Position numbers and translations under genes: made by a program. A stretch of 48,365 nucleotides of DNA from a virus. The notes beneath the pieces are model-generated. The model was given only the letters and a program-made list of their open reading frames with translations. It was not told the DNA's origin and did no database searches. The stretch is taken from IMG/VR virus record IMGVR_UViG_3300036830_000164, positions 1 through 48,365 of that record. The stretch is one strand, 5' to 3'. The first letter of the stretch is position 1; each line of letters starts with the position of its first letter. Of this stretch, positions 1 to 48,365 are shown piece after piece.

Positions 1-59
1 TCGGGCTCCTGAGAACGTTCGGGGACAGCGTGGCCGCCTTCTGCCGGAGCATCTCGTGA
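1..59 (+). CDS. C-terminal end of an unidentified upstream gene (partial)
   Basis: The frame starting at base 3 is open from the window edge to a TGA at 57-59, giving only about 18 residues ending FCRSIS. The stop overlaps the GTG of the next gene by a GTGA junction, the same coupling used throughout the window, which is the main reason to believe it is coding. Too short to assign; an upstream member of the same plus-strand operon is likely. Confidence 0.4.
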   Translation, partial: GLLRTFGDSVAAFCRSIS

Positions 60-544
60 GCCGCCGCAAGCGCTCCAGCGGCCTCGGCGTGCTGTCCGCC
101 GTGGGTGTGGGCACCTACATGGCCCTTCACGTCCACCTGGGCGGCTTCCACCTGGACAGCGTCAAGGCCCCGACCCACGCGGCCCGGGTGGCGGTCCGCT
201 ACGCCGAGGCCAGGATCGGTCTTCCCTACCAGTGGGGCGGCACCGGCCCGGACGGCTTCGATTGCAGCGGCCTCACGAGCATGGCCTGGAAGCACGCCGG
301 GGTCACCATCCCCCGGACCAGCCAGGAGCAGTGGGCCGGCCTGCGTCACGTCAGCAAGCCCGCGCCGGGAGACCTGGTGTTCAGCTACTGGACCGACCCG
401 GCCGACCCGGCGAGCCCCAACCATGTGCAGATCTACGCCGGCCACGGCGACGTCATCGGCGCCGACACCACCGACGTGGAGCGCGTCCCGCTGTCCACCG
501 ACGCAGGCCACATCGTCGGCTACGCCAACCCCACCGCACGCTAG
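56..544 (+). CDS. NlpC/P60 family cell-wall peptidase, membrane-anchored
   Basis: 162 aa. Seen: a hydrophobic N-terminal segment after a basic start (residues about 9-28), then an NlpC/P60 domain with WGGTGPDGFDCSG carrying the nucleophile Cys70, a catalytic His in PNHVQIYAG, and a following polar IGAD segment. Known: this family are papain-like peptidases that cut peptide stems of peptidoglycan. The N-terminus suggests secretion or anchoring outside the membrane. GTG start chosen because it overlaps the upstream stop (GTGA). It sits in one operon with a transglycosylase-like gene and an FtsK gene, so local wall opening for DNA transfer is likely; a phage lysin role is the alternative. Confidence 0.85.
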   Translation: MSRRKRSSGLGVLSAVGVGTYMALHVHLGGFHLDSVKAPTHAARVAVRYAEARIGLPYQWGGTGPDGFDCSGLTSMAWKHAGVTIPRTSQEQWAGLRHVSKPAPGDLVFSYWTDPADPASPNHVQIYAGHGDVIGADTTDVERVPLSTDAGHIVGYANPTAR

Positions 545-553
545 GAGAGTTTC

Positions 554-1414
554 ATGCTGTCCAAGTTGCTGACCATCCCCGCCGCCGCCCTCGCCTCGGC
601 CGCCGTCCTGACGGCTTGCGGAGGAACACCGCCGCCGCACCTTTCGGCACGCGCCCAGGCCATCGCCTACATGCGCTCGCACCCGGTCGCGCCCCGCCCA
701 GGGATGACCACGGCCGTCGTCCTGTCGTCAGACAGCGTGGGGTTCCTGAAGGCCGCGGCGAGGCAGGCGCACTGCCCAGCCACGCTGATGGTGGCCATCA
801 AGGGCAGCGTCGGCAACCTGCCTGGGTGTGGCGCCTGGAGCGCGACCGTGGAGACCGCCGCGGGCACTGTGGCACACCTGGCGTGCGGCAGCATCGCAGC
901 CCGGCGACTGTGTCCGACCGACCTGCTCGCCAACGGCTACATCCCCAGCGACGGCGACTACTTGCGCTTCCGTACGGATGGCCGGATCACCGGCCCGGCC
1001 GAAGTCCAGGTCATCAGGGAGTTCGCCGTGGACATCCTCGGCCCGGATCCGGACAGCGGACCGTGGATCACCACCCGGGCAGCGCCGACCCCGCTCAAGC
1101 TCGCCCTGAGCTACATGCGCCGCCACCCCGTCCCGCACCGGCACGGCATGACCGCAGGGGTAGTCGTCAGCGACTACGCCAGCGGCACCATCTGGTCTGT
1201 CACCTGGACACTGACGATCGCGCTCCCCAGTGGGCCACCGGTCACCGTCCCTTGCGTGAACGGCCAGGTCAAGAGGACCTGCCCGTGGCTGGCCGGCCCT
1301 GACGTGCTAGGCGGTGCGGCCTCGCCCAACCCGGTCGGTGTCTACCTGTACTTCCGCAGCGACGGTGTCATCGCCAAGCACGGCGACACACACGTCATCG
1401 GGCGGGGATGGTAA
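554..1414 (+). CDS. Lipoprotein with an internally duplicated domain
   Basis: 286 aa. Seen: signal peptide with lipobox LTAC, lipidated Cys22, then two related halves. The first begins AYMRSHPV...GMTTAVV (about residue 38) and the second SYMRRHPV...GMTAGVV (about residue 186). Each half ends in a similar YLRFRTDG / YLYFRSDG motif followed by a VI dipeptide. The halves are about 110 residues with several Cys in the first. No family recognised. It lies between two wall-active enzymes, so an extracytoplasmic partner or inhibitor is plausible but unproven. An AGGAGAG site precedes the ATG. Confidence 0.75.
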   Translation: MLSKLLTIPAAALASAAVLTACGGTPPPHLSARAQAIAYMRSHPVAPRPGMTTAVVLSSDSVGFLKAAARQAHCPATLMVAIKGSVGNLPGCGAWSATVETAAGTVAHLACGSIAARRLCPTDLLANGYIPSDGDYLRFRTDGRITGPAEVQVIREFAVDILGPDPDSGPWITTRAAPTPLKLALSYMRRHPVPHRHGMTAGVVVSDYASGTIWSVTWTLTIALPSGPPVTVPCVNGQVKRTCPWLAGPDVLGGAASPNPVGVYLYFRSDGVIAKHGDTHVIGRGW

Positions 1415-1497
1415 TGACCTGCTCCCTCTGGTGCGGCACCCGCTACCGCCGCATGATGTCTGGCCAGCAGTGCGCCGGTCACGGGGCGGTGGCCTGA
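1414..1497 (+). CDS. 27-aa Cys-containing small ORF, coupled to its neighbours
   Basis: Reads MTCSLWCGTRYRRMMSGQQC and then AGHGAVA. Its ATG shares a base with the lipoprotein TAA (TAATG) and it ends two bases before the next ATG, so it exactly fills the gap between two genes. Three Cys and a His could bind a metal. No family recognised; the perfect junction spacing is the main support. It could instead be an untranslated spacer. Confidence 0.4.
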   Translation: MTCSLWCGTRYRRMMSGQQCAGHGAVA

Positions 1498-1499
1498 CC

Positions 1500-1949
1500 A
1501 TGCTCGGGAGGCTCGCGCTCGCCGCGCTCGCCGCTGTCGTTGGGGTCGTCGGTGTCTACACCGCCGAAGATCTCATTCACATGCGCGCAGGTGGCAACCC
1601 TGCGGCCAACCGGGTGCTTGCCGACCAGCTGGCCGCCAGCGAGTACGGGTGGACCGGTTCGCAGCGCGGCTGCCTCAACACCCTGTGGCGGGGCGAGTCC
1701 GGGTTCAGCCAGTACGCCGACACCCGCCAGACCGGGCTCGACTCCGCCGGGGCGCAGGTGTTCGCCTACGGCATCCCGCAGGCGCGGCCCGCATCCAAGC
1801 TTCCCGAGGCTGGCCAGCCCGCCAGCCTCGGGGGTCAGTCCGAAGCCTCAGCCCAGGTGCACTGGGGGCTCCGGTACATCAAGCGCACCTATGGAGACCC
1901 GTGCGCCGCCCTGGCGTTCAAACGGGCTCACGGTAACCGGGGCTACTAA
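1500..1949 (+). CDS. Lytic transglycosylase-like protein
   Basis: 149 aa. Seen: N-terminal membrane segment or signal (about residues 4-21), then LWRGESGFSQYA with the likely catalytic Glu66, AYGIPQARPASKL, and a C-terminal WGLRYIKRTYGDPCAALAFK...HGNRGY. This order matches SLT/lysozyme-fold proteins of the aggregation-promoting-factor type. Known: these cleave the glycan strand of peptidoglycan. The frame is open further upstream, but this ATG falls two bases after the preceding small ORF and starts a proper signal, so it was preferred. With the NlpC/P60 gene it gives this operon both peptide- and glycan-cleaving enzymes. Confidence 0.75.
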   Translation: MLGRLALAALAAVVGVVGVYTAEDLIHMRAGGNPAANRVLADQLAASEYGWTGSQRGCLNTLWRGESGFSQYADTRQTGLDSAGAQVFAYGIPQARPASKLPEAGQPASLGGQSEASAQVHWGLRYIKRTYGDPCAALAFKRAHGNRGY

Positions 1950-1978
1950 CCCCACCGACAAGGAAGGAAATTCCATCC

Positions 1979-2161
1979 ATGCCCAAGTACTTCTTCAAGA
2001 CCCCGCACCACGTGCACCTCGGCCCGATCAACTCCTGGCTGGCCCAGCAGGGGATGTCACCGTCCACCCGGCACACCGTCGTCCTGGCGGGCCTGCTGGT
2101 GGCCAGCCTGCTGGTGGCCGCTGGGGTCCTGACGGCCAGGATGCGCAGCGGCGCGAACTGA
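1979..2161 (+). CDS. Small single-pass membrane protein
   Basis: 60 aa with one transmembrane helix (about residues 34-53, VVLAGLLVASLLVAAGVL) after a His-rich N-terminal part, and a basic tail. Preceded by a clear AAGGAAGGAA site. No family recognised. Position between the transglycosylase and the FtsK group suggests a component of an envelope assembly. Confidence 0.65.
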   Translation: MPKYFFKTPHHVHLGPINSWLAQQGMSPSTRHTVVLAGLLVASLLVAAGVLTARMRSGAN

Positions 2162-2211
2162 CCACCCACCAACCCAACCCAACCCGCCAACTAGGAAAAG
2201 GAGACAGCCCG

Positions 2212-2490
2212 GTGGCACGCTGGCCAACCCAAGAGCGGATCAAAACGGTTGCGTCCGAGATCCGCGATGCGTTCGCGGCCGGCGACGGCCACCGGGCTGT
2301 CAACACAGCCATTGTCAGCGCGCTGCAGCCCGCCGCGTCGTTCGCGAGGCGCACCCTGCAGCCAGCCCAGCGCCCCAGCGGGTACCCGGTGAAGCCTTCG
2401 GGCCGGGACCTCGCGGCGGCGTTCGATGTGTTCCTCGCAGACGCCCGGCGCCGCGGCGGCGCCGACGGCAGCGGAAGGAGGACGGCATGA
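2212..2490 (+). CDS. Hypothetical helical protein, paralog of the gene at 8886-9221
   Basis: 92 aa from a GTG preceded by AAAAGGAGA. Seen: WP..ER near the N-terminus, then E.RDAFAAGDGHRAVNTAI...LQPAASFARR. The gene at 8886 has the same string of features (WP...R, GDGRRAVNAAL, LQIASSYVRR), so the two are diverged duplicates about 6.7 kb apart. Mostly helical by composition. Function unknown. Overlaps the next ATG by four bases. Confidence 0.65.
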   Translation: MARWPTQERIKTVASEIRDAFAAGDGHRAVNTAIVSALQPAASFARRTLQPAQRPSGYPVKPSGRDLAAAFDVFLADARRRGGADGSGRRTA

Positions 2491-3083
2491 GCATCAACGA
2501 CATCCTGGGCTGGGGCCGCAGCGGTGACGGCGGCAACGGGGAAGACCCGCAGCCGCAGCCCGCCGCGCGGCCGCTGCACAGCGTCCCAGAGCCCCCCGTG
2601 CCCCCGGCTGACCCGGCGGGCCAGCAGGGCGCACCGGTGGGCGTGGTCACCCAGGTCCGCGCCGCGGCCTCCTTCACCCGCACCGCCGCCCGCGCGAACT
2701 TCAAGGCCCGCGTGGAGCAGCACGGCGGCCTCGTGAACTGGTTCTTCCACTACGACCCGCCCTCGGTGGCGCAGCAGCTGGAGTACCTGCACCGCCGCTC
2801 CTGGGTGACACCGGGCCACGAGGGCGGCATGTTCGACCGGGCCGGTGCCCGTTACCAGCGCCGGTTCGGGGTCAGGATCATCGCCCTGGCCGCGCTCGTC
2901 GCCCTGGTCGGTTCCCGGGCCATCGCCGCCGCCACCGTGGGGCTCATCGCATCGGGGCTCACCGTGGTTTTCCTGTGCGCCCTGGCCCCGGGTGACAAGA
3001 CCGTGATCATCGCCGTGGCGCTGGCCCTGTGGGCGGCCGGGCTGGGCTACCTGTTCGCACCGTCCCGCAACAAGGAGGACTGA
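2487..3083 (+). CDS. Membrane protein of the FtsK-associated operon
   Basis: 198 aa. Seen: Pro-rich acidic N-terminal 50 residues, a soluble middle with WFFHYDPPSVAQQLEYLHRRSWV, then three to four hydrophobic segments from about residue 130 (IIALAALVALVG, VGLIASGLTVVFLCAL, VIIAVALALWAAGLGYLF) and a charged tail. Strong GGAAGGAGG site. No named family recognised. It is coupled to the next membrane protein and to FtsK, so it probably belongs to the same envelope complex. Confidence 0.7.
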   Translation: MSINDILGWGRSGDGGNGEDPQPQPAARPLHSVPEPPVPPADPAGQQGAPVGVVTQVRAAASFTRTAARANFKARVEQHGGLVNWFFHYDPPSVAQQLEYLHRRSWVTPGHEGGMFDRAGARYQRRFGVRIIALAALVALVGSRAIAAATVGLIASGLTVVFLCALAPGDKTVIIAVALALWAAGLGYLFAPSRNKED

Positions 3084-3086
3084 CAC

Positions 3087-3827
3087 ATGATCAACGCGGC
3101 ACCCCTGATCGTCGCGGCGCTCGCGGCGGCGCTGTGGGTGAACCTGATGCGCGGGATCGGGCACCAGAAAGACCCCGGCCTGCTCACGCGCGGCCCCGGC
3201 CGCTGGTTCGGCGGCAAGGGCAAGGGCGGCTCCCGCAGCGACCGCCCGAAGGCGGCACGCAGGCTCGCCATCCTGTCCTACCTCATCGGCCTGGGCCTGG
3301 TCGCGGGGATCATCCCGGTGGCCGACGCCCTCGCCGGGTGGACCTCGGGCAGGACCGGCGTGGGCTACCTCGCCGTGCTGGACCTGCTGCTCACCGGCGC
3401 CATCTGGCTGGAGGTGTGGCACCTGCACAACCACCACCCGGCCTGGACCCAGGTGACCTGCTTCATCGCCGGTGCGGTCACGGTGGACACCTACGCGTCC
3501 TGGGAGCGGATGATCCACCAGGGCGGCAAGCTGCTGCCGCAGACTTTCGCGGCGATCAGCCACGAGGCGGCCCGGCAGAAGTCCGGCAACGCCGCCAAAG
3601 CCGCCCTGCACAACCTCCACGGCGTCCACGTCCCCGGGGCGAAGGGGTTCCCGGTGTCGACCGTCCTGGGCTTGCTGGTGATCGGCCTGCTGCTGTTCGT
3701 CGCGGTCGGCGGCCACCGGCTGGTCAGCAAGACCCGCCGGCGGTCGCAGCGCAGAAACTCCGGGCCCGGTGCCGCGCAGCGCCGCCCCGTTTCGGGTTCG
3801 CCCGGCCGTCAGGCACTGGGGGGCTGA
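3087..3827 (+). CDS. Multi-pass membrane protein of the FtsK-associated operon
   Basis: 246 aa. Seen: N-terminal helix (LIVAALAAALWVNLM), a basic Gly-rich loop, three central hydrophobic stretches, a long loop holding WHLHNHHPAW and HEAARQK, a last membrane helix (VLGLLVIGLLLFVAVGG, about 190-206) and a strongly basic tail. Preceded by AAGGAGG. Not recognised as a named family. Its stop lies three bases before the FtsK GTG, pointing to joint action with the translocase. Confidence 0.7.
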   Translation: MINAAPLIVAALAAALWVNLMRGIGHQKDPGLLTRGPGRWFGGKGKGGSRSDRPKAARRLAILSYLIGLGLVAGIIPVADALAGWTSGRTGVGYLAVLDLLLTGAIWLEVWHLHNHHPAWTQVTCFIAGAVTVDTYASWERMIHQGGKLLPQTFAAISHEAARQKSGNAAKAALHNLHGVHVPGAKGFPVSTVLGLLVIGLLLFVAVGGHRLVSKTRRRSQRRNSGPGAAQRRPVSGSPGRQALGG

Positions 3828-3830
3828 CCG

Positions 3831-5987
3831 GTGACGGACACAGTGACCCCGGCGGGTGAGGTGAGGGGTGCGGTGCACCAGTACCGCGCCGTCCTCGCCC
3901 CCCTGGCATGGATGGCCGCCCTCGAGGTGGCGGCGGCCGTGGCCCACCAGATGAGCGCGGCGTACGGGCTGCTTGCCGTGCTCGTGGCCGCCGGGGTCAC
4001 CGGTGCCCGCTACGCGGTCCGCCTGCGCACCAGCGACCCGGAGGACCGCATGTACGCGCTCACGGTGTGGGCCGCAGCGACCGTCTGGCTGATCCTCGCC
4101 GCCGCGTCGTCGCCGTTCGCCGTGCCCCACATCCCGGTGCTGGGCTGGCCGGTGCCGGTGTTCCAGGTTCTGCTGCTCGCCGGCGGCCCGTCGCTGGCTG
4201 TCCGCTGGTGGTTCGTGCACCGGGCACCTGAGCCGCCCGACCACCGGACCCTCGCCGGTGAGGTGCTCACCCCGCCCGCCCCCAGCCACGACGCCGGAAG
4301 CTACGGGCAGGCGGGCACGCCTCAGCCCGGCTGGGTGGCGCCCGCCACCCCCGAGGCCCCGCTTGAGGAGACCATCGTCCACGACGCCGCCCCGAAGCCC
4401 GGCGGGTGGAAGGTGGCCCCCAGCCACGACGCCGGAAGCTACGGGCAGGCGGGCACGCCTCAGCCCGGCTGGGTGGCGCCCGCCGCCCACGACGCCGCCC
4501 CGAAGCCCGGCGGGTGGAAGGTGCCACCGCAGACGCTGCTGACCCGGCCCATCGCGCCGAAGGGCGCGACCCCAGCGAACGCCCGGGTCATGGAGCAGCT
4601 CGCGGCGGTGCTGGAGCAGTTCGAGGTCGACGCCCAGGTCACCGGGTTCACCCGGGGCCCGACCGTCACCCGGTACGAGGTAGAACTCGGCCCGGCGGTG
4701 AAGGTGGAGAAAGTCACAGCCCTGTCGAAGAACATCGCCTACGCGGTCGGGACCGCGGACGTGCGGATCCTCTCGCCGATCGAGGGCATGTCCGCCATCG
4801 GCATCGAGATCCCCAACCCCGACCGGGAGACCGTCACTCTCGCCAGCGTCCTGCCCGCCCTGGCCAATGACCCCCACCCGCTCGCGGTGGCGCTCGGCCG
4901 CGACGTCGGCGGCGAGGTTGTCACAGCGAACCTCGCGAAGCTCCCTCACGTGTGCATCGCAGGGTCGACCGGTGCCGGCAAGTCGGTGTGCGTCTGCGGG
5001 CTGATCACCTCCATCCTGCTGCGGGCGACGCCGGATGACGTGCGCATGATCCTCATCGACCCCAAGCGGGTCGAACTCGCAGGCTTCGCCGGCATCCCGC
5101 ACCTGATCACGCCGATCATCACCAGCCCGAAGAAGGCCGCTGAGGCGCTCGGCTGGGTCGTCGGGGAGATGGACCGCCGCTACGACGACCTCGCTGCTGC
5201 CGGGTTCCGGCACATCGACGACTTCAACAAGGCGGTGCGCGCAGGCAAGCTCACCCCGCCGCCGGGCAGCGAGCGCGTCTTCCTGCCCTACCCGTACCTG
5301 CTGGTGATCGTGGACGAGCTGGCGGACCTGATGATGGTGGCGCCGCGCGACGTGGAAGACGCCATCGTCCGCATCACCCAGCTCGCCCGGGCGGCAGGCA
5401 TCCACCTGGTGCTCGCCACCCAGCGGCCCAGTGTGGACGTCGTGACGGGGCTGATCAAAGCCAACGTGCCCGCCCGGCTGGCGTTCGCCACCTCCAGCCT
5501 CACCGACTCCCGGGTCATCCTCGACGAGCCCGGCGCGGAGAAGCTCACCGGCAGCGGGGACGCCTTGTGGAAGCAGCCAGACGCCCGCCGCCCCAAGCGC
5601 CTGCAAGCGCCGTTCATCACCGAGCAGGAGATGGCCGATGTCGTGGCGCGGGTCCGCGAGCAGGCCGCGGACCTGCCCCAGCCGGAGATGGTCGACATCA
5701 CCGGCGGTGACTCCAGCACCGGTGAGGCCCTGGAGGTCGGCGACGACCTGGAACTGCTGGTCGCGGCGGCCGAGATCGTGGTCTCCACCCAGTTCGGCTC
5801 CACGTCGATGCTCCAGCGGAAGATGCGGGTCGGTTTCGCCAAGGCGGGCCGGCTCATGGACCTGCTGGAGTCCCGGGGCGTAGTCGGCCCCCAGGAAGGC
5901 TCCAAGGCACGTGACGTCCTGGTCGGCCCGGACGGCAAAGACGAAGCAATCGCCGCCCTGCGCGGTACCAACACAGGGAGTGAGTGA
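3831..5987 (+). CDS. FtsK/SpoIIIE-family DNA translocase with gamma domain
   Basis: 718 aa. Seen: about four N-terminal membrane helices (residues 20-125), a low-complexity linker with duplicated segments, an alpha domain ([26 protein letters not shown]), a RecA-like motor with Walker A GSTGAGKS at 378-385 and Walker [12 protein letters not shown] with Asp495/Glu496, [11 protein letters not shown], and a C-terminal gamma winged helix (about 640-710, [20 protein letters not shown]). Known: such proteins pump double-stranded DNA, guided by gamma-domain recognition of short oriented sequences. At 718 aa it is close in size to ordinary FtsK/SpoIIIE proteins, and the gamma domain is unlike TraB-type plasmid translocases. 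Inferred role: transfer, partition or dimer resolution of the element. Confidence 0.93.
4278..4523 (+). repeat. Direct repeats encoding the FtsK linker
   Basis: A 69-bp unit at 4278-4346 is repeated exactly at 4416-4484, and a 36-bp unit at 4380-4415 is repeated exactly at 4488-4523. The encoded peptides are [20 protein letters not shown] and [12 protein letters not shown], both duplicated. Perfect identity suggests a recent in-frame duplication, followed by loss of about 30 bp between the units in the second copy. Confidence 0.95.
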
Positions 5988-5990
5988 GCC

Positions 5991-6197
5991 ATGCCGCTCG
6001 CAGAAGTAACCGCCCACGCCGCCGCGGCGTCCCCGGTGGCACCCGTGCTCGGGCTAGGGCTCGTGATCGTCTGGGCCGCGATGCTGGTGACCCGGTGGCG
6101 CGGGCAGGACACCCCCGGCCTGTGGCTGGCCGTTATCGCCGTCACCATCGCCAGCGGGGCCCTGGCCCTGCACGGCGGGATCGCGGGTGTGTCATAA
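5991..6197 (+). CDS. Small two-helix membrane protein
   Basis: 68 aa with two hydrophobic segments (about 16-33 and 45-64) separated by RWRGQDTPG. A GGGAGTGAG site and a three-base gap couple it to FtsK. Function unknown; likely a small partner in the FtsK membrane complex. Oddly, the same reading frame stays open after its TAA and encodes a zinc ribbon (next entry). Confidence 0.65.
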   Translation: MPLAEVTAHAAAASPVAPVLGLGLVIVWAAMLVTRWRGQDTPGLWLAVIAVTIASGALALHGGIAGVS

Positions 6198-6344
6198 GCC
6201 AGTGCCCGAGCACCCTCGAGGCGGCAGGCCCGGGGTCCGCGTGGACCCTGCCCATTCTGCGGCGGCCACAACTACAAGGACATCAGTTCGGACTTTGGCG
6301 CTGCCTACGAGTGCCTGTCCTGCGGAGAGACGGAGACATTGTGA
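6198..6344 (+). pseudogene. Zinc-ribbon coding segment without a start codon
   Basis: Seen: 48 sense codons ending TGA at 6342-6344, encoding GPCPFCGGHNYKD...AAYECLSCGETETL, a well-formed CPxCG...CxxCG zinc ribbon. No ATG, GTG, TTG or CTG occurs in the frame. It lies directly behind, and in frame with, the TAA of the 68-aa membrane protein; a GTG at 6187 opens the +1 neighbouring frame and would need one frameshift near 6230-6250 to enter it. The stop overlaps the next ATG (TGATG). It could be a frameshifted gene, a recoded extension of the previous gene, or a sequencing error. Confidence 0.5.
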
Positions 6345-6769
6345 TGGGAATGTTCAGCAAGCGCGCCACAACCCCGGCGGTGCCCGCCACGGGCTGGCAG
6401 CCGGACGGCAGCGGCGTCACGACCGGCGGGCCGCCTGTCGAGGGTCAGCTAGGTGCGGCATACAGGGTCCGCTTCATGAATCCGGCTGTGCCCGGCTACC
6501 TGATCACACTCACCTACTTCGCCGAGGAGGACGGCTGCCAGTACGCCGTTGGGCGTGTATGCCAGTTCCTCATCTGCTCCGACCCGTCAGACCCGGACGG
6601 TACGCGCATCTGGGCCGGCCCCGGCGACGGCTATGACCAGGTGCTCGGCCCGTTCCCGAGCGGGTCCTATGCCGGGCTAGCGGCGCTCGACAACGCCGAG
6701 TGGTGCCTTGGGCGCGCCGTGGACGTCGGCACCTGGGCCTCTGACGGTTTCGCCGGGTACGGGGGCTGA
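6344..6769 (+). CDS. MGxF-tag array protein 1
   Basis: 141 aa. Seen: N-terminal MGMFSKR, then GWQPDGSGV, YRVRFMNPAVPGYLITLTY and a C-terminal GTWASDGFAGYGG. The central block matches array protein 6 (8452) clearly: GWQ.D.SGV, FR.MNPA.PG, IT.TY. No known domain recognised. The basic tag MG(hydrophobic)F(K/R)R is shared by six genes in a row and could act as a membrane-contact or sorting tag; this is inference. Overlaps the zinc-ribbon stop by one base. Confidence 0.65.
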   Translation: MGMFSKRATTPAVPATGWQPDGSGVTTGGPPVEGQLGAAYRVRFMNPAVPGYLITLTYFAEEDGCQYAVGRVCQFLICSDPSDPDGTRIWAGPGDGYDQVLGPFPSGSYAGLAALDNAEWCLGRAVDVGTWASDGFAGYGG

Positions 6770-6771
6770 CG

Positions 6772-7203
6772 GTGGGCATCTTCGGAAAGCGCCGCGCCCA
6801 GCGGGACGAGTTGAGCACCTGGCAGCCAGCGGTCGGCTACGGCGTCCAGAACGACAGCGCCAGGGAGATCGCGGGAGACGCGGCGGTCGCGCAGACCGCC
6901 TACCGGCTCCACTTCGCGCTCAGGTCCGCACCGTCCGCAACGCTGGTCATCTGGACGTACGCGGTGACCGCCACCCCCGAGGCCGGCCCGGGCCCGTACG
7001 CGGTCGGCTACCGGGGAGAGTGCTGGATCGAGGAGTTCCTGGTGTCCGCCTGGAACGAGGAGGACTGGGAGGGCTACTCCAACCCCGCCGACGCTGACGC
7101 CGCGGCGCTCGCCATCGCTGTCCAACTTTGCACCCAGCGCCGGGGCCAGCCCGGGGAGATCGACAGCCTCGGGTTCTTCGAGTGGGACGGGGTGCCGTTC
7201 TGA
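6772..7203 (+). CDS. MGxF-tag array protein 2
   Basis: 143 aa from GTG. Seen: MGIFGKRRAQ, TWQPAVGYGV, YRLHFALRSAPSATLVIWTY, YAVGYRGECWI, a helical NPADADAAALAIAVQL region and a C-terminal FFEWDGVPF. The order beta-rich middle, helix, WDG end is the same as in array proteins 3, 6 and 7. Acidic overall. Stop shares one base with the next ATG (TGATG). Function unknown. Confidence 0.65.
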   Translation: MGIFGKRRAQRDELSTWQPAVGYGVQNDSAREIAGDAAVAQTAYRLHFALRSAPSATLVIWTYAVTATPEAGPGPYAVGYRGECWIEEFLVSAWNEEDWEGYSNPADADAAALAIAVQLCTQRRGQPGEIDSLGFFEWDGVPF

Positions 7204-7655
7204 TGGGCATTTTCCGCAGGCGCCGGACCCAGTCTGCGGGGTGGAGGCCGCTGCGGCGCACCAGCATCCCGCTCACCGGCACCGACGCGGGCATGGGCGA
7301 TGGCGACCAGGTGTTCGCGGTCGCCCACATGGTGGCGTTCGGGATGCAGCACCCTGACGGCGCAGTGATCACCGTCTGTGCGTACGCGTCCTACGCGTCC
7401 CATTTCACTGAGCCCGACCGCTACGGCGTGAGGCTGCGCTACCACTACACGTCGGAGGCGCACCCCGGCTGGGTTTACACCGGCCGGGAGCCCGGCCCGT
7501 GGGACACCACCGCCTACGCGGGCAGGGCCGATGACCAGGCCCGCGAACTGGCGGACCTGCTCGCATCCGGAACCGAGGACGTGTCCGCGTGGCTGCCGAG
7601 GATCTTCGGCTGGGACGGCGAGTGGTTCGCGGTTGCAGAAGCCAGGGAGGTCTGA
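7203..7655 (+). CDS. MGxF-tag array protein 3
   Basis: 150 aa; start set by the TGATG junction. Seen: MGIFRRRRTQ, VAFGMQHPDGAVITVCAYA, DRYGVRLRYHYTSE, a helical ADDQARELADLLASG segment and C-terminal FGWDGEWFAV. Shares the YGV and WDG motifs with neighbours but is otherwise diverged. Function unknown. Confidence 0.65.
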   Translation: MGIFRRRRTQSAGWRPLRRTSIPLTGTDAGMGDGDQVFAVAHMVAFGMQHPDGAVITVCAYASYASHFTEPDRYGVRLRYHYTSEAHPGWVYTGREPGPWDTTAYAGRADDQARELADLLASGTEDVSAWLPRIFGWDGEWFAVAEAREV

Positions 7656-7658
7656 GCG

Positions 7659-8006
7659 ATGGGACTGTTTAGCGGGCCCAGGATGTCGGACGCCGAGTAC
7701 GCCACGTCTGTGCCAGGAGCCACTCATGTGCTGGCGTGGCTGCCGGCCGGCCTCACCGAAGACGGGAGCGGCTGGGAACTGCTCACGGCCACCGACTTTA
7801 GCGTCAGCTGGGCCGGCCACTGGGCGGCGGTCGTCTTCGACGCCCCAGAGGACGCCGACCCGGGCTACCTGGCCGCGAGCGTGGCGGAGGAGCTCGCGCA
7901 GCCGGTGACGCTCACCGCAGACACGCGGGATATCAAGCTCAGCCCGCGCCGTCTGCGCTGGTACCGCCAGCCCATCTACTGGGTGATCCCGGCAGGGGGG
8001 TGCTGA
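7659..8006 (+). CDS. MGxF-tag array protein 4
   Basis: 115 aa after a GGGAGG site. Seen: MGLFSGPRM tag-like start, LTATDFSVSWAGHWAAVVFDAPEDADPGYLAASVAEELAQPVTL and a C-terminal RWYRQPIYWVIPAGGC. It keeps the N-terminal tag but lacks the WDG end, so it may be a different domain behind the same leader. Function unknown. Confidence 0.6.
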   Translation: MGLFSGPRMSDAEYATSVPGATHVLAWLPAGLTEDGSGWELLTATDFSVSWAGHWAAVVFDAPEDADPGYLAASVAEELAQPVTLTADTRDIKLSPRRLRWYRQPIYWVIPAGGC

Positions 8007-8008
8007 CA

Positions 8009-8449
8009 ATGGGACTTTTCGGCAAGCGCCAGCCAGCGGCACCCGCCCACCTTCCAGCCGACTGCACTGCATGCGGCCTGCCCCTCGCCGGGGCTCACGA
8101 CGGCTGGGAACACGCGATCTGCGAACGGCTGCGCGCGGCGGAGGACGCCGCCGCCGAGGTCCACGACAACGGGCCACTAGAAGACGTCGAGCCCAAGCTC
8201 CGCAGCAAGGACCTGTGCCCGTGGCAGATCCGGGCGCGTGGATGGGATGGCGGCGGCATCTACTGCGGCCGAGACATCACCGACACCGGCGGGGACGACC
8301 CGGACCTGTTCTGCCTTGAGCACCAGGCCAAGTTCTACGGCGACGAAGAAGGCGCGGCGCAGGAGCGAAACGAGCACATGTGGAACCTGCTCGAACAGGC
8401 GGGCGCGCTCCAATTCAACACAGCCGGCCAGCCGGAGTGGAGGAACTGA
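8009..8449 (+). CDS. MGxF-tag array protein 5, zinc-binding type
   Basis: 146 aa. Seen: MGLFGKRQ tag, then CTACG (Cys19, Cys22) with HAICER at 36-40, which looks like a treble-clef-type metal site, and a second set LCPWQIR...GIYCGRD...LFCLEHQAKFY. No WDG motif. So the array combines one N-terminal tag with at least two unrelated body types. ATG preferred over an in-frame GTG three codons earlier because a GGCAGGGGGG site is correctly spaced. Function unknown. Confidence 0.65.
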   Translation: MGLFGKRQPAAPAHLPADCTACGLPLAGAHDGWEHAICERLRAAEDAAAEVHDNGPLEDVEPKLRSKDLCPWQIRARGWDGGGIYCGRDITDTGGDDPDLFCLEHQAKFYGDEEGAAQERNEHMWNLLEQAGALQFNTAGQPEWRN

Positions 8450-8451
8450 CG

Positions 8452-8883
8452 ATGGGACTGTTCAGCAAGCGCGGCGCCCAGCCCGCAGCGACAGACGGCT
8501 GGCAGACGGACAGCAGTGGCGTGCTCGGCCACCTCGACAACGCCAGCCTGGGCGATGCCCACTCCGGGCAGTCGTACAGCTTCCGCCTGATGAACCCCGC
8601 AATGCCGGGCCGGTTCATCACCATCACCTACTACCCGGTGCAGTACGAGTCATGGCAGAGCCCCGAGTGGGGTGTCGAGCGGAAGGTCGAATGGTGGATC
8701 AACGACCCGTCGTTCACCGACAGCATCCGGCAGTGGGAGGACTCCGAGACCGACTTGGTGAACCCGACCGCGCTGGGCACCCGCGAGGAGGCCGAGCGGA
8801 TGGCCGTCCAGTTCGCTAACGAGGACGCCGCCGACCCCGCCGAATACGGCACCTGGGACGGCCAGCCGGAAGGGGGGAACTGA
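8452..8883 (+). CDS. MGxF-tag array protein 6
   Basis: 143 aa after a GTGGAGGA site. Seen: MGLFSKRGAQ, GWQTDSSGV, YSFRLMNPAMPGRFITITYY, WGVERKVEWWI, TREEAERMAVQFANEDAAD and C-terminal GTWDGQPEGGN. Closest relative is array protein 1. The two share the first 10 bases of coding sequence except one, and diverge later. Acidic, probably soluble. Function unknown. Confidence 0.65.
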   Translation: MGLFSKRGAQPAATDGWQTDSSGVLGHLDNASLGDAHSGQSYSFRLMNPAMPGRFITITYYPVQYESWQSPEWGVERKVEWWINDPSFTDSIRQWEDSETDLVNPTALGTREEAERMAVQFANEDAADPAEYGTWDGQPEGGN

Positions 8884-8885
8884 CG

Positions 8886-9221
8886 ATGCCAGCCAAGTGG
8901 CCAGAGGAGGACCGCGTGGCTGAAGAGGTCGACGCCGTCCGCAGGCTGCTCGAACGAGGGGACGGGAGGCGGGCTGTTAACGCCGCTCTCCACACCTTGC
9001 AGATCGCCAGTTCCTACGTGCGCAGGTGCCGGCCGGACGACGGCTCCCTGTGGGACGCCGAGGTCGCGGGGGCCGCGCTGGCGCTGGCGATCCGCCTGCA
9101 CCGGTACCAGCCACGGGCGCTGGCACAAGTACGCGGCAGGGTTGGCCGGGAGCACCTCCTGGCCACCCTCGACGCCGCACTGGCAGACGTGGGCAACTAC
9201 ACACAGGGGAGATCGCGATGA
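8886..9221 (+). CDS. Hypothetical helical protein, paralog of 2212-2490
   Basis: 111 aa. Seen: KWPEEDRVAEEV, ERGDGRRAVNAALHTLQIAS, SYVRRCRP, then a longer C-terminal helical part (HLLATLDAALADVG). The shared block with the 2212 gene spans about 45 residues. The two copies bracket the FtsK gene and most of the array, suggesting duplication inside the operon. Stop overlaps the next ATG (ATGA). Confidence 0.65.
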   Translation: MPAKWPEEDRVAEEVDAVRRLLERGDGRRAVNAALHTLQIASSYVRRCRPDDGSLWDAEVAGAALALAIRLHRYQPRALAQVRGRVGREHLLATLDAALADVGNYTQGRSR

Positions 9222-9784
9222 ACGGCATGACTGGCAGTGCGGGCGGGTGGCTGGTATCCGGCCCCGGCCCGGAAGTGATCGCGGCTGCGGTGCTGGGCGA
9301 CAGTGCAGGGGAGCAGGCGTATGCGGTGACCTTCACCCGGGCCGGCAAGCCCGGTGCTTGCATAGCCGCCTGGTTCCACCCTTGGCTCCGCCGTGAGGAT
9401 GACACGTACGGTGTCGGCGCCTGCTACCAGTACCGCGCCGGGGGGCCCGGGCGCTGGGGTTACAGCGGCCACGACACCGACCCGGCCGACGAGTTGTTCA
9501 CCACCCTGCAGCAGGCCGACGACGCGGCCCGCGATTGGGCGCGGCTGGCGGTCGAGGTGCCCGGCCTGCTGCGGGACTGGAGCTTCCTCGCCTGGGATGG
9601 TGAGCCCCCTGTGAACAGGCCCCTCCCCTCCCCCGGGGGAGCGGGGAGAGGGGCAGAAGTGGCCCCCAATGCATCGATCCGCGCGCATCCGCGCGCGTGC
9701 GCGCGAGGGAAGCGGTTTGTCAAGCCACAGTCCCGGCTGTTCCGCGAGCCTGGCACCACTAAGGAAGGAGCTGGCCCAAGATGA
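9218..9784 (+). CDS. Array-related protein 7 with C-terminal extension
   Basis: 188 aa. Lacks the tag (starts MNGMTGSAGG) but has AYAVTFTRAGKPG, DDTYGVGACYQYR, a helical QQADDAARDWARLAV and WSFLAWDGEPP, the array fold pattern. In relatives the protein ends about 10 residues after WDG; here the frame runs about 58 more residues through a GC hairpin and a CG-alternating tract to a stop that overlaps the next ATG (ATGA). The extension may be non-native reading of regulatory DNA, or a real addition. Confidence 0.6.
   Translation: MNGMTGSAGGWLVSGPGPEVIAAAVLGDSAGEQAYAVTFTRAGKPGACIAAWFHPWLRREDDTYGVGACYQYRAGGPGRWGYSGHDTDPADELFTTLQQADDAARDWARLAVEVPGLLRDWSFLAWDGEPPVNRPLPSPGGAGRGAEVAPNASIRAHPRACARGKRFVKPQSRLFREPGTTKEGAGPR
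9619..9654. terminator. GC-rich hairpin inside the end of the array-7 frame
   Basis: Perfect 12-bp palindrome TCCCCCGGGGGA at 9629-9640 flanked by GCCCCTCCCC and GGGG-AG-AGGGGC arms, giving a long imperfect stem over 36 bases. No T run follows. It could be a weak terminator or processing site separating the array from the following membrane-protein genes. Confidence 0.4.
9677..9705. repeat. Tandem 10-bp repeat and alternating CG tract
   Basis: ATCCGCGCGC occurs twice head to tail (9677-9686, 9687-9696), followed by GTGCGCGCGA. Twenty-odd bases of nearly pure alternating purine-pyrimidine, a form prone to Z-DNA. Lies in the dubious extension of the 9218 gene. Confidence 0.6.
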
Positions 9785-10992
9785 ACGTCATGCCCCCCGA
9801 CCTGAAAACCCTGGCAACTCTCGGCGCCCGTGACCAGGTGCTCGCCGGGATCGTCCTGGTGGCGCTCGCAGCCCTGCTCACCGTCGCGGGCCGTTTCACC
9901 TGGAAGGCGCTGCGCAAGTACCCGGCGGACGCCCTGCTCACCTTCCTGACTGCGTCTCTGACCAGCGGCGTTGTCGCTACAGGCATGTGGCACTTCGCCG
10001 GGGAGGTGCTGCACTTCTCCGGCCTGGAGCGGTGGCTGCTGTTCGGCATCCTTGAGCTCACCGTTCTGACCTGCGCCGTCCGTGCCCGGCGGAACATCGC
10101 CGAGACCGGCGGTGCCGGCCCCGAAGGGGTCGCCATCTGGGTCGTGAGCGTGATGTCCGGGGCGTTCTCCGCCACGGCCACCACCTCGGCCCCGGAGGCG
10201 CTGTTCCGGCTGGCGCTGCCACTGCTCGCAACATGGCTGTGGGAGCGGTCGCTGCTCCCGGCCCGCCGGGAATCTGGCAAGGAGGGCCGCTGGCACGCTC
10301 TCGCGCAGCGTGCCCTGGCCCGCCTCGGGCTGGGCAGCCTGGAGCAGCACACCGACGCCGAGGCCGTTGCCCAGTGGCGCGTCGCCCAGCTTGCCCGCGC
10401 CGTGGTCCGCGCCAAGCGTGCCGGGCGGGTCATGCGGAAGTGGCGCCGGTACCGGGTGGATGTCCTGACGGTCGCCGCGAACGAGCACGCCGAACTGGCC
10501 ACCCGCAAGGACCGCCGGGACCTGCTCCTGTCGTACATCGGAACCCTGCTCGGGACAGGCACGCTCATTGATCTGGAGCCGCCCGCGCCGTGGGATCCGG
10601 CAGCCGTGAAGCATGCTTGGGAGCAGTCCCAGGACATGTCTGAGGGCATGCCCGAGGAGGAGCCCGAAGCAAGCTCGGAGGATGCTCCGGAGCATGACGC
10701 AGGCAACCCGCCAGACATGCCCGAGGAGGAGCCCGAAGCAAGCCCACCCGACCGGCGCAAGGTTGCCCTGAAACTGCCTGCAAGCAAGTCCCGGAGCATG
10801 ACCGCAACCCAGCTCGCAAGGCACGTCGGGGCCATGCTCGACGCCTACGGGCACGTGTCCCAGCCACGCATCAAGGGTGATCTGCACGTCGGCACCGAGA
10901 AGGCAGCCGAGGCGCTGCGGATCGCTCTTGCTGAGCGCGGCGTCGAGGGCGGAACCGTGCCCCCCCTTCACGTGGTCGGGAGCCAGGGATGA
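9781..10992 (+). CDS. Four-helix membrane protein with C-terminal HTH-like domain (Spd/DUF2637-like layout)
   Basis: 403 aa; AAGGAAGGAG site. Seen: hydrophobic segments at about 21-37, 51-66, 80-97 and 119-134, then a basic cytosolic part (residues 150-235), an acidic linker with repeated MPEEEPEAS, and a C-terminal helical domain (TATQLARHVGAMLDAYG...KAAEALRIALAERG) resembling a winged helix. Known: actinomycete conjugative elements carry spread-type membrane proteins with N-terminal helices and a C-terminal HTH. The match here is by layout only. Likely membrane partner of the translocase. Confidence 0.55.
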   Translation: MNVMPPDLKTLATLGARDQVLAGIVLVALAALLTVAGRFTWKALRKYPADALLTFLTASLTSGVVATGMWHFAGEVLHFSGLERWLLFGILELTVLTCAVRARRNIAETGGAGPEGVAIWVVSVMSGAFSATATTSAPEALFRLALPLLATWLWERSLLPARRESGKEGRWHALAQRALARLGLGSLEQHTDAEAVAQWRVAQLARAVVRAKRAGRVMRKWRRYRVDVLTVAANEHAELATRKDRRDLLLSYIGTLLGTGTLIDLEPPAPWDPAAVKHAWEQSQDMSEGMPEEEPEASSEDAPEHDAGNPPDMPEEEPEASPPDRRKVALKLPASKSRSMTATQLARHVGAMLDAYGHVSQPRIKGDLHVGTEKAAEALRIALAERGVEGGTVPPLHVVGSQG

Positions 10993-11663
10993 AGGGCTAC
11001 ACCCACGCACTGAGCGGCCTCGCCGCCGGAGCGACAGCAGGCGAGTACGTCACACACCTGCCGGTGGCAAGCATCGCCACCTTCGCAGTCCTCGCCGCCG
11101 GGTTCGCCACCGTGCCGGATCTCGACCAGTGCCATTCGACCGCGGCCCGCTCGCTGGGGTTCCTGTCGCACGGCTTCGCCTGGGCTGTGCAGAAGGTCTC
11201 GGGCGGCCACCGGCACGGCACCCACAGCGCTCTCGGCGTCGCAGTCTTCACCGCGCTCGCCTGGGCCGCCTGCCACTACCGGGCCACCATCCCCGGCAGG
11301 GCCGGCCTGGCGTTTACCGTCGCGCTCGCCGCCGCCTCGGCGCTGCGTGCGCTTCACCTCGGCGGCCACCACGGAGACCTGCTCGGAATCGCTGCCGGCG
11401 CCGCGGTGGCGTGGCAGGGGTGGGGGCTGGCCCTGATCCCGGTGGCGTGCGCGATCGGCTGCGCGACGCATCTGATCGGGGACGCCTGCACCAACGAGGG
11501 CGTCCCGCTGCTGTGGCCGCTGACCGGCGCCCACATCCGCCTGCTGCCCGAGCCTTTCGCCTTCACCACCTCCACACGCCCTGAGCGGTGGGTGGTCGCC
11601 CCGGGCCTGGTGGCAGCGCTCGGCCTGCTGGCCTGGCACGCGGTGACCCTGCCCATCACCTAG
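10989..11663 (+). CDS. YdjM/DUF457-like membrane-bound metal-dependent hydrolase
   Basis: 224 aa. Seen: N-terminal THALSGLAAGA with His6, a VPDLDQCHS motif (Asp44, Asp46, His49), GGHRHGTHS (His74/76/79), several membrane helices, HLGGHHGD and HLIGDACT. The spaced His/Asp sites next to helices are typical of the YdjM family, thought to be integral membrane metal-dependent hydrolases; the substrate is unknown. ATGA overlap with the previous gene. Last gene of the plus-strand block. Confidence 0.75.
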   Translation: MKGYTHALSGLAAGATAGEYVTHLPVASIATFAVLAAGFATVPDLDQCHSTAARSLGFLSHGFAWAVQKVSGGHRHGTHSALGVAVFTALAWAACHYRATIPGRAGLAFTVALAAASALRALHLGGHHGDLLGIAAGAAVAWQGWGLALIPVACAIGCATHLIGDACTNEGVPLLWPLTGAHIRLLPEPFAFTTSTRPERWVVAPGLVAALGLLAWHAVTLPIT

Positions 11664-11674
11664 CCCCCACAAGC

Positions 11675-11707
11675 AGCAGCCCCCGCCCGGACCCGGCGGG
11701 GGCTGCT
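11675..11707. terminator. Bidirectional terminator between converging operons
   Basis: Perfect 13-bp stem AGCAGCCCCCGCC / GGCGGGGGCTGCT with a 7-base loop, starting 12 bases after the stop of the plus-strand operon and ending 13 bases before the stop of the minus-strand operon. Its symmetric place between convergent genes supports use in both directions. Confidence 0.9.
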
Positions 11708-11719
11708 TCCATGCTCGGG

Positions 11720-12373
11720 CTACTTTGCGAGCACCTCACGCGGCCGGCTCCACCTGGCGGGCCCGACCACCCCGGCGGCCTCCAGCCGTTCCATCAGTTC
11801 ACGTGCCCGCAGCGGCCCGACGTGCATTTCGGTCTCCAGCATCTTCTGTGTGGCCGTCCCCGCCTCGGTCACGACCTCGCGTGCCCGGCTAACGAGCGCG
11901 TCCCAGTCCACCGGGGGCTGCCGCGACCACGCGCGGGGCATGGTGCGGCCCGGCTTGCTGCCACCCTGGGGGAGCCCGGCGGCCTGCCGTTTGGCGATGC
12001 CCTCCCGGATGCGGCGCCGCTGAATGTCCCCGCCAGCCCCGGCGGCCCACTGGCCGAGGGCGGCGGCCAGCCGGCGGCCCTGCGGCCCGGCGGCCGGGAA
12101 CCACGGCTCGGCCAGCGACCGCACCCGGCACCCCAGCGCGGCCAGCTGCCCGGCGAACGCGAGCGCGTCAGCGGCGGACACCCGGGTCAGCGACGCCAGC
12201 GACGGCACGACCACGGTGAGTTCCTGCCCGCGTGCCCGGGTGAGCAGCGTTTCCCGGCTGGCCTTGAACGTGGCCGGGGTGGGGGTGTACTCGATGGCTG
12301 GCTGCCCGGCCTCGGCGCGGAGCCGTCCGAGCTCGGCGGTCCCTTCCGGGCACCAGATGGCATAGGTGGTCAT
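11720..12373 (-). CDS. Degenerate serine-recombinase-like protein with C-terminal FtsK-gamma-like domain
   Basis: 217 aa from MTTYAIW; an AAAGG site precedes it and it leaves a 16-base gap to the upstream gene. Seen: a resolvase-like half with TVVVPSLASLTRVS, a GCRVRSLAEPW strand and IQRRRIREGIAKRQAAGLPQ as in the resolvase linker helix. But the nucleophile position (YARVS in resolvases) reads YAIWC, and the DR of the LDRLxR motif is AS. The C-terminus (QKMLETEMHVGPLRARELME then RLEAAGVVGP...PREVL, about 163-215) matches FtsK gamma winged helices, including the one encoded at 3831-5987. Inferred: DNA-binding, probably non-catalytic. Confidence 0.65.
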   Translation of the reverse strand: MTTYAIWCPEGTAELGRLRAEAGQPAIEYTPTPATFKASRETLLTRARGQELTVVVPSLASLTRVSAADALAFAGQLAALGCRVRSLAEPWFPAAGPQGRRLAAALGQWAAGAGGDIQRRRIREGIAKRQAAGLPQGGSKPGRTMPRAWSRQPPVDWDALVSRAREVVTEAGTATQKMLETEMHVGPLRARELMERLEAAGVVGPARWSRPREVLAK

Positions 12374-12389
12374 GGCTGGTCGCTGCCTT

Positions 12390-13727
12390 TCAGGCATTGG
12401 AGACGGCATAGGACACTTCCGGCCCGGCGGGGCCGCCCGGGTGGGTGACTGCGGTCAGGGCACCGGGGCAGGCCGCGCTCGCCCGCCACACCAGCGGCTG
12501 CCCGGCGCGGTCTTCGCAGGCACCTTTGGCGGCTTCGAGGCTCGGCCACGGCCCGAGGCTGTGAGCATCCGGCTCGCCCCCGGGCACCTGGGCGGCCCAC
12601 GCGGCGGCGAACCTGGTGACCGGCAGCGGTGCCCGTTCGGCGGCGAGCTTGTCCCGCCACGCGCCGCGCTCGGCTTCCATCGACGCCCGGGTCACCCACT
12701 CAACCCGCGGCCGCCCGCCGGGCCCGGGGGTGATGGTGAACCGCAGCCCGTCCGCGCTGCCGGTCAGGTCGTTGCCCTTCTCCATCGTCACCACCCGGTA
12801 CGCGGCGTTGACCGGGTCGACGGTCACCTCGTAGATGACCCGCAGCGCGTCCCGCAGCCCCTCCGACCCGGCGAGCTTCCCGGCCTTGTTGGGGTGGCCG
12901 ATCAGCAGCACGGCCGGGCTGTCGGTGTCGGCCAGGTCTTGCACCGGCTCAACGAACCGGCGGGCACCGGCGACGGTCTGGATCGAACCCCACCCGACCA
13001 CGGACGTCACGGGGTCGATGATGACCAGCTGCACGTCGCGCGGGTCGGTTTCCCGGTCCCGCAGGTATTTGATGAACGCCCGCAGCAGCGAAATGTGCCC
13101 CTCGTCCCGCGCGGACGCGGACAGCTTGAACCGGGTGCCGTCGCCGAGCTTGGTCATGTTCCACACCCGGGCGGGGTCGCCGCCGGCGGCTTCGATCCGT
13201 GCCCGAAGCTGCTCGGGGGTGTCCTCGGGCCAGATGCCCACGACGTCGCCGCCGCGGCGGGTCACCTCGGCTATCAGCGAGTGCGACAGCCGGCCTTTGC
13301 CGATCGCGCCCCTGCCGTACAGCAGTGCGGCGTCGCCGCGGGGCAGGATCAGCGGGATGGCGCCGAGGTCGAGCGGGATCATGGGCCGTTCGGGTACCCG
13401 GTCCATCGACGGGATGCCGCCGAAGTCGTCGGGCCGCAGCCCGGCTGCGGGTGCGCCGGGCGGGGTGCCTCCGGCGAGGGTGCCGGGCCAGCCTGCCGAG
13501 ATCAGCGCCGAGAGTGCAGCCTCAGCGGCCACGGGTGCGGCCGGCTCAGCTGGAACGGTCACCGGTGCCGCCTCGGCCGCAGGCGCGGGCTCCGCCGCTG
13601 GCGTGCCCACGGGCCCGCACGCGGGGCATGTCACCTCCCCGGGCAGGTCGTCAAGGCATTGCCCGCAGTACCATTCGCCGTCGCCGTCATGCACCGGCCC
13701 AGCCGGCGCGAGTGTGGTGGTGGTCAT
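12390..13727 (-). CDS. RepA-like AAA ATPase (AAA_25 type) with zinc ribbon
   Basis: 445 aa from MTTTTLAPAG, set by a GGGAGGG site. Seen: N-terminal zinc ribbon (YCGQC 20-24, TCPACG 33-38), an Ala/Pro linker, then a RecA-fold ATPase with a P-loop LLYGRGAIGKGRLS (136-148; Gly where Ser/Thr is usual), IWPEDT, Walker B VQLVIIDPVTSV (233-243), LLIGHPNKAG and MEKGND. This layout matches RepA/DnaB-like replicative helicases of plasmids and actinophages. Likely initiator or helicase for the element. The C-terminal 100 residues are a separate domain without a clear match. Confidence 0.8.
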   Translation of the reverse strand: MTTTTLAPAGPVHDGDGEWYCGQCLDDLPGEVTCPACGPVGTPAAEPAPAAEAAPVTVPAEPAAPVAAEAALSALISAGWPGTLAGGTPPGAPAAGLRPDDFGGIPSMDRVPERPMIPLDLGAIPLILPRGDAALLYGRGAIGKGRLSHSLIAEVTRRGGDVVGIWPEDTPEQLRARIEAAGGDPARVWNMTKLGDGTRFKLSASARDEGHISLLRAFIKYLRDRETDPRDVQLVIIDPVTSVVGWGSIQTVAGARRFVEPVQDLADTDSPAVLLIGHPNKAGKLAGSEGLRDALRVIYEVTVDPVNAAYRVVTMEKGNDLTGSADGLRFTITPGPGGRPRVEWVTRASMEAERGAWRDKLAAERAPLPVTRFAAAWAAQVPGGEPDAHSLGPWPSLEAAKGACEDRAGQPLVWRASAACPGALTAVTHPGGPAGPEVSYAVSNA

Positions 13728-13771
13728 GTCGAAGCCCTCCCGCTCCGTTACTGCCTTGGCAAGCTGCTGGC

Positions 13772-14305
13772 TTAGTGCCGGTCCCACGTTGGTTCGTCGT
13801 CTGGCAGGTTGTCGGTGCTGCGCCCCGTACGCTGCAGAATCTCCGCGATGTCTTCGAGCATCCCCGCACCCCACTGGGGGTCACGGAGGATGTGCTGGAT
13901 CTGGTCGAGCGCGTCCTTGTCGGCATCGGCCTGGTATTCGCTGAAGCAGTCGGGGCAGGTCGGATCGGCGTTCACCCCGAGCCCTGCGGTGGTCGGCTTG
14001 CCGCACGACGTGCACAGCGGCCCGGAGATGTACAGGTGGGCCGCCGGGCTGAGATCCCGGTCCCGGTGCACGGTCCATCTGCCGGACCCGGTGTAGGTGG
14101 CCACCAGTTCTACGCCATCAGGGCCGGCCTCGGTCTGCCCGCCGGCCTCACTGGGCCCCCATTCGCCGGTCAGTACCGCGTGCGCGTCGGCCGCGAACTG
14201 GCCATGCATGTCCGGGGTCACCCGGCCGAGGCTCCATGTTGCGTCCACCGTGCCGAGGTACACGCTGCCTGAGTTGTCCTCGTACAGTTCCACGCTCGTT
14301 GCCAT
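13772..14305 (-). CDS. Hypothetical protein with CxxC zinc knuckles
   Basis: 177 aa from MATSVELYED, after a GAGGAGAG site. Seen: an N-terminal beta-rich part with YLGTVDATWSL and HAVLTGEW, a GSGRWTVHRDRDLSP stretch, then PLCTSCGKP...DPTCPDCFSEYQ giving a four-Cys zinc site, and an acidic helical tail. Family not recognised. Lies in the replication operon, so nucleic-acid binding is plausible. Confidence 0.65.
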   Translation of the reverse strand: MATSVELYEDNSGSVYLGTVDATWSLGRVTPDMHGQFAADAHAVLTGEWGPSEAGGQTEAGPDGVELVATYTGSGRWTVHRDRDLSPAAHLYISGPLCTSCGKPTTAGLGVNADPTCPDCFSEYQADADKDALDQIQHILRDPQWGAGMLEDIAEILQRTGRSTDNLPDDEPTWDRH

Positions 14306-14351
14306 TGCCTGCTCTCCTCGCTGCTTGCTGCTCTGGTCTGACCTTCCATGT

Positions 14352-14383
14352 CCCGCTGGCGGAGGCGAACCGCCGCCAGCGGG
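14352..14383. terminator. Intercistronic hairpin
   Basis: 11-bp stem CCCGCTGGCGG / CCGCCAGCGGG with a 10-base loop, between two minus-strand genes. No clear T run on the minus strand. Likely a processing or attenuating element of the operon; one of several such hairpins. Confidence 0.55.
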
Positions 14384-14392
14384 CAAAGCTGG

Positions 14393-15115
14393 TCAGGCTG
14401 TCCGCTCGAACAGGTCAGGGATGTACTTGGCTGCGATCTGGAACATCATCAGCCGCTCCCCGCCGACCACGGCGTACTCGGGCTGGAACTCAACCGGGGC
14501 GTACGTCAGGCCGTGCCCGGCGCAGTAGGCGCGGACCGCCTCGTGCCGCCGCGCCCGCCGGGCGGCTTCCAGCTCGGATGCCGTGACCGGCGCCTTGCGC
14601 TCGCAGGCGTCCCGCGCCGCGCACTCGGCGGCGAGGTAGGCGAGGAGCTTGCGCGCCTTGCCCTCGGACTGCTCCCGCACTTCCGCCGGGGTGTCTTCCG
14701 GCAGGCGGGTGACCTCGTACGTTCCGGCGCGCAGGTTCAGCCGCACCGAGCAGTTAAGGACGATGCCGCCCATGCCCTGTGGCCGCACCCACAGGTCCAG
14801 GTCCGCCTCGGCCAGGTAGGGCGTTTCCTTGTCCGGCCACACCAGGACGTACTCGTTCCGCCAGGCGTAGTCTCTGCAGTCGGGCGCGAGCCGCACCGAG
14901 ACCGCCGTGTACTCGCCGGCCGGGTCCGCGAACGGCCAGTAACCTTCGCGCAGCCGTGGTGGGATCAGCGGGTGGTGGTAGGCCACAGGGCGGGCCTCGT
15001 CCACCACGTAGCCCCACGGCTCCGCCGGCGGCTCTTTGGCGTACCCGTCGAACTCGGCGCCCGTGGGGTCGCCCTCGTGGATTCCGGCAGCCCGGTCTGT
15101 GCTTGTGGTGGTCAT
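14393..15115 (-). CDS. Hypothetical protein
   Basis: 240 aa; GAGGGGGAAA site before ATG. Seen: Thr/Asp-rich start, WGYVVDEARPVAYHHPLIPP, YVLVWPDKETPYLAEADLDL then WVRPQGMGG, a charged helical centre (EQSEGKARKLLAYLAAECAA) and a C-terminal GGERLMMFQIAAKYIPDLFE. No domain recognised. Codon use is typical of the region, so it is a real gene. Confidence 0.65.
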   Translation of the reverse strand: MTTTSTDRAAGIHEGDPTGAEFDGYAKEPPAEPWGYVVDEARPVAYHHPLIPPRLREGYWPFADPAGEYTAVSVRLAPDCRDYAWRNEYVLVWPDKETPYLAEADLDLWVRPQGMGGIVLNCSVRLNLRAGTYEVTRLPEDTPAEVREQSEGKARKLLAYLAAECAARDACERKAPVTASELEAARRARRHEAVRAYCAGHGLTYAPVEFQPEYAVVGGERLMMFQIAAKYIPDLFERTA

Positions 15116-15145
15116 CGGTCGTTTCCCCCTCGTTGGTTATGCGGG

Positions 15146-15268
15146 TCAGTTGAGCTCGGCGTCAGTGAACAGGCGGGGCTGGTAGTCGTCGGGCCATGCG
15201 TGCTCGGCGAGCAGCCGGGCCGTCCCGGTCAACCGGGGCCCGCTGCTCGCACATCCCGTACAGGTCAC
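15146..15268 (-). CDS. Small ORF, or frameshifted end of the 15162-15338 gene
   Basis: Frame from a GTG at 15268 encodes 40 residues (MTCTGCASSG...LLAEHAWPDDYQPRLFTDAELN). The last 25 residues look more protein-like than the overlapping frame of the gene upstream, whose tail is Arg/Ala-rich. The GTG follows a TGA in the same frame (TGAGTG). Either a small coupled gene or the true C-terminus of the neighbour, separated by a one-base frameshift around 15205-15225. Confidence 0.4.
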   Translation of the reverse strand: MTCTGCASSGPRLTGTARLLAEHAWPDDYQPRLFTDAELN

Positions 15269-15338
15269 TCAAGGTGTAGGTGCCGGACTCCAGGGTCCGC
15301 AACACGTCCGCCTCGGTTGCCAGCGCGCCGGTTATCAC
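15162..15338 (-). CDS. Small winged-helix-like protein, possibly frameshifted
   Basis: 58 aa from a GTG overlapping the upstream stop (GTGA). Seen: TEADVLRTLESGTYTLSDLY then GMCEQRAPVDRDG, which resembles the winged-helix start of small actinophage DNA-binding proteins (a LYxxCE...VDRDG run). After that the frame degenerates to GPAARRARMARRLPAPPVH, while the adjacent frame becomes coding-like. A frameshift near 15215 is suspected. Confidence 0.5.
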   Translation of the reverse strand: MITGALATEADVLRTLESGTYTLSDLYGMCEQRAPVDRDGPAARRARMARRLPAPPVH

Positions 15339-15580
15339 CGGACCGCATCCCCCGTGGCGAGCTCGGCGGCCTGCCGTTCCCATTCGCCGCACGCAGCCGT
15401 GCCCGGCCCAAGCGACCGCGCGTACCGGGCCACCCCTGCCACTGCTTCGCTACGGGGGACGGCGCGTACCCGGTCGGTTGCGACGTCGTACACCGTGACC
15501 AGGTCCCCGGGTGCGACCGGCCGGCCGGTGGCGAGGATCGCGTTAGCTTCTTTGGTGGCTTCCCGCTCGGCGGCGTTCAC
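15335..15580 (-). CDS. Hypothetical small protein
   Basis: 81 aa; GTG start fixed by a GTGA overlap with the upstream gene. Seen: AEREATKEANAILATGRPVA then PGDLVTVYDV, a small beta/alpha sequence with PRSEAVAGVARYARSL and an acidic end. No family recognised. GTGA overlap also at its own end. Confidence 0.6.
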   Translation of the reverse strand: MNAAEREATKEANAILATGRPVAPGDLVTVYDVATDRVRAVPRSEAVAGVARYARSLGPGTAACGEWERQAAELATGDAVR

Positions 15581-16272
15581 CGTGCACCCGCCAGCGCCGT
15601 GACGAACTCCGCCGTTACCTGCTGGCGGTGCCCGCGGGCCTTGCGCCGCGCGCTGTCGCGGTCGTCCGCGGGCTTCCACCAGCGGCACACGCACGATGCG
15701 GTGCTGGTGAAATCGGGGTAGCCCCCGCGCCGCATCGACCCCGGGTGCCCCGCCCGGTGCTCGTCGGGCAGGTACATCACCCCGTGCGGCTTGCGCGTGC
15801 TGGTGTGGTGGTCGGCCGCCAGCATCGCCAGCCGTGCCGCCAGGGACAGGGAAACCGCCGGGCGTTCGCCGCTGCCGCCTATGGTGACCAGCCCGCGCCC
15901 GGCCAGCCGTGCCGACGTCGCTGGCGGGATGCCGTAACGAAAGCCGGCGATGATCCGCCCCGCATTGGCGCCTTCGCGGGCGAAGTACGGGGCGCGTGCC
16001 CTGGCGATGGCGTCAAGGTCGGCGCGCACCGTGGCCGTGAGAGCCCCGGCAGGGGTGAGCGGCTCAAGGGTCACGGTGTGCTTGCGCGGGGCAAACCCGC
16101 CGTCCCAGACGTCGCGCTCGACGACCGCCCCGCCGTGCCTGGTCGCCTCGGCCCGGTAGCCGCGCCGTACGGCGGTGCGGAGCAGTGCCAGCGCGTGAGC
16201 CTCGCTGCAGGTGCCCTCGGCAATGGTCCCGTCCGCGCTGGTGATGACCTCGCGGAACATGTTCCCGGTCAT
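15577..16272 (-). CDS. Hypothetical protein
   Basis: 231 aa from MTGNMFREV, set by an ATGA overlap. Seen: EGTCSEAHALALLRTAVRRG near the start, KHTVTLEPLTPAGALTATVRADLDAIARARAP, RIIAGFRYGIPPATSARLAG, then a basic Cys-containing C-terminus (STASCVCRWWKPADDRDSAR). No domain recognised. Part of a chain of overlapping minus-strand genes, so expression is probably coupled. Confidence 0.65.
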   Translation of the reverse strand: MTGNMFREVITSADGTIAEGTCSEAHALALLRTAVRRGYRAEATRHGGAVVERDVWDGGFAPRKHTVTLEPLTPAGALTATVRADLDAIARARAPYFAREGANAGRIIAGFRYGIPPATSARLAGRGLVTIGGSGERPAVSLSLAARLAMLAADHHTSTRKPHGVMYLPDEHRAGHPGSMRRGGYPDFTSTASCVCRWWKPADDRDSARRKARGHRQQVTAEFVTALAGAR

Positions 16273-16514
16273 GCCGCCGCCGCCTTCCGTGCGATCCGGC
16301 GGCCGTTCCACTTGGCGAACGCGGCTAGCGCCATCTCGCCGAAGGGTCCCGGCTCCGCTATGGCCGCGATGGTGAGAACCACCTTGACCGGCGTCGGGCC
16401 GGGAACGCCGTCCCAGGTCTCTTTCGTGTAGAACCTGGCCAGGTACACCGGCCAGCTGTCCCAGACCGCCCCGGCGCCCGCTAGTACCGCTGCGCCGTTA
16501 GCCTTGTGCTGCAT
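16269..16514 (-). CDS. Hypothetical small protein, first gene after a promoter-like repeat
   Basis: 81 aa; a GCGGGAGGGCTTC ribosome site precedes ATG. Seen: WDSWPVYLARFYTKETWDGV, a hydrophobic KVVLTIAAIAE and a basic C-terminus (KWNGRRIARK). No family recognised. It is preceded by an 88-base structured leader and copy 1 of the 28-bp repeat, so it is the first gene of its transcription unit. Confidence 0.6.
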   Translation of the reverse strand: MQHKANGAAVLAGAGAVWDSWPVYLARFYTKETWDGVPGPTPVKVVLTIAAIAEPGPFGEMALAAFAKWNGRRIARKAAAA

Positions 16515-16542
16515 CCTGAAGCCCTCCCGCTTCGGGTTGCAC

Positions 16543-16561
16543 GGCCCTCCTGGTGAGGGCC
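16543..16561 (-). promoter_or_regulatory. Structured leader hairpin upstream of 16514
   Basis: Perfect stem GGCCCTC / GAGGGCC with a 5-base loop, inside an 88-base untranslated leader. A second potential hairpin (GGGGTGGTTGCACACCCC region, 16574-16591) lies just upstream, and GTGCAACC occurs in or beside both. Suggests an attenuator or a structured 5' leader. Confidence 0.45.
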
Positions 16562-16602
16562 GGCGGTCCCTGGGGGTGGTTGCACACCCCTGGGGACTTC
16601 CA

Positions 16603-16630
16603 TGTAATGAACTCTACCCTACTAGACGTG
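16603..16630 (-). promoter_or_regulatory. 28-bp promoter/operator repeat, copy 1
   Basis: On the minus strand it reads CACGTCTAGTAGGGTAGAGT followed by TCATTACA. Copies 2 (19648-19675) and 3 (22290-22317) differ at only a few positions. TAGAGT / TAGGGT / TAGTGT could be a -10 element, with the variable base at its least conserved place. No good -35 box is visible. Starts 88 bases before the gene at 16514. Confidence 0.7.
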
Positions 16631-16645
16631 TCAGTGGTGGGAGAT

Positions 16646-17695
16646 TCAGCCCGTGACCTGCGCCTCTTCGCACACCCGCCGCGCCGCCTCATCCACCAGC
16701 GCCGCCATATCGGCCGCGGACATGCGCCCGGTCACCTTGTGATAGGGGACAGTGTCGGTCCAGTCCAGCCGCGCCGCAGCCCTGGTCACCACGGGCCCGT
16801 CATTGAGCATCGCCGGAATCGTGACGGACTTCCCGCTGACCCGGAGCACCTCGAACCACGTGCCCAGGAACCGCACATAGTCACCCTTGGTGAAGTCTTC
16901 GCGGCTCCAGACCTTGACCCCGGCCGCCTGCGCGGCCTTGACGAGCTCCCGCCAGTAGGTGAGCTGCTCGCGCACGCCGGCAAGCTCGGCCGTGAGCCGC
17001 TCCAGCTGGCCACCGGTGGCGGGCGGCACTTCGCGGGTGTAGGGGTGCTGCCCGCGCGTCCCGCCCTCGATGTCCCGCAAGAGCCCGCGCTCGGCCGCCT
17101 CTAGCTTCCCGATGCGCCGCAGCGTGGCCGGGACACTTTCCCGCCTCGCCTGATACCGCTCCGCGGTCCCGGCGCGGCCCGCGTGGTGTTCGGCCCGCTC
17201 CGCTTCGGCGCGTCCCCGGCGCCTCAGCGATTCGGCCCGTTCCAGGTCCCGGCGGTGCCTGCGCTCGGAGTGGTGCCCAACGAGGATCGGCTGCCCCATA
17301 GGGATCATGTCCAGAATCCCATGTTCCCCGCCGTACGCGGCTTGCGACTTCGCCCCGGCGCTCCGTGCCACGCCGTTGTGGTAGTCGGCCCGGTCCCCGG
17401 CCCGTTCGTACCGCTCGGCCTCAGCGCCGGCGAACGACCGCGCCGACTCCGCGCTGTCGTCGACCTCGACCGTGACAGTGTGCCCCGCCTTGCGGAGCGC
17501 TTCAGCGGCCTGGTCGATACGCCACGTCTTCGCGGCGCGGTCCCGCGACTGCCCTAGCCCGATCTGGCCGAGGCTGCGGAAGTACCGCCACGACGTGCCG
17601 AGCCCTTTGAGCACTTCCCATACGCCGTCACCCCGCCGCGAACCCTCGACCAGCGTCCCGGCCTCGTGCGTGTGGGTGATCGTGATGTCTGCCAT
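16646..17695 (-). CDS. DUF3560 family protein
   Basis: 349 aa. Seen: N-terminal ITITHTHEAGTLVEGSRRGDG and TSWRYFRSLGQIGLGQSRDR, then helical Ala/Arg/Glu-rich RAEAERAEHHAG segments, and IPMGQPILVGHHSERRHRRD, the hallmark block of DUF3560 proteins. The C-terminal third is a beta-rich domain (KGDYVRFLGTWFEVLRVSGK). Known: DUF3560 occurs on plasmids and other mobile elements of Actinobacteria; function undefined. Neighbour of a methyltransferase/ArdC fusion, which fits a DNA-protection or establishment block. Confidence 0.85.
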   Translation of the reverse strand: MADITITHTHEAGTLVEGSRRGDGVWEVLKGLGTSWRYFRSLGQIGLGQSRDRAAKTWRIDQAAEALRKAGHTVTVEVDDSAESARSFAGAEAERYERAGDRADYHNGVARSAGAKSQAAYGGEHGILDMIPMGQPILVGHHSERRHRRDLERAESLRRRGRAEAERAEHHAGRAGTAERYQARRESVPATLRRIGKLEAAERGLLRDIEGGTRGQHPYTREVPPATGGQLERLTAELAGVREQLTYWRELVKAAQAAGVKVWSREDFTKGDYVRFLGTWFEVLRVSGKSVTIPAMLNDGPVVTRAAARLDWTDTVPYHKVTGRMSAADMAALVDEAARRVCEEAQVTG

Positions 17696-17719
17696 TGTGG
17701 TGAGCCCTCCCGCTCACGC

Positions 17720-17744
17720 CTGCCCGGCCCTGCTGGCCGGGCAG
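17720..17744. terminator. Intercistronic hairpin
   Basis: Perfect 10-bp stem CTGCCCGGCC / GGCCGGGCAG with a 5-base loop between the methyltransferase-fusion stop and the DUF3560 gene start on the minus strand. No T run; likely attenuation or mRNA processing. Confidence 0.55.
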
Positions 17745-17798
17745 CCGCGGCACCGCGCCCAGGTGGCGAACCCCGGGCCCGGCACCGTGGCCACCCGG

Positions 17799-19235
17799 TC
17801 AGGCGAACAGCAGGTCGGCGTCTTCGGTCACCTCGTACCCGTCAAGGTCTTCGCCGTCCTCGTCCTCATCCACTGCGGCGGCCCGCTCCGCGGCCGCTTG
17901 CACCGCGAGCGCGACCCCGGCGTCCATCGCGGCGAGCACCGCGGCCGCGTCGCCGCCGCCGATGCTGGCGAGCGCTTCGCGGATCTCCGTGAGCGTCTTG
18001 CCCTGCGCCGTTTTCGCCGGCTTGAACACGCGGCCCGGCATGGGGTCGGTCTGGGAGATGTCGAACACCGACGCGATTTTGACACCGCACATTTTCCGGA
18101 CTGTCGCCTCACCCTCGGCCGGTGCCCGGTCCTCACCACTGGCCGGCGCGGCTTTGGTGCGCGGGGCGAAGATCAGCAGACCATCCTCGCCCTCCCGCAC
18201 CTGCCGGCCGCGGTCCTGCCACTCGACGAACCCGGCCACGTCGGACGCCACCGGGCACTGCATCCCGATCAGCAGCTGATTCCGGAACGAGTACCGCCCC
18301 AGCGACGACCCCCGCGAAAGGAACTGCGCCCACACCGCGGGGTCGGTCATCTGCGCCATGCCGTCAGCCATCATCGCGGCGACCCGTTCCCGCTTGGCGT
18401 CCACATAGGCGCGCTTCTCATCCGTGGTGAGCTTGCCCCGCTTGCGTGGCGCCTCAGCCGCGGGCACCGCTTCCGGCGCCGCAACCTCGATCGCGGGCAC
18501 CGTGACAAGCACGGTTCGCACGTCGGTCCCTGACTCGCGGAAAGCCTGCCCGGGCAGGTCCTCTATCACCCCGCCGGCCTGCTCGACCAGGTCCCGGAAC
18601 CCGGCGGTGCGCTTGTCGGAGCGGAACGACGTGCCCGCGGACATGACCGAGACCAGCACCCCGCCCGGGCGCAGGAACCGCAGCGCGTGAAGCACATGCG
18701 CGATGTCGGCCTTCCCTGCAAACGGCGGGTTCATCAGCACCCGGTCATACTCGGGGCGCGGCTCGACGGTCAGGAAGTCCGCGACGGTCACCGACCGTGC
18801 CACACCCACGGGGATCTGCCCGGCCCGCCCGGCGTCCATCTCGACGCAGTCGACCTGGTACCCGTACCCGGCCGCCCGGGCGGCTATCGCCCCCGTGCCC
18901 GCGGACGGTTCCAGCGCGGCCAGCTGGTGGTCACCCGGCTCGATCCCTGCGGCGTCAAGGATCCGCGACACCACGGCCGGCGGGGTGGGGAACCACCCGG
19001 CCTCCTGCGGTGTGGCGACCTCACCGGAACCGAGCAGGCCGGCGAGCACGGGCCCGGCGTCGCCCTGGAACACGTGCGCCTTATCGCGCCGCGACCACTT
19101 GCCCCCCGCGGCCTCCAGCACCTTGTTAACCGCAACGTACTGCGGCCGGTCCAGCCGGTCAGTCACTACCAGCCTGGGCCCGTCGACCGTTGCCCGGCCC
19201 AGAATCCCCAGCACTTCCGCGCTGATCGCTGCCAT
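17799..19235 (-). CDS. N6-adenine DNA methyltransferase fused to an ArdC-like ssDNA-binding domain
   Basis: 478 aa from MAAISAEVLG. Seen: methyltransferase half with LEPSAGTG (109-115, AdoMet site), DCVEMD and VLMNPPF (catalytic NPPF at 169-172), then HALRFLRPGGVLVSVMSAG. After an Ala/Pro linker comes an ArdC_N-like domain (about 285-385): FLSRGSSLGRYSFRNQLLIG, VAGFVEWQDRGRQVREGEDG, LLIFAPR. Known: NPPF/NPPY enzymes methylate adenine N6; ArdC protects incoming single-stranded DNA from restriction. No ArdC protease HExxH is seen, so only the binding domain is present. Acidic tail. Inferred role: shielding the element from host restriction. Confidence 0.82.
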   Translation of the reverse strand: MAAISAEVLGILGRATVDGPRLVVTDRLDRPQYVAVNKVLEAAGGKWSRRDKAHVFQGDAGPVLAGLLGSGEVATPQEAGWFPTPPAVVSRILDAAGIEPGDHQLAALEPSAGTGAIAARAAGYGYQVDCVEMDAGRAGQIPVGVARSVTVADFLTVEPRPEYDRVLMNPPFAGKADIAHVLHALRFLRPGGVLVSVMSAGTSFRSDKRTAGFRDLVEQAGGVIEDLPGQAFRESGTDVRTVLVTVPAIEVAAPEAVPAAEAPRKRGKLTTDEKRAYVDAKRERVAAMMADGMAQMTDPAVWAQFLSRGSSLGRYSFRNQLLIGMQCPVASDVAGFVEWQDRGRQVREGEDGLLIFAPRTKAAPASGEDRAPAEGEATVRKMCGVKIASVFDISQTDPMPGRVFKPAKTAQGKTLTEIREALASIGGGDAAAVLAAMDAGVALAVQAAAERAAAVDEDEDGEDLDGYEVTEDADLLFA

Positions 19236-19256
19236 CGTGTTTTCCCCTCGTGTCCA

Positions 19257-19278
19257 GGCCAGCCCCTCCCGGCTGGCC
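19257..19278. terminator. Intercistronic hairpin
   Basis: Perfect 8-bp stem GGCCAGCC / GGCTGGCC with a 6-base loop, just upstream of the methyltransferase-fusion gene on the minus strand. Probably a processing or attenuation element. Confidence 0.5.
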
Positions 19279-19323
19279 ATGACACCGCGCGGGGGTTGCC
19301 CGCCCGGCATCATGGCCAGCCGG

Positions 19324-19608
19324 TCAGCCAGCCTGCGTGAGAGTCAGGAACAGGTCAGCGTCCGGCTGCCCAGCACCGCCGCCGTACAGCCGGACGGTCC
19401 CATCTGCGGCCACTTCCGCCTGCCCGGCCTTCGGCCACGGGATACCCCACTGTGAGCCGCTCAGGTAGAACGATGTGCCGTTGACTTTGGTCACGGTGGC
19501 CCGCCGCGTGCCGAAACACGGGTGATCCTCCCGTGTTATGTAGTGGTTTGTCACGTCGTACACCTGGCCTGCCTTTACCGCCCGCTTAACGTCCGCGAGT
19601 GTGCTCAT
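19324..19608 (-). CDS. Small hypothetical protein, first gene after repeat copy 2
   Basis: 94 aa from MSTLADVKRAVKAG, preceded by a GGGAGGGGACG site. Seen: QVYDVTNHYITREDHPCFGT and TKVNGTSFYLSGSQWGIPWP, a compact beta-rich sequence with KVNGTSFYL, and a Leu-rich end. No named family. The promoter-like repeat lies 40 bases upstream; an upstream extension of the frame reads through the repeat and was rejected. Confidence 0.65.
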   Translation of the reverse strand: MSTLADVKRAVKAGQVYDVTNHYITREDHPCFGTRRATVTKVNGTSFYLSGSQWGIPWPKAGQAEVAADGTVRLYGGGAGQPDADLFLTLTQAG

Positions 19609-19647
19609 ACCTCGTCCCCTCCCGTGTCCCGGCTCGTCCATCTGTTC

Positions 19648-19675
19648 TGTAGTGAACCCTACCCTACTAGACGTG
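19648..19675 (-). promoter_or_regulatory. 28-bp promoter/operator repeat, copy 2
   Basis: Minus strand CACGTCTAGTAGGGTAGGGT then TCACTACA, 40 bases upstream of the ATG at 19608. See copy 1 for the proposed -10. The closeness to a start codon supports promoter function. Confidence 0.7.
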
Positions 19676-20046
19676 AGAGTAACAGCGGAACACGCACGCC
19701 ACCTGCAAAGATTCCCCGCCACACGTACCAGCCCAGGGCACCAAACAGCCCCCCAAACACCCGACCCGTACCCAGCCCGCACCCCCAGCAGGGCAACCGG
19801 CACCCACACCGCAGGCACCCCAGCTCAAGCCACCCGGCCACCCGACCGAGACAAGGCACAAGCGCAAACCCAGACAGGCAAAGAGGAAACGCGACCCCGC
19901 CAGCCACCACGGCTCACAGGCAAACGGGCAGGGGGATGCCGCCCCCGCGCGTCTCGAGCCCCTGTTTGCGAAACGTTCTATGCGCGCCCCGGGTATCTGA
20001 ACGTTGTTAAGGAGTGGCCCGTCGTGCCCTCCAGCGGCGGACGCGG
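19676..20046. other. About 370-bp noncoding, strand-asymmetric C/A-rich region
   Basis: Between repeat copy 2 and the sliding-clamp stop. The plus strand from about 19690 to 19930 is dominated by C and A with many ACCC, CACCC and CAGGCA words. The open frames here are low-complexity and lack family features. Toward the clamp gene come two AACGTT palindromes (19972-19977 and 20001-20006). I see no gene. Candidate replication origin or regulatory RNA region. Confidence 0.55.
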
Positions 20047-21609
20047 TCAGCCTGCCTGCCGTGCCTCGGCCTGGATCTCAGCCCATGCGGCCTCATGCGC
20101 CTTGACGAACTTGACCGCGGCGCGCTTGCCGTCGAACGCGGCAGTGTGGCCGGACGGGTGCCAGGTCGCGATGACGTGCCGCGTGCCACCCGCGACGCTG
20201 GCGGTAAGGCTGAACGTTGCCCCAGGCCACGGGCCGGCCTTGCCAGGCTTGAGTGTGACGTCCCGCCCGTGCCTGTCCTTGAGACCCGGGATGATCGCAG
20301 GCTGGCCGCTGGCAGGCTCGGGCGTGGTCTGGGGTGTGGCCGGGCGGACGTGGGCAACCGGCTCGGCGGGCTCGGGCGTGGCGGCCGGCTCTGGCTTGGG
20401 CTTGGACTTGATCGCCGCCTGCCAGATGCGTATGGGCATCACCAGGCCCCGGAAACCGTCGCGCGGCGCCCCATCGGGCGTGACCAGCATCGCGCCGCGG
20501 GCCTTAGACCACGAGAGGCGAACCGTACCTTTCAGGCCAGCGAGCACACCGGCCAGATACAGCGGGTTGTAGGCCACCGTGTGACCGATCACCCGGTAAC
20601 CGGGCCCGCTCTGGGCAACATCGCCCATGTCCAGCCGGCACGGCACGGCCGCCGACGATGCCCGCCTGCCGTCACGCCTGGCGGTAACCGTCACCCGGCC
20701 GGAACGGAACTCCAGCGTCACAGCCTCACCTTTCCCCGCAGCGGCGCCGGCGCGCTTGACAGCTTCCGCCAGGGCACCAGCGTCGGCCGTGGCTGTGACA
20801 GCGGCAGTCTTCGGCAGGAGTTTGGCGTACGAGGGGAACGTGCCGGCATCGCGGGTCCGGATGATCAGGTCCCGTACGCCGTCGCTCAGGCCGGCCATAG
20901 CGTCATCGCCGCCGAACCCCGGCTTGTGGCCGGCGGGCACGGGCGCCAGGTGAACCGACACACGCTCGCCCTTGGCGGCCAGCTTGGCGAACACGGCGAG
21001 GATCTTAGCCGGGATCGCAGCCTTGCGGCCCGCCTCGGTCACGGTTGCGGCCGCGGTCTCCACACCGAGCCTGTAGCGGTCGGTGGCGGCGAACGTGATA
21101 CCGGCATCGCCGAAGTCCAGCAGGACGGCCGTAATGGCCGGCAGCGTGTCATCTGTGGAAGCGCACACACCCACCCGGCCGACCGCGCCGGCCAGAACCG
21201 AACCGTCCACCGAGGCGACCTCAGCGGGCATCGCCGGCAACTGCGGGTAGTCACCGGCCGGCAAGAGCTCCACCGACGCTGACACCCCATCGCATTCAAG
21301 CGTGAGCGTGTCCCCATCGGACATGGCCGTCACCTGCGCTGCCTTGCCCCCGGGCAGCCCCTTAACCGCGGTTGCCAGTTCCTTGCCGCGTGCCAGAACC
21401 GTTCCGGCGGCCGTCACGTCCGCGGGCACGCGCGCACGGGCCGTCATGTCGTAATCGAACCCCGAGACTGTGACCGTGCCTAGCGTGGCCTGCAGGTGAA
21501 CCCCTGCCAGCACCGGAACCGCCGGCCTGGTGGGCAGTCCCTTGACCGCCCACGCGAGACCGGCCGCCAGCTCGCCCTTGCCTGCTGTGAACATCACTTC
21601 GCTTGCCAT
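20047..21609 (-). CDS. dnaN-like: DNA polymerase III beta-clamp homolog with C-terminal extension
   Basis: 520 aa; ACGGGAGGG site. Seen: three repeated clamp domains, with VSGFDYDMTARARVPADV (domain 1), ATDRYRLG at 176-183 (the ATDxxRL hallmark, domain 2) and GFRGLVMPIR ending domain 3 near residue 394, where bacterial clamps stop. About 125 further residues form a Pro-rich linker and a compact domain (GPWPGATFSLTASV...RHVIATWHPSGHTAAFDG). Known: the clamp tethers polymerases and other factors to DNA. Here the clamp may recruit host polymerase to the element. The added domain is unusual and unassigned. Confidence 0.85.
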   Translation of the reverse strand: MASEVMFTAGKGELAAGLAWAVKGLPTRPAVPVLAGVHLQATLGTVTVSGFDYDMTARARVPADVTAAGTVLARGKELATAVKGLPGGKAAQVTAMSDGDTLTLECDGVSASVELLPAGDYPQLPAMPAEVASVDGSVLAGAVGRVGVCASTDDTLPAITAVLLDFGDAGITFAATDRYRLGVETAAATVTEAGRKAAIPAKILAVFAKLAAKGERVSVHLAPVPAGHKPGFGGDDAMAGLSDGVRDLIIRTRDAGTFPSYAKLLPKTAAVTATADAGALAEAVKRAGAAAGKGEAVTLEFRSGRVTVTARRDGRRASSAAVPCRLDMGDVAQSGPGYRVIGHTVAYNPLYLAGVLAGLKGTVRLSWSKARGAMLVTPDGAPRDGFRGLVMPIRIWQAAIKSKPKPEPAATPEPAEPVAHVRPATPQTTPEPASGQPAIIPGLKDRHGRDVTLKPGKAGPWPGATFSLTASVAGGTRHVIATWHPSGHTAAFDGKRAAVKFVKAHEAAWAEIQAEARQAG

Positions 21610-21648
21610 CGTGGGTAACCCTCCCGTTGCCCTAGTGGTCCGTCTTGG

Positions 21649-21885
21649 CTAGTCGCAGCAACCGCAGCACGGCGCGTCCTCGCACCTGCCGTAGCCTCTC
21701 GACGTGTAGCCGCTACGCCCGCGGCTGCGTCCCCGCGGCGCATCCATCGCAGGGCACCCCTCATGGGTGACCGCACCCGGCCCCCCGTAGCTGATCTGCG
21801 ATCCGGCCTTGATCTCGCGCGTCGCCGCGTTGCACGTCTCCGCGCGGCACGTGTCCGCCCGCCTCGCCGTCATCACCTTCGCCAT
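21649..21885 (-). CDS. Small Cys-rich zinc-binding protein
   Basis: 78 aa from MAKVMTARRADTC, after a GGGAGGGA site. Seen: TCRAETC...IKAGSQISYGGPGAVTHEGC, a small treble-clef-like motif with CxxxxC and HxxC, then an Arg/Ser/Gly-rich stretch and a Cys-cluster end GRCEDAPCCGCCD. Lies directly upstream of the clamp in the operon. Nucleic-acid binding is likely; exact role unknown. Confidence 0.65.
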   Translation of the reverse strand: MAKVMTARRADTCRAETCNAATREIKAGSQISYGGPGAVTHEGCPAMDAPRGRSRGRSGYTSRGYGRCEDAPCCGCCD

Positions 21886-21926
21886 TGCCGATCCCTCCCG
21901 GTTACCTCGCTTGTGTGCTGGCTGCC

Positions 21927-21956
21927 GGCCCGGCCACCGGTGAGGGTGGCCGGGCC
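21927..21956. terminator. Intercistronic hairpin
   Basis: Perfect 12-bp stem GGCCCGGCCACC / GGTGGCCGGGCC with a 6-base loop, six bases before the stop of the secreted-protein gene on the minus strand. The strongest of the hairpins in this operon; could attenuate transcription into the clamp gene. Confidence 0.6.
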
Positions 21957-21962
21957 GTGCTG

Positions 21963-22238
21963 CTAGGACCCGCTCCCGTACCCGCTTTCGCAAACCACGG
22001 CCGATGAACCCTTGCCCTTGCCGTGCCTCGGCTTTCCCCACACCACGACGCAAGGGCCGTCATGGTGCCCCCCCGTACGCCAGTGCACCCATGCGGGCAG
22101 GGGATGGGTGTGGTGGTGGGTGGTTGCGCCTGCCTGGCTGGTGATGCCCAGCGCCAGGCCGGCGACTGTGACCACGGTGGCCAGGGCAGCTGCTATACGG
22201 ACGTGTGCCCTGGTGATGCGGCCCGGCTTACGGTGCAT
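21963..22238 (-). CDS. Small secreted protein
   Basis: 91 aa from MHRKPGRITR. Seen: basic N-terminus, hydrophobic core (RIAAALATVVTVAGLALGI) and a QAGA-T type cleavage site near residue 37, then a His-rich mature part (THHHTHPLPAWVHWRTGGHH) with two Cys (CVVVW, VVCESGYGSGS) that may form a disulphide. First gene after repeat copy 3. Family not recognised; a secreted factor in a replication operon is odd. Confidence 0.65.
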   Translation of the reverse strand: MHRKPGRITRAHVRIAAALATVVTVAGLALGITSQAGATTHHHTHPLPAWVHWRTGGHHDGPCVVVWGKPRHGKGKGSSAVVCESGYGSGS

Positions 22239-22289
22239 GTGGATTCCCCTCGGTGTGTGCGGGGTGCGCGCCCCACTCCGTGTCTTGCG

Positions 22290-22317
22290 TGTAGTGAACA
22301 CTACCCTACTAGGAGTG
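22290..22317 (-). promoter_or_regulatory. 28-bp promoter/operator repeat, copy 3
   Basis: Minus strand CACTCCTAGTAGGGTAGTGT then TCACTACA, 52 bases upstream of the ATG at 22238. The same element as copies 1 and 2. Each copy precedes the first gene of a minus-strand group. Confidence 0.7.
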
Positions 22318-22560
22318 TGGTCACGCATCGTTTCCCGCACACACCACGAGTCGTATCCATGCTGTGACCTGCGGTGGAGTGGGCCACCGGACCCCGGGAA
22401 CCACCCCACAACCCACACCCCCCACCCCGGGATCGCACGGGACATGCCAGGCAGCTACCGCGCATCTCGCAGGGCTCCCGGCTCAAACGGCTAAAGGCGC
22501 ATTCCGCGCATTCCGTGTGTGGTGTGTGGTGCGCTGGTCCACCTGTCCTGACGTGGGACG
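22318..22560. other. Noncoding divergent intergenic region
   Basis: Lies between the leftward repeat copy 3 and the rightward genes. Contains GCATTCCGC / GCATTCCG as a near-tandem repeat (22498-22515) and a GT-rich tract TGTGTGGTGTGTGGTG. No protein-like frame. Expected to carry the rightward promoter, but no clear -35/-10 pair is visible. Confidence 0.5.
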
Positions 22561-22866
22561 ATGGTGTGCATGACCGAGGCTGAGGGCGCCGCCGTACCGT
22601 CCGGGGCAATCACGCACATAGCCGGGGCTCAGGTCCAGGTCGGTTCGCGTCTGCGGCAGCGGTGCTCGTGGTGCGGTGCTGTGCTGTGTGACTACGACCT
22701 GGAACGGGTCGCGGTGCCTGAGGGGCAGGACCCGCGGCCGGGGATGTGGGAGACGGGCGCGCTGGTGGAGGTGGATGGTGGCGTTTCGTGGGTTCTGGAC
22801 CACAAGGACGGCGACCAGATCCCGGCGAACGCCTGCGCCCGGCTCGACGACGCGGTGACGGCCTGA
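22561..22866 (+). CDS. Small protein with CxxC...C zinc-binding start
   Basis: 101 aa from ATG 22561; ATG 22570 (MTEAEG) is an equally good start, as neither has a strong ribosome site. Seen: RQRCSWCGAVLCDYDLERVA, a CxxCxxxxC knuckle, then WETGALVEVDGGVSWVLDHKDG and a closing CARLDDAV. The pattern recalls short actinophage proteins of unknown function. First gene of the rightward block. Confidence 0.6.
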   Translation: MVCMTEAEGAAVPSGAITHIAGAQVQVGSRLRQRCSWCGAVLCDYDLERVAVPEGQDPRPGMWETGALVEVDGGVSWVLDHKDGDQIPANACARLDDAVTA

Positions 22867-22891
22867 GATGGCAGATGGAAGGGGAACGGGG

Positions 22892-22966
22892 ATGACACCA
22901 AGCGTTGGGCTTATCGTCCACTACGTCAGCCACGGCACGCCGGGCGGGGACCCGGAGTTCCCCTGA
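22892..22966 (+). CDS. 24-aa ORF, apparently truncated relative of a small phage protein
   Basis: MTPSVGLIVHYVSHGTPGGD then PEFP and stop, preceded by GGAAGGGGAACGGGG. The IVHYVS.GTP start recalls an actinophage protein family that normally continues well beyond this point; that resemblance is from memory and was not searched. Here a TGA ends it at 24 residues with no continuing frame of similar quality, so it is probably a decayed gene. Confidence 0.45.
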   Translation: MTPSVGLIVHYVSHGTPGGDPEFP

Positions 22967-23024
22967 CGGGCGCGGGGTGACGCGGCGTACGCAACCGGTC
23001 ATGTGGTGGTAGCACAATGTGATC

Positions 23025-23579
23025 ATGAGCGACCAACCACCGGCCGCCGCGCCGGCCGCTAACGGCTCGTCCGCCCCGCAGGACCCGATGGCCCTGGTCC
23101 ACAAAATCCTCGCCCAGATGCCCGGCATGGTCGCCAGCGCCCTGGCGTCCGCGCTCCAGCAGGCACCGGCCCGGTCCGGTCTGATGTGCGCGCAGTGCCT
23201 GATCGCCCGTGGCCAGTGGGAGGCAGCCCACATAGGCGAACTCAGGGCCGCGCACGCGATGGCCCTGGACGAGGCGGGGATCGCCGGGACCGACCCCCGG
23301 GCGGGCGGGCTGGACCTGACCCGGTTCCTGCGGCCGGGCCTGCTCCCCGGTGGCAGCGACGCGGCACCGCCACAGTTCGACGCCTGCGTGATGGTGGCAG
23401 GCACCGGGTACTGCGCGGCCCACACACCAGGCAACCCCGCCGCCGCCGCGGTGGGGGCACAGGGAAGCCTGATCCAGGTGCCCGCCGGGGTGGGGGTGCA
23501 TGCCGCCTACCGGATAGCTACGACCGCCCAGGGGCTGCCAGGAGTACCGGAGGGTGTCGTGGCCGGGCTGCGGGGCTAG
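23025..23579 (+). CDS. Hypothetical phage protein
   Basis: 184 aa from ATG 23025 (a GTG two codons earlier is possible). Seen: Ala/Pro-rich start, LVHKILAQMPGMVASALASA helix, GLMCAQCLIARGQWEAAHIG with a CxxC, and FDACVMVAGTGYCAAHTPGN. Two Cys pairs and nearby His could bind a metal. No named family. In the small-gene block upstream of the terminase. Confidence 0.6.
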   Translation: MSDQPPAAAPAANGSSAPQDPMALVHKILAQMPGMVASALASALQQAPARSGLMCAQCLIARGQWEAAHIGELRAAHAMALDEAGIAGTDPRAGGLDLTRFLRPGLLPGGSDAAPPQFDACVMVAGTGYCAAHTPGNPAAAAVGAQGSLIQVPAGVGVHAAYRIATTAQGLPGVPEGVVAGLRG

Positions 23580-23581
23580 GG

Positions 23582-23860
23582 GTGGGCACCTACCGGAAGA
23601 AGCCGGTTGCCATCGAAGCCGTCCGGTACACCGGGTCGAACCGCCGCGAGGTCCTCCAGTTCATCTACCCATCGATGTCCGAGGACGGGCTGCACGGCGC
23701 TGAGGTGATGGCTCTCCCCGTTGTGATCGGAACCCTCGAAGGCGACATGACGGTCAGCCCCGGCGACTGGGTGATCAAAGGTGTCGCCGGCGAATTTTAC
23801 CCGTGCAAGCCCGACATTTTCCAGGCCACCTATGAGCCGGCGGAGGCTGCCGGTGGATGA
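23582..23860 (+). CDS. Phage PGDW-type small protein
   Basis: 92 aa from GTG, two bases after the previous stop. Seen: TYRKKPVAIEAVRYTG at the start, TLEGDMTVSPGDWVIKGVAG, EFYPCKPDIFQATYE at the end. This YRKKPV...PGDW...GEFYPCKPDIF pattern is widely seen in tailed phages and prophages; function is not known. A firm phage marker. Confidence 0.8.
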   Translation: MGTYRKKPVAIEAVRYTGSNRREVLQFIYPSMSEDGLHGAEVMALPVVIGTLEGDMTVSPGDWVIKGVAGEFYPCKPDIFQATYEPAEAAGG

Positions 23861-24419
23861 CTGCCCCTTCTGCCAGCGCATCAAGGCTGGCGAGTACACC
23901 GGCCAGTCCTACGGCGTGGTCACATTCGAGCCGCTGCATCCGGTCACAGCCGGGCACCTGCTGGTCGTCCCCCGCCAGCATGTGCGTCACGCCGCGACCG
24001 CACCGAGCGTCACCGCCGAGGTCATGCGGCAGGCGGCCGGGATCGCCGGAAAGCTGGACACCGCCGCGAACATCATCACGTCGATCGGGGCGGACGCCAC
24101 GCAAACCGTCTTCCATCTCCACGTCCACGTGATCCCCCGCCGGCGCGGCGATGGGCTGCACCTGCCGTGGACCGGCCAGTCGGCGGAGGCGGAAGCGGTG
24201 GCGGCCGAGCGGCAGCGCATCAAGCTGGCCGTCCTCGGCTGCCGTGACTGCGGCGAGATCCACGAGCCCCGGAACGCGCCCCTGACGTTCGGCAACCCCA
24301 CGGGCGTCACCTGGCGTGATCCGGGCGATGGCCACGCCTACGCCGCCCGGTACGTCGTCCTCGGCGGCAGCAACGGGCTGCCCGCCGCGTGGGACAGGCT
24401 CACGGAGCCGCCACCGTGA
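23853..24419 (+). CDS. HIT-family (histidine triad) protein with C-terminal extension
   Basis: 188 aa from GTG 23853 after GGCGGAGG. Seen: DDCPFCQRIKAGEY, PVTAGHLLVVPRQHV and the triad HLHVHVIPRRRGDG with His88, His90, His92. Known: HIT proteins hydrolyse or transfer nucleotidyl groups (for example adenosine-linked substrates). The residual 60 residues contain CRDCG and a small beta region not typical of HIT. Acts in the cytosol; a phage role in nucleotide metabolism is inferred. Confidence 0.85.
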   Translation: MDDCPFCQRIKAGEYTGQSYGVVTFEPLHPVTAGHLLVVPRQHVRHAATAPSVTAEVMRQAAGIAGKLDTAANIITSIGADATQTVFHLHVHVIPRRRGDGLHLPWTGQSAEAEAVAAERQRIKLAVLGCRDCGEIHEPRNAPLTFGNPTGVTWRDPGDGHAYAARYVVLGGSNGLPAAWDRLTEPPP

Positions 24420-24793
24420 CCGCTCCCGTCGTCACCGTCACCCCCACCATCATGGGCGGCACGGTGGCCCGCTGGTACCGGGACGAGCGGTCGGCGGAGA
24501 ACGGCCGGCCGGTGCTCAGCGCGTCACGCGACGGGGTGATGGTCCACGGTGAGGTCTACGTGGCCAGCGACCGCGGCCACTGGCACCTGCCCGGAGAGTG
24601 GATCGACAGTGCCCGGGAAGCCCACGCCGCCCTCACCGCCGACCGCAGGGCATACCTCGGGCATCTCGCCACCCATACGCACCCGTTCTTCGGCCCGCTG
24701 GTGCCGGTGGCGAACCCAGCCGGTGAAGGGCACGAACGCGGCGAACGCGGCCAGGAGGAAAAACGCGGGCGGCATGAGGCAGACCAGACGTAG
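24416..24793 (+). CDS. Hypothetical protein
   Basis: 125 aa; GTG fixed by GTGA overlap. Seen: VARWYRDERSAENGRPVLSA, GHWHLPGEWIDSAREAHAAL, then a highly charged, disordered-looking C-terminus (EGHERGERGQEEKRGRHEAD). No family recognised. Confidence 0.55.
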   Translation: MTAPVVTVTPTIMGGTVARWYRDERSAENGRPVLSASRDGVMVHGEVYVASDRGHWHLPGEWIDSAREAHAALTADRRAYLGHLATHTHPFFGPLVPVANPAGEGHERGERGQEEKRGRHEADQT

Positions 24794-24843
24794 CTAGCGG
24801 AGAGGCGGCGATTGCCGCAGGTCAAGCCTATCGGGGGGTTGGT

Positions 24844-25890
24844 ATGACCAGGCAAAAATACTGGGCGCATTCGGAGCCGGTTTCGCAGCAGGCGGAGGCA
24901 GGGGAAAGTCAGCAGGAGTGCGCCCGCGACCAGTGGTGCAGCGGGTACCGGCTGGTCCCGCAGGACGGCGGCGGATCGCGGCGGGAACCCGGCCTGAGCT
25001 ACCAGGCGTTCTGCGGGCCCGACGTGGCCCTGATCACCGGGTACCTGTCCGCCCAGGGGCTGCCGTCCGCCTACGGCCGGCTGGCGGCGGAGATCGGGGA
25101 CCCGCCCAGGGCCGGGACGTTGATCCGTGTCCCGTTCGGCCCCCGGATGCTCCTGTCGGAGTATTACGACATGCTCATGCACCGGATCCGCGACGCCCTG
25201 TGCTCCTACGAGGAACGGGTCAGGACCGCGGCGAGCCTGGCCCCGCTCGACACCCGCCACTCCTCCCACCGTGACGGCCGCCTCGCCGTCGACCAGGCCG
25301 CCCGCATCCTGTCCGCTCACCTGTCCGCGTTCCTGGCGCTGCCACCGGAGCCGATGCTGCGCCACATCCCCTCCGCCGAGCTCACCCGCACCCCATGGCA
25401 GGACGCGGTCGTGCTGCGCCGCCAGGACGGCATGGCCACCCTGCTCGGCGACTTCTCCGGCGCCGAAGGCGGCAACGAGATATTCGACCTGTACCGCCGC
25501 TGCCTGTCCGCCCTCGGCGAGGTCGCCACCCAGCCGGAGATCTTCGACGGCATCCCGTGCCGCTCCTGCGGTGTCATGGGCCTCGAGCGGGCCGAGCCGC
25601 CGAGCGACCCGAAGACCGAGGCGGACTACTCCCGGTGCCCCAGCTTCTCCTGCGGGGACCGGATGAAGCTGGGCACCTACCGCGCCTGGGTGGCGCGCTA
25701 CACCGCCTGGGCGTCGTCGCTTGGGACGCTGACGTGCCGGCGGTGCGAGAATGGCACCTGCGAGCAGTGCGTCTACGTCGGGTGCGAGTGCGCGGCGGCG
25801 GGGCACTGGCGGGCCGCGTTAACGCTGTCCGCAGATCATGTGACACGCCGCACATGGTCTCTGACTTGCGCAAACGCCACGGACCAATAA
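24844..25890 (+). CDS. Hypothetical phage protein with Cys-rich zinc modules
   Basis: 348 aa after GGGGGG. Seen: a helical body (SEYYDMLMHRIRDALCSYEE, AARILSAHLSAFLAL), then PCRSCGVMG...CPSFSCGD and a C-terminal six-Cys module CRRCENGTCEQCVYVGCECA. The six-Cys spacing (CX2CX4CX2CX4CXC) is identical to that in the 35-aa protein at 31830. Role unknown. Typical of genes between the early small-gene block and the terminase in actinophages. Confidence 0.65.
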   Translation: MTRQKYWAHSEPVSQQAEAGESQQECARDQWCSGYRLVPQDGGGSRREPGLSYQAFCGPDVALITGYLSAQGLPSAYGRLAAEIGDPPRAGTLIRVPFGPRMLLSEYYDMLMHRIRDALCSYEERVRTAASLAPLDTRHSSHRDGRLAVDQAARILSAHLSAFLALPPEPMLRHIPSAELTRTPWQDAVVLRRQDGMATLLGDFSGAEGGNEIFDLYRRCLSALGEVATQPEIFDGIPCRSCGVMGLERAEPPSDPKTEADYSRCPSFSCGDRMKLGTYRAWVARYTAWASSLGTLTCRRCENGTCEQCVYVGCECAAAGHWRAALTLSADHVTRRTWSLTCANATDQ

Positions 25891-25913
25891 CACTGTCCTC
25901 TGACAGCAGTGCC

Positions 25914-25940
25914 ATGCCCCGGATCACTTCTCCGGGGCAT
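25914..25940 (+). terminator. Hairpin terminator after 25890
   Basis: Perfect 10-bp stem ATGCCCCGGA / TCCGGGGCAT with a 7-base loop, followed by TCGTGTTT. A smaller stem CTGTC/GACAG lies just before it (25893-25906). It would end the upstream transcript before the excisionase-like gene. Confidence 0.8.
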
Positions 25941-25967
25941 TCGTGTTTCCGGGAGCGGGGTGAGCCC

Positions 25968-26249
25968 ATGCTCCCCGAGCGAGGCGACGGCCTGCTGAAC
26001 ACCGCGGCGGCAGCAAGGCTGGTTGGTGTCAAGCCGCCCACGATCCGCCGCTGGCGCTACCTCGGCTACCTCCGCACAGCCGGCACGGACGAGCGCGGCT
26101 TCCCGCTCCACCACCCGGCCGATGTCCGCGAGGCCGACCTCATCGCCACCGAGAAGGGGCTGAGTGGCAACGGGCTCAACCCGCGCAAGCAGCGGGGCAA
26201 GCCGCGGGGCTACCGGCCAGACGCCGCACCGTTTCCCGCCGTCGCCTGA
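25968..26249 (+). CDS. MerR/excisionase-like helix-turn-helix protein
   Basis: 93 aa from ATG 25968. Seen: LLNTAAAARLVGVKPPTIRR then WRYLGYLRTAGTDERGFPLH, the N-terminal HTH and wing of MerR/Xis/AlpA-type proteins, followed by HPADVREADLIA and a basic tail. Known: such proteins bind DNA as excision factors or local regulators. Standing alone downstream of a terminator, it may regulate the morphogenesis block. Confidence 0.75.
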   Translation: MLPERGDGLLNTAAAARLVGVKPPTIRRWRYLGYLRTAGTDERGFPLHHPADVREADLIATEKGLSGNGLNPRKQRGKPRGYRPDAAPFPAVA

Positions 26250-26265
26250 GCGGAGGTGACCCGCG

Positions 26266-26490
26266 ATGACCGATCACGCCCCGGTCGAGCAGATCACCCA
26301 CACCGTGAGCGTCATCTGCACCTCCACGGGGCCGCTCGTCACCGGCGTTGAGGACCCGTGGCCCGCCACCGTCCTGGCCGACGTCGAGGCGTTCTGCTAC
26401 GCGCTGCGCAAACGGGGCGCCAAAGATGACCTGGTGATCGGCGGGGCGCGGGAACTGTCCGCCGTGCTGGACCTCGGCGGCGGCCGGTGA
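26266..26490 (+). CDS. Hypothetical small protein
   Basis: 74 aa; GCGGAGGTGACC site. Seen: QITHTVSVICTSTGPLVTGV then ATVLADVEAFCYALRKRGAK and VIGGARELSAVLD. No family recognised. Coupled by GTGA overlap to the next gene, just before the terminase genes. Confidence 0.6.
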   Translation: MTDHAPVEQITHTVSVICTSTGPLVTGVEDPWPATVLADVEAFCYALRKRGAKDDLVIGGARELSAVLDLGGGR

Positions 26491-26723
26491 ACCCGGGCGG
26501 CCCCTGGAACGGCTGGTCGGCCTACTGGCTAGCCTGGCTCGCCCTCGGCTTCCTGGTGCCCGAGCTGATCGCCTTGTTCACCAACCCGGCCAACACGCTG
26601 AGCTGGCAGGTTTGGCGGCTCGCCGGGGTCGGCCAGCCCGGCGCCTGGTCCTTCGCCCACTTCATCGTCGCCGCGTTCTGCATCTGGCTCGCCGGCCACT
26701 TCGTCCTCGGCCTCTGGAGGTGA
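26487..26723 (+). CDS. Small membrane protein
   Basis: 78 aa from GTG. Seen: two hydrophobic segments (about 11-31 with YWLAWLALGFLVPELIALF, and 55-77 with FAHFIVAAFCIWLAGHFVLG). Could be a holin-like or simple membrane protein; its place just before the terminase is common for such ORFs in actinophages. Confidence 0.6.
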   Translation: MNPGGPWNGWSAYWLAWLALGFLVPELIALFTNPANTLSWQVWRLAGVGQPGAWSFAHFIVAAFCIWLAGHFVLGLWR

Positions 26724-26727
26724 CCGG

Positions 26728-27267
26728 ATGCCACGCCGCCGCCAGCAGGAGTCGATAGAGCGGGACGCCCGGGCACTGGACCTGCACTGCCAGGGGATGA
26801 CGTACCAGCAGATCGCCACCGCGCTCGGGTGGAAGGGCAGCGGGACCGCGTTTCATGCTGTGAAGCGGGGGATCGCCGACCGGCAGCGGAACGCGCTCGC
26901 GCAGGTCGATCACTTCACGCTGGCCGTGGAGCGGATTCAGGACGGCCTGCGCAAATGCCAGGAGATCATCGAGACCGAGCACTTCGCGGTCGCCCCCGGG
27001 GGCAAGATCGCCACTATCTGGGACTCCGGGTCGCAGATGGAAGTGCCGGTACTCGACGACGGGCCGAAGCAGCGGGCCATCACCGAGATGCGGCACCTGA
27101 ACGACCAGCTGATCCGCTTGCAAGGGCTGAATGCGCCCACAAAGCAGCGGGTGGAAGTGGTCACGCAGGACGTGGTGAACGACGAGATCGCACGGCTCGT
27201 GAACGAGGTCAGGGAGCTAGCCAATGCCAGCGAGACCGCTGGTCCAGGCATCCCAGTCGAGCCTTGA
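26728..27267 (+). CDS. Terminase small subunit (likely)
   Basis: 179 aa; TGGAGGTGACC site. Seen: N-terminal HTH (ALDLHCQGMTYQQIATALGW with GSGTAFHAVKR), long helical middle and a C-terminal RHLNDQLIRLQGLNAPTKQR. Known: small terminases recognise the packaging start and pass DNA to the large subunit. The stop lies inside the large-subunit gene (44-base overlap), tying it to packaging. Confidence 0.75.
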   Translation: MPRRRQQESIERDARALDLHCQGMTYQQIATALGWKGSGTAFHAVKRGIADRQRNALAQVDHFTLAVERIQDGLRKCQEIIETEHFAVAPGGKIATIWDSGSQMEVPVLDDGPKQRAITEMRHLNDQLIRLQGLNAPTKQRVEVVTQDVVNDEIARLVNEVRELANASETAGPGIPVEP

Positions 27268-28930
27268 GGCCCTCGCCCGGCTGCGGGCGCAGAAGGAAGC
27301 GCTCGAGGCGCGGAAGCTGGCAAGGCTGGACGTCTTCTCGCTGATCGGGTATGAGCCGAACTGCCTGCCCCGGTTCGCCGAGCGCAAGCGGATTGCCACC
27401 GCGATGGGGGTTCGTGACCCGTTCGACCGGCAGGTGACTGAGGCGGGGGGGCTGCCGGAGCCGTGCGGGAAGTGCCCGCAGGAGCTTTTTCATACTGCGA
27501 CCGAGTTCGACCTGCTTTTCGGGGGCTCCGCGGGTGGCGGCAAAAGTGTGGCTCTTGTGGCAGAAGGGCTCAAATGGTGCGCCCGGCATGCGGGGCTGCG
27601 GGTCCTGCTGGTCCGCCGGTCCTATGACGAACTGGAAGAAAGCATCTTCCCGGCACTGCGCAAATTCGGCAACGGCGAGGCGCTCGGTGCCAGGTTCAAC
27701 AAAGTCACCCGCGAGCTGTCGTTCCCGAACGGGTCGCTGTTCCGCTTCCGGTACCTCGAAACCGTGGACGACGCCGCCCGCAGGCAAGGCGGCGAGGCGC
27801 AACTTCTGCTGGTCGACGAGTACACGCTGCTCAGCCCCGGCATCGTGGACTTCCTGCGGTTCGAGCGGCTGCGGTCCGGTGCCGGACAGCCGGTCATCGG
27901 GGTGCGCTGCACCGCCAACCCGGGCGGCATCGGCCACTCCGCCGCCGTCACCCGCTACATCGAGCCCACCGAGTACGGCCGCAGGATCGTCACCGACGAG
28001 CACGGCCTGACCGTCCGGTTCATCCCCGCCCGGGCCACGCAGAACCCGCACCTTGACTCCGGCTACGTCAAGCGGCTCGACGCCATCCCCGACCCTAACC
28101 GCCGTGCCGCCATGCGCGACGGCGACTGGTCGGTGTTCTCCGGCATGGTGTTCCCCGACTTCAACCCGGACCGGCACGTCGTGGAACCGATCGGCCTCCC
28201 CGCCTCGTGGCTGCGCTACAGCAGCGTTGACTGGGGCTACACCGCCCCCTGGGCCGTGCTGTGGGCCGCCGTGGACGAGGACTCCCGCGCGTGGATCTAC
28301 CGGGAGATATACGAAAAAGGCGTCGGGGAGGAAGAACAGGCCCGGCGCATCCTCGCGGCCGAGAACGACGGCGAGCACATCACCGCACGCTGGGCGGACG
28401 ACGCCATGTGGGCGCTGCGCGGCGACGCCAAGCCGATCTCCAGCGTCTACGCGGACGGCGGCGTCCACCTCACGGCCGCAGGCAAGGGGCCGGGGTCGCG
28501 GGTGCAGGGCTGGCAGCGGTGGCATTCCTACCTGGCCGAAGACCCGGCCTGCCCCCATCACCGGGCGCAGGGGTGGGAAACCTGCCCGAAGATCCACATC
28601 TTCTCCACCTGCCGCAACCTGATACGCGAGATCCGCTCGCTCCCGTACGCCACAGTGGGCAACCTCGAAGACTCCGACCCCAAGGCCGACGACCATAGCC
28701 TCGACGCTGGCCGGTACCTCCTGATCAACCTCGGCGGCGGTGCCCAGTGGTTCGACTCCACCCCCTCAGCCACGCCGCTGAGCCCAGGCGGCCCGCTGGC
28801 CCCCCTCGGGAAGTTCGCCGTCCGCGACACCCGCACCCCCCAGCTCGCCGCGGCCTCCGCAGGGCCCGGGCGGCGGCAGGGCGGCACCCAGACCTGGGAA
28901 GACGCACTAGCGGCCTCACAGCCCACCTGA
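27224..28930 (+). CDS. Terminase large subunit
   Basis: 568 aa. Seen: FDLLFGGSAGGGKS with Walker A at 100-108, VLLVRRSYDELEES, Walker B AQLLLVDEYTLLS (194-199 core), TANPGG motif III, and a nuclease domain with YSSVDWGYTAPWA (Asp337) and a C-terminal DDHSLDAGRYLL. Full length for TerL. Known: an ATP-driven motor that packages phage DNA and cuts it. Functions with the portal encoded next. Confidence 0.93.
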   Translation: MPARPLVQASQSSLEALARLRAQKEALEARKLARLDVFSLIGYEPNCLPRFAERKRIATAMGVRDPFDRQVTEAGGLPEPCGKCPQELFHTATEFDLLFGGSAGGGKSVALVAEGLKWCARHAGLRVLLVRRSYDELEESIFPALRKFGNGEALGARFNKVTRELSFPNGSLFRFRYLETVDDAARRQGGEAQLLLVDEYTLLSPGIVDFLRFERLRSGAGQPVIGVRCTANPGGIGHSAAVTRYIEPTEYGRRIVTDEHGLTVRFIPARATQNPHLDSGYVKRLDAIPDPNRRAAMRDGDWSVFSGMVFPDFNPDRHVVEPIGLPASWLRYSSVDWGYTAPWAVLWAAVDEDSRAWIYREIYEKGVGEEEQARRILAAENDGEHITARWADDAMWALRGDAKPISSVYADGGVHLTAAGKGPGSRVQGWQRWHSYLAEDPACPHHRAQGWETCPKIHIFSTCRNLIREIRSLPYATVGNLEDSDPKADDHSLDAGRYLLINLGGGAQWFDSTPSATPLSPGGPLAPLGKFAVRDTRTPQLAAASAGPGRRQGGTQTWEDALAASQPT

Positions 28931-28949
28931 ACCGGTCCCGGGAGGTACG

Positions 28950-30869
28950 GTGCCCCTGACCGATCTCCTGCCGTGGCGTGTGGCCGAGCGGAAACGGAAC
29001 GCCGCGCCCCCCACCACCCCCGCACCCATCCCGGCAGGGTTCGCCGGGAAACTGCCGGCCCGGTCCGGGTTCGTCCTCGGGGTGCCCCCGCAGGGGACCG
29101 ACGCGAACGACTACACCCAGGGCGCGGCCACCGAGACCGACCGGGCGACCCTCCTGCAGGAACTGTGGGAGGAGTACCTGCGGTGCCCGTGGTCGTGGGC
29201 GTGTGTCAACGCGATCGCCCGCACCGTCACCGCGGGCGGCCTGGTCCAGAAGTGGGACTCCGACACCGGCGAGGGCGACCAGAAGCAGCCTGACAAGCCG
29301 GCGCAGGTGCTGGCGTTCGAGCGGCTGCTGGCGTTCTGCAACCCGGAGCAGGACATCCGGCAGCTGATGCGCAACGTGGTCGCCGACCTGCAGGTGTTCG
29401 CGGACGCGTTCATCGAGGTCGTGTGGCTGGGCAACCTGCCGGTGGCCCTGTACAACCAGGACTGCCCCACGACGTTCCCGGTGACCAACGAGCACGGGGA
29501 CGTGTCCAGGTACAAGCAGGTCACCGAGTACGGGCAGGAAGCGGAGTTCGAGCCCCGCCAGATCATCCACATCAGCCTCGGGTCGGCCCGCCCGTCGATG
29601 CTGGGGGTCAGCCCGACGCATGCGGCTGAGGAGTCGATCGTCGCGTGGATGTACCTGCACTCGTGCGAGAAGGAGGCGGCCCGGCGGGGTTTGCCGCCGA
29701 ACGTCCACGCCGACCACCCGGCCGGGACGCCGGAGCCTGAGGTCAGGAAGTGGCAGGACCAGTACCAGGTCAGCAACATCGGGCCGCAGAACGTGGGGAC
29801 GCCGATCACCACCAGGGGTGGCGGCAAGGTCACCGAGCTTCAGTCGGCGAAGCTGACGGACATTCTGGCGGCGAAGAAGGAAGCCCGGAACGAGATCATC
29901 TCCAGCTACGGTGTGCCGCCGGCGAAGGTCGGGGTCATCGAGTCGGGCAACTTGGGCGGCGGTACCGGGAGCGACCAGAACAAGACGTACTTTATTGACC
30001 TGATCAACCCGATAGCCCAGCTGATCGCGGAGAAGCTCCAGTTCGCCCTCGGCGTGAAGGCGTTCGGCGTCACCGGCTGGCACGTCGCGTTCAACGGCGT
30101 CGACTACCGCGACGACCAGACCATCGAGAACATCCGCGACATGCGGCTTCGCAACGGCGCCTGGACCCGCAACCGGTACGCCGCCGACATCGGGGAGCCC
30201 CCGGTTGAGGGCGGCAATGACCCGGTGCTGGTCGCCCGGCAGGACATCGTCCTGTGGCGCGACATGGCCGACCGGTCCCGGGCAGGCGTCGAGGCGCTCA
30301 CCAGAGACCCGGCCACCGGCCCGGACGGGCCAGCACCGAATGGCCCCCGGAAGCCAGGACCGGCGCCCACGGCGGGCCCCGGGTCGGCCGCGGGTAACGA
30401 GACCATCCGGGCCATCGTCGCGGCGGTCGTCGCCGAACTGCGCACCGGGGACTCAGTCCTCGAGCACACCCCGGCGCTCACCACGGCGCAGCGGGTCCGG
30501 AACCAGCTAAGCCGCAACTTCCCGGCCTCGTCGGCCGGCTGGGTGGATGACGCCACCTGGCAGGACGGGATCGTGCACGTCCCGGTGGACCAGATCGGCA
30601 CCGAGCACGCCGCGTCGTGGGCGGCCGCGCATGACGGCCCCGATGTGAAGCGGCTCCAGCGCAAGCTCCGGAAGACCGGGAAGCTCAAGCCGCTGATCCT
30701 GGTGTCCACCCCGGGCAGCGCGAAGTACGTCATCGCTGACGGCCACCATCACGCCCTCGCCGCGATCAAGGCGGGTGCCAGCACTGTCCGCGCCTACGTC
30801 GGCCATGTGGACTCCGACACCGGCGACTGGGACGTGATGGTTACGCATCAGCACCGGAAGGCGGCCTAG
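28950..30869 (+). CDS. Portal protein with C-terminal ParB-like domain
   Basis: 639 aa from GTG after GGGAGGT. Seen: portal body (WAWEYLR-type start AGCVNAIARTV replaced here by WSWACVNAIARTVTAGGLVQ, then FADAFIEVVWLGNLPVALYN and GVPPAKVGVIESGNLGGGTG) up to about residue 450. The last 140 residues differ: IVHVPVDQI, KLRKTGKLKPLILV and YVIADGHHHALAAIKAG, the ParB/sulfiredoxin-fold signature. Known: portals form the dodecameric gate for packaging. The fused domain is not part of classical portals; a nucleotide- or DNA-binding role is inferred. Confidence 0.87.
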   Translation: MPLTDLLPWRVAERKRNAAPPTTPAPIPAGFAGKLPARSGFVLGVPPQGTDANDYTQGAATETDRATLLQELWEEYLRCPWSWACVNAIARTVTAGGLVQKWDSDTGEGDQKQPDKPAQVLAFERLLAFCNPEQDIRQLMRNVVADLQVFADAFIEVVWLGNLPVALYNQDCPTTFPVTNEHGDVSRYKQVTEYGQEAEFEPRQIIHISLGSARPSMLGVSPTHAAEESIVAWMYLHSCEKEAARRGLPPNVHADHPAGTPEPEVRKWQDQYQVSNIGPQNVGTPITTRGGGKVTELQSAKLTDILAAKKEARNEIISSYGVPPAKVGVIESGNLGGGTGSDQNKTYFIDLINPIAQLIAEKLQFALGVKAFGVTGWHVAFNGVDYRDDQTIENIRDMRLRNGAWTRNRYAADIGEPPVEGGNDPVLVARQDIVLWRDMADRSRAGVEALTRDPATGPDGPAPNGPRKPGPAPTAGPGSAAGNETIRAIVAAVVAELRTGDSVLEHTPALTTAQRVRNQLSRNFPASSAGWVDDATWQDGIVHVPVDQIGTEHAASWAAAHDGPDVKRLQRKLRKTGKLKPLILVSTPGSAKYVIADGHHHALAAIKAGASTVRAYVGHVDSDTGDWDVMVTHQHRKAA

Positions 30870-31049
30870 ATGAACATGCTCGAACTGCTTCGCCGCCTGC
30901 TGGAACTCGGCGCGCTGGGCCTGGCCATCGCTGTGACGGTGCTGGTGTTCGCGTCCGCCGGGCCGCTCCAGCTGCGGTGGGACCTCACTGTCGTCGCCTT
31001 GCTCGCGGTCGCGGCCGACGCCGCGCTGCGCCCCGGCCGGCCCGCCTGA
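30870..31049 (+). CDS. Small membrane protein
   Basis: 59 aa; ATG overlaps the portal TAG by one base (TAGATG). Seen: amphipathic start MNMLELLRRLLELGALGLAI and two hydrophobic segments (about 13-29 and 40-51). Predicted membrane protein; unknown role. Too short for long-ORF listings, but perfect junctions support it. Confidence 0.6.
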   Translation: MNMLELLRRLLELGALGLAIAVTVLVFASAGPLQLRWDLTVVALLAVAADAALRPGRPA

Positions 31050-31069
31050 ACATGGAGGGGAAACCAAGC

Positions 31070-31393
31070 GTGCCCGAGACCTATGAGGGCGTCATCAGTC
31101 TCCGGTGGCGCCTGCGCCCAGGTGCCGGCCGGCACACCATGCCGCTGCTCGGCTCCCTGGTCGTGATCACGGACACGGCGGCCGGGGCGGACATCGCCAC
31201 AGCCACCGACGTCCAGATCCACGCACCGGTCCACGGCGTTGTGACAGCGGACCTGACGCTGCTCACCGGCGCCGATGGCCGCCCGATCGGCAACGACGGG
31301 AAAGTCACCCTCGACGGCGACGGGCAGCCCCGCACGGGCGTCTTCAGGTACATGGTGGCCGAGGTGCAGACGAGCAGGCCCACAGCCCAGTGA
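31070..31393 (+). CDS. Hypothetical structural-region protein
   Basis: 107 aa. GTG 31070 is chosen because a GGAGGGG site lies 8-15 bases upstream; an ATG at 31052 overlaps that site. Seen: EGVISLRWRLRPGAGRHTMP, LGSLVVITDTAAGADIATAT, LDGDGQPRTGVFRYMVAEV. Beta-rich; no family recognised. GTGA overlap to the next gene. Confidence 0.6.
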   Translation: MPETYEGVISLRWRLRPGAGRHTMPLLGSLVVITDTAAGADIATATDVQIHAPVHGVVTADLTLLTGADGRPIGNDGKVTLDGDGQPRTGVFRYMVAEVQTSRPTAQ

Positions 31394-31536
31394 GCGACCA
31401 GCCGCCGCAGCAGCCCCCGCCTGAGCAGCCGTACACCCTCCCGGGGACCACCCCGGCATGGGAGCCGTCCACGCTGCCGAACCGGCCTGTGACCGCGGCC
31501 GACGCGACCCCGTTCCTTCAGAAGATCATCGCGTAG
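31390..31536 (+). CDS. Small Pro-rich protein
   Basis: 48 aa from GTG with GTGA overlap. Seen: SDQPPQQPPPEQPYTLPGTT and ending ADATPFLQKIIA. Likely disordered. Function unknown; support is the junction and coding context. Confidence 0.5.
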   Translation: MSDQPPQQPPPEQPYTLPGTTPAWEPSTLPNRPVTAADATPFLQKIIA

Positions 31537-31549
31537 CCAAGAGGAGCCG

Positions 31550-31837
31550 ATGCCCGCCACCCCGCCCCGCATGGTCGCCTTCCGCATCCACGAGCGGGCA
31601 CTCAAAGAAGTCCTCCGCCTGGACGAGCTCACCCTCGCGGGCGCGTCCACGGAGCGTTCGGGTGACTGCGTGACCCTGGTCCTGTACGTCGAGCGGGCCG
31701 ACGCGCCACAGGAGGCCACGGAGATGTGCCCGGTGTACGAACGGGACACAAGCGCTGCGGATCCGGTGAGCCTGACCGGGATCAGCTGGTACCGCAACGG
31801 GTCCCACATCGGCGCGGCGGACATGCCCCATGGCTGA
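31550..31837 (+). CDS. Hypothetical protein
   Basis: 95 aa after AAGAGGAG. Seen: RMVAFRIHERALKEVLRLDE, CVTLVLYVERADAPQEATEM and ISWYRNGSHIGAAD. Small alpha/beta protein without recognised family. Overlaps the 35-aa Cys-rich gene that follows by eight bases. Confidence 0.6.
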   Translation: MPATPPRMVAFRIHERALKEVLRLDELTLAGASTERSGDCVTLVLYVERADAPQEATEMCPVYERDTSAADPVSLTGISWYRNGSHIGAADMPHG

Positions 31838-31937
31838 CTGGAAGTGCCGCGCTTGCAGACGAGGCCAATGCGACGCCTGCGAAGTGACTAGCTGCGCCTG
31901 CGACCACGGCGACGCCGACTCTGACGCTGACACCTGA
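31830..31937 (+). CDS. 35-aa six-cysteine protein
   Basis: MADWKCRACRRGQCDACEVT then SCACDHGDADSDADT. The six Cys follow CX2CX4CX2CX4CXC, the same spacing as the C-terminus of the 348-aa protein at 24844. Tail is acidic. Likely binds metal. Small, but the shared Cys pattern makes it convincing. Confidence 0.6.
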   Translation: MADWKCRACRRGQCDACEVTSCACDHGDADSDADT

Positions 31938-31980
31938 ACCGCCCCCACCGGGGCACCCCGAGAAGCGCAGGAGGTGACCG

Positions 31981-32409
31981 GTGGGCTCCTACGACCCGCA
32001 AGGTGCCCTGATCTGGTGCCTGTCCGGTTCCGGGCAGTCCACCAAGATCAGCGGCGCCGGCGACTCCGGCGGCTGGGGCGAGACACCACCGGCTGAGTTC
32101 CCCGCCTCGGCGGTGAGCCTGGGCCGGTACACCGACGTCACCATCATGGCCGTGGCCACCGCCATCACAGCGTCCCCGTCGTGGACGGTCAGCCTCGACC
32201 TGTACGACAACCAGGGCAACCTGATCCCCGCCGTCCTGGCCCTCACCGCTGTGACAGCGGCGAACACGCCGAAGTTCGCGTCGGCCGGTCTGCACGGCCC
32301 CACCGCTGCCACGTTCCTGGTGCTGCCGCTGTTCGGCCGGATCTCGTGGACCCTCACCGGTGCCGCGGCCGCAGTGTCCGGGGCCGAGATCAGCGTCTGG
32401 GGGCGGTGA
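31981..32409 (+). CDS. Structural-region hypothetical protein
   Basis: 142 aa from GTG after GGAGGTGACC. Seen: SGAGDSGGWGETPPAEFPAS, WTVSLDLYDNQGNLIPAVLA, FLVLPLFGRISWTLTG, ending EISVWGR. Mostly beta, no Cys cluster. Position before the protease suggests a virion or head protein (head fibre or decoration). No family recognised. Confidence 0.55.
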   Translation: MGSYDPQGALIWCLSGSGQSTKISGAGDSGGWGETPPAEFPASAVSLGRYTDVTIMAVATAITASPSWTVSLDLYDNQGNLIPAVLALTAVTAANTPKFASAGLHGPTAATFLVLPLFGRISWTLTGAAAAVSGAEISVWGR

Positions 32410-32412
32410 GCA

Positions 32413-34359
32413 GTGGCCAAGGCCATCGCGACGATCGGCGGGACAGCGGTCGCACCGGGTGTCAGCCTGAACCGCCGCTGGTACACCCGCGACGTCATCG
32501 CCGGTGCTGTGGCCAGGGCGCAGGAGCGCATCAGCGGCGACGGGCTGCCGCTGACGATGCTGACCCATCATGCCGCCAATGACGACTCAACGCGCATCGT
32601 CGGCAAGGTCACGTCGATGTCTCTGGCCGAGGACGGCTCCGCCCGGTTCACCGCCGACATCGTGGACACCGAGCATGGGCGCACCATCGCGGCGCTCACC
32701 GACGACAGCACCGGCGGCCCGTTCCTGAAGTCCATCAGCCTGCGTGGCGCATGGGAGGGCAAGGTCAGCCGGGTCACCGGCCCTGACGGCAAGCCCGCCG
32801 AGCGCGGCGACGGCCTGAGTTTCGACGGGTTCGACTTCACCAAGACCCCTGGGGTTGGTGCGGCCAAGCTCGACACCTTCGCATGGGCCTCGGACGGCCA
32901 GCAGGAGACCACCGAGCGTGTGCTCATCACCGAGTCAGTGGAGGGGACCGTGACGGTCACCGAGACCACCGAGACCACCGAGGGCCAGGAGGGCACCCCT
33001 GCACCGGCCGGCCCGCCGGAGGGCGTGCTGGAGGCGGTGCGGGCCGCCCTCGGGGTGGGCACCCACCACGCCCTCGGCAACGGCATCTGCTCAACCTGCA
33101 AGCCTGTCAGCGAGGCGAAGGACCCGAAGAAGCCATACGGGGACGTCACCTATGCAGACCCCGGATACCAGTCGGATGGCAAGAAGCGGTATCCGCTGGA
33201 CAGCTCGGATCACGTCAGAAGTGCCTGGAGCTACATAAACCAGGCGAAGAACGCCGCCAAGTATTCGTCCGCCCAGCTCAAGCGGATCAAGGGCCGGATC
33301 AAGGCGGCCATGTCGCGGATCGGCGCGAAGGTGTCCACCGAGACCGCCGGGTGGGTGCTGTCGGAGCCGTTCCAGGTCACCGAGGCGGTCGCCGAATGGT
33401 ACGGCGACCCGGGCAGCCGGGGCTCCTGGTGCATCAGCGCCAGCAACGGCCCGGTCAGCATGTCCCTGTCCAGCTACTCGATGGACCCCGCCGACCTCGA
33501 CGTCATCCTCCGCGCCGCCGCCGATGCCGCCTGCCAGGCACTGGCCGCGCTCGACCCCGACATGGACGGCGACGTGGACGTCCCCGGTGTGGGCGGCGGT
33601 TCCGACACCGATGGAGACGCAGGCCGCGAGTCCGCGGAAGACCCAGAACTCACCGAGGCCACCGGCCCCGGTCAGCCCGCCGGAGCGCGGGAAACCACCA
33701 ACGGAACGGAGGCTCCCGTGACCACGGAGGCAACCACCACCCCGGGCGGGAGCGCCCCGTCCGCCAGCACGCCGGCGCCAGCGGCGGCCGAGACGGCACC
33801 GGCCCCGGCGGCGGCCGCCGAGGACGCCGACGCGCGCACCGCCCGCATCGTCGCCGAAGCCCTCAAGGCCGCAGGTGTCACCCCGCCCGCGCCGCCGGTG
33901 GAGGAGACCGAGGAGCAGCGGGTCGCACGGCTCGTCGCCGAAGCCCTCAAGGCGCAGGGCGCCACCCCGGCACCGCCCGCCGGGGCCGCCGAGACCACGA
34001 AGGGCAGCGGGGAGGACACCGTGACCGAGACCGACGAACAGCGCGTCGAGCGGATGGTGAACGAGCGTCTCGCCGCCGCCGGCCTCACCCCGGCCGGGGA
34101 AGTTCAGGAGACCGACGAACAGCGCGTCGAGCGGCTCGTCACCGAGCGGCTGCAGGGCCTCGTCGCGGACGGGTCGATCGCCGTGCAGCGCACCGGCCTG
34201 GTCCGCGAGCACAAGGTCCCCACCGGCGAGGCCGGCGACCCGGGCAAGACCGCGGACGAGCTCGCCAAGACCAGCGAGGACGACTTCTACGACTACGCCG
34301 GCGCCGCGCTGGTGAAGAACGCCGGGCACACACGGGCGTTCGGCGGCGCCACGCAGTAG
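32413..34359 (+). CDS. Prohead protease fused to a linker domain and scaffold-like C-terminus
   Basis: 648 aa from GTG. Seen: protease domain (1-150) with LNRRWYTRDVIAGAVARAQE, MLTHHAANDD (His52/53) and GGPFLKSISLRG (Ser107/109), consistent with an S78/phage maturation protease. Residues about 215-310 hold KKPYGDVTYADPGYQSDGKK and HVRSAWSYINQAKNAA, a DUF6582-like block. The acidic Ala/Thr/Pro-rich C-terminus has four tandem EQRVxRxV-type repeats, likely coiled coil and scaffold. Known: protease matures the capsid, scaffold guides assembly. Followed by the major capsid gene. Confidence 0.82.
   Translation: MAKAIATIGGTAVAPGVSLNRRWYTRDVIAGAVARAQERISGDGLPLTMLTHHAANDDSTRIVGKVTSMSLAEDGSARFTADIVDTEHGRTIAALTDDSTGGPFLKSISLRGAWEGKVSRVTGPDGKPAERGDGLSFDGFDFTKTPGVGAAKLDTFAWASDGQQETTERVLITESVEGTVTVTETTETTEGQEGTPAPAGPPEGVLEAVRAALGVGTHHALGNGICSTCKPVSEAKDPKKPYGDVTYADPGYQSDGKKRYPLDSSDHVRSAWSYINQAKNAAKYSSAQLKRIKGRIKAAMSRIGAKVSTETAGWVLSEPFQVTEAVAEWYGDPGSRGSWCISASNGPVSMSLSSYSMDPADLDVILRAAADAACQALAALDPDMDGDVDVPGVGGGSDTDGDAGRESAEDPELTEATGPGQPAGARETTNGTEAPVTTEATTTPGGSAPSASTPAPAAAETAPAPAAAAEDADARTARIVAEALKAAGVTPPAPPVEETEEQRVARLVAEALKAQGATPAPPAGAAETTKGSGEDTVTETDEQRVERMVNERLAAAGLTPAGEVQETDEQRVERLVTERLQGLVADGSIAVQRTGLVREHKVPTGEAGDPGKTADELAKTSEDDFYDYAGAALVKNAGHTRAFGGATQ
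34027..34134 (+). repeat. 27-bp direct repeats in the scaffold-like region
   Basis: Exact copies at 34027-34053 and 34108-34134 encode ETDEQRVER. Weaker related units lie upstream (EEQRVARLV, ARTARIVAE), giving four spaced helical repeats. Confidence 0.85.
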
Positions 34360-34500
34360 CCGCACCCCTCTCAGGGCCGCGTGGGCACCGCCTGCGTGGC
34401 CTTTCGCATGCCCACCCCGACCGCCGTGCCCGCAACGGGCGCGGTGCCTCCCAGGCGGAGACGGTCCCAGTTCCCTCATACCCGGAAGGAGCCATGCAAC
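34360..34500 (+). other. Gap before the major capsid gene
   Basis: 141 bases, GC-rich, with several short inverted repeats but no clear terminator. It ends with the AAGGAG ribosome site (34488-34493) of the capsid gene. A promoter specific for capsid expression may lie here but is not evident. Confidence 0.4.
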
Positions 34501-35877
34501 GTGGCTAGCCAGGTTCGTGAGGCGCTGACCGCTCTCGGCGCGTCTCCGTTCGTTCAGAAGGTCATCGACCCGGTTCTGGTCGAGCTTCAGCGCCGGTACG
34601 CACCCCTGGTGCGGTCCATCCCGTCCCAGCGGTGGACCACCGACGTCTACAACTTCAACCAGCGTACGACCGTCCCCGGTGGCGGGTTCGTGGTGGACGG
34701 CGGCTCACGGCCGCTGACCTCCAGCACGTACGTCCAGAACAGCGTCCAGATGAAGCACATCCTGTCGGTGGGCGCCGTCACCGGCTACGCGGAGGCGATC
34801 ACCTCCGACCTCATCGGGTCGCTGCGCCGCACAGAAATCATGGGTGCCACCCAGGGTTTCTACTGGGACGTGGAGACCGGCATGTGCTGGGGCAACGCCG
34901 CGTCCACCCAGTCCGGCGCGCAGCCGCAGTACGACGGCCTCGACACCCTCGTCTCGGACTTCACCTCCGGGTACTTCAACTCGGTCGACTTCGCCCACGG
35001 GGCTTTCTCCCTCGGCACCATGGACAAGCTGATCGACATCATCGCCCGCAACGCGAAGGTGCCGGTCGAGAACACCAACTGGCAGTTCGTGCTGTCCACC
35101 ACAGCCAAGTCCAAGGCCTCCCAGCTGCTCGTCAACCAGCAGCGGTTCGAGCAGGTGGAGATCGCCGCCGGCCTGATCGTGGACACCTACCGCAACATCC
35201 CGATGGTGCCCACGTCGTTCCTGTCACCGGCCGGGTTCAGCATGGGCGCGGTCACCGCGTCCACCGCCACCACCGGCGGCTCGATCCCGGCGTCCACCAC
35301 GTACTACTACAAGGTGGCGCCGGTCATCTCCCGCCAGGGCGAGGCGCTGCCCTCGGGCGAGGTGTCGCAGGCCACCGGGTCGGGCACGGCCACCAGCATC
35401 ATCACGCTGGCATTCACCCCGCCGACCGGCGAGGACGGCCTCTCCGCGCAGCTGTACAAGGTGTACCGCGGGTCTTCGACCGGCGCTGAGAGCTTCCTGG
35501 GCTACGTGGACGCGTCGGTGGGGCTCATGGCCGATGGGGTCACCCCGATCCCGACCACGAGCATCATCGACACCGGCACGGCCCTGGTGCCGCAGAACGG
35601 CTCCACGGTGCCGGGGATGCTCCCGGCCGCGTACTTCGGCACGAACGCGAACCTGCTCCCGCCGGCGTCGGGTGACGAGTCGATCTACCTGATCAGCCGG
35701 GTCAAGAACAACGTGGTCCGCCCGTACGTGCGCGAGGCGCGTCCTTTGGATGTGTATCCGACGACGGCGTCACCGGATTCACTTCCTTACGCATTGATCG
35801 GTGACCTGTGCTTCGCGGTGCGTTCGTCCAGGTTCGTCGCACGCGCCGCCCGGGTCGGAGTGTCCCTGAGCTCCTGA
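34501..35877 (+). CDS. Major capsid protein with an inserted fibronectin-like domain
   Basis: 458 aa; GTG chosen since AAGGAG lies 7 bases upstream and the longer frame reads through the gap. Seen: QVREALTALGASPFVQKVID start, SIPSQRWTTDVYNFNQRTTV, GYAEAITSDLIGSLRRTEIM, the N-arm and spine features of HK97-type capsids. Residues about 243-350 (GSIPASTTYYYKVAPVISRQ, LYKVYRGSSTGAESFLGYVD) form an Ig/FN3-like insertion, probably displayed outside. The C-terminal LYALIGDLCF region closes the fold. Followed by a strong terminator. Confidence 0.85.
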   Translation: MASQVREALTALGASPFVQKVIDPVLVELQRRYAPLVRSIPSQRWTTDVYNFNQRTTVPGGGFVVDGGSRPLTSSTYVQNSVQMKHILSVGAVTGYAEAITSDLIGSLRRTEIMGATQGFYWDVETGMCWGNAASTQSGAQPQYDGLDTLVSDFTSGYFNSVDFAHGAFSLGTMDKLIDIIARNAKVPVENTNWQFVLSTTAKSKASQLLVNQQRFEQVEIAAGLIVDTYRNIPMVPTSFLSPAGFSMGAVTASTATTGGSIPASTTYYYKVAPVISRQGEALPSGEVSQATGSGTATSIITLAFTPPTGEDGLSAQLYKVYRGSSTGAESFLGYVDASVGLMADGVTPIPTTSIIDTGTALVPQNGSTVPGMLPAAYFGTNANLLPPASGDESIYLISRVKNNVVRPYVREARPLDVYPTTASPDSLPYALIGDLCFAVRSSRFVARAARVGVSLSS

Positions 35878-35918
35878 CCTCCACCCAACCGGACGTCCGG
35901 CCCCCCCCGGGACCGGAT

Positions 35919-35960
35919 GCGAGCGGACCGCCTGCCTCGGGGGCCGGGCGGTCCGCTCGC
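35919..35960 (+). terminator. Strong hairpin terminator after the major capsid gene
   Basis: Perfect 14-bp stem GCGAGCGGACCGCC / GGCGGTCCGCTCGC with a 14-base loop, then GCTTTAC. A terminator here often lets phages make more capsid than downstream proteins. Confidence 0.85.
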
Positions 35961-35980
35961 GCTTTACGGAAGGACTTTCC

Positions 35981-36325
35981 ATGGACGAGCCCGCAGTCCC
36001 GCTCCGCAAGGCGTCGGGAGGCTGCTCGGTCCTCGGCTACATGTGGCCAGAGGACGGCGCTGTCGTGGACGTCGGCTACGCCGACGCCATGACCCTGCTC
36101 GCCATCCCCGATGCGGACTTCTCCGTCGCGGACGACGACGTGCCGAAGCACAAGCCGGCCAAGGCGGAACCCGAGGCCGAGACCGAGACCGGGGTCACCG
36201 AGCCCGGCCCGGTGGCAGACATCACCGAGCCAGCACCACAGGCCGGCGCCGAGGTGACCGAGCCGCGGCCGCAGTCCAAGCCCGACCGGCGGAACGTCGG
36301 CCGCGGCACCACCACCAAGCGCTGA
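35981..36325 (+). CDS. Acidic repeat-containing hypothetical protein
   Basis: 114 aa after CGGAAGGAC. Seen: GGCSVLGYMWPEDGAVVDVG compact start, then acidic/Pro-rich repeats (VTEPGPVADITEPAPQAGAE) and a basic end RRNVGRGTTTKR. A small head protein or head-tail accessory is likely by position; not assigned. Confidence 0.6.
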   Translation: MDEPAVPLRKASGGCSVLGYMWPEDGAVVDVGYADAMTLLAIPDADFSVADDDVPKHKPAKAEPEAETETGVTEPGPVADITEPAPQAGAEVTEPRPQSKPDRRNVGRGTTTKR

Positions 36326-36480
36326 GACAAGGGGCGGCCGACCGGCAGGGCAAGAGCGAGAAACGGTGCCGGGGGAACGCCCTCACCCTCACGGCACGCG
36401 GGGCTTCAGGGCAGCAGACGCCGCGTGAACCCGCTCGCCGCCGCCCCTCCCTGACGTCCTGACCGGTGCCGGGGGGTGGA
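36326..36480 (+). other. 155-base gap between structural genes
   Basis: GC-rich. Ends with CCGGGGGGTGGA ribosome site of the next gene. No ORF or hairpin of note seen. Confidence 0.4.
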
Positions 36481-37167
36481 ATGCCCAGCACGGACACTGT
36501 CGAGCCGCTCTGCTCCGTCGGGGCTTTCACCGCCGGCGCGTTCTCTGACCTGGTGATCGACTACCCACCGGACGCCCTCGCGGACGTCATGGTGGAGGCC
36601 ACCCGCAAATGTGAGGACGCCACCGACCGCAGGCTGGCGCCGTTCACCGGCCTGACCGAGACCACCCGGGCCGCGGGCATCGACCCGGACGAGTACGGCG
36701 GTGTGCAGGGGATGCCGGTCAGCATCCAGGCCACCCTCGGCCAGTCCGAGGCGACCGCGCTGGGGATGACGAACCTGGTCAGGCACACGTGGCTGTCGCA
36801 GTACCCGCCGCGCTACCCGGACCTGTGGGAGCCGAACCCAAACATGCAGGTGCTGGTGATCCGCTCCTACGGCGGCACCCAGCAGCTGTCGGCCGCGCAG
36901 ATCCTCGACGGCCCCGACGACACCGGGCATGTGTGGTTCCAGCTCGGCCAGTTCATCCCCGTGGGCAGCAGAATCCGGGTGACCTACGGCGGCGGGTACA
37001 CCGTCGCCACCCCCGGGTCGCTGAAGCGGGCGTCTGAGTACATCGGGGCGTCGATCGTGGCGCGCGAGCTCAACCCGGACTCCACGCAGCATGACCCGGA
37101 CGCCCTGTACGCGACCGGGCTGAAGTGGCTCGGCCCGTTCATGCGGGACGGCGGCGGCCGCAGGTGA
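36481..37167 (+). CDS. Head-tail connector protein (gp6-like)
   Basis: 228 aa. Seen: VEATRKCEDATDRRLAPFTG at about 39-58, LVIRSYGGTQQL, FQLGQFIPVGSRIRVTYGGG and SLKRASEYIGASIVARELNP. The helical start and the GSRIRVTYGGGY strand fit connector (gp6/gp15-like) adaptors that sit under the portal. The GTGA overlap links it to the next gene. Confidence 0.6.
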   Translation: MPSTDTVEPLCSVGAFTAGAFSDLVIDYPPDALADVMVEATRKCEDATDRRLAPFTGLTETTRAAGIDPDEYGGVQGMPVSIQATLGQSEATALGMTNLVRHTWLSQYPPRYPDLWEPNPNMQVLVIRSYGGTQQLSAAQILDGPDDTGHVWFQLGQFIPVGSRIRVTYGGGYTVATPGSLKRASEYIGASIVARELNPDSTQHDPDALYATGLKWLGPFMRDGGGRR

Positions 37168-37679
37168 GCACCGCGGACGCCGTCCAGCGCGAAGCGGACT
37201 GGCTGGGCATCACCACCGACTCGCTCCCGGCACTGCTAACCTCCGCCGGCGGCTCATGGGACATCGTGCAGGCGTACTGGCCCGGTGCCCGGCTCGCCGC
37301 GATGAAGACCGGCGTCTACGTGCTGCGCCGCAGGACCCGGATGCCCCGCGAAGGCGGCCAGCGGATCCTCCCCGGCTACTCGTTCCTGCTGAAACTGTGC
37401 TGGCCGGTGAAGAACGTCACCGGGACCTCCTCGGTGGGGACCGGGCTGGCCGAGGGCGAGCAGCAGGCGTTCGACGACGCCATTGACCTGCTCCTCCAGC
37501 GGGTCGACGGCCTGCCGGGTGACAAAACCCACGGCGGCCGGTTCCAGTCCGTGGGCGAGACCCCGCCCGGGACGTACCCGGAGGTCGACTACGCCGACCC
37601 GGAGCAGACGATTCCCATGCTGTCGGCGCTGCGGGCGACGGTCACCTACAACGCGGACGACCTCGAAATCTTCGGCTGA
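37164..37679 (+). CDS. Head-closure or tail-terminator-like protein
   Basis: 171 aa from GTG. Seen: GSWDIVQAYWPGARLAAMKT, YSFLLKLCWPVKNVTGTSSV, EQQAFDDAIDLLLQRVDGLP, ending TVTYNADDLEIF. The layout (central helix, closing beta strand) suits a tail-completion protein of the siphovirus neck. Assigned by pattern and position only. Confidence 0.5.
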   Translation: MSTADAVQREADWLGITTDSLPALLTSAGGSWDIVQAYWPGARLAAMKTGVYVLRRRTRMPREGGQRILPGYSFLLKLCWPVKNVTGTSSVGTGLAEGEQQAFDDAIDLLLQRVDGLPGDKTHGGRFQSVGETPPGTYPEVDYADPEQTIPMLSALRATVTYNADDLEIFG

Positions 37680-37729
37680 CCCCCTCTTCCGCTGCTTCCC
37701 ACCATCAACCCCGAAGGGGGCGGTTGCGC

Positions 37730-38011
37730 GTGCTTGTCGTGCAGTGCGTGAACTGTCAGGAAGTCGGTTTCGCCACCGACCACAGCAACCCCGACGCGGC
37801 CCTGGAGTGCGGCTGCTGCCCCGGCGGTGAGGGGCACCCGGTGCTGCCGGACGGCCGGCCCGACCACGCGGCCAACGCCCTGGCGTGCCCCGGTGACCAC
37901 GCCGAGCCCCACGGGGTGGACGTGCACGGCTGCACGGTGTGCCGGCCGGTGAAGGTGATCCTCCCGCCGGGCCAGGTCGTCATGCAGCACGCCGCGGGAC
38001 AGGGGGCCTGA
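37730..38011 (+). CDS. Cys/His-rich hypothetical protein
   Basis: 93 aa. GTG 37730 is 9 bases from a GGGGG site; a TTG at 37724 is too close. Seen: VQCVNCQEVGF, LECGCCPGGEGHP, LACPGDHAEPHGVDVHGCTV then CRPVKVILPP. Six or more Cys with His suggest two zinc sites. Role unknown. Confidence 0.6.
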   Translation: MLVVQCVNCQEVGFATDHSNPDAALECGCCPGGEGHPVLPDGRPDHAANALACPGDHAEPHGVDVHGCTVCRPVKVILPPGQVVMQHAAGQGA

Positions 38012-38013
38012 CG

Positions 38014-38454
38014 GTGGGTGCCCTTGCGAACGCCGCCATCTCCAACGTCCTCAACGCCACCCTGCCGACCGGGGGGAGCGCGGGGCAGCCGGGCGCGTGG
38101 GTTGCGCTGAACGCGGGCCAGATGCTGCTGAGGCTCAACTCCTCGGCCTCCTCCGCCTCGGCGTACGGGGCGCAGCTGACCGGGACGGGCTACACGGCGG
38201 GCGGGGCTCCGATCACCGCATCGTCGGCGGCGAGCTCGGCCGGGTCGGCGGTGACGCTGCCGAACATCACGGCCGGGCTGTCGTGGACGAACGGGTCCGG
38301 GGGGGCCTGGTCGATCGTGTCGCTCGACGTCACCGACAACGCGGGGACGCCGGCCCGGTCGTGGTATGGGAACTTCACCGGGCAGCCGATCAGCATCGCC
38401 CCTGGGAACACGTTCGTTATCGGCTCAAATGCGGTGTCTTGCTCTCTGAACTGA
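38014..38454 (+). CDS. Hypothetical virion protein
   Basis: 146 aa from GTG. Seen: ANAAISNVLNATLPTGGSAG, VALNAGQMLLRLNSSASSAS, LDVTDNAGTPARSWYGNFTG, ISIAPGNTFVIGSN. A beta-rich small structural protein similar in style to phage decoration or tail-fibre modules; no specific family. Confidence 0.55.
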   Translation: MGALANAAISNVLNATLPTGGSAGQPGAWVALNAGQMLLRLNSSASSASAYGAQLTGTGYTAGGAPITASSAASSAGSAVTLPNITAGLSWTNGSGGAWSIVSLDVTDNAGTPARSWYGNFTGQPISIAPGNTFVIGSNAVSCSLN

Positions 38455-38489
38455 TCTGTCCCGCTTTGAGCAGTCCAGGGCGGTGAGCG

Positions 38490-40019
38490 GTGGGCGTCTA
38501 CCTGCTCAACACCGCTGAAGGCGGCACCAGCGGAACCACGGTCTCCACCGCCAACTCGGGCGGGGCGAGCGGGAACGCCTGGAACGCCATCGTCCTCGGC
38601 GCCGGGGCGTCCCTCACCTACGACAGCGCCCACGCCGCGCACGGGCCGCTGGCGTACAAGATCAGCACCGGGGTCACCTCCACCAACTGCCAGTTCGAGT
38701 GGTCCACGTCGCTGACCGCCTCCTCCGTCAGCCAGGCATGGTTCCGCACCTACCTGTACTTCACCGCCAACCCTGCGGTGCTCACGCCGGTGCTGCGGGT
38801 GACCGGGACCGCCGCACGGTGCGCCACCCTGGCGGTCACCACAGCCGGTCTGTGGCAGTTTCAGGACTTCAACGGCACCAACCAGATCGGCACCACGGCC
38901 GCGATCCCCACCGGCGCATGGTTCCGCATCGAGGGCTACGTCATCGGGTCAAGCAGCGCCGGCCAGGTGCAGCTCAAGGTGTTCTCCTCCGGGATGGACA
39001 ACCTCACCCCGGACGCCACCTACACCTCCGGTGCGGCGGTCAACACCAACGCCGCCGTGGCCGGGATCCTGTTCGGGGTCACCGGCACCGCGAACGTTGC
39101 GCCGTACTGGGCTGACGACCTCGGCCTCTCCGACACCGGCTATCCGGGGCCCGCCATCTACCCGGCGGTCCTGTCGGCCTCGTCCACCCTGACGGTCCCG
39201 GGCACGCTCGAAGCCGGAGCGGACCTGTCCGCCTCGTCGTCGCTGACAGCAGCCGGGCAGACGCAGGCACCAGCGGACCTGCAGGCAGCCTCCGCGCTGA
39301 CCGCCGGGGGCGAGTTCGGCGGGGGTGCGGCGCTCACCGCATCGTCGTCGGTCACCGCCGGGGCAGACCTCGAGGCCGGGGCCACGCTCGCCGCGTCGTC
39401 ATCGCTGGTGGCGGGCGGTACCCCGGCGGCGGCCGCTTCGCCCGCGGCCACCTCGTCCCTCACCGCCGGCCCGGCGACTCAGGCCGGGGCGGACCTTCAG
39501 GCCGGGTCCTCCCTCGGCGCCGGGGGCGGGCTCAGCGCGGGCGCCCTCCTCGCCGCCGTGTCGGCAATGCTCGCCCCTGGCACCACCGCCGCGGGTGCCC
39601 CGCTCGCCGCCGTGTCGTCGGTCACGGCCGGTGGCACCCCGGAGGCGAACGCCACACTCCCGGCCTCCTCGTCGCTCACAGCGGGCGGGGAGATCGCGGC
39701 CGCCGCGGTCCTTCAGGCGGGGGCTTCGCTGTCCGCCGGGGGGCGGCTGGAAGCGGGCGCGGGCCTTGCCGCCGTCTCGCTGCTGCTCGCCCCAGGTGCC
39801 ACCGGGTCCGGTGCGCCGCTCGCGGCCTCGTCGTCGATCACAGCGGGCGGCGTGGTGGGCGGCGCCGCTGTTCTCACCGCGTCGTCGCAGGTGACCGCCG
39901 GGGCGTCGGTGCTCGTGCCCGTCCCCGGGACCGTGGGCGCCTGCGACCGGGCCACAGCCACGGTGGGGGCCAGCGACCGGGCCACGGCGACCGTGGGCGC
40001 GTACGACATGGCCGTATAG
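38490..40019 (+). CDS. Large virion protein: lectin-like N-domain with Ala/Ser/Gly repeats
   Basis: 509 aa from GTG. Seen: residues 1-220 form a jelly-roll-like domain (LEYKI-type strand GPLAYKISTGVTSTNCQFEW, AWFRTYLYFTANP, WFRIEGYVIGSSSAGQVQLK, VAPYWADDLGLSDTGYPGP), as in LamG/concanavalin-like domains. Residues 225-475 are degenerate repeats of LxASSSLTAGG type, about 15 units. The end repeats TVGAxDRATA. Probably displayed on the virion, for example for adhesion. Function inferred. Confidence 0.65.
   Translation: MGVYLLNTAEGGTSGTTVSTANSGGASGNAWNAIVLGAGASLTYDSAHAAHGPLAYKISTGVTSTNCQFEWSTSLTASSVSQAWFRTYLYFTANPAVLTPVLRVTGTAARCATLAVTTAGLWQFQDFNGTNQIGTTAAIPTGAWFRIEGYVIGSSSAGQVQLKVFSSGMDNLTPDATYTSGAAVNTNAAVAGILFGVTGTANVAPYWADDLGLSDTGYPGPAIYPAVLSASSTLTVPGTLEAGADLSASSSLTAAGQTQAPADLQAASALTAGGEFGGGAALTASSSVTAGADLEAGATLAASSSLVAGGTPAAAASPAATSSLTAGPATQAGADLQAGSSLGAGGGLSAGALLAAVSAMLAPGTTAAGAPLAAVSSVTAGGTPEANATLPASSSLTAGGEIAAAAVLQAGASLSAGGRLEAGAGLAAVSLLLAPGATGSGAPLAASSSITAGGVVGGAAVLTASSQVTAGASVLVPVPGTVGACDRATATVGASDRATATVGAYDMAV
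39170..40016 (+). repeat. Degenerate repeat region coding Ala/Ser/Gly units
   Basis: About 15 units of 15-18 codons each based on LxASSSLTAGG. Sequence is degenerate, so it is old or under selection for amino acid content. A second, closer repeat TVGAxDRATA occurs about three times at 39931-40016. Confidence 0.8.
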
Positions 40020-40028
40020 GGGGCGCGC

Positions 40029-40355
40029 GTGGCCAGCACCTACCCCGAAGGAACCTTGGTCAGGGTCGCCACCTACGCCGGGCAGGTCTCCAGCCCCACA
40101 GGCGGGTTCCGCGACGCCACCGGCACCCTCGTGGACCCGCTGGTGGTGACCCTCCGCTACCGCACCTCCGAAGCGGGGCCGGTCACCACGGTCACCTACC
40201 CGGCGTCACCGATCGTCCGGGACTCGGCGGGCCTTTACCGCGCCGACCTCGACTCCACCGGCACCGGCGGGGACATGTGGACCTACGCCTGGGCCGGGAC
40301 CGGCGGGGTGCAGGCCGCGCAGGGCGGCAGCTTCATCGTCAAGAGCCTGTTCTAG
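40029..40355 (+). CDS. Hypothetical virion protein with Ig-like features
   Basis: 108 aa from GTG. Seen: TYPEGTLVRVATYAGQVSSP then GGFRDATGTLVDPLVVTLRY and YRADLDSTGTGGDMWTYAWA. A pure beta pattern ending FIVKSLF. Resembles small virion proteins found before the tail-tube gene. Not assigned. Confidence 0.6.
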   Translation: MASTYPEGTLVRVATYAGQVSSPTGGFRDATGTLVDPLVVTLRYRTSEAGPVTTVTYPASPIVRDSAGLYRADLDSTGTGGDMWTYAWAGTGGVQAAQGGSFIVKSLF

Positions 40356-40364
40356 GAGGCCAGC

Positions 40365-40670
40365 GTGCGCCAGCAACTGCCCGAAGGCACCGGCTACGGC
40401 CGGGAGGGGCTGACCGTCCCGGAGGCGGGCCGCACGGTCTACCCGGGGGACGAGTTCGACGCCCCGCACCTGGTGCCCGGCTGCGTCAGCCTCGAACCGC
40501 CGGAGCCGGAAGAGGCCACGGACGGAGACGGCGAGGGCGACTCCACCGGAGAGGCTCCCGCCACGCCGGGGACACCTGCGGGTGACGGGCCGCCTGGGGC
40601 CGCACCGGACGAGACCCCCACCCAGACCAGCCGGGCCGCCGCGCGCCGCCCGCGCCGCGACAGCGAGTAA
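40365..40670 (+). CDS. Hypothetical protein with acidic C-terminus
   Basis: 101 aa from GTG after AGGAGGCC. Seen: RQQLPEGTGYGREGLTVPEA, FDAPHLVPGCVSLEPPEPEE, then acidic/Pro-rich and a basic end (AAARRPRRDSE). Unassigned; coupled to the tail tube gene. Confidence 0.55.
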   Translation: MRQQLPEGTGYGREGLTVPEAGRTVYPGDEFDAPHLVPGCVSLEPPEPEEATDGDGEGDSTGEAPATPGTPAGDGPPGAAPDETPTQTSRAAARRPRRDSE

Positions 40671-40682
40671 GGAGCCCGGCCG

Positions 40683-41846
40683 ATGGGAGTGCTGCCCCGC
40701 CTCACCAAGCTCGGCGGTGCCCGCGAGGACACCCAGAACACCTACAAGGCGCCCACGTTCTCCATCCCGTGGATGGCCGCGAAGTACATAGACGTCACCG
40801 ACCCGCTGCGCGCCGAGGACGTCCGGGCCAACGACGCGGTGGTGCAGGCCATCGTCCCCGGGCCGAAGCAGGCCACGTGGGAGATCACCACCAACCAGTA
40901 CGCCGACATCATCGGCAACTGGTTCGTCGCGATGGGCCTGTTCGACACCGTCACCGCCGGGATCTCCACCACCCTGGCGGCAAGCTCCTCAGCCGGTGCC
41001 ACCACGGTCTCGTCCACGGCGAGCATCCCCCAGAACGGCATCGTCATGATCGGGTCCGGGGCGGCGCTGGAGTACGCCACCGTCTCAGGTGCGCCGACCG
41101 GCTCCGGACCCTACTCGCTGCCCGTCACCGGGTCCGGGTCCGGTGGGGGGCTGCTGTACGCGCACGCCTCCAGCGACCCGATCGTGTCCCAGTCCACGCA
41201 CGTGTTCAAGCAGAACCGCAGCTTCTCGACCATCTGGCCCTCCTACTCGTTCTCCACCGACGACGGGGTGGACCAGCTCGGATGGCCGGGCCAGGTGGCG
41301 CAGGAACTGGCGCTGAAGATCGACCCCAAGGGCCTGGTCACGTTCGCAATGAAGTTCACCGGGCTCCCCTCCGCCACACAGGCGACGTTCGCCTACGGCG
41401 CGAGCAAGGCACAGCCGGTGCAGGGGTGGGCGTGGACGCTCAACAACGCCGGGGCGAGCAGCACGCGCGGGCTGACGATGGACATCACCCTGAAGCGCAC
41501 CGGCGACGTCATCCACGCCTCCACCGGGCAGCAAGGCCCGCGGGAGGTGTTCCCGGGTGCCCTGGAGATCGACGGTGTTTACAAGGCAATCTTCGAAAAC
41601 GACACCGACATCCAGCTTTTCCGGTCCTACCAGCAGACCGCGACGACGCACACCCTGACGCAGCCGGTGAGCCTCGGCGGGTCGATGCTCGCGGTCGTCA
41701 TGTCCCAGTCGGGTTACACCACCGCCGACGTGGCCAACACGGGGTCCTACCTCCAGCTGGACCAGAACGTCACCGGCATTCAGAACGGGACAGACGGGGG
41801 CGTAACAGCAGTGACCCTCAGCAACTACGTTTCGACGGCCTACTAG
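40683..41846 (+). CDS. Major tail tube protein
   Basis: 387 aa; AAGGAGCCC site. Seen: IDVTDPLRAEDVRANDAVVQ, VPGPKQATWEITTNQYADII, THVFKQNRSFSTIWPSYSFS, a beta-rich LKIDPKGLVTFAMKFTG and a WAWTLNNAGASSTRGLTMDI strand. Position just upstream of the frameshifted chaperone genes is the standard place of the tail tube gene in siphoviruses. It stacks as rings around the tape measure. Confidence 0.8.
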   Translation: MGVLPRLTKLGGAREDTQNTYKAPTFSIPWMAAKYIDVTDPLRAEDVRANDAVVQAIVPGPKQATWEITTNQYADIIGNWFVAMGLFDTVTAGISTTLAASSSAGATTVSSTASIPQNGIVMIGSGAALEYATVSGAPTGSGPYSLPVTGSGSGGGLLYAHASSDPIVSQSTHVFKQNRSFSTIWPSYSFSTDDGVDQLGWPGQVAQELALKIDPKGLVTFAMKFTGLPSATQATFAYGASKAQPVQGWAWTLNNAGASSTRGLTMDITLKRTGDVIHASTGQQGPREVFPGALEIDGVYKAIFENDTDIQLFRSYQQTATTHTLTQPVSLGGSMLAVVMSQSGYTTADVANTGSYLQLDQNVTGIQNGTDGGVTAVTLSNYVSTAY

Positions 41847-41865
41847 GCAGAAAGCAGGCGATGCC

Positions 41866-42378
41866 ATGAGCGGTTACGCGAACCGGGTCATCAAACTCAC
41901 GTTCGACCTGAGCGAAGACCCGGCGAGCGACCCAATCTGGGTCGTGATCCGCAACCCCAAGCTCCTCCCGCCGCAGATGTTCCGCAACAGCGGCGCGGCC
42001 GAACTCGAGGTGGACGACGCCGGCAAGCCGAAGGACGCCAACGCCGCAGCCGACACCGGGGCGGCCATGGCCGGCAAACTGGTCATCGCGTGGCGCGTAT
42101 ACGACGCCACCACGTCGCCCGAGTACGACCCCAACACCGGCGACGAGGTCCCCGGCACCGGGCAGGAACTCCTCCCAGCCCCCAGCGGGGGGAACGGTGT
42201 CGCGCCGGAGCTGTACGCCAAGCTGCCGTCTGAGATCCAGATCAAGATCATGCAGACCATCGCGGAGGCCATAAACCCTCCCTCGGGCCAGGATGCGACT
42301 ACTCCGAAAACGTCATCTGGCCCGCAGAGTCCATCTTCGACGGCACCTGGGGATCTGGAGCTGGCCCAGCAGAACTAG
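41866..42378 (+). CDS. Tail assembly chaperone, short form (gpG-like)
   Basis: 170 aa. Seen: VIKLTFDLSEDPASDPIWVV, RNPKLLPPQMFRNSGAAELE, KLPSEIQIKIMQTIAEAINP. Known: the gene before the tape measure encodes a chaperone, with a minority of ribosomes shifting frame to make a longer form. The slippery site is 42273-42279. Confidence 0.85.
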   Translation: MSGYANRVIKLTFDLSEDPASDPIWVVIRNPKLLPPQMFRNSGAAELEVDDAGKPKDANAAADTGAAMAGKLVIAWRVYDATTSPEYDPNTGDEVPGTGQELLPAPSGGNGVAPELYAKLPSEIQIKIMQTIAEAINPPSGQDATTPKTSSGPQSPSSTAPGDLELAQQN

Positions 42379-42533
42379 CCGACTACCTCCTGATGAGGGA
42401 GATGGGCTGGTCCTGGCGGGAACTGGAGGCGACGCCGATGTATGTGCGGCGGTACTGCCAGGACTTCGCCAGCATCCGCGCCCGGGTCGCAGCCGAGGCC
42501 GCCGAGCGGTACCGGGCGGCTCACGGGGGGTGA
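41866..42533 (+). CDS. Tail assembly chaperone, -1 frameshift product (gpGT-like)
   Basis: 222 aa by a -1 shift at 42279. The new frame is open from 42234 to TGA 42531-42533 and encodes DYSENVIWPAESIFDGTWGS, GPAELADYLLMREMGWSWRE, LEATPMYVRRYCQDFASIRA, with a MREMGW...E motif common in the T half of such proteins. No stand-alone start with a ribosome site serves this frame. Both forms coat the tape measure during tail building in the lambda model. Confidence 0.85.
42273..42279 (+). promoter_or_regulatory. Programmed -1 frameshift site AAACCCT
   Basis: XXXYYYZ heptamer read as ATA AAC CCT in the zero frame; after slipping, AAA CCC pairs again. It lies in the 99-base window between the upstream stop in the -1 frame (42231-42233) and the zero-frame stop (42376-42378). 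It is the only fitting canonical heptamer I see there. Confidence 0.82.
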
Positions 42534-42537
42534 GGGG

Positions 42538-43014
42538 GTGCGGTTCTCCGAACTGCCCGCCTACCTGCGGATGCTTCAGGTGCGGGCCGGTGAGGCGGCG
42601 ATCCCCGCGGCCGACGCCATGGCCGACGCCTTTCAGGGCCGCGTCGCCAACCACACGCTGCGGAGGTTCGAGCACCCGGCCGGGGAGAGGACCAACAGCC
42701 CGCCTGGGGCTCCGCCCGCGTATGTGAGCGGCGACCTGGCGCGATCGGTGACCGCGGTGCACGCGGGCACGCCGGTCCGGGCTACCGCGAGCGTGGCACC
42801 ACACGTGATCTACGCGGCTGTGCAGGAATGGGGCGGAGATATGCACAGTCGCCCCGGCGGCTATATGACCTTTTTTTATGGGAATCCGTACCGGGCGAGG
42901 CATGTCTCGGTGCCTCAGGGACCGTACCTTCTCCCCACTGTGTACGAAATGTTTGCAGATGGCGCCCTGCTTAGGGCCGCAGCCGATGGGTTCTACGCGG
43001 GCATGTGGGGTTAG
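42538..43014 (+). CDS. HK97 gp10-like neck/tail protein
   Basis: 158 aa from GTG after GGGGTGAGGGG. Seen: GEAAIPAADAMADAFQGRVA, PPGAPPAYVSGDLARSVTAV, VAPHVIYAAVQEWGGDMHSR, QGPYLLP. The pattern NSPPG.P...GDLARSV...YA..QE.G...PYL.P is that of HK97 gp10-like proteins, usually placed with the connectors before the tail tube. Here it follows the chaperones, an unusual place. Its stop overlaps the convergent endonuclease gene by three bases. Confidence 0.7.
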   Translation: MRFSELPAYLRMLQVRAGEAAIPAADAMADAFQGRVANHTLRRFEHPAGERTNSPPGAPPAYVSGDLARSVTAVHAGTPVRATASVAPHVIYAAVQEWGGDMHSRPGGYMTFFYGNPYRARHVSVPQGPYLLPTVYEMFADGALLRAAADGFYAGMWG

Positions 43015-43748
43015 AACCTCGCTTCCTGAAGCGACTTTGCCGTGAGCCGAGCAGAGAACAGGGTGTTTGCGGCTTCCAGGGAGTCCGCTATCCGTCGCAG
43101 CCGGGCAGGGTCGTCAAGGGCATACCCGATTGCCAGGTTGCATCGGCTGCAAGCTAGTCCCCGCCGGCAGGTGCTACAGGACTTGTCCTGCGGGCAGCAC
43201 TCGTGATTGTGATCAAAGACGACCGACTGTGGCTTGTCGGTCCGCAGCGGGTCGCCGCAGAGGTAGCAGCAACCCTCCTGGGCCTCCCAGAATGCCGCGC
43301 GGACCTCCCGCCAGTCCCGGCCGTGCTTGCGGTCATTCTTCACCCTGTACGGCCCGGTGAACGCCGGGCGCGGTTGCCTGACCGCAGCCTCCTTTTGACG
43401 TTGGGTAGCGGTCCACTCCGCTACCTTTTCGGGGTTGGCCTGCACGTAGCGGCGGTTGATCTCGCGCACTCTCTCAGGGTGTGCCTGACGGTATCGGCGG
43501 CCAGTCTCGCGCTTCTTCTCACGTATGCGCTCGGGGTGGGCCTCCCTGAACCGCCGGTTCCTCTCGCGGTTCTGGGCGCGCGCCTCGTCGGGATGCTCCC
43601 TTCGCCAAGAACGACTGACGCAGGACTTGGAGCAAAAGCGCGCGTCGCTCCTAGTCGCCGTGAAAGCTCCGCCGCATTCTTGGCAGGTCATCGCATAAGT
43701 CCGCTTAGAGGCTCTACTGGGGCGCGCGGATGCTGTATCGTCGGCCAC
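43011..43748 (-). CDS. HNH / recombination endonuclease VII-like homing endonuclease
   Basis: 245 aa from GTG 43748, chosen because a perfect AAGGAGGTG (43755-43763, minus) is 6 bases upstream; longer frames exist. Seen: N-terminal CQECGGAFTATRSDARFCSK SC zinc finger, three repeats of RRYRxAHPERVRE (NUMOD-like spacer), and an endonuclease VII core with CCYLCGD, VVFDHNHECC, SCSTCRRGLACSRCNLAIGY. Known: free-standing endonucleases of this type insert near conserved phage genes and spread. Antisense to, and between, the chaperone/neck genes and the tape measure gene, so it is a recent insertion. Confidence 0.88.
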   Translation of the reverse strand: MADDTASARPSRASKRTYAMTCQECGGAFTATRSDARFCSKSCVSRSWRREHPDEARAQNRERNRRFREAHPERIREKKRETGRRYRQAHPERVREINRRYVQANPEKVAEWTATQRQKEAAVRQPRPAFTGPYRVKNDRKHGRDWREVRAAFWEAQEGCCYLCGDPLRTDKPQSVVFDHNHECCPQDKSCSTCRRGLACSRCNLAIGYALDDPARLRRIADSLEAANTLFSARLTAKSLQEARF

Positions 43749-43782
43749 GAAGGCCACCTCCTTGACCAGGGATGTGGCCTTC
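43749..43782 (-). promoter_or_regulatory. Hairpin covering the endonuclease ribosome site
   Basis: Inverted repeat GAAGGCCAC / GTGGCCTTC (9 bp) with a 16-base loop, immediately upstream of the GTG. On the mRNA the 3' arm includes the end of the AAGGAGGTG ribosome site, so folding would reduce translation. Repression by such hairpins is known for phage homing endonucleases. Confidence 0.65.
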
Positions 43783-43861
43783 ATTGTCTCACTAGGTGAG
43801 GATGCCTCGGGACTCATCTGCACTGGTCAGCCGGGGTTTATGGAGGATTAGTTCGGCGGGG

Positions 43862-46800
43862 GTGATCCCCACGCCGGCACTACCGGATGTCACCGAAGAG
43901 TTTCATGCCGACTCCGGGCCATATGTCGCCGCCCTGCGCGCGATGGAAGCCGCAGCCGACGCCGCAGCGGCAGCCAACGAACGCCTCGCCGCCGCTGTCA
44001 AAACTCAGCAAGACGCGATGGACACCGTGGTCGCCTCCGCGTCCGAAGCGGCCGCCAGCACCGACCGGTTCGCCGAAGCCGACCGCACGGCCACCACCGC
44101 ATCGGACACCGCGGCCGAAGCGGCAGCCTCCCTGGCCCGGGACGTGGCCCAGGCTGCCGCAGCCGAAGACGAAGCAGCGCACGCGGCTGCCCGGCTGGCC
44201 ATGGACATCGCCGCGGCCGCTGCGGAGACGGACCACCTGCGGGACTCGTTCACCGCCGAGACCGCCACGGCGGCCACTGCGGCGGAGGTGCTCGACGAGC
44301 TCGGGGTGGACGAGGAACGCCTCGCCGCCATGGCCGGCATCGCCGCAGGGGCGCTCACACGGCTGAACGACGCCACCGCGATGTTCGCAGCCAGCGAGAC
44401 CGCAGCCGCGGACGCCGCCGGTGGCGCCACGGCAGCCCTTGCCGGGCAGGCGGCGGTCACCACCGGGAAGACCGCCTCCACCGACGCCCTCGCCGGTGCC
44501 GTGGCGAAGATGGCCGCAGCCGAAGAGGCCGCGAAGCTCAAGGCCGAGGCGTCCGCCGTGGCCCTCGCAGCCGAAGCGGCGGCGGCCCGGGCGGCGGCCG
44601 CCAGCGACGCCGACCTGGCCAAGGCAGCCCTGCTGCTCGGTGTCTCCGAGGAGACCCTCTCCGGGGCGCTGCACGCCACCGCTGATGACGCCGACGCCTC
44701 CGAGACGGCCATGCGGTCGCTGGCCGAGGCCGCCTCGATCCTGGGTGTCTCGGACAAGACCCTCGCGGCCGCGATGGGCTCGGTCACCACCGCCGCCGAC
44801 GAGTACGCCATGGCAGCAGGCAAGGCCACCAAGTCCACCCTGACCCTGGGGAACCTGTTCGCCGGCGGCATCTGGGGCAAGGGCGCGGGGACCACCTGGC
44901 ATTACCTGATCGACTGGGCGATCGAGTTCGGTGCCGTCCTGGTCCCGGCCACCATCGCCGTCGCAGCGTTCGGGCTTGCGGCGGCCAGGACCGCTGACGC
45001 GATCGTCACCCATTTCCAGGCCGTCCTCCCCGTCGTCGCCGCCACCGGGCAGTCGTTCGCCCCGGTCACCGGGCAGCTCAACCAGTTGTCGACCGCCCTG
45101 GCCCCTGACGTGCTCCAGATGTACGGGGACACCCTCCAGGTCGTGTCGGCCAAGGCCGGGGCGTTCGGGAGGATCGCCTCGCAGACCGGGAGCGTGCTCG
45201 ACACGTGGGCGGCGCGGGCCACCATGGACCTGCGCAACAGCGCCACCGCGACCGGGCTGCTCTCCCACGGCGCCGCCGACCTCAACGGGCTCCTGCAGGT
45301 GCTGGCGAACACCTTCGGGGCGCTGGGCAACCTGATGCGCGCCGCGATGATCACCCACATCGCTGAGGACTTCCTGTTCCTGTTCGAGGCCGCGTCCAAG
45401 GTGCTGGATGTCGTCACCCGGCTTCCGGCCCCGATCCTTGCGACGGTGCTTGCGCTGCACGGCGTGTGGCTGTGGGGGAAGCTCGGCATCGCCACGTTCA
45501 ACTCCCTCGCCGGCGCGGCCACCGGGGCAGCGACGTCCCTGATCGGCCTCGGGGTGAAGTGGGGGTTCCTCGGTGACGGGGCCATCGCAGTGGCGGGGAA
45601 ACTCGGAGCGTCCGTCGAGGAGATGGCGGCGATGGGCACCGCCGCCGAGGCGACCGGCGCGGAGACTGGGCTGCTCGCCGGGTCGATGAATGTCCTGAAG
45701 GCCATCCCCGTGTGGGGGTGGGCCGCCGCCGGTGCCGTCGCCCTCGGCGCCCTCGTCTTCGCCATCACGCGGGTGCAGAGCGCAACCCAGCAGTGGGGGG
45801 CGCAGCTTCAGGCGACCATCGACAAGGCGTCTCTGGTCAACGGGATGAACGTCCTGTTCGCGTCCATCTCCAAGGTCTCCACCGCCCTGGCGCACTCCGA
45901 CGCGCAACTGGCCCAGACGCAGAAGTTCACGGTCAACCTGCGCACCGGCCTGGAGCAGACGACCACCGCTTACGCCGGGCTGGCGATGAAGCAGCAGCAG
46001 CAGACGGCGCTGCAGCAGCACCTCAACGACGAGGCCCGCGAGGCCACCAAGCGGCTCGGCGGCCTGGCGGGGCAGTACGGCGGGATGAGCCAGGCCATCG
46101 GGCTGGCATCCCTGGCCGGGATCAAGTGGAAGAACGTTCTGCACGACACCGACGCCGAGTGGAAGGTCGCGCAGCAGCAGGTCGCGGCGACCGCCGAGGG
46201 TTACCGGATGATGGGCCAGTCCGGGTCGGGCCTCGCCAACGACGTGAACGCGGTCACCTTCTCGATCGAGATGCAGGACTCCAAGGTCCAGCAGCTCAAC
46301 CAGGGGTGGCAGGCGTTCCTCGGGGTCGTCACCGGCGGGGAGTCGTCGTTCCTGTCGTTCGAGCAGCAGATGAACGGGCTCACCGCCGCCGCCGGGGGGC
46401 TGGGCGCCAAGCTGAAGATCAGCAACGGTGCCGCCTCAGCGTCGGCCACCGCGACAGGTGCCGCCGCGTCCGGTGCGGACAAGGCGAAGGTGTCGTTCAA
46501 CGGGCTGTCCGCCTCGAACATCAACCTGCGGCAGTCGTTCCAGCAGACCATCAGCGCTGCATCGTCCTACCTCCAGTCGATCACCTCCATGGGCGCGGCG
46601 TCGGCGAACGGGGCGCAGGGCGAGAAGCTGATCTCGCAGGCCAGCAGGGATGTCGTCGCGCAGATGATCCCGCTGGCCTCGCGCTCCCAGGCGACCCGGG
46701 CCGAGCTGTACGCCCTGGCACAGGAGGCCGGGTTCCACGGCGTCAACAGCATGAAGGCGCTGTCGCAGTGGGTCGGGCCGGGCGGGGTAGCCGGGCACGA

Positions 46801-48365
46801 GCGTGACCTGAACCGGGTCACCTCCCAGCTGACCGGGTCGGTGTCGAACCTGACCCGCGACGTCAACAACCTCGGGTCGGCGCTGGGCATCAACCTCAAC
46901 TCGGCCATGGCCAAGTCGGTGATGCTCGCCTCCGGGGTCACCGGGGCCATGAACTCTGTCGCCTCGGACCTGATGAACACCGGCACCTCCGCCACCAAGT
47001 CCGCCGGCGACGTCCGGGCGTGGACGCAGGACATGCTCAAGATGGGCGAGTCGCCGAAGCAGGCCGCCGAGCAGCTTTCGGTGCTCACCGAGCAGATCAT
47101 GCGCGGCAAGGCATCCATGCTCGGCTCGCACGCCCCGGCGATGACGATGGTCACCGACCTCGCATCGATCGGGAACAAGGCACACCTGTCCACCGGGCAG
47201 ATCGCGGGCCTGATCACCAAGGCCACCGGGCTTCCGCATCAGGAAGTCATGAACATCCTGATGCAGCTCAACGGGCACACGGCGGGCCCTGGTGACTACC
47301 ACCGGGCCGGGTCCGACGTCGGCACCGGGATGGCGGCCGGGGTGCGCTCGTCCACGCCGGCGGCCACCAGCGCGGCCGGGGCGATGGCACACGGGGTGGT
47401 GGCGCGGGCCCAGTCGGCGCGGGGGCAGATGCAGTCCGCCGGGGCCTCGGTGGCGCAGGGGTTCGTCGGCGGCATCGAGTCGATGTTCGGGTCGGTCGCC
47501 GCCGCCGCGTCCCGGCTTGTGTCGTCGCTCGGCGGCACCGTGGAGCACCTGCTCGGCATCCACTCACCATCCACGGTGTTCCACAAGTACGGGCTCGACA
47601 CCGTGCAGGGCCTCATCGACGGGCTCACCGCGAACGAGTCCAAGATCAAGTCCACCATCGCGAACATCCTCGGCGGCATCAAAAAGATGTTCCAGGCCGG
47701 GGCCATCTCCGCCGGGCAGGACTCCGCCCTGGTCAGGTACGTCAAGGCGGACAACGCCAAGCTGCAAAGGCTCGCCGCCGAGCGGAAGAAGATCGCCGCC
47801 CAGATCAGCGCCGCCAAGACCTACGACCAGAACCTGAAGCAGGCCCTCACCGGGTCCGCCGGCCTCACCGGCCTGGCCGCGGTGCAGAACGCGTCGGCCA
47901 CCTCGCCGCTCACCGGGGCCGGGATCCTGTCCGGGCTGAAAGCCGACCTGAGTGCGATCCAGAACTTCGGCCGCGACATCCAGAAGCTGAAGAAGCTCGG
48001 GCTCGACAAGAACCTGCTGAACCAGATCATCCAGGCCGGCCCGGTGCAGGGCTCCCAGATCGCGGAGGCGATCCTCAAGGCCGTTGGCTCCCAGGAAGTG
48101 GGCGGCAAGGGGCCGCACGGCGGCACACCGGGGCACCTGCCGTCGATCATCGACCAGCTCAACGCCACCCAGGCGGCCATCACCAAGGCGTCCGGGCAGG
48201 TGGCCTCGCAGGCGACCAAGGCCATGTTCGACTCCGGTGAGGCGATGGGCAAGGGCATGGTCGCCGGGCTGAAGAAGCAGGAGAAGGCGATCGAGAAGGA
48301 AATGGAGCACATCGCCGACGTCCTGGTGAAGCGGCTGAAGAAGGACCTGAAAATCTCCTCCCCGT
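43862..48365 (+). CDS. Tape measure protein (partial, runs off window)
   Basis: The frame from GTG 43862 (after GGCGGGGG) stays open for 1501 codons to the window end; I checked it at the start, middle and end. Seen: Ala-rich coiled coil (residues 20-320, e.g. RAMEAAADAAAAANERLAAA), hydrophobic segments (AIEFGAVLVPATIAVAAFGL, about 355-374; VWGWAAAGAVALGALVFAIT, about 618-637), LLGIHSPSTVFHKYGLDTVQ near residue 1230 and a terminal KISSP. The HSPS motif is typical of tape measure proteins. Known: it sets tail length and is ejected ahead of DNA. Missing its C-terminal end. Confidence 0.9.
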   Translation, partial: MIPTPALPDVTEEFHADSGPYVAALRAMEAAADAAAAANERLAAAVKTQQDAMDTVVASASEAAASTDRFAEADRTATTASDTAAEAAASLARDVAQAAAAEDEAAHAAARLAMDIAAAAAETDHLRDSFTAETATAATAAEVLDELGVDEERLAAMAGIAAGALTRLNDATAMFAASETAAADAAGGATAALAGQAAVTTGKTASTDALAGAVAKMAAAEEAAKLKAEASAVALAAEAAAARAAAASDADLAKAALLLGVSEETLSGALHATADDADASETAMRSLAEAASILGVSDKTLAAAMGSVTTAADEYAMAAGKATKSTLTLGNLFAGGIWGKGAGTTWHYLIDWAIEFGAVLVPATIAVAAFGLAAARTADAIVTHFQAVLPVVAATGQSFAPVTGQLNQLSTALAPDVLQMYGDTLQVVSAKAGAFGRIASQTGSVLDTWAARATMDLRNSATATGLLSHGAADLNGLLQVLANTFGALGNLMRAAMITHIAEDFLFLFEAASKVLDVVTRLPAPILATVLALHGVWLWGKLGIATFNSLAGAATGAATSLIGLGVKWGFLGDGAIAVAGKLGASVEEMAAMGTAAEATGAETGLLAGSMNVLKAIPVWGWAAAGAVALGALVFAITRVQSATQQWGAQLQATIDKASLVNGMNVLFASISKVSTALAHSDAQLAQTQKFTVNLRTGLEQTTTAYAGLAMKQQQQTALQQHLNDEAREATKRLGGLAGQYGGMSQAIGLASLAGIKWKNVLHDTDAEWKVAQQQVAATAEGYRMMGQSGSGLANDVNAVTFSIEMQDSKVQQLNQGWQAFLGVVTGGESSFLSFEQQMNGLTAAAGGLGAKLKISNGAASASATATGAAASGADKAKVSFNGLSASNINLRQSFQQTISAASSYLQSITSMGAASANGAQGEKLISQASRDVVAQMIPLASRSQATRAELYALAQEAGFHGVNSMKALSQWVGPGGVAGHERDLNRVTSQLTGSVSNLTRDVNNLGSALGINLNSAMAKSVMLASGVTGAMNSVASDLMNTGTSATKSAGDVRAWTQDMLKMGESPKQAAEQLSVLTEQIMRGKASMLGSHAPAMTMVTDLASIGNKAHLSTGQIAGLITKATGLPHQEVMNILMQLNGHTAGPGDYHRAGSDVGTGMAAGVRSSTPAATSAAGAMAHGVVARAQSARGQMQSAGASVAQGFVGGIESMFGSVAAAASRLVSSLGGTVEHLLGIHSPSTVFHKYGLDTVQGLIDGLTANESKIKSTIANILGGIKKMFQAGAISAGQDSALVRYVKADNAKLQRLAAERKKIAAQISAAKTYDQNLKQALTGSAGLTGLAAVQNASATSPLTGAGILSGLKADLSAIQNFGRDIQKLKKLGLDKNLLNQIIQAGPVQGSQIAEAILKAVGSQEVGGKGPHGGTPGHLPSIIDQLNATQAAITKASGQVASQATKAMFDSGEAMGKGMVAGLKKQEKAIEKEMEHIADVLVKRLKKDLKISSP

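Follow-up and report, generated by a model that had tools for sequence, protein, structure and literature searches.

A protein family and a separable N-terminal leader downstream of the FtsK gene in an actinobacterial-type tailed phage

The 48,365-bp IMG/VR virus record analysed here (hereafter the window; G+C content 70.5%) encodes a terminase, a portal protein, a head protease and a major head protein at 27–36 kb, and hence represents a portion of a tailed phage of actinobacterial type. Its leftmost 11.7 kb form a series of plus-strand genes (Table 1), called by a simple codon-position method with starts picked by frame and leader, and separated by gaps of −4 to 29 bp with two exceptions of 85 bp and 146 bp. 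In the larger gap, what is left of a zinc-ribbon leader protein continues the frame of the preceding gene beyond its stop codon. Most products of this cassette are membrane-bound or exported, the soluble ones being the proteins of a tandem array located immediately downstream of an FtsK gene and the products of two paralogous genes, one within the array (gene G) and one upstream of FtsK near 2209–2490.

Table 1. Features of the left 11.7 kb of the window (L008, L012 and L014 are related loci)
Position	Strand	Feature	Basis
56..544	+	NlpC/P60 peptidoglycan peptidase	Pfam PF00877, E=6e-19
554..1414	+	Putative lipoprotein, signal peptide ending in Cys-containing AAVLTACGG stretch	Sequence, hydrophobic N-terminus
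1500..1949	+	Membrane-anchored aggregation-promoting-factor C-terminal domain, putative transglycosylase-like wall hydrolase	NCBIfam NF052397
2209..2490	+	Small soluble helical protein, paralogue of 8886–9221	Profile match
2487..3083	+	3-TM protein, kept upstream of FtsK among relatives	Profile match, TM stretches
3087..3827	+	4-TM protein, kept upstream of FtsK among relatives	Profile match, TM stretches
3831..5987	+	FtsK/SpoIIIE DNA translocase: TM N-terminus, alpha, motor and gamma domains	Pfam PF17854, PF01580, PF09397
5991..6197	+	Small 2-TM protein, positional counterpart of L014 12034–12501	Position, TM stretches
6198..6344	+	Zinc-ribbon leader protein remnant, without start codon or leader	Match E=4e-24; complete version L014 12501–12887
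6344..6769	+	Array gene A, leader MGMFSKR, WDG-family body, end GTWASDGF (WDG-related)	Sequence, body homology
6772..7203	+	Array gene B, GTG start, leader MGIFGKRR, WDG-family body ending WDG	Sequence, body homology
7203..7655	+	Array gene C, leader MGIFRRRR, WDG-family body ending WDG	Sequence, AlphaFold2
7659..8006	+	Array gene D, leader MGLFSGPR, second body type	Sequence, leaderless homologues, AlphaFold2
8009..8449	+	Array gene E, leader MGLFGKR, Cys/His-rich (zinc-type) body	Sequence; leaderless L012 homologue
8452..8883	+	Array gene F, leader MGLFSKR, WDG-family body ending WDG	Sequence, body homology
8886..9221	+	Untagged helical gene G within array	Sequence, profile match
9218..9784	+	Array gene H, without leader, WDG-family body, C-terminal extension past WDG	Sequence, body homology
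9611..9780	.	Boundary stretch: C-rich palindrome, then alternating purine-pyrimidine tract	Candidate DNA element
9781..10992	+	Membrane protein, possible C-terminal HTH, in slot of DUF2637 protein of L008	Homologues on actinobacterial plasmids
10989..11663	+	YdjM-like membrane protein	Pfam PF04307

Pfam matches, motifs and transmembrane (TM) stretches show that the window FtsK combines all the elements of an FtsK/SpoIIIE translocase, with a TM N-terminus, alpha and gamma domains and a motor with intact Walker A (GSTGAGKS) and Walker B (LLVIVDE) motifs. Its scores fall far below the cut-offs of the TraB equivalog model (NF041214; 70.3 bits against 800) and of the EccC and EssC models (100 and 107 bits against 509 and 778). 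The order of a small soluble gene, two TM protein genes and FtsK is conserved in roughly a dozen records, and homologues of the NlpC/P60 peptidase are found upstream of FtsK in three relatives (L014, L008 and L023). The putative wall hydrolase at 1500–1949 has an N-terminal hydrophobic stretch and scores 53.7 bits against its NCBIfam model (cut-off 40), and the putative lipoprotein shows no match in Pfam or NCBIfam. Downstream of the array, the membrane protein at 9781 has a homologue that follows a P-loop protein on a Thermobispora plasmid, and FtsK and DUF2637 genes co-occur on plasmid pSROS01. Streptomyces TraB/Spd modules pass DNA between hyphae by way of a clt site; as to DNA elements, the window shows a candidate at the array boundary (9611–9780).

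The array genes overlap or sit 2–4 bp apart, as in a translationally coupled operon. The six consecutive genes starting with MG[LIM]F (6344–8883) had been described in the original prediction with the same frames, as had the WDG ends of genes B, C, F and H and the zinc-type body behind the shared leader in gene E, all of which the sequence bears out. The claim of a shared basic leader holds for most of the six genes, its basic portion being weak in gene D, and of the other array genes neither G nor H has the leader; the membership originally listed stands, but had left out the untagged gene G. TM-like stretches were looked for in the array proteins, and none was seen.

All-against-all local alignment after trimming of the first nine residues reveals that the bodies of genes A, B, C, F and H are homologous, with shuffle z-scores of 17.1 (6344–8452), 9.7 (7203–9218), 7.5 (6772–9218), 5.4 (6772–8452) and 4.5 (8452–9218). 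Family profiles built from 15 and 18 members both support a single grouping, and by these comparisons the five bodies are one diverged WDG family and not exchanged domains. The original view of one leader joined to exchanged bodies hence survives in part, since several unrelated body types do carry the leader, with the bodies of genes D and E constituting separate types outside the WDG family. The absence of any known family has also stood up to comparison: the array bodies yielded no significant match in Pfam, PHROGs or PADLOC, genes C and E (the two compared) yielded none in NCBIfam, and fold searches of the PDB with C and D, and of viral structures (BFVD) with C, brought up no significant match. 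The AlphaFold2 model of gene C, a beta-meander plus helix, has a mean pLDDT of 86 and a pTM of 0.81. A weak PDB sequence match (E=1.1) and an AAC(6') match to gene C (16 bits, cut-off 270) were discarded as chance. Protein searches against INPHARED phages and PLSDB plasmids detected no relatives of the array members, and neither did scans of GTDB genome contigs for patterns drawn from two family alignments; alignments tried earlier were too diverse to serve such scans.

The leader follows the consensus M-G-[LI]-F-[S/G/T]-[K/R]-R-R. Across 22 copies, Gly2 and Phe4 are invariant, residue 3 is Leu, Ile or Met, and basic residues predominate at residue 6 (Lys/Arg, 20/22), residue 7 (Arg, 16/22) and residue 8 (Arg, 15/22), with conservation fading from residue 9 on. 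Codons CTG and ATC interchange at residue 3, and AAG alternates with AGG or CGN at residue 6. Judging from these codon switches and from the 22 of 22 copies with Phe4, selection acts on the amino acids, and the leader is conserved at that level; the preference for GGA at codon 2 (13/22) suggests an added start-context effect. In AlphaFold2 models the leader is disordered ahead of two different bodies, with pLDDT below 50 over much of its length (residues 5–9 of C and 1–7 of D). No amphipathic N-terminal helix of the Noc type is predicted in it, although short membrane-induced helices can escape AlphaFold2.

Scanning of viral contigs for FtsK yielded 62 loci, the records compared being mostly metagenomic fragments, and the proximity of the array to FtsK noted in the original prediction recurs beyond the window in several diverged records. 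In seven records WDG-family members immediately follow FtsK; array genes carry the leader in five of these (L014, L008, L012, L025 and L023), and in two it is degenerate or absent: the L018 version reads MSPFRRNR, and the L002 members lack it. Where present, the FtsK N-terminus in these records is 25–33% identical to that of the window. Starts of the form MG[LIM]F occur in 14 of the 986 predicted genes of 38 FtsK-bearing loci, and all 14 lie in the slot just after FtsK (hypergeometric P ~1e-25, a value inflated by the relatedness of the loci). Over 28 whole records (~2 Mb), 13 of 14 matches to a degenerate leader pattern fall in this slot, the remaining one opening a frame of only 20 codons, and the WDG-family profile has no match outside it. 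In the FtsK tree the leader is clustered, requiring two changes against approximately five for shuffles, and among typed loci both leader and WDG family are confined to FtsK proteins without a second N-terminal type. This pattern may reflect coupling to the membrane part of FtsK, and may also stem from simple co-inheritance or shared ancestry. No MGxF array was found in ten loci from actinobacterial plasmids, of which six had been located by their FtsK. Portal proteins 51–59% identical to that of the window place G007, G011, G017 and G019 with it in one phage group by sequence, and a portal-based extension of the phage set added three records, none with the WDG family.

Gene gain and loss are seen among the arrays of relatives, the bodies of which diverge fast, and L012 and L014 carry additional leader-bearing bodies, some with Cys-rich zinc-like motifs. 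Four body types also occur without the leader. L012 encodes a homologue of the gene E body with 53% identity and no leader, the gene D body has leaderless homologues in L011, L023 and L094/G019 (one of those in L023 starts MSFLRDRQQRR), and the body of L012 3666 has a 46%-identical one in the same slot of G019; gene H lacks the leader that its L014 orthologue bears. The homology between the L012 4584 body and a G019 gene is weak (26%). On the evidence of these homologues the leader is a separable tag and, coming and going independently of the bodies, it resembles a reusable address label that would probably dock to the membrane or to FtsK. According to the original prediction, leaderless homologues far from FtsK would count against it. 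Leaderless homologues do exist, and two (in L023) lie upstream of FtsK instead of after it, which counts in part against the prediction, but all are within approximately 5 kb of FtsK, and every WDG-family member sits in the slot that follows it.

A common tag marks the soluble array members, in a cassette the products of which are otherwise mostly bound to the membrane or exported. This pairing leads to the favoured, if tentative, reading (probability roughly 0.4), in which the array encodes soluble accessory proteins that the tag anchors to an FtsK complex in the membrane, similar to the TraB/Spd type. Together with wall hydrolases, TM proteins and a DUF2637-type membrane protein, FtsK and the tagged proteins would constitute a phage-borne, membrane-anchored DNA-translocation cassette. 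In it, the eight-residue leader (two hydrophobic and about three basic residues, borne on a flexible linker) would act as a short address, keeping a variety of small proteins against the inner membrane face or on a platform of FtsK and membrane proteins. A single tag would bind weakly; with many proteins carrying the tag and a motor that is a hexamer, avidity would secure the hold. The assembled cassette would move or position the genome, as phage or as plasmid, at the envelope or through it, as actinomycete TraB/Spd modules do. The apparent confinement of the leader to genes of the post-FtsK slot, and of the WDG family to the same slot in seven other records, supports this reading. So do the recurrent gene order around FtsK, the presence of two wall hydrolases, the plasmid parallels for FtsK with DUF2637 and for the 9781 protein, the separability and predicted disorder of the leader, and the Spd and Noc precedents described below. 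Against it, the leader offers only two hydrophobic residues and, unlike that of Noc, no predicted helix; known Spd proteins insert into the membrane, whereas TM segments are absent from the array proteins; the score of FtsK is nowhere near the TraB equivalog cut-off; and some slot proteins are leaderless, so that the slot functions without the leader.

In the main rival to tethering, the leader would direct packaging into the virion, as the tag of the T4 internal proteins does (PMC3012670), with the array proteins loaded into the head and injected with the DNA to shield it against diverse host defences, and the FtsK linkage reflecting neighbourhood or co-timing. The fast divergence of the bodies, the turnover of genes and the match to a head maturation protease in the phage agree with this explanation, and the location of the array only 7–9 kb from the portal gene in three relatives (G011, G017 and G019) also suits a late or virion role. 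It is nonetheless considered unlikely, given that no acidic cleavage-like site is seen past the leader, that the operon partners are FtsK and membrane proteins instead of head genes, that some members lack the leader and that the WDG bodies make up one conserved family across eight records, which is atypical of a free defence-cassette slot. A comparably low likelihood is assigned to the array being a host-takeover or counter-defence set, directed by its leader to a membrane or target of the host and with FtsK as no partner. The lack of known folds, the Cys-rich bodies and the gain and loss of genes between relatives would be in keeping with such a role, with which the absence of PADLOC defence-family matches is compatible, but the strict post-FtsK location in diverged phages, the absence of the WDG family elsewhere in the same records and the clustering of the leader on the FtsK tree speak against it.

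Two other explanations carry considerably less weight. That the shared starts represent an mRNA or DNA element, be it the initiation context of coupled genes or a recombination or gene-conversion site, is suggested by the overlap of several starts with the preceding stop (TGATGGG) and by the GGA preference, but is highly improbable in view of the codon switches and invariant Phe4 described above, of the variation at synonymous sites and of the leaderless slot genes, which are coupled likewise. Least probable of all is an export role on the model of type VII secretion, in which an FtsK-like ATPase would have the tagged proteins as its substrates: FtsK does resemble EccC and EssC at the motor level, but it has the alpha/motor/gamma architecture of a DNA translocase and far lower scores than those models demand, and the array leader is N-terminal, whereas type VII secretion signals are C-terminal.

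The analysis brings forward a protein family not listed before and, at the N-terminus, a separable tag, both linked to FtsK genes of phages. As an address label, the tag would provide a compact means of recruiting varied proteins to a membrane DNA motor and open the function of phage FtsK to testing; as a packaging tag, it would extend the T4 internal-protein strategy to actinobacterial phages. It is doubtful that a clade of actinobacterial phages bears a conjugation-like, envelope-spanning DNA-translocation apparatus, made up of wall hydrolases, TM proteins and FtsK, with interchangeable soluble proteins of new folds docked by the eight-residue tag; were this true, it would amount to a modular tag-and-dock system in a phage.

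Several known systems share individual features with the array. Mycobacteriophages Thibault, Courthouse and Wanda likewise encode an FtsK motor, their FtsK-like translocases being 45–51% identical over this region, but neither the array family nor the leader was found in the loci of this group (L027–L032 and L038). The T4 internal proteins, with their capsid-targeting sequence, also place one short N-terminal leader on diverse or unrelated phage bodies; unlike theirs, the array leader has no acidic cleavage-like site and belongs to an operon with FtsK and membrane proteins. In Noc of B. subtilis, a conserved extreme N-terminus followed by a variable spacer provides a weak membrane anchor that needs nucleoprotein assembly (PMC4331003). 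The array leader resembles it in its conserved extreme N-terminus, with Phe and basic residues ahead of a variable spacer, and differs in being shorter, with two hydrophobic residues and no predicted helix, and in being common to several unrelated proteins. Lastly, the spd genes of Streptomyces are diverse, often form units with traB and are required for intramycelial spread (PMC4170104, PMC12857230). The window FtsK departs from the translocase of these modules (pIJ101, pSVH1) in its gamma domain and in its TraB score, as do the array proteins in being soluble, with a common leader instead of membrane insertion, and the window carries phage packaging and head genes; yet both arrangements set an FtsK-like double-stranded DNA translocase gene beside small, highly diverse genes on an actinomycete-type element.

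Between the array of small-protein genes that follows the phage FtsK gene and the gene in the DUF2637 slot lies a DNA element in which a C-rich palindrome, present in some records only, is followed by an alternating purine-pyrimidine tract. This boundary tract is the top tract of its kind in the whole locus in six of nine records (tied in the window), a ranking with P ~4e-11 if the loci are assumed to be independent. The element is a candidate FtsK or transfer DNA site, terminator or promoter. Comparable tracts are found close to the cassette of wall hydrolase, membrane protein, FtsK and array genes in L004, L007, L019 and L021.

Locations of the boundary element in the window and in FtsK-bearing comparison loci (L-numbers), and of two further window genes
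Feature	Location	Strand	Position or match
Boundary element	window 9611-9780		between array and DUF2637-slot gene
Boundary element	L014 14885-15078		between array and DUF2637-slot gene
Boundary element	L008 14100-14355		between array and DUF2637-slot gene
Boundary element	L025 12502-12616		between array and DUF2637-slot gene
Boundary element	L002 13336-13454		between array and DUF2637-slot gene
Boundary element	L013 12513-12701		between array and DUF2637-slot gene
Phage-encoded DNA polymerase sliding clamp	window 20047-21609	-	phrog_947
Resolvase-like N-terminal domain and FtsK gamma domain in one protein	window 11720-12409	-	Pfam

The last array gene, gene H (window 9218-9784), remains open past its WDG motif and across the palindrome, overlapping the start of the membrane protein gene at 9781, whereas its relatives stop shortly after WDG; a frame change in a C run may cause this longer frame.

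The FtsK gamma fusion protein and the phage FtsK may have DNA sites in common. The Pfam score of its resolvase-like domain falls slightly below the cut-off, and the usual catalytic serine is not evident near the N-terminus. A weaker, additional match to RusA-like resolvases is seen in the sliding clamp protein.

On the FtsK-bearing actinobacterial plasmids L089, L090 and L093, one gene adjoining or near FtsK has the annotation Pycsar-effector family protein. The circular, 145-kb Thermobispora plasmid NZ_CP039125.1 (L068), possibly a phage-plasmid, has genes for a large P-loop protein and for a relative of the 9781 protein, as well as others whose products resemble phage head and tail proteins.
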